Source of the DNA: Balneolaceae bacterium
Lineage (GTDB): Bacteria; Bacteroidota; Rhodothermia; Balneolales; Balneolaceae
Direction of reading: 5' to 3'
Assembly: GCA_007132385.1 (NCBI GenBank)
Contig: SLOU01000086.1
Coordinates: forward strand, 1 to 44,583
Length of the DNA stretch: 44,583 nt
In this document: positions 1-44,583 of the stretch, one piece after another
Numbering within the stretch: the stretch's first letter is position 1
How the letters are laid out: every line of letters starts with the position of its first letter
Made by a program: the position numbers and the translations under genes
The notes under the pieces: model-generated
What the model saw: only the letters and a program-made list of their open reading frames with translations
Told to the model about the DNA's origin: nothing
Database searches by the model: none

Positions 1-327
1 CCGATCCAGTGAGTAAACCGGCGGTTTTTGCTGTCCGCCCTTTAGAATAAATGGAGCTGACGAATATACATCCGACAATAATAAAGCACTGATTTTCACT
101 CTCTTGTTATGAAAAATTTGTTCCACACACCGCTCTCCTTCAGCAATAAACTGACCCGATTGATATCGATGTTTCCTGCTTTTAAGTTTACGCCAGTTTT
201 TAACCTGATTTTTGGATACCGGGATCGTCTTCATTGAATGATGGTTTGGGCTGATCCAGTTGGCAATACGCTTTACAGCTTCTATATTTAATCAAAAGAA
301 ACCAGGAATAAAACTGCCACTCAAGTG

Positions 328-1848
328 ATGAAAGAACTTCTTAGCCAACTCGGAATACAGGATGTGAATATCGGAACTTCAACCGGACAAAATTCGATCG
401 GCAGAAAAGACTCCGAGCGTATCACCAGTTTTACCCCGATCGACGGGTCAGCAATAGCAGAAATAACTCTAACAACAAAAAATGACTACAATCATGTAGT
501 GGAAAGCGCACTGAAAGCGTTTAGTGAATGGCGTATGACACCTGCGCCGGCACGGGGTGAAATCGTGCGTCAAATTGGTGATGCTTTGCGGGAGAACAAA
601 GATGCACTCGGCAAGCTGGTCAGCTATGAAAACGGAAAGATCTACCAGGAAGGGCTCGGAGAAGTCCAGGAGATGATCGATATTTGTGATTTTGCGGTTG
701 GCCAATCAAAAATGCTCTATGGCAAAACGATGCATTCCGAACGCCCGCGGCACAGAATGTACGAACAGTGGCATCCGTTGGGTATTGTGGGAATCATCTC
801 GGCTTTCAATTTCCCGGTAGCTGTCTACAGCTGGAATGCAATGATTGCCGCTATATGCGGAAATACCATGATCTGGAAAGGCTCTGAAAAAACCCCCCTT
901 TGCAGTCTGTCGGTTCAAAACATCATTGCGGAAGTACTTAAAAAGAACGATCTGCCGGAAGGAATTTTCAACCTGATAACCGGTGATCGCCATGCCGGAC
1001 AATGGATGAGTAGCGATGAGCGCATTCCTCTTATCTCGGCAACCGGCTCAATTCCGATGGGACGGGAGGTCGGCAAGACTGTAGCAGCCCGCCTGGGCAA
1101 AACGATCTTGGAGCTTGGCGGCAATAACGCAATCATCATATCCAGTCAGGCAGATATAGAAATGGCCGTGCGGGCAACCGTTTTCGGTGCCGTAGGTACA
1201 GCCGGCCAGCGCTGCACTTCCACCCGGCGAATCATCGTACATCAGGAAATCTACGATCAGATCAGGGATCGGCTGGTCAATATCTACCAGAGTATCACGA
1301 TTGGGAATCCCCTGGATGAGAAAACCCTGATTGGGCCACTTATCGATCGGCAAGCTGTAGAAAATATGCAAAAAGCCCTCCAGCGAATTAAAGATGAAGG
1401 AGGCCGTGTGATATATGGTGGAGAAGTCCTGGAAAACACAGAAGGCCATTATGTACAACCTGCCATTGCGGAGGTGGAAAATCATTTCGATATCGTACAG
1501 GAAGAAACGTTCGCACCCATACTCTATCTGATCAAATACCGAGACCTTGATGAAGCGATCGGGTATCAAAACGGCGTTCGGCAGGGACTTAGTTCTGCAA
1601 TGTTCAGCCTGAATGTGCGGGAAATAGAGCGGTTTCTCAGTCATGAAGGCTCCGACTGCGGTATTGCCAATATCAACATCGGAACCAGCGGCGCTGAAAT
1701 CGGCGGGGCTTTTGGCGGTGAGAAAGAGACCGGTGGTGGACGCGAATCGGGGTCTGATGCGTGGAAAGCGTATATGCGCCGGCAAACCAATACGATCAAC
1801 TGGGGGGATGAAATGCCACTGGCACAAGGTATAAAATTTGAAGTTTAA
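328..1848 (+). CDS. Aldehyde dehydrogenase, ALDH7-like (alpha-aminoadipic semialdehyde / piperideine-6-carboxylate dehydrogenase type)
   Basis: ORF with ALDH motifs: ISAFNFPVAVYSWN, LELGGNNAIII, GTAGQRCTSTRRIIVH (catalytic Cys), QEETFAPILYL. ATG at 328 follows an in-frame GTG at 325. Confidence 0.93.
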   Translation: MKELLSQLGIQDVNIGTSTGQNSIGRKDSERITSFTPIDGSAIAEITLTTKNDYNHVVESALKAFSEWRMTPAPARGEIVRQIGDALRENKDALGKLVSYENGKIYQEGLGEVQEMIDICDFAVGQSKMLYGKTMHSERPRHRMYEQWHPLGIVGIISAFNFPVAVYSWNAMIAAICGNTMIWKGSEKTPLCSLSVQNIIAEVLKKNDLPEGIFNLITGDRHAGQWMSSDERIPLISATGSIPMGREVGKTVAARLGKTILELGGNNAIIISSQADIEMAVRATVFGAVGTAGQRCTSTRRIIVHQEIYDQIRDRLVNIYQSITIGNPLDEKTLIGPLIDRQAVENMQKALQRIKDEGGRVIYGGEVLENTEGHYVQPAIAEVENHFDIVQEETFAPILYLIKYRDLDEAIGYQNGVRQGLSSAMFSLNVREIERFLSHEGSDCGIANINIGTSGAEIGGAFGGEKETGGGRESGSDAWKAYMRRQTNTINWGDEMPLAQGIKFEV

Positions 1849-2001
1849 CAAACCCTTCCCGCATATTAACTCCTTAAAGCGTCGAAAAGCTGTCTAATCA
1901 GCATGAATGCCTAAAATTTTATCTAAAAAATGGATGTAATATTCGCAAACCCTGAATCGTATCATAAACAGGTCCCTGGCCGTAAACCAGTTTTGTTCTG
2001 T

Positions 2002-3357
2002 ATGAAATCCATCTATAATTTTTTATCACTTTTGATCGGATTGACCCTGTTTCTGAGCCTGTCTCTTCAGGGCCAGACACTCGGCGAGGTCGACCGTGAG
2101 AGACTCGATGCCTTCTTTACACACCTCGTTGAAAACAACCGTTTTATGGGGAGTGTGGTTGTCATGGACGGAAATGAGGTGGTTTTTTCAGAGGCATACG
2201 GGTTTATCGATTCGGATCGAACTCCGGCAGAACCATCCACGATATATCGTATCGGCTCAATCAGCAAAACCTATACAGCTGCCATGATTTTACAACTCAT
2301 TGAGCAGGGTGAGCTTGGCCGCACTACTACCCTTGACAGGTTCTATCCGATGATTCCCAATGCCGAATCGATTACCATCGAACATCTGCTGAGGCATCAG
2401 TCCGGTTTGGTTAATTTCACCAACGAACCGGAATACATGTACTTCTATACGAGTCAGGAATCCCGTGAAAATTTGATAGAACGGTTTGTGGAGTACGGTA
2501 CCAATTTCGATCCCGGAGAGCGTTCCGAATACAGTAATACCGGTTACGTACTTCTCGGTTATATCATCGAGGATGTGACAGGGATGCACTATTCTGAAGC
2601 CCTTCAGGAGATGATCAATGAGTCTCTTGGGTTCACCTCCACCCGTTTTGGATCTGAAATCCGGACAAACCAGGGTGAAGCCGTATCTTTTAATTACACG
2701 GGCCAGTGGGAGGAAGCTCCTCAAACCTATATGGATATACCCCACGGGGCAGGAGCCGTTACCGCCACAGCCGGAGAAACAGCTCGTTTTTTTCGTGCGT
2801 TGATTCTTGGTGAACTTTTATCCGAGGAAAGCCTGATTGAAATGGCACGTATTGAAAACGGTTACGGTATGGGCTTGATAGAACTTACTTTTCAAAATAC
2901 ATTCGGTTTTGGACACACCGGCGGAATTGATGGATTTCAATCCATGGCCGGCCATTTTCCGGATGATGATCTTACCTTCTCGATATTGGGGAATGCCCTG
3001 AATTACAGCATCAATGAAATAACCACCGGCCTGTTGAGAATCAGTTATGATATGGATTTTGATTTCCCGGAATTCGAAGAGGGAAGCGTTGAACTGGCCG
3101 AAGAAGATCTGAATAAATACACTGGACGGTTTACTTCCGGCCAGCTTCCGATGAATATTCATATTTTCAGGCAAAACGGCATTCTGATGGCCCAGGCTAC
3201 CGGCCAAAGTGCTTTCCCTCTCTCTGCAACCAGCGAAACCGTACTGAGATTCGATCAAGCCGGTATCATCATGGAATTCGGAGAACTGCAGGGTGGTGAA
3301 TATCAGGTTTTTCTGTTGCAGCAGGCCGGTGTAGAATACAGGTTTTCAAGGGAATAA
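2002..3357 (+). CDS. Secreted serine hydrolase, beta-lactamase/class C PBP family
   Basis: SxxK motif (GSISKTYTAAM), YSN motif (EYSNTGYVLLGYIIE), HTGG (FGHTGGIDGF). N-terminal signal peptide if started at 2002; the ORF track starts at 1930. Confidence 0.88.
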   Translation: MKSIYNFLSLLIGLTLFLSLSLQGQTLGEVDRERLDAFFTHLVENNRFMGSVVVMDGNEVVFSEAYGFIDSDRTPAEPSTIYRIGSISKTYTAAMILQLIEQGELGRTTTLDRFYPMIPNAESITIEHLLRHQSGLVNFTNEPEYMYFYTSQESRENLIERFVEYGTNFDPGERSEYSNTGYVLLGYIIEDVTGMHYSEALQEMINESLGFTSTRFGSEIRTNQGEAVSFNYTGQWEEAPQTYMDIPHGAGAVTATAGETARFFRALILGELLSEESLIEMARIENGYGMGLIELTFQNTFGFGHTGGIDGFQSMAGHFPDDDLTFSILGNALNYSINEITTGLLRISYDMDFDFPEFEEGSVELAEEDLNKYTGRFTSGQLPMNIHIFRQNGILMAQATGQSAFPLSATSETVLRFDQAGIIMEFGELQGGEYQVFLLQQAGVEYRFSRE

Positions 3358-3365
3358 AAATCAGA

Positions 3366-4049
3366 CTATTCCTGTTTGTGGTCCATCATCCGGTCAATGA
3401 CTTTAAAACTTTCGGGGCCATACTGGAAGAGTAAATCGTAGAGGCAGCACCAGGGTTTAAAATCATCAAAATGCTGCCGGTATTCCGGATGTTTGAAAGC
3501 AGGTTCGGATCGCAGAGTGGCCTGTCGCTGGTAATGACGAGAATCGTGCTCTTGAAATAACGTTTTTGCCGACATATTTCTGGCAAATTCATCCGGATCA
3601 CGGGTATATTCTTCCAGCTTGCTTGCCAGTATCTCTTTCCCCCTGAATTCCAGTTCCAAAAACCGTAAAAGCCGACGCCTCAAAAACAAAACAAATGGAA
3701 GCAGGTATTCATGATCAGCTCCTATCCTGAAATCCGCTTCAACTTCAGGTTCATAATAATCGAAATAGACACTGTTTCGGTAGTTGAACTTTAAAGCCCG
3801 CAAGACCGGATCGATCCATTCATACTCCTGATCAATACGTACATTACGAATCTGTTTTTTCCGGTCTTCCGTTCTGACCGGTATATTGATGTATTGTGTT
3901 CCCTCCGGAGTACGAATCAGGGCACGGTGAACCCTGCCTTTTCTTGACCACCTTTCAGTATCCTGCAGTACAATGATATCAGACTGCAACATGACAGACA
4001 GGTCGTACAAATTTGGTGCAAATACCGGTTGTAAAAGGGCAAGTTTCAA
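3366..4049 (-). CDS. WbqC-like family protein
   Basis: N-terminal LALLQPVFAPNLYDLSVMLQSDIIVLQDTERWSRKGRVHRALI is typical of WbqC-like proteins. TTG start overlaps the stop of the upstream antiporter gene by 4 nt. Confidence 0.82.
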   Translation of the reverse strand: MKLALLQPVFAPNLYDLSVMLQSDIIVLQDTERWSRKGRVHRALIRTPEGTQYINIPVRTEDRKKQIRNVRIDQEYEWIDPVLRALKFNYRNSVYFDYYEPEVEADFRIGADHEYLLPFVLFLRRRLLRFLELEFRGKEILASKLEEYTRDPDEFARNMSAKTLFQEHDSRHYQRQATLRSEPAFKHPEYRQHFDDFKPWCCLYDLLFQYGPESFKVIDRMMDHKQE

Positions 4050-5827
4050 TCGACAGACTCCGGGTCTTCACCAAATGTTCGAAGGATGAAATAAAGGATG
4101 ATCAAACCAGCAAGTATTCCCCATACCGGGTGCAGCCACTCGAATGCGGCCGGAAGCTCACCCACGACGAGGGCGACAAGGGCCACTACTACCGCATACG
4201 GAAGCTGTGTATTGACATGATCGATCAGATCACATGCAGACGACATGGAACTGATTACCGTCGTATCGGAGATCGGTGAACAGTGGTCTCCAAAAACAGC
4301 TCCTGCCATTACACTGCTGACCGAACCAAGAAGAATTCCATAATGCTCTCCGCCGGCAAATCCGACTCCCGCTCCCATTGCAACGGCCAGCGGTACAACT
4401 ACAGGAAACAGGATCGCCATGGTTCCCCATGATGTACCGGTCGAAAAAGCTGTAATTGCAGCGATGAAAAAGACCAGTCCGGGCAAAAGCATCATCGGCA
4501 GCGTATCCTCAAGCAGCGATGCCAGGTAGGTGCCCGTTCCCACTTCCTGTGTAACACCTCCTAATCCCCAGGCAAGTACCAGGATAATCACAGCCATCAA
4601 CATCGACTGCATCCCCCCTACCATCGATTCAAGTGCCTGTGTCACAGTCAGTACCTTTTGAAAAATAACCAGGGCAATGGCAACGGCACATCCGGCAAAC
4701 GATGCCCAAAGAAGGGAAGCGAACGGATCTGCATCCCCGATAATATTGATCAGAGTCCGTTCACCCGGATCCAGGCCGGCTGCCCCCGTCGAATACAACC
4801 CATAGAGTGCCACAACAATCACAGCTACTACCGGGATAACGGCATTATGCCATTTTCTTGGTGTTCCTTCTCTAGGCTGCAACGATTCCAGACTGGTGTC
4901 GGCGGCCGGCATCGAACCCGGACGCAAAACACCACCCCCTGTAACGGCTCTTCGTTCAGCTTTCAGCATCGGTCCGAAATCTCTTCTCATCACGATAACC
5001 ATCAACACGAAAATAAGAGCCAGAATCGGGTAGAAAAGATAGGGGATAGAATGCAGGAAAATCAAAAATGCATTCTCGGCCCCTGCCTGTAATTGTTCGG
5101 CCAAAACGACATCATCGGTTTGTTGGGCAAGGCTTGCCAGTGAATTCTGAATCTGTGTTATTTCAAATCCGATCCATGTTGTCAGTATGGCAATCACTGC
5201 AAGTGGAGCTGCTGTAGAATCAACAATATAAGCAAGCTTTTCCCGGGAAATCTTCAGGCGGTCGGTCATCGGACGCAAGGCATTTCCACGGATCAGCGTG
5301 TTTGCATAATCATCGAAGAAAAGAAAAAAAGCAGATATCCAGGTATATAGCTGCCCGGAAAAACGGTCTTTTGCAAATTTTTGCAGCAGGTCTACCACTC
5401 CCTGCGTACCACCTCCGCGCGACATCACCCCAACCATGCCTCCCAATAAAAGACTAAAAACGATAATTGCGATATGATCGGCATCAACCAGGGCTTCAAC
5501 CAGGAATTCAAGTGAGCGTGAAGTCCCGCTGAATGGATCATACCCTGTGATAAACAGTGCCCCGATCCATATTCCGGCAAACAAAGACAGAATCACTTCT
5601 CTCGTAATCAGGGCAAAACCGATCGCAACCAGGGGTGGAACAATACTTATCCATGATCCGTAAAAACTTTCGGTATCATCTGTCTCCTCTGCCCATGCAA
5701 AAAGGTCAAGCCAGCCAAATAGCGCCATCAATCCGAAAGCAAGTATTACCGCAATAGTGAATTTTTTCATCCAGTTGATTCGGTTCGTTAGATTGCCGGA
5801 AAATAGCGAGTTTTGAATATATTTCAA
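4046..5827 (-). CDS. Na+/H+ antiporter NhaC family protein
   Basis: Multi-pass membrane protein with FFDDYANTLIRGNALRPMTDRLKISREKLAYIVDSTAAP, FSTGTSWGTMAILFPVV and GAVFGDHCSPISDTTVISS, all typical of NhaC-family transporters. MKKFT at about 5770 is an alternative start. Confidence 0.93.
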   Translation of the reverse strand: MKYIQNSLFSGNLTNRINWMKKFTIAVILAFGLMALFGWLDLFAWAEETDDTESFYGSWISIVPPLVAIGFALITREVILSLFAGIWIGALFITGYDPFSGTSRSLEFLVEALVDADHIAIIVFSLLLGGMVGVMSRGGGTQGVVDLLQKFAKDRFSGQLYTWISAFFLFFDDYANTLIRGNALRPMTDRLKISREKLAYIVDSTAAPLAVIAILTTWIGFEITQIQNSLASLAQQTDDVVLAEQLQAGAENAFLIFLHSIPYLFYPILALIFVLMVIVMRRDFGPMLKAERRAVTGGGVLRPGSMPAADTSLESLQPREGTPRKWHNAVIPVVAVIVVALYGLYSTGAAGLDPGERTLINIIGDADPFASLLWASFAGCAVAIALVIFQKVLTVTQALESMVGGMQSMLMAVIILVLAWGLGGVTQEVGTGTYLASLLEDTLPMMLLPGLVFFIAAITAFSTGTSWGTMAILFPVVVPLAVAMGAGVGFAGGEHYGILLGSVSSVMAGAVFGDHCSPISDTTVISSMSSACDLIDHVNTQLPYAVVVALVALVVGELPAAFEWLHPVWGILAGLIILYFILRTFGEDPESVD

Positions 5828-5902
5828 GAAGTTCGAATTACAGGCTATATTATATCTGTACCGAAATCTTCAAAATTACAGTAATAACGAACGGGATGTA
5901 CG

Positions 5903-6583
5903 TTGTCTGGAAGCAGCAAAGCAAATCGTAAATTTAAATACCGGCGTAACAAACTGGTTGAGAAACTTCGTTCAAAAGGGATTCATGATGAATCCGTACT
6001 TTCGGCAATCAATAAAATTCCAAGGCATCTCTTTGTAGATACGGCTCTTGAAAACCGCGCCTATGAAGATTCTGCACTTCCGATCGGCAAGGGACAGACG
6101 ATCTCCCAGCCCTATACAGTTGCTGCCCAAACGGAATTGCTCAATGTAAAACAGGGTGAAAAAGTGCTTGAAATCGGTACCGGTTCGGGATATCAGGCAG
6201 CAATACTATGCGAGATGCGCGCTGATGTTTACACGATTGAACGGCACAAAGAGCTCTACCACAATGCACGCGAGATTCTGCAGTACCTGGGATACCGATT
6301 GAGGTTTAAACTTGGCGACGGCACCCTGGGCTGGTCGGCCTATGCCCCCTACGACTGTATTGTCGTTACAGCCGGGGCGCCGGTTGTTCCCGACGAATTA
6401 ATCAAACAGTTAAAACTAATGGGCAGATTAGTTGTGCCGGTTGGCGATCATGAAAAACAGAAAATGATACGCATTACCCGCATTTCGGAAGATGCGTATG
6501 AGGAAGAACACTTTAACAATTTCAAGTTTGTACCACTGATTGGGAAAAAAGGATGGGAAGAGGGACGCAGCACCGATACGTAG
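5903..6583 (+). CDS. pcm: Protein-L-isoaspartate O-methyltransferase
   Basis: PRHLFVDTALENRAYEDSALPIGKGQTISQPYTVA and VLEIGTGSGYQAAIL motifs; probable TTG start. Confidence 0.93.
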   Translation: MSGSSKANRKFKYRRNKLVEKLRSKGIHDESVLSAINKIPRHLFVDTALENRAYEDSALPIGKGQTISQPYTVAAQTELLNVKQGEKVLEIGTGSGYQAAILCEMRADVYTIERHKELYHNAREILQYLGYRLRFKLGDGTLGWSAYAPYDCIVVTAGAPVVPDELIKQLKLMGRLVVPVGDHEKQKMIRITRISEDAYEEEHFNNFKFVPLIGKKGWEEGRSTDT

Positions 6584-6620
6584 GAGCCACATTCTGAGTT
6601 CCCTGCCTGTATATTCTGCT

Positions 6621-8981
6621 TCATCTCACTTGCACATTCGACGGAGGCTCCTGCCCCAGAAGATGCCGTACAAAATAGTTCCAGGTGATCCGCAGATTGT
6701 ACGGTTCATTGGCATAACCGTGGCCCCTGTTTGGAAAAACCATCAGGTCGAAGTCTTTATTGTTTCGAATCAATTCCTCCACTACCTGGAGTGTCATATT
6801 GGGATGTACATTTGCATCCATCGTTCCATATGAAATCAGCAGTTTGCCTTCCAGATTTTCTGCCAGTAATTGATTGGCCTGATTCGTATAGGTATCTCCG
6901 TCTTCCTCGTCAAGCTCATACAGCAAACCCTGGTATTTTTCACCCCAATAATAGGTGTATCCACGATTGTCGTGGTTTCCTGCACTCGCCACTCCTACTT
7001 TGAAAAATTCAGGAAACTGAAACATTGCTGCAGCAGTAGCAAAACCTCCTCCTGAATGACCGTACATTCCGGCCCGTTTAATATCGATCCAAACATACCG
7101 CTCGGCTAACTGTTTCATCGCCGTCACCTGGTCTTCCAGGCCGTTATCTGCCATATCCCCAAACCAAAGGGTATGAAAATCCTTCGACCTGTATGGAGTA
7201 CCGAAGGCATCTATCTGAACGACTATAAACCCGAGTTCCGCCAGTGCATGTGCCTGACCTCGCCGTGACGCAGTAAAACTGCGGGTACCGACACTACCCG
7301 TTTGCGGACCCGGATAGATGGAGTTGATAATCGGGTACTTTTTTTCGGGGTCAAAATCGGAAGGCTTATAGAGCAGTCCGTAGATATCAGTTACCCCGTC
7401 ACGAGCTTTCACACTAAAAGGTTCCGGTGACCGGAATCCGAGGGATTCTAATTCACTCAGGTCAGCTTCCTCCAACTCCATGTGAGTCTGGCCAGATTGT
7501 TGCTTTAAAACTGTCACCGGGGCGTTTTGCGGCTGTGACCATGTAGTTGTGAAATAAGAGCCGGTTGGCGACACATGAACCTGATGATTGGCATTCTCCT
7601 GTGTAAGCAGTTCAAGCCCGCTCCCGTCAAAATTCACCCTGTACAAGTGATTGAAATAGGGATCTCGTCCATCTTCCTTTCCCACAGCCGTAAACAGAAT
7701 GGTTCGCCTTTCATGATCGAGCCGAAGTATATCTATGACATTCCACTCTCCGTCCGTAATACGGTTTTTTCGCTCACCGGAGGTAAGGTCATGAAGATAG
7801 AGATGTCCCCAGTTATCCGCCCGTGTAAACCAAATAAATTCGTTGCTGTCGTGCAAAACCCTCCAGTTGGGCACTCCCCTGGAGGAGAGATTGGATTCAA
7901 AAAACGGTTCATCAGTCTCGGAATAAATTTCGGATACCTCACCAGATGAAGGATCAGCAGTGAAAAGTGTAACGGAACTGTAGTCGCGCGAGGTAACAAC
8001 AAATGCGAGTTTTTCACCATCACTGCTCCATTCCACATCGGCCCAGTTCCCTTCCCTTGTCAGCCCGCAACAATTCGACGTACGCTGATGCGAAGGTTCT
8101 ACGTCGAGCCTCACCACTTCCCGGGATTCTACATCAATAACTACTCTTTCCAGCATCGGAACCTCCACATCTCCCGGCAAAGCATACGGCCAGTAGTCGA
8201 GAGAAGGTCGACCGGTTTGGGTTCGAATCAGCGGCATTTTTTCCACTTCACGCTCGTCCTGTTGAAATGTGGCAATTCGACGGGAATCCGGAGACCACAA
8301 CAAAATCGGATTATCCCCCCGTGTCCATCCCTGTGAATTGGTTGCATAACCGTAATAGGCTTCACCATCACTGGTAAGCTGAAGCTCTTTTTCCTCCCGG
8401 TGATCGTAAACCCAGAGGTTGTAATCCCGAATAAATGCCGAATATGCCCCATCGGGGGAATCAACTGAATTGGAAATGCGCTTACGCTTATTTTCCGATT
8501 CCTCGCACCGGTAAATGACAATATCACAACTCCAGATATTTCCGTTACGGTAAAAACGGATCGATCTCAGTTCATAGCCATATTCGAAGGAATTGAACGG
8601 CAGATTGTAGGGTCTGATCCGGGTCTCCATCTCATCAGAAAGTACACCTGCCAAACGCTCGTGATCAAAAGCAGGCTCACGTTGCCCGGCAGCCGGATTC
8701 ACATGATAAAATTTGCGTCCTTCTGGAATTTCTACCCGGTACCAAAACTGATCATCATCCACCCAGTTTGGCTCAACGGATGAACGGAACAGTTTCCGAT
8801 TCAGATGCCAGGACAGAAACTGCGAAGCCCGCTCGTAATCTTCTGCAGTAACTTCAGGCTCATCCGGAACGGTGGAGCGGACTTCCGTAACAGCAGCCTG
8901 CTCAGCAGATGCACACCCGTTGGCAGCAAGCAATGGGAAAAATAAAACAGCGATCAGCCAATAAAGTATCTTTTCACTCAT
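6621..8981 (-). CDS. S9 family peptidase (DPP-IV-like prolyl oligopeptidase), probable lipoprotein
   Basis: N-terminal beta-propeller region (DPP_IV_N-like) plus alpha/beta hydrolase with nucleophile GHSGGGFAT and C-terminal NRGHGY. Lipobox-like LLAANGC near the N-terminus. Confidence 0.9.
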   Translation of the reverse strand: MSEKILYWLIAVLFFPLLAANGCASAEQAAVTEVRSTVPDEPEVTAEDYERASQFLSWHLNRKLFRSSVEPNWVDDDQFWYRVEIPEGRKFYHVNPAAGQREPAFDHERLAGVLSDEMETRIRPYNLPFNSFEYGYELRSIRFYRNGNIWSCDIVIYRCEESENKRKRISNSVDSPDGAYSAFIRDYNLWVYDHREEKELQLTSDGEAYYGYATNSQGWTRGDNPILLWSPDSRRIATFQQDEREVEKMPLIRTQTGRPSLDYWPYALPGDVEVPMLERVVIDVESREVVRLDVEPSHQRTSNCCGLTREGNWADVEWSSDGEKLAFVVTSRDYSSVTLFTADPSSGEVSEIYSETDEPFFESNLSSRGVPNWRVLHDSNEFIWFTRADNWGHLYLHDLTSGERKNRITDGEWNVIDILRLDHERRTILFTAVGKEDGRDPYFNHLYRVNFDGSGLELLTQENANHQVHVSPTGSYFTTTWSQPQNAPVTVLKQQSGQTHMELEEADLSELESLGFRSPEPFSVKARDGVTDIYGLLYKPSDFDPEKKYPIINSIYPGPQTGSVGTRSFTASRRGQAHALAELGFIVVQIDAFGTPYRSKDFHTLWFGDMADNGLEDQVTAMKQLAERYVWIDIKRAGMYGHSGGGFATAAAMFQFPEFFKVGVASAGNHDNRGYTYYWGEKYQGLLYELDEEDGDTYTNQANQLLAENLEGKLLISYGTMDANVHPNMTLQVVEELIRNNKDFDLMVFPNRGHGYANEPYNLRITWNYFVRHLLGQEPPSNVQVR

Positions 8982-9229
8982 ATCAGAACGTCTGGTTTAA
9001 ATTTTGTTTAAGAGAGAAAGGATACTGCAACTGATTATAGAATTCCAGTAGGGATACGATAAAAATCAGCCAGCTAACCCCCTATCGGTCACTGAACCGG
9101 GGGGAAGAGACTGGAGAGATAGAACTGAACACAATCCCAGAGATGATCTATCCGGTGAAGATGAAGCCAGAAAGTTTTGATCATCACCCGGTAAACCCGA
9201 CGGTCGAATCTCAATTGAAACAATTTACA

Positions 9230-10471
9230 TCAGAGTTCCAGAAACCAAAAGAACGTCTCCTGAAGGTATACTGCAACTGACGAAAGATGTGTGCCGTTTT
9301 GAACGGTTATGAATTCGAGATTACCGGAACCTGCATCCTCCAGATTTTGTGCCGATTGCAGGGCTTCACTATAGGGCAGGATCTCGTCATCCTCGCCGTG
9401 ATAGATCCGCAGAGGAATTTCTACACGAAATGAAGAAAGGTCGTTATCGGACAGGATAGAGCGAAACTCACTTTCCTGGCCGGATACCGTATTACTTGTA
9501 ATAAAATTATTCCGGAAACTGTTCAGCAGCAGATCACTTGTCACGTGGGTAAGCCTCTCTGCGATCTCATTGCCGAAGAACCCTCCCCTGAAAAGCTGAT
9601 CATTAACTATAATATTATCATATGGGCTATTGAGAAAGGACCCAAGCGTACGGTCCGGGAAATAAGTGTTACGGTATGCTTTAAGAAAGTAAACGTAAAA
9701 CGGTGAAAAAGAGAGTTCATCCTGTTCCAAAAGGGTTTCCGCCAGAGCCTCCAGATTGTAGGCCCCTCCTCCGACCGACGCTGCTTTTACTTCAAATCTT
9801 CCTGATGCATCTGCTTCAATGCCGCGCAATAATGCCATGGCCGTAGAAGCTCCCTGAGAGTAACCAGTGACAAAAAGGTCATTGTTCCACAAAATCTCTG
9901 CATCTTCGGTGAGATCCATAGCAGCCAAGAGCATATCGTAGGCAACCACCTCATCAGAAACCGTGATCATATAGGGATGAAAAAGGCTGCTGCTTTCTCC
10001 CCAGCCCAGCAAATCGGGCATCACGGTAATAAATCCTGCAGAGGCCATTACAGGGGCAAAATTGGCCCAAACCATATTGGATTGATCCGGATTATTGAGG
10101 TTCACGTTGGACGGAGCTTCCAATTCATGAAAAATGGTACTTCGATGAAGGCTTACCATCCTGGATGCACCGCTGCGATTCGGCGCCAGTACTACCCCCG
10201 ATGCCTGAACCTGATCACCGACTGGTGTTTCCGTCCTGTAGACAACCCGGTAGACGACCACATCATGAGCCAGAAAAGCCGAAAGCTCGGATGGATAAAT
10301 ATTCGATATCTGATCCGATGTCAGTGTCCCGAGCTCGTTGTACGAAACCAGCCTGTCAAAAAGAACAACATCACCATTGTCCTCTTCAAAGAAATCGCAT
10401 CCGGCAGTCAGTATTAACAATATGGCCAGTAGTAAGTACCGGCATTTCCAGTCGCCGAATTTTCTTTTCAT
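9230..10471 (-). CDS. Alpha/beta hydrolase lipoprotein (secretory lipase-like)
   Basis: Lipobox LILTAGC; GYSQG nucleophile elbow; GEDDEILPYSEALQ and NGTHLSS acid/His regions. Confidence 0.82.
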   Translation of the reverse strand: MKRKFGDWKCRYLLLAILLILTAGCDFFEEDNGDVVLFDRLVSYNELGTLTSDQISNIYPSELSAFLAHDVVVYRVVYRTETPVGDQVQASGVVLAPNRSGASRMVSLHRSTIFHELEAPSNVNLNNPDQSNMVWANFAPVMASAGFITVMPDLLGWGESSSLFHPYMITVSDEVVAYDMLLAAMDLTEDAEILWNNDLFVTGYSQGASTAMALLRGIEADASGRFEVKAASVGGGAYNLEALAETLLEQDELSFSPFYVYFLKAYRNTYFPDRTLGSFLNSPYDNIIVNDQLFRGGFFGNEIAERLTHVTSDLLLNSFRNNFITSNTVSGQESEFRSILSDNDLSSFRVEIPLRIYHGEDDEILPYSEALQSAQNLEDAGSGNLEFITVQNGTHLSSVAVYLQETFFWFLEL

Positions 10472-10502
10472 CAGGGTCTGTTTTTAAATATTGGGGTTGA
10501 TA

Positions 10503-11168
10503 TTATTTTTCAAAAACGAGTCCGTCCGGATCTGCCCCCATGTCCCTGAGCTCTTCCAGTACCAGTTCGTTAAACGGTTTAGGCCCGCATACATAAAAGT
10601 GCAGATCGGTATCATGGATCTGTTTTTCCAGAAAATCACGGTCCATCAATCCATGAGCAAATCCTTGTTTTTTTTCTTCCTAGAGGATATTCACAAAATT
10701 GTCGCCCAGCATCTCCTGAAATTCCTTTTTCAGAATAATATCCTTTTCGGTTTTATTGCCAAAAATCAGCTTGTTTCCTTCCAGTTTTTCTTGCTCACGC
10801 AGATTCCGAAAGATGGAAATAAAAGGTGTCACTCCGGCTCCGCCGGCAAGAAACACTCCCGGACCCTTATACGAAATAGCACCCCATGCTTCTTCGATAA
10901 GCAGGTAATTTCCAAAACCGGTTTTACCCAACTCGCGAGTTACCCCGTTATGATCATCATATATCTTGATAATAAATTCGAGATGTGGATCTTTATTCAG
11001 GGATGTAAACGTAAAGGGCCTTTTCTCATCTCTAAAACCCTCTTTGTCGACCGCGACCATGGTTGCTTGTCCAGGTTTGAATTTATAACCGGTGGGTTTT
11101 TCAGTAATAAATGAAATCACATCGTGTGTTACTTGCTTTGTTGTCAATATTTTCACTTTTTCAGGCAT
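10503..11168 (-). pseudogene. FNR-type flavodoxin/ferredoxin reductase interrupted by one in-frame TAG codon
   Basis: ORF 10680..11168 carries FAD/NAD motifs (RPFTFTS, GPGVFLAGGAGVTPFISIFRNL). Past TAG at 10682-10680 the same frame continues EEKKQGFAHGLMDRDFLEKQIHDTDLHFYVCGPKPFNELVLEELRDMGADPDGLVFEK to TAA at 10505-10503, including the family C-terminal CGP motif. Confidence 0.85.
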
Positions 11169-11397
11169 CTTTTCAAACTATTTTCCGTATTAGGGGTTTA
11201 AAATTACAGTGGACCGTATTCAATTGAGTTCATTTCAAGTTGTTTCATTAAACATGAAAACGCCATTGAACATTCGGCTAACAACCACTTACATCAAGCC
11301 TGAAAATAATGTACCTTTGTTCAGTATTAAAACTATAGCAATATCTTTTTTAGAAATTCCTGGTCATACTTTGCAAACACGTCATCCGATTATCGAA

Positions 11398-13041
11398 ATG
11401 AGGATTTTTGGTATTGTAAAGAGTATCCTCCCTTTTCTAATGTTACTGATTTTCACAGCAAGCCCTGTGCATTCCCACACAGATACGGATGATGTACCAC
11501 CAAAATTTATTTTGATTCACCTCGACTCAGTTTCTTCCAAAAACCTGCATGCGGAAATAGAAGCCGGCAACCTGCCAAATATCAAGGAGACTTTTTATCC
11601 GGGCGGGATCATTCCGTATGTGATCACCTATTTTCCAAGCAAGACACCTGTTGTAATTTCAAGCCTGCGGGACGGCATATCGCCGGATGAAAGCAGACTC
11701 GTTGGGTGGGCCGGAGTTGACTCTGAAACGGGTAAAACATTTAGTGGTTTTTCATCCTTTAGCCAGATGCTTCTCAGTAAATCCAGGCTTGCGGTAACAA
11801 ATATCCTTTACGGGATCCCGGTCATCGACCGTTTCGCCGGGCTGGCTTTGGCCAACCTCCCGGAAGCCCTGGAAAAATACAGGGTTTTGGAATTTTATTG
11901 GTATGCCGTAGATACATACGGCCATTTTTATGGAGAAGAGCCACATCTGAAAAAACTGCGGGTTTTTGACAAGCATCTTGGAAGGCTCATTCAACGCCTC
12001 GACGATGATGTTAATATTGTGATATATGCTGATCACGGAATGGTATTTGGCGAAGGAGTTGATATTGATAATGATATTAGGGAAATTGCCGGAGACAGAG
12101 TCAAAATTTCTTCCTATCCAAACCTCTATATCAACAAAAAGGAAGAGGCATCTGAAACTGCCCGGATGGTCGTGGAAGAAACCGGAATTGATTTTGCCTT
12201 TTACAAAACAAGTGATCAGAGTGCTGAAGGCATACACCGGGAGGGTACCATGCAATTTTTTTATAGCGAAAACGGAATCAGATATACCTACGAAGAAAGT
12301 GATCCTCTTGGATATTATGAGGCAGGTTATAACGGTGAAGTGCTTTCATTTCAGGAATGGCTTGAACTGACCCACCAACTCAAGTATCCGGTAACTCCGG
12401 TAAAGATATTCAATTTCTTTACCAACCCGAGATCTGGAGACATTATCACTCTGATGGAGCCAGACAAATTTGCTCAATCTAAATACAGCCGCAGCGGCAA
12501 CCACGGTGGATTTACTTATCAGGACCTGACTATCCCGATTCTTTCAACCGGCCCCGATGTCGATGTTCTGCAAGGCCGTCAAACGATGTGGCTTCGAGAT
12601 CTTTTCCACGACATCGAGGGTATCGATTTTGGTTACAAACCCTCGCGTGATGATCACTATCTGGAATGGTGGATGAATTTGGATGATCGGCAAAACTACA
12701 GCCGGGTGTCTCTTTCCCCGTGGTATCGATGGAGAATCGGGGCCGATCTTTCCTATGTTGCAGACCCGTTATCTGTTGATCACTATCAGCTTTGGGGAAA
12801 ATTCGACCTGTTTCGCAGTTATCTAACCCGCTTATGGATCGGTGGTGGTGCCGATTTTAAAAATGGGGAAACCCGTCCGATGGGATTTGTGCGGCATGAA
12901 TTTCGGATTCGAAAATTCCAGGCAAGAAGTACGCTTTCCACAGCGGGAAATCATTCATTTTCCTTGGAGTTTAATGTCTTACCTCCCGTATATCTCCAGG
13001 TGGTAAATTTTAATTCTCTTGGATTGAGGTTACATTTTTAA
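11398..13041 (+). CDS. Alkaline phosphatase superfamily protein (type I phosphodiesterase / nucleotide pyrophosphatase-like) with C-terminal beta-rich region
   Basis: YFPSKTPVVISSLRDGISPDESRLVGW, YWYAVDTYGHFYG, IYADHGM and GNHGGF motifs. Signal peptide at ATG 11398; the ORF track starts at 11209. Confidence 0.8.
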   Translation: MRIFGIVKSILPFLMLLIFTASPVHSHTDTDDVPPKFILIHLDSVSSKNLHAEIEAGNLPNIKETFYPGGIIPYVITYFPSKTPVVISSLRDGISPDESRLVGWAGVDSETGKTFSGFSSFSQMLLSKSRLAVTNILYGIPVIDRFAGLALANLPEALEKYRVLEFYWYAVDTYGHFYGEEPHLKKLRVFDKHLGRLIQRLDDDVNIVIYADHGMVFGEGVDIDNDIREIAGDRVKISSYPNLYINKKEEASETARMVVEETGIDFAFYKTSDQSAEGIHREGTMQFFYSENGIRYTYEESDPLGYYEAGYNGEVLSFQEWLELTHQLKYPVTPVKIFNFFTNPRSGDIITLMEPDKFAQSKYSRSGNHGGFTYQDLTIPILSTGPDVDVLQGRQTMWLRDLFHDIEGIDFGYKPSRDDHYLEWWMNLDDRQNYSRVSLSPWYRWRIGADLSYVADPLSVDHYQLWGKFDLFRSYLTRLWIGGGADFKNGETRPMGFVRHEFRIRKFQARSTLSTAGNHSFSLEFNVLPPVYLQVVNFNSLGLRLHF

Positions 13042-15220
13042 AACCTGTTCCGGCACTTATGTTTTCTGCATCTTCCAGGGCTACGTAAAACGTCGTCCCC
13101 TCCCCGAATGTACTTTCATACCAAATTTTTCCTCTAAGCTGTTCGGCAAACTCCCGGCAAATCGATAAGCCCAGGCCGGTTCCTTTTTCATTTTTTGTGC
13201 CCTGCCGGCTTTTATTAAATGCCTGAAAAATCTCACCCTGTTTTTCTTCCGTGATACCTACGCCTTTGTCCCGTACCGACAAGATTATCCTGCCGGCTTC
13301 TTTTTCGGCATCAACTGTAACAAGGCTGTCGGGATGACTGAATTTCAGTGCATTGGAGATAAGGTTTTGAAGTATGACAAGAATCATATTTTGATCGGCA
13401 ATCACATAAAGATCTTCATCGATCCTGTTATTAATATGGATCTGTTTCTGATCGGCAAGCTGATTGAGCATATCGGTCACCTCCTCCACATTGACATGAA
13501 GATTCACCGGTCTGAAAACCGGCTTTAATCCTTTCATTTGACTCTGAGCCCAACTTAAATAATTTTCAAGGGTTCGGATGCTATACTGCAATTGAAGGTC
13601 CAGTTGACTGATCAAATCCGACATTTCCACTTCTTCAAGATCATCTTCCTGAATAAGCATCACAAGGGATTGCAGTTTCGAAACAGGACTTCTGAGATCA
13701 TGTGCAAGAATGGAAAAAAGTTTATCTTTGGTATGATTCAGTTGTGAAAGTTCTTCTTTTTGATTGTCAACCTGCTCATGAAGCCGTTCGAGTTCTTCAT
13801 TCTGAATTTTTAAATGATATACATGCTCCTTCTTTTTTCTGTAAAAAAAGAAAAAGAAAAAGGCTGCCAGGGCTATTACAAGAAATGAGATTCCAACAGC
13901 ACTGTTTGCTTTTTGCTGGGCATCCAACTTTTCTTCAAGCAATCGGTTTTGTTCGCGCTCGCTCCGCAAATCAAACATGGTTTCATATCTTGCAATAGCT
14001 TCATCGTGCTCTGCACTTTGCAAGCTGTCAGAAAAATCCTTGTGAAGGTTTAAATAGGTAAAAGCTTCCCGGTAATCGCCGGCATCCTCATACGTCATCC
14101 ACAGTCGTTCGAGAACGGCTGATTCCATTTCCGTCGAACTTAACTCTTTGGCAATTTTCAGAGCTTCACGAAAGTGAACTATGGCATCGTCATATTCTCC
14201 GAAGGCTTTTCGCACATCCCCCAAGCCAATATTGTTATAATATTCTCCCTGGATCAGGTTGATTTCCCTCGATTGAATCATCGATTCCTGAAATGCCTCT
14301 TCAGCTTTTTCATACTCTTCCAGGTCCAGGTAGATATTACCCATATTGAAAAGAATCCGGATAGGCGAAGTAATATTGCCCAGCTTCTCGGCTATTTGAA
14401 GGGATTCGTTATAATGGTCGACCGCTTCATCATATTTACCAAGGGACCTTTTCAATATTCCCAGATTATTCAACGCTCTGGATATGTCTGAAGGTGAATT
14501 TGTAATCCGGCTCAGTTCAAGTGATTCAAGAAGGTATCGCTCTGCATTGTCATAGTTTTCAAGCACATGGTAAAGCGTACCGATATTGCTGTATGCAACG
14601 ATTTTTACAGATGTATCGGCACGGCTGTCTGCAATTTCCAGGCTGTTGAAATAATGCTTAAGAGCTGATGAATAATCCCCTAACAAATCATAGACTGCCG
14701 CAACATTTTGTTCAAGAGCAGCTTCAAATTTAAGGTCTTCTTCCCGTTTTGCCCTTTCGAGAAGTTCATGATAAATTCTGAGTGCTTCTTTTGAATTGCC
14801 ATTATACTGATACGCGTTTCCAAGAAGGTTCCCGATTGTAAGACCTGCATCAGTATCTTCATATTTAATGAATATCTCTCTGAGAAGTTCTATGGCTTTG
14901 TTGTAGTACCCCCTGTGAAGATATAACATCCCTTGATAGGCCCTGGCTTGGGCTATGCCTTCCGTATAATTCATTGATTGAGCTTTAGACTCTGTAATCT
15001 GCAAAATTTCCCCGGCGCGGTCCAGGTTGCCCCGTTCAATCAGATCGTGAGCCTGGCTGTTCAACTTGTCAACTTCCTCTGCAGCTTCATCAAAGGATTG
15101 GTGGGTAATTGCCCCTGCAGATTCTGCATCCGTGTCTGAAAATCTGTTATCAGATGAGTATGCAAAAATCGAAAAAGCTGATGTAAAAGCAATAAAAAGA
15201 ATTACCGATAAAGTGCGCAT
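13010..15220 (-). CDS. TPR-containing sensor histidine kinase
   Basis: Signal peptide, multiple TPRs, TM segment (AVGISFLVIALAAFFFFFFY), HisKA (FSILAHDLRSPVSKLQ), HATPase_c N/G boxes (NLISNALKFSHP, DKGVGI, GTGLGLSIC). Confidence 0.94.
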   Translation of the reverse strand: MRTLSVILFIAFTSAFSIFAYSSDNRFSDTDAESAGAITHQSFDEAAEEVDKLNSQAHDLIERGNLDRAGEILQITESKAQSMNYTEGIAQARAYQGMLYLHRGYYNKAIELLREIFIKYEDTDAGLTIGNLLGNAYQYNGNSKEALRIYHELLERAKREEDLKFEAALEQNVAAVYDLLGDYSSALKHYFNSLEIADSRADTSVKIVAYSNIGTLYHVLENYDNAERYLLESLELSRITNSPSDISRALNNLGILKRSLGKYDEAVDHYNESLQIAEKLGNITSPIRILFNMGNIYLDLEEYEKAEEAFQESMIQSREINLIQGEYYNNIGLGDVRKAFGEYDDAIVHFREALKIAKELSSTEMESAVLERLWMTYEDAGDYREAFTYLNLHKDFSDSLQSAEHDEAIARYETMFDLRSEREQNRLLEEKLDAQQKANSAVGISFLVIALAAFFFFFFYRKKKEHVYHLKIQNEELERLHEQVDNQKEELSQLNHTKDKLFSILAHDLRSPVSKLQSLVMLIQEDDLEEVEMSDLISQLDLQLQYSIRTLENYLSWAQSQMKGLKPVFRPVNLHVNVEEVTDMLNQLADQKQIHINNRIDEDLYVIADQNMILVILQNLISNALKFSHPDSLVTVDAEKEAGRIILSVRDKGVGITEEKQGEIFQAFNKSRQGTKNEKGTGLGLSICREFAEQLRGKIWYESTFGEGTTFYVALEDAENISAGTGFKNVTSIQEN

Positions 15221-15310
15221 AAAGTAACCGTGTTACCGCGGAACCGTCATATAGCGGATGTAGAGTGATCGTCTGTAGGATCTCATTTTTAAATATATGC
15301 AATCAAATAA

Positions 15311-15340
15311 GCTACCCCGAGGCAGGGCCATCGGGGAATT
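15311..15340. repeat. REP-like palindrome, shortened copy
   Basis: gctaccccgaggcagggccatcggggaatt; same CCCGAGGCAGRGCC-TCGGGG core as the two copies near 32.7-33.0 kb. Confidence 0.65.
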
Positions 15341-15667
15341 CTTTGATTTATCAGTACTGTTTTAGATGGGAAAACCAGGATTTTTGCCAATCAGGAAAAA
15401 GGTATCTAACCCGATCTTTCACTCATCCCGTATTCTCTTTTCAGTATTTCAACCAATTCAAAAGAGCGCAGCCAAACCGAGATGTTTCACGATTTACTTA
15501 AAAAACGGATACAAGCATATTACCTGCTTTATGCAACCCGCATACCAAAGCCATTTTCTGAACCTGAAAAAGTCAACCTATATACATATTACAGCTTGTA
15601 TCGAGCTCTGGCCTTTCAAAGCTTTTCCCCGGAACATGAGAATTTATCCGGTAAAGGTTTTAATTGT

Positions 15668-16519
15668 TCAATTCACCTGTACGTCCATCACTTCAATTCG
15701 CATCTCACCCAATTCACCCTGTTCCAACATTTGTTCAAAACGTTCGAACTGCGGTTGCAGCTGTTCTTCAATCATCTGCCTTTGGGCTTCAGGCATTTGC
15801 TCGAGCTGTTGTTCAAGTTCGCGCATTCCCCGGCGTGCTTCTTCCAAATCTTCCTCTGATATCATCTGGTCCAATCCTTCAATGTCAAAATCCATGACAT
15901 GTGGAATCGGTAATCCTGCATGATCCTGGTATTCCGAAAACCGGATATGGATTGTCATATTCCGGTCTCCCTGTCCTCTCATATCAAATGAAATCCGGTA
16001 CAATAGCAGTTCATCCCGGTCTATCCAGGCGGTTGCCGATTCAGTGTAAAACTCATCCTCGAGTTCATCTTCAGCAAGCTGTTCAGGTCCGCCAAGACTT
16101 TGTAAAAACTCACCATCACTTACATGAACCCGGTATACGGATCTCCCATCATAGGTATCTTCATCAATCGATTCCGAATTACGAATAAACTTTCCCATAG
16201 AGCCATCAAAATAACCGGTCATTTCACCGAGATCGTAATCCAGATCCTCATCAATCGCTTCGAGTATATAGATGCCATCCCGATTTACTTTCTCATAAGC
16301 GGTTGTAGATTCCATCCCTTCAAGCATTCCGGCTGTAGTCTTATTGGTTATCTGAATTCTGTCTATTTGTTGCAGCCATTCAGAGTTTTTTTGATCGACT
16401 CTGTCAGCTAACTGGCTGGCAGACTGCGCAAGTATATTTCCACTGAATAAAAAAACAGAAACCAGAACAGCAATTTTTGCCGTGCTTTGATAAACTCCCT
16501 TACTAATACACATAAACAC
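15668..16519 (-). CDS. Periplasmic/outer-membrane lipoprotein-sorting-like protein (LolA-like fold suspected), Glu/Gln-rich C-terminal helix
   Basis: Signal peptide (AVLVSVFLFSGNILAQ). Body contains TAWIDRDELLLYRISFDMRG...MTIHIRFSEYQD.AGLPIPHVMDF, resembling LolA-like outer membrane lipoprotein-sorting proteins. Confidence 0.55.
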   Translation of the reverse strand: MFMCISKGVYQSTAKIAVLVSVFLFSGNILAQSASQLADRVDQKNSEWLQQIDRIQITNKTTAGMLEGMESTTAYEKVNRDGIYILEAIDEDLDYDLGEMTGYFDGSMGKFIRNSESIDEDTYDGRSVYRVHVSDGEFLQSLGGPEQLAEDELEDEFYTESATAWIDRDELLLYRISFDMRGQGDRNMTIHIRFSEYQDHAGLPIPHVMDFDIEGLDQMISEEDLEEARRGMRELEQQLEQMPEAQRQMIEEQLQPQFERFEQMLEQGELGEMRIEVMDVQVN

Positions 16520-17076
16520 TCCTCATTTTGGGTTGATGATAATCGGTCTTCGCTGCACTCAGGCAATCGCAGCAGCACTCAGATTTGCTTCTGAATATGA
16601 TTAACTCTGTATTTACTGCAATCGCAAACGTCATTACAGAATGTTAAAATATAAATAAAATCAGTTTAGAATATAGCTGATATTGTAACAATTTGATACA
16701 TTGGATCGTAACAAACATAACAGAGGTAATTTATTTATTTGAAAATATTGAGATCATGCGTACTGCTATTGAGTATTTCATCGAACTCTTACTACTTGCA
16801 CTTCAGGCGTTAAAAGACCTTTTATTATAACCTGTCTGTTATTCTGCCAGGCCTGTGATTGGAATATATGGCTTGTATGTTCATTCATGATACAGGCTGA
16901 TCGCAAAATCAAACAATATCTGAAGTGTGATCATTGAGCTTTATGTATACGGATTGGAAGTGGCTGAGATCTCCAGCCAGAAAAATAACCGAAGGGGTAA
17001 ACGTACTCTACTCTGTATGGGTGCATTGCGACAGACCGATTCTCTGACAAAAGAACTGGTAGAAAATAGAGAAAAG

Positions 17077-17117
17077 AAAAACCCTGTCCGGGATCAACCG
17101 GAACAGGGTTTTTTTAT
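17077..17117 (-). terminator. Rho-independent terminator downstream of the DegP-like gene (possibly bidirectional)
   Basis: aaaaccctgtccgg-gatcaa-ccggaacagggttttttt; long GC stem flanked by A/T tracts. Confidence 0.85.
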
Positions 17118-17175
17118 AGGGGATATGGTGTTATTACGGTATGTCTAAAACTATATTGTCCATTTTAGGCAGAGT

Positions 17176-18684
17176 TTAAAGTTCAACGGCAACAAAAATA
17201 TTATTACCCTGCCGATTCACTCGCATCAGCATCACTTCCTGACTGGCTGAAATGAGCCCGGAAACAACACTGTAAAATTCCTCTGAGTTGGTTACCGGTT
17301 GGTTCTGCAACTGGGTGATGACATCCCCTTGTCTGAGCCCCTGCCGGAAAGCACGACTGCCCCTGTTGATATCCGCCACAACCACGCCCTGAATATTTTC
17401 TGACAGTCTCAGTTGACGACGGATGTTTTCATTTAGTTCATCAACTGTAAAGCCAAGCTCTTCACGCAGATTCTCTTTCTCGTCGTCAGGCACTGCCGCT
17501 ACAGCTTCATCTTCCGGCATCTCTTCGAGTTCAACATTCAGGGTCATTCGTTCGCCGTCACGGAAGACCTTAAACTCAATTTCCGTTCCCGGTGCAGAAT
17601 TGGCAATTCCAAACCGGAATTGAGCCCAGTCACGAATCGGTTCTCCGTCCTTTTCAAGTAAAACATCTCCTTCACGAAGGCCGGCTTTATCGGCCGGGCC
17701 ATCCGCTACCACTTCACCGATCACCACTCCGAAATTCACATCCAGATCCAGTGCACGCGCCATGGTTCTGTCGACCATTGCCCCTTGTTGGATACCGAGA
17801 AAGCTTCGCACCACCCGTCCATCTTCGATGATCGACTCCATTACGGAACGAACCAGGTTAGACGGAATCGCGAACCCGATACCCTGACTTCCGCCCGAGC
17901 GGCTTGCGATAGCGGTGTTAATTCCAATCAGATGTCCATCCATATTGATCAGCGGCCCTCCTGAATTTCCGGGATTGATAGCTGCATCGGTCTGGATATA
18001 ATTCTCATAAGGGCTCAAACCGATATCGGCCCTCCCTTTTGCACTCACAACACCCATCGATACGGTATGGGCAAACTCGGCCCTGAGCGGGCTGCCGATG
18101 GCCAATACCAGTTCACCGACCCTCAATTGGTCACTGTCTCCCATTGTAATAGCCCGTAATCCTGAAGGGTCGACTCTCAATACGGCAACGTCACTTCCCG
18201 GATCTGTGCCGACGACCTCGGCATCCAGTTCATCACCATCAAAAGTTTTTACCCTGATTTCATCAGCATTGTCGATGACATGATTGTTGGTTATGATATA
18301 CCCTTCCTCGGAGACGATCACTCCGGACCCAAGCCCTTCCCGCTGAAATTCCCGCTCACGATCGAATCGCGGATCATCAAAAAAGAAAGAAAAAGGGGAA
18401 CGCATTTGCTGGCGAACCGTCTGCTGTGTGGTAATTGTAACAACCGTTGGATTGGTTCTTTCAGTAATATCGACGATTGCATCATTAAAAGCCTGTAATG
18501 CCATCACCGGTGAGGAAGCAGTTCCTTCTTCAGAAGACGCCGAAGAGGTATCACTTGTAGTTTCTGTTTCCGGCAGGTTAAACAATGAGGAGGTTTGCGG
18601 TTCATCTATGGCTGAGAAACTAAATCCTAGATACATGATGGCGACTGCGAGTACAGCCGTAAAACTTTTAAGCGTCGTGCTCAT
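17176..18684 (-). CDS. Do/DegP-like periplasmic serine protease (S1C, trypsin-like plus two PDZ domains)
   Basis: GSGVIVSEEGYIITNNHVI, SDVAVLRV, TDAAINPGNSGGPL catalytic triad motifs, followed by two PDZ domains. Confidence 0.95.
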   Translation of the reverse strand: MSTTLKSFTAVLAVAIMYLGFSFSAIDEPQTSSLFNLPETETTSDTSSASSEEGTASSPVMALQAFNDAIVDITERTNPTVVTITTQQTVRQQMRSPFSFFFDDPRFDREREFQREGLGSGVIVSEEGYIITNNHVIDNADEIRVKTFDGDELDAEVVGTDPGSDVAVLRVDPSGLRAITMGDSDQLRVGELVLAIGSPLRAEFAHTVSMGVVSAKGRADIGLSPYENYIQTDAAINPGNSGGPLINMDGHLIGINTAIASRSGGSQGIGFAIPSNLVRSVMESIIEDGRVVRSFLGIQQGAMVDRTMARALDLDVNFGVVIGEVVADGPADKAGLREGDVLLEKDGEPIRDWAQFRFGIANSAPGTEIEFKVFRDGERMTLNVELEEMPEDEAVAAVPDDEKENLREELGFTVDELNENIRRQLRLSENIQGVVVADINRGSRAFRQGLRQGDVITQLQNQPVTNSEEFYSVVSGLISASQEVMLMRVNRQGNNIFVAVEL

Positions 18685-18985
18685 GGGTAATCCCTGTTTT
18701 TATTTCAATTTGATTAAGTTGTTAGGTCTGATTGTTTTGTTCAAAAACATTTTGTTTAACTGCAGATAAGAGGATATTATTGCACTTCTTTATGAATGGG
18801 CTTGTTTTTATGGCAATGCTCGCAATTTGTTTCATGAAACAGGATTAATCCCGGGCCATAACCTGCAGATAATCCGTATTGAGATCAGAAGATCTTTACA
18901 CGAATATGAATGCCGAGGCAGTGTTTCATCACTTGCCCCGGCGCTAACTAACCTGCTCTCTATGTTAGGGGATCGTTGTAAAGAT

Positions 18986-19414
18986 CTACCTGATCTCTAT
19001 TTTCTTACTTTTGTTTACTTCACTTTTTTCGATGGTAATCTTTAGAACACCTTCCTTATAACCGGCTTTGATACTGTCCGGGTTGATGTTGTCCGGAAGT
19101 TGAAACGAACGGGTAAACGATCCATATCGTGATTCTACCCGGTGAAAGGTTTTTCCGTCCTGCTCATCCTTAAACTTGCGTTCACCACTAACAGTAAGTA
19201 TACCATTTTCCAGATTGACGGATATGTCATCCTTTTTCATTCCCGGAAGATGTACATCCACTTCATAATGCTTTTCCGTTTCCGAAAAATCGATTCCGGG
19301 TACAAAATTTCCACGGCGATTTGTAACCGCATCGTTGAAAAATTCATCCATGGCATCAGAAAATCGTTTACCAAAAACATCGACATCGGGTCTAGACTGC
19401 CTGATAATTGTCAT
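18986..19414 (-). CDS. Hsp20/alpha-crystallin family small heat shock protein
   Basis: DVHLPGMKKDDISVNLENGILTVSGERK and GSFTRSFQLPDNINPDSIKAGYKEGVLKITIEK. Confidence 0.95.
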   Translation of the reverse strand: MTIIRQSRPDVDVFGKRFSDAMDEFFNDAVTNRRGNFVPGIDFSETEKHYEVDVHLPGMKKDDISVNLENGILTVSGERKFKDEQDGKTFHRVESRYGSFTRSFQLPDNINPDSIKAGYKEGVLKITIEKSEVNKSKKIEIR

Positions 19415-19440
19415 AATATTCTCCGTTTATTTATTTAACG

Positions 19441-19467
19441 TTTATAACTCGGTTTTCGTTATAAACA
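19441..19467. promoter_or_regulatory. Perfect 9-N9-9 inverted repeat upstream of hsp20 (candidate operator)
   Basis: GTTTATAAC-tcggttttc-GTTATAAAC; the arms are exact reverse complements. Lies 26 nt upstream of the hsp20 start codon. Confidence 0.55.
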
Positions 19468-19877
19468 GTCGCAATCTTTGTGCCAACGCGGGGAAAAATA
19501 ATCGGCTCTGACACTTTATAACCGGATTGATGTCTGTTTTACAGTATATATAACGCAGACGGTAGGCCTGTCATTATGTATTGGACACAGTGACGGTAAA
19601 TTCTTTCTGAAACTGACGTTTTAACGGAACCGGAGGGTCGAGTTGTACACAACAGGGTTTAGCTCACCCTGCAAACCCGAGTAGAGGGCTTTGCAAAACC
19701 AGGGATTTTATTCGAGGTCGAGGTCAAGGCCAGAGGGAGATTGAAACCGCAAGATATAGTCCATATGTGAGGATTTTTACTGACCAATAACGAAGGCATC
19801 GGAAAAAAGACCGAATGTGCAAAGCACTCGGTTAGATTATCGGGAAAAAGGTATAAATAGAGTTTACCTAAACAATT

Positions 19878-21269
19878 CTACCTTTTGTACCCTTCATTCC
19901 ATTCTTTTGCAACCAGGAATGCCATTTCCAGGCTTTGTTCATAGTTAAGCCGGGGGTCGCAATAGGTCTCATAATTTCGCTTCAGACCTGCCTCATTAAG
20001 GCCGTTCGCGCCTCCAACACATTCGGTGACATTGTCTCCGGTAAGCTCCAGGTGAACTCCGCCGAGGTAGTTCGCCTCCGAACGGTGGATGGCAAAAGTT
20101 GCTTTCAGTTCATCCAGGATATCATCAAAATTCCGCGTTTTCACATTTTCGGTTGTAGCAAAAGTATTGCCGTGCATAGGATCACAACTCCAGACAACCG
20201 GAAATCCTTCCCTGTTGACCGCCTTGATCAACCCTGGCAGATCTTTCTCAACTTCCTTGATTCCGAAACGGGTAATAATCACAATTTTCCCCGCTTCATG
20301 CGCCGGGTTGAGTTTTTGAATCAAACGAAGAATTTCGTCCCGGTCAAACGGCGGACCCACTTTGATTCCTATCGGGTTTTGAATTCCTTTCAGGTACTCT
20401 GCATGTGCATTATCGATGCTTCTTGTCCGGTTGCCCAGCCATACCATATGAGAGCTGAGGTTGTACCAGCCGGTTCTGCGAGGCACTCTGCGGGTCTGAG
20501 CCGCATCATAGTAAAGATTCAGTGCCTCGTGAGAAGTATACATATCGACCTTATGGAGTGTATTAAACTGATTAGGCGTTATCGACTCCATAAAACTCAC
20601 CGCCTTGTTGATGGAGTGCACCATCTGTTCATACTCCTTGTAGTAGACATTATTCTTCATAAAATCGAGCTCCCATTGCTCGGGGTGCTGAAGATCGGCA
20701 AACCCTTCATCGGATAATGCACGCAAAAAGTTGAGCGTTAACGCCGCTTTGTTGTAGGCCGTGACCATCCGTTGCGGGTCGGGCTGTCGCGCTTCTTTAT
20801 CCGGCTCGATACTATTGATCAAATCTCCCCGGTAGTTCAGCATTTTTTCACCACCGACTTCTTCATAATCTTTTGAGCGTGGCTTGGCATACTGACCGGC
20901 AATCCTGCCAACACGAACAACCGGAGTACCCATTTCATGGATCATGATAAAACTCATCTGCAGGAGCACCTTCAGAAGGTTCACGATTTTTGGGGCATTA
21001 CAGGCATTAAACGTCTCGGCACAATCTCCGCCCTGCAACAGAAATGCATTCCCGGCAGAAACCTCGGCAAGTTTTTGTTTCAGCGCCTCGATCTCCCATG
21101 AAGTGATCAATGGCGGTAAAAATCTCAATTCATCATACACTTTCTGAAGCTCATTAACATCAGGATATGGCGGCAATTGATTGATCTCATGATCGATCCA
21201 TGAAAGCGGGTGCCATTCGCCCTGATTGAATTTACTGGACTTCTTGAGGGGTGGTAATTTTATTGCCAT
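19878..21269 (-). CDS. Class II (plant-type) 3-deoxy-7-phosphoheptulonate synthase
   Basis: FLLQGGDCAETF, RVGRIAGQYAKPRS, IGIKVGPPFDRDE, VVWSCDPMHGNTF, GGVHLELTGDNVTECVGG: diagnostic class II DAHPS motifs. Confidence 0.96.
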   Translation of the reverse strand: MAIKLPPLKKSSKFNQGEWHPLSWIDHEINQLPPYPDVNELQKVYDELRFLPPLITSWEIEALKQKLAEVSAGNAFLLQGGDCAETFNACNAPKIVNLLKVLLQMSFIMIHEMGTPVVRVGRIAGQYAKPRSKDYEEVGGEKMLNYRGDLINSIEPDKEARQPDPQRMVTAYNKAALTLNFLRALSDEGFADLQHPEQWELDFMKNNVYYKEYEQMVHSINKAVSFMESITPNQFNTLHKVDMYTSHEALNLYYDAAQTRRVPRRTGWYNLSSHMVWLGNRTRSIDNAHAEYLKGIQNPIGIKVGPPFDRDEILRLIQKLNPAHEAGKIVIITRFGIKEVEKDLPGLIKAVNREGFPVVWSCDPMHGNTFATTENVKTRNFDDILDELKATFAIHRSEANYLGGVHLELTGDNVTECVGGANGLNEAGLKRNYETYCDPRLNYEQSLEMAFLVAKEWNEGYKR

Positions 21270-21578
21270 TGAAAAATCGTGTTACTTAAAAAAATTTTGA
21301 TAGAAATTATTAAACTATTTGCAAGCTTTAAATATATCAATAATTTCGCTGCATTTCCTGCCCGGCCACAATTTGTTTCGATAAGTTTTTGAAAGGAAGC
21401 CTGGAGCTTCGATAAGCTTTCGCATGGAAACCCGGAACGGGGAATGTAAATACAAATCACGAAAATCGCATCCTCCTTCATGCGATTCAAAACAGATTTT
21501 TTCTTCATAAAGAACGTGAGTTTCGCCTTCCTCTTTTGTATCTTTCCAGATTAACCTCAACCACAATCCGAATCTCTT

Positions 21579-24440
21579 TTGCAGCAACATATCATCGTCC
21601 GCGGTGCCCGTGAACACAATTTGAAAAACATCGACGTGGATATTCCACGGGAAAGGCTTGTCGTTGTCACCGGGCTCTCCGGTTCGGGGAAATCCTCCCT
21701 GGCATTCGACACAATCTATGCAGAGGGCCAACGCCGGTTCATGGAATCTCTTTCGGCCTATGCCCGGCAGTTTCTGGGTATGATGGAACGCCCGGATGTG
21801 GATTTCATCGACGGGCTCTCCCCGGTTATCTCCATCGACCAGAAAACCACCAACCGTAATCCCCGCTCTACCGTAGGCACGGTTACCGAAATATACGATT
21901 ATCTACGCCTTCTATATGCCCGGATCGGAGAACCGTACTCCTACCTGACCGGTAACAAAATGGCCAAGCAGTCGCCCGACCAGGTACTCGAATCCATTAT
22001 GGAGTTGCCATCAGGCACAAAAGCTTATTGCCTGGCGCCGGTAGTCCGCGGACGAAAAGGCCATTACCGGGAACTCTTCGAACAAATGCAAAAACAGGGA
22101 TTTATTAAAGCACGGGTTGATGGAGAGCTGGTGGATCTTGAAGATGGAATGAAACTCGACCGGTACAAAACCCACAATATCGAGGTGGTGGTCGACCGGT
22201 TCGTAATTAGTGACAAAAGCCGTAAACGGATCTCCGAAAGTGTGCGAATGGCCCTGGAGATGGCCGATGGAAACCTGATTCTTGGTATTCAAAACGAAGC
22301 AAAAGAGCTCGAAGACCGCGTTTTTTCCATGAATTTATTTGACCCTGAAAGCGGCCTTGCCTACGAGGATCCTGCACCAAATCTTTTTTCCTTTAACTCC
22401 CCTTATGGAGCTTGCAAAACGTGCAACGGCCTCGGCTACATCTACGATATGAGCCGTGATTTGGTAGTCCCAAACCCAAAACAAACCATTCGTGAAGGTG
22501 GAATTCGTTTCCTGGGTGAACCACGCGATATATTTGCTTTCAAACAGCTCAAAGCTATTCTGGAAACCGTAAACCTCGATTTTGATACACCCATCAGCGA
22601 GTTTTCGGATGAGGCGCTGAACCTGCTTTTTGAGGGAGGCGGTGATGAAAAATTTAATGTCCACTACGACTTCAAAGACAGTAATGTCACGTATAAGCAC
22701 CGTTTTTCCGGACTCAGGACGATGATTCGTGAACAATACGAGGAAAGTAAATCCAACAAGCAGCGGGATAAAGCCAAAGCGTTTCTCTCCAGGGTTTCCT
22801 GCAGCTCTTGTGGCGGCGGACGTCTCAGCCGGGAAGCACTTTCCTACAAGATCGATTCCAATACAATCCAGGATCTTGTCACACAGGATATCCATTCCCT
22901 GCGCAGAACGGTCGGGAACCTGAAACTGAACGTCCGTCAGCGGACAATCGGCAAGCAGGTGCTCAAAGAGGTAATTGACCGGATCGACTTTCTGCTGAAT
23001 GTAGGGCTGGGCTATCTGACTCTCGACAGGGAAGCGCAAACCCTGAGCGGCGGTGAAGCCCAGCGCATTCGCCTGGCAACCCAAATCGGTACTCAATTGG
23101 TGGGGGTACTCTATATCCTGGACGAACCGAGTATCGGCCTTCATCAAAAAGATAACATTAAACTGATCCGTTCCCTTCAAACGCTGCGGGACCTAGGCAA
23201 TACCGTGATCGTGGTAGAACACGACCGGGAAACGATCGAACAGGCCGATTATGTGATCGACCTCGGTCCGGGAGCCGGCCGGCAGGGAGGCGAGATTGTA
23301 ACGCAGGGCCGCCCGAATCAACTGGACAAACAATCGCTCACAGCACGCTTTATGAGTGACGAAGAGGTGATCCCAATTCCCGCAAACCGGCGAAACGGTA
23401 CGAAGAAAACGATCACTCTCCTGGGGGCACGGGGCCACAACCTGGCGAATGTGACTCTGAACCTTCCATTGGCCAAATTTATCTGTGTAACCGGGGTCAG
23501 CGGCAGCGGAAAAAGCTCGTTGATTAACCAGACGCTGGAACCGATTCTCTCTTCCCATTTTTACAACTCCAAGTCTGTCCCACTGCCCTACGACGACGCC
23601 GAAGGAATTGATAATGTTGATAAAGTGATCTCCATCGATCAAAGCCCGATCGGCCGCACACCCCGTTCCAATCCGGGCACCTATACCAAAGTGTTTGACC
23701 ATATCCGGGCGTTATTTGCAGAGTTGCCGGAATCAAAAATCCGCGGCTATGATCAGGGGCGCTTCTCCTTTAATGTCAAAGGCGGGCGATGCGAAACCTG
23801 TAGTGGCGATGGCGTGAGAAAAATTGAAATGAATTTCCTTCCGGATGTCTATGTCGATTGTGAAGAGTGTAACGGTAAACGGTACAACCGGGAAACCCTC
23901 GAAATCCATTACCGTGAAAAGAATATTTCTGAAGTGCTTGATATGACTGCCGACCAGGCGCTTGAATTCTTCGATTCGCTGCCTGCTGTCAAACGCAAGC
24001 TTCAGACGCTGGTAGATGTCGGTCTCGGATATTTGCGGTTGGGTCAGCCGAGCACCACTCTTAGCGGCGGCGAAGCACAGCGTATCAAGCTGGCGCGTGA
24101 GCTCTCCAAAATCGGCACGGGAGATACCCTCTACATTATGGACGAACCGACCACCGGCCTCCATTTTCAGGACGTACGGATGCTGGTGGATGTCATCCAG
24201 CAGCTAGTGGACAAGGGCAATACCGTTATTGTCATTGAGCATAACCTCGACCTGATCAAGGCGGCCGACTGGATCATCGACCTGGGTCCGGATGGTGGCA
24301 ATGCAGGCGGACAGATCATCGCAGAAGGCACCCCGGAACAGCTTGCCGAAAAGCATGAAGCAAGCTATACAGGCCGCTATCTGAAGGAGGAGTTTGAACG
24401 GCTGAAAGCACGAACGGATCAGATGCAAATGCAAAATTAA
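21579..24440 (+). CDS. uvrA: Excinuclease ABC subunit A
   Basis: Two ABC ATPase cassettes ([38 protein letters not shown]), zinc-finger motifs ([16 protein letters not shown]), LSGGEAQRI twice. TTG start. Confidence 0.98.
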
Positions 24441-25393
24441 TTCGGTTCCCCGGCCTCTACGACACTGTCCATGCGGACATGCACAGTACTCAGATCCACA
24501 GCAGAAGTTACGTCCGCACTGAATGTAAATTTTTCCCTTATCAGGGCCAGCCGGCAAGCTTCCATTGCTGAAGACCGGATAACCGGCAAAGACAACTCCT
24601 GATCCCTGACGTTAATCCAGAAAAATACCTGCAGTTCAACATAATCGGGATCAAATCCCTTGATCGACACCGAAGGCGCCGGCTTTTTTATGACTCCCTT
24701 TGATTTTTTAATGGTTTGCAGTAATAGATCGGTCGCCGCTTTGGCATCATCAGCGTAGTCGATCCCAACGGTAAATTGTCCTCTGCGGAGCCCATCCATC
24801 GTATAATTGTGAAGAGGCCTGGTAAAGAGTTGAGCACTGGGTATAAAAATATCGCATCCGTCACCGGTTCGAATATGGGTATGGCGTAAATGAATATTCT
24901 GCACCCTGCCCTGCAGCCCTGCCGATTCTATCAAATCCCCTTTATTAAACGGGCGGCTGAAGGCAAGAAAAAATCCGGCCAGCAGATTTTCTCCGATATC
25001 GCGAAAGGCAAAACCCAGCATAATCGCCACAAGCCCTCCCCCGGCAAGCAGGCTTGCAGCAAAAGTCTGAAATCCGATGATGTTGAGAAAAAAGATAAAA
25101 CCGATAAAAACAGAAACCCCTACTATTAACCTTTGAAAATAGTGCAGGTTTGTTTCCGACAGGGATGTTCTGCCTAATATCCCGTCATAAACCCGGCTGA
25201 TCAACTTCCCCGCAAAGTAAAACAATAAAATGACGACAATGCCGAATGCAATTCGCGGAAACATCGATGCAAACTGCTCCAGTTCAGCGAACAAACTTTC
25301 AGAAAACGTTTCAATCATAACAAATTCAGATATTGAAGTGGAAGTAATAGTGAATGATGAAATACTCCCGGGCAGAGCCATTTGAAAATTCAT
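24437..25393 (-). CDS. Small-conductance mechanosensitive channel (MscS family)
   Basis: ASLLAGGGLVAIMLGFAFRDIGENLLAGFFLAFSRPFNKGDLIE matches the MscS TM3/beta domain. Confidence 0.95.
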   Translation of the reverse strand: MNFQMALPGSISSFTITSTSISEFVMIETFSESLFAELEQFASMFPRIAFGIVVILLFYFAGKLISRVYDGILGRTSLSETNLHYFQRLIVGVSVFIGFIFFLNIIGFQTFAASLLAGGGLVAIMLGFAFRDIGENLLAGFFLAFSRPFNKGDLIESAGLQGRVQNIHLRHTHIRTGDGCDIFIPSAQLFTRPLHNYTMDGLRRGQFTVGIDYADDAKAATDLLLQTIKKSKGVIKKPAPSVSIKGFDPDYVELQVFFWINVRDQELSLPVIRSSAMEACRLALIREKFTFSADVTSAVDLSTVHVRMDSVVEAGEPN

Positions 25394-25556
25394 TGCCTGG
25401 CAAAGCTCTCAGGAAAATTCTTCGATTACCTAAACAGGTTTTTTACGATTTGCATTTCCTGTGTATGAAACAAGCATTATAAACGTTCAAACTTTGTTAG
25501 CCAATTTCGAAAATCGTGTTTGTCAACTGTCGAACTTCTCACTATTTTTGAGCTTC

Positions 25557-26105
25557 ATGAAACTATTCCGTATACATATCCTGAAGTGGATTGTCAGCCT
25601 GATGCTGACACTCGGACTTGCCGTTCACCTCGCCATACCCTATTCGAGCAAGGCTCAGAAAACAGCATTTGCCCAGTGGCTTGACAGGAATGTGGTTGAA
25701 AACGGTGAGGAAAGTGAAATCACCATTCGGTCGCATATCAAGCAACTGCCGTTTAAGAGTGAAAATTTCCCACTCTTTCTTCAGGAAGCTTCACTTCTGG
25801 TGGCCAATCACAAAAATGATTTCAATATTCCGATTGGCAATACCCAGGAAAAAGATATCAGCAAGTGGCTTGTCAAACAGTGGACACAGCATGAAAGTCA
25901 GACGACCAAGTCGGATGCCTTACTGCCTGAAACGATTAAATCGTCCCTTAAATGGCTATTGCAACATCAACCGGTTTCCGGTTTGTTTTTTGCTACGGAG
26001 CAGGAGTTTGTTCCGTTGCTGAAAGAATCGATTAAAAACCTGATTTTCGTCACTCAATCCGAGCCTATCCCGTTTTTGAGTGGTATCTCGATCAACGCTC
26101 CCTAG
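25557..26105 (+). CDS. Hypothetical secreted/periplasmic protein
   Basis: ORF with hydrophobic N-terminus MKLFRIHILKWIVSLMLTLGLAVHLAIPYSSKAQ from ATG 25557; no recognised domain. Confidence 0.55.
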   Translation: MKLFRIHILKWIVSLMLTLGLAVHLAIPYSSKAQKTAFAQWLDRNVVENGEESEITIRSHIKQLPFKSENFPLFLQEASLLVANHKNDFNIPIGNTQEKDISKWLVKQWTQHESQTTKSDALLPETIKSSLKWLLQHQPVSGLFFATEQEFVPLLKESIKNLIFVTQSEPIPFLSGISINAP

Positions 26106-26234
26106 TACCCGCTATCCTTCTCTTTCGATTTTATCATATTTACGGGCGAAATCTGTCTGGATTTCCGCACTGTTCGGAATATCATTCCTTAATCAAGACT
26201 TTTTTAATTAACCAATTCAAAAAAATTAAATACC

Positions 26235-28034
26235 ATGAAAGGCAACGGATTTAAATTATTATGCATTTTTGCATTCCTTGGACTTACCGTTTGGTATCTG
26301 TTCCCGACCGTACAATGGACACTGGAACAGAGACATATCGATAACATGCCTGAAGCCGAAAGGGCGGCCTATCAGGATGAAAACCGTGAAAAGCTGCAAA
26401 ACCTGAGAGCGCGTTCGCTCTCTCTTGGCCTGGATCTCCAGGGCGGCATGCACGTAACCCTGGAAGTGGGAACACCACAACTTTTGATTGAACTGGCCGG
26501 GGATTTTGCTGATGATGCACTTGAAGAGATGGTTGGCATAGCTGCCGACCGGGCTTTTGAAGATCGAACCGACATCGTGGATGAGCTGGTCAGTGAGTTC
26601 GAAAGCCGCGACGCGAATGCACGCCTGAGCCGGTATTACCGGTCAGATTCAGAGGGAATCACCCGGAGATCGGAAAATTCAGAAGTCGCCAGCTATCTGA
26701 AAGAACAGAGAAATGAGGCTGTAGATCGTGCGATGGAGATTATACGTACTCGGGTTGACCGTTTCGGTGTGGCTGAGCCCAGCATTATGAAGCAGGGTGA
26801 TAACCGGATTATTGTCGAACTTCCCGGTGTGGACGATGAACAGCGGATGCGTGACCTGCTTCGCGGTACAGCCAGGCTTGAATTCCGCCTCGCTGCTGAT
26901 ACCGATGAAATGAACAACGCGCGGCAAAACATTATGGAATACTACGACCAGCTTGCCGAAGAAGATGAGGATTTAGAGCAGAATATTCTGAGAACTATTT
27001 TGGAAACCAATGTTCAGAATCCATATATATTCGGCTATGCGGCAGGAACCGATACCGCACAGGTCAACCGCATTATCGAGACGGAAGAGTTCCAGGAGCG
27101 CCTGCCTCGAAATACGGCCCTTCTGTGGGGTTCATCTCCCCTCTACCAGCAGGATGGACTCGATTTTTACGAGCTCATCGGGGTCAGAAGCCAGGTTGAA
27201 CTGACCGGTGATGTGATTTCGGAAGCACGTGTAGCGTTTGATCCCAACACCAATGTGCCTGAAGTATCGATGTCGATGAATACCGAAGGTGCTCGCCGCT
27301 GGGCCCGGATTACCGGTGCGAACATAGGCCGCCCTGTCGCCATTATTCTCGACAACTACGTGTATTCCTATCCGACTGTACGCAGCCGGATCAACAACGG
27401 CCGTTCCTCTATCTCCGGCCTTGGAGGGCTCTCTGAAGCTGAGGATTTGGTAAACATCCTTCTTTCCGGTGCACTCCCTGCGCCGATGGATATCATCGAA
27501 GAACGTACCGTTGGTGCGACTCTCGGTGAGGCGTCTATCCGGGCAGGGTTCCTTTCGGTCGTATTCGGACTGATCGCTGTTGCCATATTTATGATCTTCT
27601 ATTACCACGCCGGAGGTGCGATTGCCGACCTGGCGCTTTTCCTCAACATCATCTTCATATTGGGGATATTAGCCGGCTTCCAGGCCACTCTAACCTTGCC
27701 CGGTATAGCCGGCATCGTGTTGACAATCGGTATGGCGGTGGACGCCAACGTACTGATTTTTGACAGGATCCGGGAAGAACTACGTGCCGGCAAGACACTA
27801 AAAGCAGCGATCGATAACGGATACGCGAATGCGATGAGTGCGATTATTGACGCAAATGTTACGACATTTTTCGTAGGTATTATTCTTTTCAGTTTTGGAA
27901 TGGGGCCCATCAAAGGGTTTGCCGTAACGTTGATGGCAGGTATTGCCGCATCACTTTTCAGTGCAATTGTGATCACGCGGGTGATTGTTGATTATCTGAC
28001 CAGGGAACGAACTGCAAAACTGAGTTTCGGTTAA
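26235..28034 (+). CDS. secD: Protein translocase subunit SecD
   Basis: LGLDLQGGMHVTLEV, VDRFGVAEPSIMKQGDNRIIVELPGV, IAGIVLTIGMAVDANVLIFDRIREEL. Confidence 0.97.
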   Translation: MKGNGFKLLCIFAFLGLTVWYLFPTVQWTLEQRHIDNMPEAERAAYQDENREKLQNLRARSLSLGLDLQGGMHVTLEVGTPQLLIELAGDFADDALEEMVGIAADRAFEDRTDIVDELVSEFESRDANARLSRYYRSDSEGITRRSENSEVASYLKEQRNEAVDRAMEIIRTRVDRFGVAEPSIMKQGDNRIIVELPGVDDEQRMRDLLRGTARLEFRLAADTDEMNNARQNIMEYYDQLAEEDEDLEQNILRTILETNVQNPYIFGYAAGTDTAQVNRIIETEEFQERLPRNTALLWGSSPLYQQDGLDFYELIGVRSQVELTGDVISEARVAFDPNTNVPEVSMSMNTEGARRWARITGANIGRPVAIILDNYVYSYPTVRSRINNGRSSISGLGGLSEAEDLVNILLSGALPAPMDIIEERTVGATLGEASIRAGFLSVVFGLIAVAIFMIFYYHAGGAIADLALFLNIIFILGILAGFQATLTLPGIAGIVLTIGMAVDANVLIFDRIREELRAGKTLKAAIDNGYANAMSAIIDANVTTFFVGIILFSFGMGPIKGFAVTLMAGIAASLFSAIVITRVIVDYLTRERTAKLSFG

Positions 28035-28078
28035 TGCAATTGAAACCAAAGAATTTAAAACAATAGAGGAATATAGTT

Positions 28079-29005
28079 ATGAGATGGTTTGAAACTCCAA
28101 ATTTTGACTTTATCGGAGCTCACAAAATCGCCTACTACTTTTCAGGGGCTCTTATGCTGATCTCCCTGGTTGCGATCTTCGGATTGGGACTTAATTACGG
28201 AATCGACTTCCGGGGCGGTAACGAATACGTATTTCAGTTTGAAGAACCGGTAGAGATTGTAGAAACCCGGTCAGAACTGACTGAAGCGCTGGGTGTACAA
28301 CCGGAAGTCCGGCATTACGGATCTTCTTCTGAAATCATGATCCGTACAGATGCGGAAGGTGAAATTACCGAAATTCGTGGTATGATAGAGTCTTCGCTCT
28401 CGGAAATTTATCCGGACAATCCCTATACGGTGATCAAAACCGATGTAGTGGGCCCCCGGTTTGCTGAAGACCTGCGGGTCGCAGCGATGAATTCCGTTCT
28501 TTTTGCTCTGGCGGTAGTCTTTATATACATTCTGATCCGTTTCAAGAAATGGTATTTTTCAGCAGGTGCTGTTGCCGCACTGTTTCATGATGTCACCATT
28601 GTATTGGGTGTTTTTACCATATTGGCACAATTTGCACCCTTCGATGTGACCATCGGGCAGGCGATCATTGCTGCCTTTTTGACCATTGTCGGTTACTCCC
28701 TGAACGATACGGTTGTTGTATTTGACCGGATCAGGGAAAACTCCATTATATACAAGACCATGGAGTTTAAAAAGATGGTTAACAAAAGCCTGAACGATAC
28801 CCTGAGCCGTACGGTCATAACCTCGGTTACCACCTTGTTTGTGGTAACTGTGCTGTTTATCTTTGGCGGTGAAGTTCTGAAAGGATTTTCATTTGCACTG
28901 ATTATAGGCGTTATATTGGGTACCTACAGCTCTCTTTTCGTTGCAAGTGCTTTGGTTGTCGAATTAGAATTACGAGCCAAAGCCAAAGCGAAAGCAAAAT
29001 CCTGA
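28079..29005 (+). CDS. secF: Protein translocase subunit SecF
   Basis: YGIDFRGGNEYVF, VGYSLNDTVVVFDRIREN, LNDTLSRTVITSVTTL. Confidence 0.97.
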   Translation: MRWFETPNFDFIGAHKIAYYFSGALMLISLVAIFGLGLNYGIDFRGGNEYVFQFEEPVEIVETRSELTEALGVQPEVRHYGSSSEIMIRTDAEGEITEIRGMIESSLSEIYPDNPYTVIKTDVVGPRFAEDLRVAAMNSVLFALAVVFIYILIRFKKWYFSAGAVAALFHDVTIVLGVFTILAQFAPFDVTIGQAIIAAFLTIVGYSLNDTVVVFDRIRENSIIYKTMEFKKMVNKSLNDTLSRTVITSVTTLFVVTVLFIFGGEVLKGFSFALIIGVILGTYSSLFVASALVVELELRAKAKAKAKS

Positions 29006-29137
29006 TCAGTACCTGGTGGTAATGATGAATATATTGCACGGGCATTCCGTTCCGTCTGAAATCGGGACGGTATGATCCGGCAGTTGTTCCAGGACGCCCC
29101 CAGCACAAACAGACCCATAACGAACCGGAGAATACCT

Positions 29138-29485
29138 ATGAGTTTTAAAGTTTCTGAGCGATATAACTGCGTCGTGATTGAATTTAAAGGCAATGTGATG
29201 GGAGGCCCTGATGCAGTGAATCTGAATGAAAAGTTGCATGAACTGATTGAAAAAGGAAAAAATAATATCGTGGTGGACCTTGGAAAAGTCGGTTTTATGA
29301 ACTCTTCGGGGCTCGGTATGCTGATCGGTGCTCTCACAACTATGCGAAAAGCCGGTGGTGACTTGCGTATTGCCAACGCAACTGATAAAATTGAGAGTCT
29401 GCTTGTGATTACAAAACTTATTACAGTCTTCAAGCATTACAAGTCGCTCGATAAAGCTGTAGAATCATATGAAGAGGGTAAATAA
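29138..29485 (+). CDS. STAS-domain protein (anti-sigma factor antagonist-like)
   Basis: NNIVVDLGKVGFMNSSGLGMLIGALTTMRKAGGDLRIAN; conserved Ser in the STAS phosphorylation-site context (MNSSGLG). Confidence 0.92.
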   Translation: MSFKVSERYNCVVIEFKGNVMGGPDAVNLNEKLHELIEKGKNNIVVDLGKVGFMNSSGLGMLIGALTTMRKAGGDLRIANATDKIESLLVITKLITVFKHYKSLDKAVESYEEGK

Positions 29486-29513
29486 CCCTCACATCCTGAA
29501 CATTTAAAAACTC

Positions 29514-29546
29514 AAAAAGGGGTGTTTGCTGCACCTCTTTTTTTTT
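29514..29546 (+). terminator. Rho-independent terminator between the STAS gene and purA
   Basis: aaaaaggggtg-tttgctg-cacctcttttttttt; 11-bp stem with one G-U, followed by a T tract. Ends 7 nt before the purA ATG. Confidence 0.8.
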
Positions 29547-29553
29547 GAAAATT

Positions 29554-30834
29554 ATGGCAGTACGAATAATAGTTGGAGCCCAATGGGGAGATGAAGGTAA
29601 AGGCAAAGTTGTAGACCTGCTCAGTAAATCGGCTGATTTCGTTGTTCGCTATCAGGGAGGAGCCAATGCAGGCCACACGCTTAAATTTGACGATCGCGAA
29701 GTTGTTTTGCACCTGATCCCGTCCGGTATTTTCAATGGTGATGCGCGATGTGTAATTGCAAATGGTGTTGTAGTGGATCCTAAAGCACTTCTTGACGAAA
29801 TCGGTCATGTTGAACAGATGGGTGTCGACCTCTCGTCCAAACTTTCGATCAGTGAATCGGCCCATGTAATTCTTCCCTATCACCGTATTCTCGACCAGGT
29901 CAAAGAAAAAAGCCGTGGTGAAAATGCCATTGGCACTACCGGGCGCGGAATCGGGCCGGCATATGTGAGTAAAGTGTCGCGGGTGGGTATCCGCATGAGC
30001 GACCTGCTCACCCCCGGTTTACTGAAAGAGAAGATTGAACACAATCTGGCTGATATCAATAAGGCCCTGATACACATTTACAACGAACCGGTTCTGGATG
30101 CGGCCGAAATGTTCGAATCGCTGAAACCATCTGTCGAACGGATCAAACCCTTTATCTGCAATACTGCCCGGTTGCTTCACGATGCAGTAGATAATGAGAA
30201 AGAAATACTGCTTGAAGGCGCCCAGGGAAGCCTGCTCGATCTCGATCACGGAACTTATCCCTATGTCACATCTTCTTCGCCTACAGCGGGTGGAGCGTGC
30301 ACCGGAAGCGGGATCCCACCCACTGCCGTTACCCATGTGATGGGCATTACCAAAGCTTACTGCACACGTGTCGGGAACGGGCCATTTCCGAGCGAACTTC
30401 TTGATAGTACCGGAGAAGAGCTACGCAAGCAGGGAATGGAATTTGGTGCCACAACCGGCCGGCCGCGCCGTTGCGGCTGGCTCGATTTGGTTGCACTGCA
30501 GTATGCTGTGCGTTTAAACGGTTTGAACGAACTCACACTTACAAAGCTGGACGTACTCGACGCTTTTGATACCATAAAAATCTGTACTGAATATGATATT
30601 GAAGGCCAGCGCACCGATATTTTCCCTCTCAGCGAAAAAAAACTGTGCAAGGTCAATCCGGTATATAAAACCATGGAGGGATGGAAAGGCAGCACAACAC
30701 GAAATATTGCCAAACTGTCCAGCCTGCCTGAAAATGCACGTAAGTATATTGGTTATGTTGAAGATTTTATCGGGGTACCACTGCGAATCATATCCACAGG
30801 CCCCAAACGAAGCGAGACGATTGTTCGTTATTGA
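29554..30834 (+). CDS. purA: Adenylosuccinate synthetase
   Basis: GAQWGDEGKGKVVDLL, GGANAGHTL, GTTGRGIGPAYVSKVSRVGIRM, LEGAQGSLLDLDHGTYPYVTSSSP. Confidence 0.98.
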   Translation: MAVRIIVGAQWGDEGKGKVVDLLSKSADFVVRYQGGANAGHTLKFDDREVVLHLIPSGIFNGDARCVIANGVVVDPKALLDEIGHVEQMGVDLSSKLSISESAHVILPYHRILDQVKEKSRGENAIGTTGRGIGPAYVSKVSRVGIRMSDLLTPGLLKEKIEHNLADINKALIHIYNEPVLDAAEMFESLKPSVERIKPFICNTARLLHDAVDNEKEILLEGAQGSLLDLDHGTYPYVTSSSPTAGGACTGSGIPPTAVTHVMGITKAYCTRVGNGPFPSELLDSTGEELRKQGMEFGATTGRPRRCGWLDLVALQYAVRLNGLNELTLTKLDVLDAFDTIKICTEYDIEGQRTDIFPLSEKKLCKVNPVYKTMEGWKGSTTRNIAKLSSLPENARKYIGYVEDFIGVPLRIISTGPKRSETIVRY

Positions 30835-30850
30835 CATAACCTGAATACGT

Positions 30851-31975
30851 ATGGAAGCTATCGACCGGTTTACAGTTCATTACCTGATTACTGCCGGATC
30901 TGCAGCAGAAGCTGAACACCGTGCACACGATATCTGCATCGAACAGACGGCTGAAATGCCGTATGAAACGATTCCGATGCACATCAGGGAAAGTATTACA
31001 GGTCAGATTATCTCACAAAAGCAAACAGAGTCAAACCTTTTTGAAACCTCCATATCTTTCCCGGTATCAGCTGCCGGAAATGAAATTACGCAGTTTCTGA
31101 ATGTAATATTCGGTAACATTTCGCTTAAGCCCGGTATCCGTATCCACGGAACCGGCTGGAATTCTCTTACACATATTTTTCACGGCCCTGTCAACGGAAT
31201 CGATGGAATCCGGTCACAGATCAATATTGAAGGACGCCCTCTCAGTTGTTCGGCTCTGAAACCTATGGGGCTGAACAGTGATGAACTTGCAAATATCTGC
31301 TACAGGATGGCCCTTGGCGGAATCGATATCATTAAGGATGATCACGGGCTGGCGAATCAGGTAAAGGCGCCATTTTCCGAACGCATACTGGCCTGCCTGA
31401 ATGCGGTCAAACGGGCTGAAGACCAGACCGGAAAGCGAACGCTTTATGTTCCCAATATTACCGGCGACGGTTTTGAAACCTGGCGCCGATATGAAATTGC
31501 CCGGGAACTGGGAGCCGGCGGTGTATTGGTTTCTCCGCAGCTATGCGGTTTGAGCGTGCTCAGTGATCTGACAAAAAACGAAGATCAGATTCCGGTTATA
31601 GCACACCCGGCATTTTCAGGCTCCTTTATTACGAATCCTGAACACGGGTTTACACCTGAATTTTACTATGGCCATCTTTGGCGGGCACTTGGAGCAGATG
31701 CCGTCATCTACCCGAATGCCGGCGGACGTTTCTCATTTTCGGAAGAGCTTTGTCTCTATTTGAACCGGGCATTGCGGCAAAACTCCCTCCCTTTTCAACC
31801 GGCATTTCCGGTTCCGGCGGGAGGAATTCAGCTCGAAAGTGTTAGCCAATGGATGAAAAAATACGGTGGAGACACGATATTTCTCATCGGAAGCAGCCTT
31901 TATCGTCATCCCGATGGACTCGAAGCAGCTTGCAGGAACTTTCAGCAAAAAATTGAATCGTATGAGCCACAATAA
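30851..31975 (+). CDS. RuBisCO-like protein (form IV RuBisCO large-chain homologue)
   Basis: HGPVNGIDGIRSQINIEGRPLSCSALKPMGLNSDELANICYRMALGGIDIIKDDHGLANQ aligns with the RuBisCO GRPL.GxTxKPKLGL...GGLDFTKDDENVNSQ core. AHPAFSGSF, PNAGGRF, PAGGIQ and GSSLYRHPDG match later loops. Several catalytic residues are substituted. Confidence 0.93.
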   Translation: MEAIDRFTVHYLITAGSAAEAEHRAHDICIEQTAEMPYETIPMHIRESITGQIISQKQTESNLFETSISFPVSAAGNEITQFLNVIFGNISLKPGIRIHGTGWNSLTHIFHGPVNGIDGIRSQINIEGRPLSCSALKPMGLNSDELANICYRMALGGIDIIKDDHGLANQVKAPFSERILACLNAVKRAEDQTGKRTLYVPNITGDGFETWRRYEIARELGAGGVLVSPQLCGLSVLSDLTKNEDQIPVIAHPAFSGSFITNPEHGFTPEFYYGHLWRALGADAVIYPNAGGRFSFSEELCLYLNRALRQNSLPFQPAFPVPAGGIQLESVSQWMKKYGGDTIFLIGSSLYRHPDGLEAACRNFQQKIESYEPQ

Positions 31976-32438
31976 AAACAAATCCGGGCGATCAAAAGTG
32001 ATCAAAAGCAAAAACTATAGCTGGGAGGGTATTGATAAACACCAGTACAAGACGAAGGGAACCGGATTTAAGGACATCCATCGATATTCATTACTCACGG
32101 ACGACTTTCCGGAGTTGAATGCTCATACCCGTTATTTTGAAATTCAAGCGGGTGGATATTCCTCTCTCGAATTTCACCGACATCCGCATTCGGTGATCGT
32201 CCTCCGTGGATCCGGATCGGTGATATTGGAAAATGAGATTCATGAAATTGGTTTGCATGATCTTGTTTTTATTTCTCCGGGGACTATCCATCAGTTTCAA
32301 GCCGATAAAAATTCACCGCTGGGTTTTCTCTGTATCGTTGATCGATACCGGGATAAACCGGTGCTTCCGGATGAGAATTTAATAGAACAGCGGATTAAAG
32401 ATCCGAGAATCAAAGTGAAAATTAAAAAGAAGTCATAG
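31962..32438 (+). CDS. Cupin-domain protein, candidate partner of the RLP
   Basis: Cupin motifs GGYSSLEFHRHPHSVIVLRGSG and DLVFISPGTIHQF, then GFLCIVDRYRDKPVLP. ATG 31962 overlaps the RLP stop by 14 nt, implying translational coupling. Confidence 0.88.
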   Translation: MSHNKNKSGRSKVIKSKNYSWEGIDKHQYKTKGTGFKDIHRYSLLTDDFPELNAHTRYFEIQAGGYSSLEFHRHPHSVIVLRGSGSVILENEIHEIGLHDLVFISPGTIHQFQADKNSPLGFLCIVDRYRDKPVLPDENLIEQRIKDPRIKVKIKKKS

Positions 32439-32479
32439 ATTACATTTTTAAGGTAAAAACACGTGACAGAAAAAACGCA

Positions 32480-32508
32480 TTGACCCGGATGCCCAAAAGT
32501 TTTTATAT
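32480..32508 (+). promoter_or_regulatory. Putative sigma70-type promoter for tRNA-Gly
   Basis: TTGACC - 17 nt - TTATAT, placed 17 nt upstream of the tRNA 5' end. Confidence 0.55.
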
Positions 32509-32525
32509 TTAGATCTGTTTAAAAA

Positions 32526-32597
32526 GCGGGAATAGCTCAGTGGTAGAGCATCACCTTGCCAAGGTGAGGGTCGCCGGTTCGAATCCGGTTTCCCGCT
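32526..32597 (+). tRNA. tRNA-Gly (GCC anticodon), CCA not encoded
   Basis: GCGGGAA/TTCCCGC acceptor stem, TCACC-TTGCCAA-GGTGA anticodon arm, GGTTCGAATCC T arm; the sequence after the discriminator is CCG, not CCA. Confidence 0.97.
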
Positions 32598-32605
32598 CCG
32601 TTCTG

Positions 32606-32638
32606 AAAGCCCTGACTACAAAACCGGTCAGGGCTTTT
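32606..32638 (+). terminator. Rho-independent terminator after tRNA-Gly
   Basis: aaagccctgac-tacaaaaccg-gtcagggctttt. Confidence 0.85.
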
Positions 32639-32727
32639 CTATTGAGGATCTGAAATTTATATTGTAACGAGTTTATCCGAGACACATTCAATTATGTCTC
32701 ATCAAATAAAACGTTTATTTTATAGCA

Positions 32728-32818
32728 AATGAACTACCCTGAGGCAGAGCCATCGGGGTATCAAATATATTTTTCTATTCTGTCCGACTCAGAGGGTCGG
32801 GGAATTGAACCATCATTG
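32728..32818. repeat. REP-like two-hairpin repeat, copy A
   Basis: ctgaggcagagccatcggggtatcaa...ttctattctgtccgactcagagggtcggggaattgaacca; near-identical to copy B. Confidence 0.8.
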
Positions 32819-32962
32819 ATAAAAAAACTCTTTCTGTATAGGAAAAATTAATTCACATTTACTGCTACAGTCAATAATTTGGTTATTAGGTTGCTCTTAC
32901 GTAGAATTACAGACAGTTTTTGAACATATAAAGCCGTTATCACTATCTAGATTGTTGTTTAA

Positions 32963-33059
32963 AATGAACAAACCCGAGGCAGAGCCTTCGGGGTATCAAT
33001 ATGATCTTATTTTCTATTCTGTCCGACCCAGGGGGGGTCGGGGAATTGAACCACCTTTG
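32963..33059. repeat. REP-like two-hairpin repeat, copy B
   Basis: cccgaggcagagccttcggggtatcaa...ttctattctgtccgacccagggggggtcggggaattgaacca; same order and orientation as copy A. Confidence 0.8.
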
Positions 33060-33075
33060 AATAAAGTAAATCTGT

Positions 33076-34569
33076 ATGAAACTATCTGACCTTGTCTTCG
33101 ATGTGATTGGGATCTCCAGGGATGTACCTCTTGATGAGCACAAAATGGCTCAGAATTTGAAAGTGACGTTCCAGCCGCCCGTTGATCAATCGGAACGACT
33201 TGAGAGATTCGTTCAGAATTTCAAAAAAACACTGATTGAAATCGGCACAGAGATCATACCATATGAAGATGCGCTCATTCCCGGTAAAGAACGCGTGAAG
33301 TCCGGTATCGTAATCGTACAACAGGGAAAAGGAAAAGATGACGAACTTGCCATCCGGTCGGTTTCCAGTTTATATGAGAATCCGGTTGTCGGAATTTTTA
33401 ATGAACCACCTCCTATCCCGGACAATCCCACCCTTCAGGAGACACTGGACAGTATTATCGGAGTTCTCGCCTGGAATCTGACGCACGTACCTATTTTTGT
33501 GGAAGAGGACCGATGGACGGTCTGCACCATGAACGGCGCCGTTATTGAGTGTGGCGACTGGAGACACCCGAAAAACGACATTTTGAACTCCCTGGTTCCC
33601 AAACTTTCCGCACAGGTCATTCCACCCAAACGGGACGAAATTGTATATCGTGAAAAAGTTCTTGACCCGATCAAGCAGGGATACGGCGAATTCATCGACG
33701 ATTTCATGAACGCTGCCAACATTTGGCGAGATAACGGGTTGATGCTGGCGCATACATCAATTGAAGACCTGGAATACAGAAACCGCTATTACAAGCGGAT
33801 TGTTTCACGTTATCTCGATCACAGGACCGGAATGAGTTACGGTTTTATGGTGCGTCAGCTTCCGACGGATCCTGATCCTGCTTTTGAACTTGATCAGGCT
33901 CCGGAACCACTCAAAAATGCCAATTGGGAAGACCTGACGATCAACAAATACAAGGGCAAGGATTATTCGAAAGTTGTACTGTACGACAAAGAATGGATAG
34001 TTCATATTCCGGACGTATGGGTCCTTTCCACACGCTCAGGCTGCAATAAAACAAACCTGAACCCTGAGAAGGATATACTACGGCTCGGTCTGCACGAGGG
34101 TGACATCACCATCGATACACCGAAAAAAATAAGTGCAGCCAAATGCCGACCATCCTATGATACTTATGCTATACTTGCCCATGCGGTCGGAAATGCAATC
34201 ATTGCAGGTGTGCTTAAAAGCATCCGGCCTGACGCTACATTTCCGGTATCACTCAAAGAAAACGGACTTTCGGTATGCCACTGGCACGGATATCCCGACA
34301 AAAGCTATCCATTGCCGGGATACGTCATTCATGGCGAAGAGAATCCGCCAGTATCATGCTCTACCCCACAGTCGGCAGCCTATGCTCTTACAGGTAAACT
34401 GAAAGCGATCGAAAAAAACCGGACTACCAATCACGATTATCGAGGTGATGTTCACATAGAACCGCACCACGGTACCAACATTGCCGGCTCTATGACCCTC
34501 ACCGAAACCGCCGGATGGGTGGATGAAATGCACAAACATGCAATGACGGAGTCTACGGCTGCAAGCTGA
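33076..34569 (+). CDS. Conserved-looking hypothetical protein, 497 aa, no recognised family
   Basis: Long ORF with typical codon use and no signal peptide; Cys/His-rich segments CHWHGYPD and HIEPHHGTN. Confidence 0.75.
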   Translation: MKLSDLVFDVIGISRDVPLDEHKMAQNLKVTFQPPVDQSERLERFVQNFKKTLIEIGTEIIPYEDALIPGKERVKSGIVIVQQGKGKDDELAIRSVSSLYENPVVGIFNEPPPIPDNPTLQETLDSIIGVLAWNLTHVPIFVEEDRWTVCTMNGAVIECGDWRHPKNDILNSLVPKLSAQVIPPKRDEIVYREKVLDPIKQGYGEFIDDFMNAANIWRDNGLMLAHTSIEDLEYRNRYYKRIVSRYLDHRTGMSYGFMVRQLPTDPDPAFELDQAPEPLKNANWEDLTINKYKGKDYSKVVLYDKEWIVHIPDVWVLSTRSGCNKTNLNPEKDILRLGLHEGDITIDTPKKISAAKCRPSYDTYAILAHAVGNAIIAGVLKSIRPDATFPVSLKENGLSVCHWHGYPDKSYPLPGYVIHGEENPPVSCSTPQSAAYALTGKLKAIEKNRTTNHDYRGDVHIEPHHGTNIAGSMTLTETAGWVDEMHKHAMTESTAAS

Positions 34570-35009
34570 AACGCGAGCCCCCCTCTACATCGGGAGATCC
34601 ATCCACGCAGCCACGCTATCACTTCCACGACAGCGATCAGCATATAGCTGAGGGAAATGAAGTATTTACGGCGAAAAATGTGGGAAATGTTTACGAACCT
34701 GAAATTGACGATTGGTAATTGGTTAAATGAATGGTTCCGTACTACATCTGGCAGACCGGTTTCATCATTGGATTCTCAGGTAAACATGTACCCTTTTTTC
34801 TCGACTTTATTAGGTCGTTTCCTGATCGATAGCTTTCAGGATCTGTTGCATGGATAAGAAGCCCTCAACCTGTTGCTTGATATGTTTATCTCGGGCGATA
34901 ATCTGCTCGGAATCCGGTCAATGGCTTTGCACCGGGGCAGTTCATTCTCGGAATGATACTCACGGCCTATTAAGTAATAAATCCGATAGTAATATTATCT
35001 ATTATCAAT

Positions 35010-35573
35010 TTAAATAATATCCATACTCTGCATCACCGCATTGGTCAGGTCATACTGTTGTCGCACTTCAGGAGCGATCCACAAAATCACAGAATCACCG
35101 GTTGCAGTTGTTGTTTGCAATATAAAATCGATATCATGCTGGCGAGCTACCCGGTCGATTGCAGCTTGCAGTTGCTCCAGCAACGGCCGCATAAGCTGTG
35201 ACCTTCGTTGTTGAAGTTCTTGCTGAAATACAGTCTGGAATTGCCTCAATTCAAGGCTGAGATCATTTAAGCGCTGTTCTTCCCGTTGACGGGCAGCATC
35301 AGAAAGAACTTCAGATCTGATTTGATACTCCTCAAAAGCCGTTTGCATCTCTCTTTCCTTACCCTGGTATTCAGCAAGCTTATCTCTGTAAAAATTTTGA
35401 AGACGCTGTTCTACCGCTCTCATTTCCGGCATTTGATCCAAAATCGCATAATAATCGACAAAACCTGTTTTTAACTCCTGCGAATAAGCCTGATTTCCTG
35501 TCAGCGGCAAAAACAATAAACAAGCGAGTACCCCTGGTAATAATAACGTTCTATTCATAACATCCCTGTACAT
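35010..35573 (-). CDS. OmpH/Skp-family periplasmic chaperone-like protein
   Basis: Signal peptide; GFVDYYAILDQMPEMRAVEQRLQNFYRDKLAEYQGKEREMQ, long coiled coil, IDRVARQHDIDFILQT C-terminus typical of OmpH. Confidence 0.9.
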   Translation of the reverse strand: MYRDVMNRTLLLPGVLACLLFLPLTGNQAYSQELKTGFVDYYAILDQMPEMRAVEQRLQNFYRDKLAEYQGKEREMQTAFEEYQIRSEVLSDAARQREEQRLNDLSLELRQFQTVFQQELQQRRSQLMRPLLEQLQAAIDRVARQHDIDFILQTTTATGDSVILWIAPEVRQQYDLTNAVMQSMDII

Positions 35574-35887
35574 TTCTTTGTTGATGATTGTAAAAATCTC
35601 TCTGTGATTTCGATCACGAGAAAAACACTAACAGGAAATAAACGATTAAATTGTGTAAAACTTGTAAAGAATTTTTACAGAATATGACGAAAAAGCCTGA
35701 TGAATGCTTTGGTAAGGATGAGCAAAAATCGACATGGTGAAAAACACAGGCAATCGAATCAGATTTTTTACAAACTGCCACTCCTGTGAACCAATATTCG
35801 GCTTCTTCAATAAAATTGAGTGGTATTTTACCACTTTTTGGAAGAATACCAGCTTTATCCCCGATTGGATCCCTGGCCCGTTTAAAA

Positions 35888-37639
35888 TTACCTGATTAGT
35901 GTCATTTTTCTTGACTCCATGAACTGATCCACAACAATCCGGTATATATACACACCTGAAGCCAGATTATGCGATTCCATAATATATTCATATCGTCCGG
36001 CCGTTTGTTGCTCATCCACCATTGTTTTAATATGCCTGCCGAGCGAATCAAACAGATCCATGCGAACCCTTGAATTCTGAGGCAGGCCGTAATTGATTTG
36101 AGTTGGTTCGCTTCCTGCATGAAAAGGGTTCGGAAAGTTCTGATCAAGCCGGGCAAGAACATCTTCTTCCAGTCCCTCACCGGACAGGTTCACTTCGAAG
36201 GGACTCGATTCATTAAAAGCATTATGATAAACCTGTATCACCCCTTCCTGTACCCCTACCCTGTGGGGTTGAAAGCGCACAGTTACTTCCAGGACTTCAC
36301 CCGGCTCGATGGAAAATGACCCATCTCCGCTTTGTATCTGAAAACTTTCCCCTTCTACTTGCACACTTCCAATTAGCGTATCACTAACGGTTTCCTCATT
36401 TGAAATAAAAAAAGTACGGTCACTGAATCTGCCAATATTCACAAGATCAAAATCAAGTGTCTCCTCAGATATTTGGACAAAAACATCCACATCCAGGATC
36501 ATCCGGCAACCGCTGCCAAGCGGCCATCCCCAGTCGTCAAGCATACCGCAGAAGACAGGCCCGGGGGTGTGCATGGCAAACGCCTGGTCGAACCTGGGAA
36601 TCATAAGGGCATTTTCTGTTTGCCGGAATGTATCCTCATCCAGATGGGAAAAACTGGCTCCACCCTGCCAGGAAGTAGGTGAATATAGATATACCCCTTC
36701 ACCGGCCAGCATCCGGGTTGATTCAGGCCCAACAAACAACACACCACCACGCATTCCCGTAACTGCCTGGTAGAGGTCATTCGATGGATTAGGGTATATA
36801 TTTTCTTCAAGCAAAGATATACCCTCGCCATCCTCCGCAAAACGGTCATAGATCATGGGAGTTTCTTCTTCCTGAAAAGGAATGCCCCATTCAGCTTCCA
36901 TACGGATATTGCTTGCAAGAAATGTCCCAAAAAAACCAATTCCATGGCCAATTTCGTGTAGTACAACCGTAACAAAATCGATGTCTCCGCTGCCGGGCTC
37001 GGCATCCAGGCCAAAATACCAATTTTGGAGGGTACAGTTCACACTTACAACCATATCAAAATCCTCTCCGCTTGTCTCCAGAAAATCAATGCCGGTCATC
37101 GCATTTGCCTGGGCAACTGCATACCAGCTATTATCTTCACCAGTTGGAATAGCCGAACTGTGAATAATCAAACTCGGCCCGGCCTGACCCAAAGCACCTA
37201 TATTCTCCCAGCGTGCTTCAATTCTGACTGGAACACTGGAATCCAGATGCATCGACCAGATGTCTGCCGCATATTCGAAGGCCTGAATCGCTTCCTCAGG
37301 CCATTCATTTCCACCACAGGCGTTGAAGTAAGTGACCTCCAAGCGGGTATCCATCTGTTGAGGGCTGAGATCACCAATCAGGTCCTGTAATTGCACCGAA
37401 TAATGAGCATCTACATGCGTATTTGACAGGGTACAAACCTGATCACTTACAGGCCCCGGGAGCGTTCGGATTTTTTGTGGGTCGATGATCTGGGCAGCAA
37501 GCAACTCAATTCCAAGAAATAAACAGACAAAGCCCGAAAGCAGAATGAATCTTGCCGTTTGTCCAGGAAACATCATAAAAATGATTGGTTTATATATATA
37601 GTATATTCCGGAAAAATGAACAGTATATCGGCTAAACAC
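35888..37639 (-). CDS. Secreted HEXXH metalloprotease-like protein with ASH/choice-of-anchor-type domain and T9SS-type C-terminal sorting domain
   Basis: VTVVLHEIGHGIGFFGTF zinc motif; VDVFVQISEETLDFDLVNIGR... anchor-D-like repeat; C-terminus FPNPFHAGSEPTQINYGLP..VRMDLFDSLGRHIKTMVD..NLASGVYIYRIVV.....RKMTLIR typical of type A sorting domains. Confidence 0.87.
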   Translation of the reverse strand: MFSRYTVHFSGIYYIYKPIIFMMFPGQTARFILLSGFVCLFLGIELLAAQIIDPQKIRTLPGPVSDQVCTLSNTHVDAHYSVQLQDLIGDLSPQQMDTRLEVTYFNACGGNEWPEEAIQAFEYAADIWSMHLDSSVPVRIEARWENIGALGQAGPSLIIHSSAIPTGEDNSWYAVAQANAMTGIDFLETSGEDFDMVVSVNCTLQNWYFGLDAEPGSGDIDFVTVVLHEIGHGIGFFGTFLASNIRMEAEWGIPFQEEETPMIYDRFAEDGEGISLLEENIYPNPSNDLYQAVTGMRGGVLFVGPESTRMLAGEGVYLYSPTSWQGGASFSHLDEDTFRQTENALMIPRFDQAFAMHTPGPVFCGMLDDWGWPLGSGCRMILDVDVFVQISEETLDFDLVNIGRFSDRTFFISNEETVSDTLIGSVQVEGESFQIQSGDGSFSIEPGEVLEVTVRFQPHRVGVQEGVIQVYHNAFNESSPFEVNLSGEGLEEDVLARLDQNFPNPFHAGSEPTQINYGLPQNSRVRMDLFDSLGRHIKTMVDEQQTAGRYEYIMESHNLASGVYIYRIVVDQFMESRKMTLIR

Positions 37640-37681
37640 ACGAACATCACTTTCATGGGTGTACGTTAAAAGGATGTACGC

Positions 37682-38761
37682 TTAAAACGGCAGTGGAACA
37701 TATGAACTGGAGGGAAAAACCCCGGCCATTGCAAGAATTGCAATGAGCATTGTTCCAAGTACAATCGCTGCCGCAGGAGGATCAAAATGTGTATCAGCAT
37801 GAGCAAAGAAAACCCGCTGAACCCATTCGCCAAACAGTGCAGAAATAATACCAAAGGCAGCTCCGATCAACAGCATCGCACCCATGGCCTGGTCCATGAA
37901 TTCTCCTCCGGTCGCAGCTACCATCGCTGCACTTGCGATCAGTGATATATGGTGCGTGACTGGAATTTTTTCTACACCCAGATTCAGAAATAAAAGGGAA
38001 GCCGCACTGATTCCAAACGGCAGAAACACACTTCCCGTTTGATAGGTGATAAAAGCAGCCAGCATCCCAACAACAAAACCGAGCATTGTTACATCCCCCC
38101 ATTTATACTGATGGGGCAGCCACGGTTCAACAAGTAACCGGGAGGCGGGTTCATCTTTCTTTACACTTTTAGTGTCTCTGTTTTCACTTGCTTCCCTTCG
38201 GATTCCCTGCTCAAACGGTTTCATATTCAGCAAACCACGCTCCGCATCTCCGATCATTTTATAGCCAAATACAATTCGGTGCACAACAGCAGAAAGAACT
38301 ACTGCAAATGCAATTGGATCCCACGGAAGGGAAAATGCAGTAGAAAGGGTGGCGATCCAGTACCCGAGGATTCCGAAGAGCCCGCCAACAAACAGTACGT
38401 CCGGTTTCGGTCCCTGGGCGTAAGCGATATTCTTTGCCTCATGGTAGGGAAAGCCTGTACTCATATACCCTTTGTGAGCAGCAAATGCCGATGCGGCAGC
38501 CCCGGCAGCAAAACTGATATGAGGGCCAAACACCGGGCCAAATGCAAGTTGTCCTGTAATCGAATCGGACATCAGTTCTTCATTTCCTGAATCCAGTATC
38601 CCCAAAAAATCGCTGCTTATAATGGCAGCTGTCTCCCCGAACATTACCAAAAACCCGGTAAAAATAAATGCCGGCAGCGCCCCGATTGCGGTTCCAAATG
38701 CTCCCCCCGCAAAAGCAGCCAAAAGCATACCTAACCACCAAAGTTCCGATAGTTCCGCCAT
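37682..38761 (-). CDS. Multi-pass integral membrane protein of unknown function
   Basis: Many hydrophobic glycine-rich TM segments and a cytosolic-type charged linker (IRREASENRDTKSVKKDEPASR); no confident family. Confidence 0.75.
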   Translation of the reverse strand: MAELSELWWLGMLLAAFAGGAFGTAIGALPAFIFTGFLVMFGETAAIISSDFLGILDSGNEELMSDSITGQLAFGPVFGPHISFAAGAAASAFAAHKGYMSTGFPYHEAKNIAYAQGPKPDVLFVGGLFGILGYWIATLSTAFSLPWDPIAFAVVLSAVVHRIVFGYKMIGDAERGLLNMKPFEQGIRREASENRDTKSVKKDEPASRLLVEPWLPHQYKWGDVTMLGFVVGMLAAFITYQTGSVFLPFGISAASLLFLNLGVEKIPVTHHISLIASAAMVAATGGEFMDQAMGAMLLIGAAFGIISALFGEWVQRVFFAHADTHFDPPAAAIVLGTMLIAILAMAGVFPSSSYVPLPF

Positions 38762-38942
38762 AATCTCCTTTTCTATTTAGCAGTTGGAATAACCTGTAGT
38801 AAATCGCAATTACAGGAATTCCATTAGTTAGTTTACTTAGTATTGTTGGTTGCTGCTACAAATACCATAAAAAAGGAAAAATTGCAATATTCCAACTGTT
38901 TTTATCTGATGACATATTCATCAGATTAGCCGGCTTAAACGG

Positions 38943-39878
38943 CTATGAACGGCACCGATCCTGAATAGCTGCAATATCATCCGAGGAGAGTGTTACACTG
39001 GATTCTGTGAACGATTTGACCACCGGGTACATGACCGATTCGGGACTGTCAACATGACCGAGTCCCAGTGCATGTCCGATTTCATGAGCCAATACCAGAC
39101 GCAGGTGGTTCAGGCTTTTGAAGTGATAGATATTGATCTTTCTCTCATTTTGATTACGGATATATTCTCCCTGGTTGAATCGGTATTCACCTGCGAATTG
39201 CTCATTGTAGCTCTGTATCAGGCCGTCTTTTCGATTGGAAATTTCATTCAACTGCTCAGTCACCCTTTCAAGAGCCTCACCGGTTTCATTCATCTTTCTC
39301 TGACGAACCAGTACCTCTGTCCGCATCTCTTCAAGCTCTCTTTCCCGGTTCTGTATACTCTCTTTTTCCGATTCAGGCGCCCCTCCTTCCTTGTTCCAGG
39401 CGGTTACCTGTTCGTTATGCTCTCTTACTTCTTCATCAAAACGGTCTCTGATTTGGTTAAATAATGACAAGGCCTGATCATATTCATCGGATAACCTTTC
39501 ATAATTTCGATAAATACGGTCGAAACGCATCTGTTCCATATGAATTTCACCAGTATATTGCCTCTCTTCATCAACCAGTTGCTGACGGTCATCATATATC
39601 AGATGTATCCCCACATCTCCGTCGGAATCAAATTCTACAAGCGAACGACCGGCAGCATTCGACCATAAATCACCGGCGCCGATAATCAGGCGGCGCAGCT
39701 GCCGTTCATCAAGGTCAAAACGACTGTCAATATCAGCGATAAAAAACGAGACCGGTTCCGAGCATGGACTTTCAATAACTGAATATTCTCTCTCCTTCTC
39801 ACACTTTTCCATAACCAGCACTAAACCGGCACCGGCAATCAATACATACAACAGATATGAAATTACGCGGATTATCAA
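38943..39878 (-). CDS. Membrane-anchored matrixin-family metalloprotease with internal coiled coil
   Basis: VLAHEIGHALGLGHVDSPESVMYP matches HExxHxxGxxH plus a Met-turn; N-terminal TM anchor; about 130 aa of heptad-rich Glu/Arg sequence between. Confidence 0.88.
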   Translation of the reverse strand: MIIRVISYLLYVLIAGAGLVLVMEKCEKEREYSVIESPCSEPVSFFIADIDSRFDLDERQLRRLIIGAGDLWSNAAGRSLVEFDSDGDVGIHLIYDDRQQLVDEERQYTGEIHMEQMRFDRIYRNYERLSDEYDQALSLFNQIRDRFDEEVREHNEQVTAWNKEGGAPESEKESIQNRERELEEMRTEVLVRQRKMNETGEALERVTEQLNEISNRKDGLIQSYNEQFAGEYRFNQGEYIRNQNERKINIYHFKSLNHLRLVLAHEIGHALGLGHVDSPESVMYPVVKSFTESSVTLSSDDIAAIQDRCRS

Positions 39879-40036
39879 ATTCGATAAATTTCTCTGGCGA
39901 CTTTCATTTTATTAAATCATTGTTATCTGAGTCAAAATACGAGAATTTATTATTTTCCGCATCTAAACGCTTCCGGTATCAACAAATGGAGAAATTCGCA
40001 ATCATGGATTCATTATAGCAGAATTGTCAAAAACCT

Positions 40037-40906
40037 TCATGTGGCAACCTCCTCTTCTTTATCTATACCTGCCAGCTTCTCACTCTGTTCCCAAAGATCC
40101 CGGCATTTCTGCCGGTCATAAGCGATATCAAGTGGTTTGATCTCCTTTCTGTTCTTGAAATACCTGCCATTTAACGATTCGATACCCGGTTCGGTAGCCA
40201 GGTATATCGACGTTTTCGCCCCTCTTTTGGGGCTGAGCATAAAGGGTTTGCCCAGTTTAAACAAAAATGCAAACAGTGACCCGCCACCGCCTCCCGTATC
40301 CAGATTTGTGCGTACGGTTCCCGGATGCAGTGAGTATGTTGTGATTCCGGTTTTTTGAAGTCGGCTCGCCAACTCATGCGTAAACATGATATTGAAAAGC
40401 TTGCTGTTAGCATACGCTTTAATACTGTTATATCCCGTTTCAAGCTGCAGATTCTCCGGTTCAAATTTGCCGGCTCTGTGGGCTTCTGAAGCTACATTGA
40501 TCACACGAGCGTCAGATGCATTTCGAAGCAAGCCTAAGGTGAGATGGGTCAGAAGAAACGGTGCCAGGTGGTTCACTGCAAAAGATTTTTCGTATCCATC
40601 AACGGTTTCTTCCCGTTCTCCGGGAATAATTCCTGCATTATTGATAAGCAGATCCAGCCGGTCTGAGCGTTCGCCGAGCCTCTCAACTATGGATCGTACC
40701 GAGTCCAGGCTGGCAAGATCTCCGATAATCAGGTCAATTTTTTCATTTTCCGTGGATTTGACAATTCGATCCCTGGCTTCTTCTGCTTTTCTTTTGTTCC
40801 GGCAGATCATAAAAATACGGTGATTTTCTGATGCAAGTGCCCGGGTGGTTTCAAATCCAATACCGGAATTGGCACCGGTTACAGCCGTATATAATTGAGG
40901 CTTCAT
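40037..40906 (-). CDS. Short-chain dehydrogenase/reductase (retinol-dehydrogenase-like)
   Basis: TGANSGIGFETTRAL, LINNAGI, YxxxK (AYANSKLFN), LHPGTVRT. Confidence 0.94.
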   Translation of the reverse strand: MKPQLYTAVTGANSGIGFETTRALASENHRIFMICRNKRKAEEARDRIVKSTENEKIDLIIGDLASLDSVRSIVERLGERSDRLDLLINNAGIIPGEREETVDGYEKSFAVNHLAPFLLTHLTLGLLRNASDARVINVASEAHRAGKFEPENLQLETGYNSIKAYANSKLFNIMFTHELASRLQKTGITTYSLHPGTVRTNLDTGGGGGSLFAFLFKLGKPFMLSPKRGAKTSIYLATEPGIESLNGRYFKNRKEIKPLDIAYDRQKCRDLWEQSEKLAGIDKEEEVAT

Positions 40907-41096
40907 AAATGGAAACTTTTTGATTTTAAACTGATAAGAATAGATATGTCACCAGGAAAACAGTTAACCCGTACAGATCGTTTGTAGTATTATATAAAGG
41001 TTTTAAATTTGAATACTGGAAGAGTTATAATGATTTGGTAGTATTGTATGTTGAAAAAATGATGGCGTACCATGAATTAGAACACAAAAAATTACG

Positions 41097-41474
41097 ATGA
41101 TTCAGGAATATCTTAACTCTGTTGAAAAATTCATTGTTGTTGGCGACCGGGTATTGGTAAAACCTCGTGATATGGAAACGCGAACCAAAAGCGGCTTGGT
41201 GCTGCCTGCAACCGTTAAAGAAAAAGAAGAAGTGCAAAGCGGATATATTATTAAAACAGGTCCCGGATACACCATTCCCAACCCGGAGGCAGATGAGCCT
41301 TGGAAAAACGAACAAAACGAACCCAAATTTACGGGAATGCAAGCCCGGGAAGGAGATTTGGCTATTTATCTGAAAAACGGTACCCATGAAATTGAGTTTG
41401 AGAGTGAAAAATACCTTATTGTCCCACACTCGGCAATATTACTTTTGATCAGGGATGATCACCGACTGGAATAA
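41097..41474 (+). CDS. GroES/Cpn10-like protein
   Basis: VGDRVLVKPRDMETRTKSGLVLPATVKEKEEVQSGYIIKTGPGY and EFESEKYLIVPHSAILLLI; Cpn10 fold with a shortened mobile loop. No groEL nearby. Confidence 0.82.
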   Translation: MIQEYLNSVEKFIVVGDRVLVKPRDMETRTKSGLVLPATVKEKEEVQSGYIIKTGPGYTIPNPEADEPWKNEQNEPKFTGMQAREGDLAIYLKNGTHEIEFESEKYLIVPHSAILLLIRDDHRLE

Positions 41475-41534
41475 ACATTTGCCCTGTAATTGACTATTTA
41501 CCTGGAGAAATTTTCTCCGCAACCGATTATTCAT

Positions 41535-42461
41535 ATGAACAGACGTGCATTTTTATCAAAAGCCCTGATGCTGGCCGCAGGGTCAGCTACAGTTCCAGGT
41601 ATGCACCTGTTTGCCGGAAACGGAAAAGAGAAATTACCGGCCGATGAATACAACCAGCTAAATCCGCTTCGCCGGAATACTGGTACATTTACAGGCCGCG
41701 GTGGAACCATTGGCTGGTTAGCCGATAATCATGGTATCATTGTTATTGATTCCCAGTTCCCCCCTTCTGCAAGAACCTTTTTCACCGAATTGCAGCAGCA
41801 CAATTCCCAATCGCTACTTGCCCTGATCAACACACACCATCACGCCGATCATACTGCAGGCAATCTCTATTTCAGCAACATCGCCGAGCAGATTGTCGCG
41901 CATGAAAATGTTCCTGAATTGCAGCGTACCATAGCGGAAGAACAAAATTCTGTCGACGAACAAGTTTACCCTGATACCACGTTTGACACGGAATGGAGAC
42001 TTGATACCGGGGATGAAATCATCCATGCAAACTATTACGGACATGCCCATACAGCCGGAGATATTATCATTCGTTTTGAAAAAGCAAATGTGGTTCACAT
42101 GGGAGACCTCGTTTTTAACCGTTGGTATCCATTTATCGATACAGACGGAGGTGCAGATATATCCAACTGGATCGAGGTTCTGCAATCCGTAGCTGATGAT
42201 GCGGATAGGGATACTTTTTTTATCTTTGGCCACGGCAGCTCCGAATTTGGAATAACCGGTTCAACCAACGATCTGATCGTTATGCGGGATTACCTTTCGG
42301 CTCTTCTCGATTTTGTGGATCAACGTATCTCCGACGGCAATTCCCTGGAAGAAATTGCATCCGTCGGCGGACTCAACGGCTTTCCCGATCACATCAGTCC
42401 CGGAGCACGCCTTTCTTTCCAGGCCAACGTGGCCGCCGCCTGGGATGAATTGCATCAATAG
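41535..42461 (+). CDS. MBL-fold metallo-hydrolase, exported (Tat-like signal)
   Basis: THHHADHTAGN, GHAHTAGDIII, HMGDLVFNRWYPFID, FGHGS motifs; N-terminus MNRRAFLSKALMLAAGSATVPG. Confidence 0.92.
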   Translation: MNRRAFLSKALMLAAGSATVPGMHLFAGNGKEKLPADEYNQLNPLRRNTGTFTGRGGTIGWLADNHGIIVIDSQFPPSARTFFTELQQHNSQSLLALINTHHHADHTAGNLYFSNIAEQIVAHENVPELQRTIAEEQNSVDEQVYPDTTFDTEWRLDTGDEIIHANYYGHAHTAGDIIIRFEKANVVHMGDLVFNRWYPFIDTDGGADISNWIEVLQSVADDADRDTFFIFGHGSSEFGITGSTNDLIVMRDYLSALLDFVDQRISDGNSLEEIASVGGLNGFPDHISPGARLSFQANVAAAWDELHQ

Positions 42462-42521
42462 GCACATCACATTGTACCTGGTACTGGCAGAAAAATTACT
42501 TCCCGAGCGAACTGAACTACA

Positions 42522-44583
42522 TCAATAGTCATATTGCCAGCGCAAGTCGATTCCTTCCCGGCTGTCGTCTCCCTGGGTAACGACCAGTTCAAGATTTCTC
42601 CGGATCATGTATTCCAGCATAAAGAGGGTTTTCGGCGAAACGCCGCTTATTTCATTCAATACAGCAAAAAATGTTCGATCCCCAATAAACCATCCGGTTT
42701 TGATTGTTGTGGAACTGCCGGACGCTGAACGATTGGTATCGATTTGAACCACATCAATTCCGAGTTGTTGAGCAGCCAGCATCTCCACCCGGTCGAGCAG
42801 CAAATCCAGGGCGATATCGGCAGCACCTCCTCCCGTACCCCCTCCAGATATCGTCTGTTGCCAGGAGTCGAGGGAATGGAACGGCTGACCAAATATCGTG
42901 TAACTGATGATATCCTGGAGTTCCAAGAAAGGCTCGCTTTCAAAACGAAATTCAGGGTTTTCGACATTTCCTTCGATGATATACCAGATGCTGATATCTT
43001 CTGATGTTTGAGGCGGACTATAAAGGGTTCGGATGTTCAGGTCCGGATTATCAATCGGGCCCGAAAAGGTAATCACGGCATCATCGAGCTGAAAATTCCG
43101 GCCCAGAGTTTGTGCATAACCCCGCACCCCCTGGATTGCCCCGAACATCTCAAGGTCTCCTCCCGCCTGTTTGACCAGATTTACGTCACCAGAAAGTTCA
43201 ATTTCCATATCGGGGAACTGACGGTTTCGTATAAAAAACTGACGGTCGAATGATACATTCAATTCAATGGCCATTGAATCGTACAGTGCAATATTCATGG
43301 GTTCCGGCTCATCTTCGAGTTGCACATCTTCAATCGCCTGATCTCCGAAATTCGGAAGAAAAAAGAATCCGCTTCTGAAAGCCAACTCACCGGTCAGTTC
43401 CGGACGCTGAAATGTACCTCTCAAACGGCTTCGCAGGTCGACAATTGCATTCATATCAGGGGTATTGGCTACCCTGAAGACATTAGCCTGTACATTCAGA
43501 TCCATATTTCCCGGCTCGAGCCCATCCATCGCAAAAACTCCATTTGCAGTAAAATTGCCCGGCCCGCTTCGCATGGAAAAATTTTGAATATTAACCTGGT
43601 CCGGCGTGAAATTAATATCCGAACGGATCTCACTTAGCGTAACATTTGTGGCCATTATCCGAACACTGCCATTTCGAAGACTCATATTCCCTCTTGTTTC
43701 CAGGTCGGCAATCGGTCCTTGCAGCTCCAGGTCAGCTGTGAGCCTGCCCTGCAAACTTCGCAATACATCCCTGTCCAGAAAATCATTAAATAAAGCAATA
43801 TCCAGGTTTTCGGAATGAAATGAAGCATACACTTCGTCTTCCTCACGTGGAAGATCTACGCGAAATGCCTGAAGGTCCAGATACAGTGGCAACATCGATT
43901 CAAACCGGGCTATTTGAGTGCCCAGTGAATGGATATCACCATTGAACCTGACAGAGGCTTCTTCGTGCGTGTATTGAATATCTACACCCATTGAGTCGAT
44001 ATTCACTCCGGAAAAATTGCCTTCCCTGAAATCAAGCCTTCCGTCAAACAGAGGCAATCCGGCCGTCCCTTCAACCTCTGAATTGAAAGAAATGTACCCA
44101 TCGGCCTCGATTCCGTTTTCCTCACCCAGAAACCCGACCCAGTACGAAAGTGGAGTGGAATTCAGCCTGAATTCACCTTCCACATTTTCTTCAAAAAATG
44201 ATTCGTCGAATTCCTCGGGATCACCGGGTTGATACGGCAGATTCACCCGCAGGTAGAGCAGCTCCGAACCGTTGTACCAGGCATCGGCATGTGTCAGCAG
44301 GCGGTCCTGATCAATTCCGATCGCCAGGTTGAGGGAATCGATTCGTCCCTCATTAATTTCTATTTGGCTGAACTGTATATCCGAATCGGTCCGAATCAAC
44401 CCGTTCTCATGGAAAAATTCGATACTGCCGCTCAGAAGGGCTTCTGCATAAAATTCATCGAGGAATGAACGCTGCAACGTACCAAGGTCCAGTTGCTGTG
44501 CGTCCAGTGTAACCTCCTGCCGATGTTCATCCAGGTAGGGTATGGAAAGCTTCAGAAATGCCAACTCATCGGACGACTGTATA
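42522..44583 (-). CDS. TamB/DUF490-family translocation-assembly protein (N-terminal part outside window)
   Basis: AsmA/TamB beta-helical repeats and a TamB-type C-terminus (GPIDNPDLNIRTLYSP, EDISIWYIIEGNVENPEFRFESEPFLELQDIISYTIFGQPF...LLLDRVEMLAAQQLGIDVVQI). Frame appears open to the window edge. Confidence 0.88.
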   Translation of the reverse strand, partial: IQSSDELAFLKLSIPYLDEHRQEVTLDAQQLDLGTLQRSFLDEFYAEALLSGSIEFFHENGLIRTDSDIQFSQIEINEGRIDSLNLAIGIDQDRLLTHADAWYNGSELLYLRVNLPYQPGDPEEFDESFFEENVEGEFRLNSTPLSYWVGFLGEENGIEADGYISFNSEVEGTAGLPLFDGRLDFREGNFSGVNIDSMGVDIQYTHEEASVRFNGDIHSLGTQIARFESMLPLYLDLQAFRVDLPREEDEVYASFHSENLDIALFNDFLDRDVLRSLQGRLTADLELQGPIADLETRGNMSLRNGSVRIMATNVTLSEIRSDINFTPDQVNIQNFSMRSGPGNFTANGVFAMDGLEPGNMDLNVQANVFRVANTPDMNAIVDLRSRLRGTFQRPELTGELAFRSGFFFLPNFGDQAIEDVQLEDEPEPMNIALYDSMAIELNVSFDRQFFIRNRQFPDMEIELSGDVNLVKQAGGDLEMFGAIQGVRGYAQTLGRNFQLDDAVITFSGPIDNPDLNIRTLYSPPQTSEDISIWYIIEGNVENPEFRFESEPFLELQDIISYTIFGQPFHSLDSWQQTISGGGTGGGAADIALDLLLDRVEMLAAQQLGIDVVQIDTNRSASGSSTTIKTGWFIGDRTFFAVLNEISGVSPKTLFMLEYMIRRNLELVVTQGDDSREGIDLRWQYDY

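Follow-up and report, generated by a model that had tools for sequence, protein, structure and literature searches.

A Balneolaceae genome carries a gene for a form IV RuBisCO-like protein (RLP) that runs into a gene for a small cupin, which raises the question of whether the two proteins act together and, if so, on which substrate. We propose, with a probability of roughly 0.87, that these two enzymes make up the core of the methylthioadenosine (MTA)-isoprenoid shunt. What we observed directly is the gene content, the orthology to enzymes of proven function, the conservation of the active sites and the co-occurrence of the genes; from these we infer the reactions themselves. The original prediction had offered the pair as a candidate module of this shunt, and the sequence evidence, namely the RLP tree, the matches of the cupin, and the presence of mtnA, dxs and an O-acetylhomoserine (OAH) sulfhydrylase gene in the host, speaks in its favor.

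The gene pair and its surroundings

In the window (the whole stretch of 44,583 nucleotides analysed here), the RLP is encoded on the forward strand at positions 30851 to 31975, by an open reading frame (ORF) of 374 amino acids that begins with ATG, has no internal stop, and is matched by the Pfam RuBisCO_large model (E 7e-29). The single-domain cupin lies on the same strand at 31962 to 32438, from its ATG to the end of its stop codon, is 158 amino acids long, and is matched by Pfam Cupin_2 (E 1e-8). The two genes overlap by 14 nt (31962 to 31975, forward strand), exactly as first described, and both these coordinates and the overlaps in homologous loci make translational coupling probable, so that the two proteins would be co-translated. 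Upstream, and only 16 nt from the RLP gene, is purA for adenylosuccinate synthetase (29545 to 30834, forward strand; Pfam PF00709, E 9e-181); clustering of neighboring genes identified purA and the RLP gene as a conserved pair in Balneolales loci. The two are probably co-transcribed, and purA is only a candidate for a role in the pathway. A tRNA-Gly gene follows the pair at 32526 to 32599, and a scan for promoters and terminators returned sites no commoner than in shuffled sequence. We noticed no mtnP, mtnA or mtnK in the list of ORFs surrounding the pair, in agreement with the earlier account, and mtnA lies elsewhere in the genome. Two further ORFs in the window, of 497 and 359 amino acids (33076 to 34569 and 37682 to 38761), match no Pfam or NCBIfam model and have no relative in the other loci fetched. 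The guess that the DNA came from a Balneolota-like source agrees with the nearest named loci.

The arrangement is shared by relatives of the host, for which we used a set of 59 genomes, the host bin being counted among them. The cupin gene adjoins the RLP gene in 25 of 30 RLP loci of these relatives, which answers the suggested check on conservation of the pair across genomes; three more loci have it on the same contig at a distance of 5–12 kb, and in the last two the contig end truncates the RLP gene. Loss of the cupin in genomes G003, G021 and G017 was considered and rejected, as the gene was found 5–12 kb off. Among the 32 named loci that hold both genes, the genes overlap in 19 and are at most 30 nt apart in nine others. 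Because the pairing is conserved across relatives' loci, the overlap seen here is more than chance.

Family assignment of the RLP and the cupin

The RLP is of the DeepYkr type, and Pfam, tree, residues and fold together led us to propose that it is a 5-methylthioribulose-1-P 1,3-isomerase. Its best match in the PDB is 3qfw of Rhodopseudomonas palustris (E 4e-66), followed by MtnW enolases (E 9e-50), and the same structure is nearest by fold to the AlphaFold model of the protein (pLDDT 94; TM 0.88/0.93). The entry names the species only; from species and family we take it to be R. palustris RLP1 (RPA2169), the other RLP of this organism, RLP2, having a separate entry (2qyg). Identity between our RLP and RLP1 is only about 36–38%. 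The active-site pattern of RLP1 is nonetheless present in full (Asn89, Lys137, Lys162, Asp164 and His165).

Alternatively, the RLP could be an enolase of the MtnW type in oxygen-dependent methionine salvage, with a cupin that is acireductone dioxygenase-like or unrelated. MtnW is, in fact, the nearest named NCBIfam model, but the RLP scores 220 bits against a cut-off of 409, and Asn89 and His165 stand where MtnW has its catalytic lysine (Lys98) and the metal-site glutamate, respectively. Furthermore, MtnB was not found over its cut-off in any of the 59 relatives, and the cupin matches methylsulfurylases, all of which makes this alternative extremely improbable. Identity as MtnW or as OiaX was in both cases ruled out by family cut-off (for OiaX, 87 bits against 700), active-site residues and tree position: the whole clade of the RLP has Asn in place of the MtnW lysine and His in place of RuBisCO E204, as does R. 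palustris RLP1, and OiaX-like proteins carry Asn and Glu at these two positions.

Maximum-likelihood trees place the RLP inside a Balneolales group (support 100/99), and a branch with support of 98/92 parts the query, R. palustris RLP1, the RLPs of Rhodothermia, Gemmatimonadota and Ectothiorhodospiraceae, and the MtnW outgroup from RLPs linked to a transketolase. RLPs on the cupin side had an SH-aLRT value of 99 in a quick tree, and in a careful tree rooted on MtnW their monophyly was weak (77/60). The phylogeny proposed as a check thus gave no clustering with MtnW or OiaX, and grouped the protein on the side of RLP1. Active-site residues by themselves do not tell RLPs with a cupin partner from those with a transketolase partner, so the assignment depends on the tree, on the cupin and on the co-occurrence of the two genes. 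Given how close it lies in sequence, structure and tree to RLPs of proven function, the protein is predicted to be an RLP of the MTA-isoprenoid shunt. R. palustris-like shunt RLPs were also seen in other Rhodothermia families (loci L148, L149 and L150), with an adjacent cupin in two of these loci and none adjacent in the third (family f6). In a related family (f3; loci L026, L028 and L029), the RLPs have extra sequence inserted, either in their N-terminal half or past query residue ~260.

For the cupin, the best PDB matches are 3ibm of Halorhodospira, 3kgz of R. palustris and 3jzv, which is R. rubrum Rru_A2000 (E 7e-32 to 4e-24), and the next cupin follows at E 4e-7, so that 17 orders of magnitude separate it from these three. 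The same three structures top the fold search. Here too the entry 3kgz names the species only, and species and family point to RPA2170. Residues E70, H72, H74, H76, H110, C124, Y29 and R57 of the cupin do not vary across the methylsulfurylase-type cupins of the alignment, and the protein is an ortholog-like match to Rru_A2000 and RPA2170 with the metal-site histidines and the Cys kept. Methylsulfurylases of R. rubrum and R. palustris are therefore its nearest solved relatives, rather than the sugar or regulatory cupins that had been named as the other outcome, and Pfam, PDB matches, residues and fold agree with a proposed role as 1-methylthioxylulose-5-P methylsulfurylase.

Pathway context in the host and its relatives

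In the proposed scheme, MTA would be converted to MTR-1-P, which MtnA, encoded elsewhere in the genome, would turn into 5-methylthioribulose-1-P. The RLP would then catalyze a 1,3-isomerization to 1-methylthioxylulose-5-P, and the metal-dependent cupin would pass the methylthio group on to a low-molecular-weight thiol, releasing 1-deoxyxylulose-5-P (DXP), which would enter the MEP pathway. The mixed disulfide would give up methanethiol, which could return to methionine through OAH sulfhydrylase. In the host genome, a 71% complete bin of 287 contigs, we found mtnA (G000:C13; 449 bits against a cut-off of 279), dxs, the marker of entry into the MEP pathway (G000:C47), and OAH sulfhydrylase (G000:C181). 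The search for pathway genes suggested at the outset was thus borne out for mtnA and dxs, and not for a canonical mtnP. Because MtnN, the MTA/SAH nucleosidase, is absent from 58 of the 59 relatives, host included, and no match to MtnB exceeds its cut-off, the searches recovered no nucleosidase route and no universal salvage pathway.

Co-occurrence links the genes further. Across the 59 genomes, 31 have both RLP and cupin, two the RLP only, one the cupin only and 25 neither (p 3e-13); in the two RLP-only genomes a contig end truncates the RLP. All 33 genomes with the RLP have mtnA, compared to 10 of 26 without it (p 5e-8). With one genome per genus of the host's own family, the associations of the RLP with the cupin and with mtnA have p 9e-6 and 7e-3, respectively. 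A gamma-glutamyltransferase gene stands directly before mtnA in the host (L155:5111-7997), an arrangement conserved in the family. This gene was considered as support for a route through a glutathione adduct and rejected, since within the family it occurs in 7 of the 11 genomes that have the RLP and in 6 of the 8 that lack it, and so does not track the RLP.

The original prediction had named the absence of any MTA phosphorylase from the genome as an outcome that would speak against it, and for this first step its reading needs qualifying. The host bin, at 71% completeness, yielded no canonical enzyme and only PNP-I paralogues, and canonical MtnP was not over its cut-off in any of the 59 relatives. 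PNP-like matches number one or two per genome among the relatives, and the two paralogues of the host fit PNP-I models specific for inosine/guanosine. A PNP-I of altered specificity, deamination followed by PNP, or a methylthioribose kinase may lead from MTA to MTR-1-P; a search for an MTA deaminase returned many amidohydrolase matches and, judged by motif alone, no clear MtaD. At L153:2019-3609, a gene for a YtnP-like protein of the metallo-beta-lactamase fold overlaps a PNP-I gene, and the same pair occurs in genomes G008, G029 and G049.

The lack of a canonical MtnP in the relatives is also what could be expected if the RLP acted mainly on 5-deoxyribulose-1-P from 5'-deoxyadenosine salvage, as the same 1,3-isomerization of this deoxy analogue would, on chemical grounds, yield DXP directly, leaving the cupin to another methylthio or sugar substrate. 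This possibility would leave unexplained, however, the near-perfect co-occurrence with a methylsulfurylase-type cupin, in which every conserved methylsulfurylase residue is kept, and we regard it as quite improbable compared to the MTA-isoprenoid shunt.

The nature of the thiol that would accept the methylthio group also deserves attention. In R. rubrum, glutathione is the thiol of the shunt in vivo (PMC4334135), and it has been anticipated that the thiol would differ from one organism to another (PMC6302742). Glutathione synthetase (GshB) was not over its cut-off in any of the 59 relatives, and BshC, for the synthesis of bacillithiol, whose occurrence in Bacteroidetes was already known (PMC6282198), is present in 58 of 59, being missing only from the incomplete host bin. 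For these two reasons, we believe with moderate confidence that the thiol used by the cupin is probably bacillithiol rather than glutathione, even though imported glutathione or other synthetases may be alternative sources of glutathione in this lineage. A glutathione-free shunt as a whole, in which bacillithiol or N-methyl-bacillithiol accepts the methylthio group and MTA cleavage falls to an enzyme other than MtnP, such as a PNP-I paralogue acting alone or after deamination of MTA, is a tentative proposal to which we would give slightly less than even odds.

Comparison with known systems and with transketolase-linked RLPs

Enzymes of the shunt have been proven in two purple bacteria, namely the cupins of both R. 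rubrum and R. palustris and the RLP1 of the latter; for RLP1 and the R. palustris cupin the proof is in vivo, and the isomerase activity of RLP1 was shown in vitro as well (PMC5893883). Homologous pairs of Halorhodospira, Nitrococcus and Meiothermus had already been listed, as predictions from sequence (PMC4958253), and bacterial genomes have been surveyed for both enzymes (PMC10663253). Because pairs beyond purple bacteria were thus on record, we consider the Balneolales pair an instance of a known pathway, and assign its chemistry to the MTA-isoprenoid shunt with high confidence on comparative grounds. Like R. rubrum (RLP Rru_A1998 and cupin Rru_A2000), the Balneolaceae genome has the same two families, with the metal-site histidines and Cys of the cupin, as well as mtnA, OAH sulfhydrylase and dxs. 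Unlike in R. rubrum, the two genes overlap directly and lie downstream of purA, no canonical MtnP was found in the host, and the lineage differs in its GshB and BshC content. R. palustris has the nearest solved RLP and one of the nearest solved cupins, under adjacent gene numbers (RPA2169 and RPA2170), but differs in having the DHAP shunt and a canonical mtnP, in addition to the low identity of the RLPs. The pairs of Halorhodospira, Nitrococcus and Meiothermus are the same gene pair in other phyla, the Halorhodospira cupin (3ibm) being the best sequence match. With MtnW, the 2,3-diketo-5-methylthiopentyl-1-P enolase, the RLP shares the form IV RuBisCO fold and a link to methionine salvage, and differs from it in catalytic residues, model score and tree position, MtnW being the outgroup.

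Outside this clade, close RLPs follow a transketolase split into N and C halves in Clostridia, Chloroflexota, Acidobacteriota, Nitrospirota, Chromatiaceae, a Lokiarchaeota bin and Rhizobiales plasmids. Several of these loci include mtnA, and the plasmid operons also mtnK, in the order mtnK-mtnA-tktN-tktC-RLP; operons with split transketolase and mtnA were seen upstream of the RLP in L081, L084, L085 and L087, and at L129:1690-7110, L130:1688-7119 and L136:686-6110. These RLPs have the same active site as ours. A transketolase acting on 1-methylthioxylulose-5-P would yield glyceraldehyde-3-P and a methylthio-C2 unit, and these split-transketolase operons are a candidate for an alternative methylthioribose salvage route in which transketolase replaces the cupin. 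We found no paper on the mtnK-mtnA-split-transketolase-RLP operons in the open full-text literature.

Because these close RLPs (42–46% identity) pair with a split transketolase where ours has the cupin, the partners of an RLP can change, and in Balneolaceae as well the RLP could act on the same substrate, with another enzyme taking its product and the cupin serving a different step. However, sequence, residues and fold all make the cupin ortholog-like to two methylsulfurylases of proven function, and the RLP is on the side of the proven shunt enzymes in the tree, so that we judge such an arrangement very improbable and retain the cupin as the second enzyme of the shunt.

The product of these RLPs, then, probably has at least two genomic fates, one clade having a cupin and the other a split transketolase. 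Cultured Fodinibius species make it possible to test whether the cupin depends, as predicted, on the local thiol. Balneolales, which are common in saline and soda-lake habitats, join the bacteria that probably make methanethiol and an isoprenoid precursor from MTA without oxygen.
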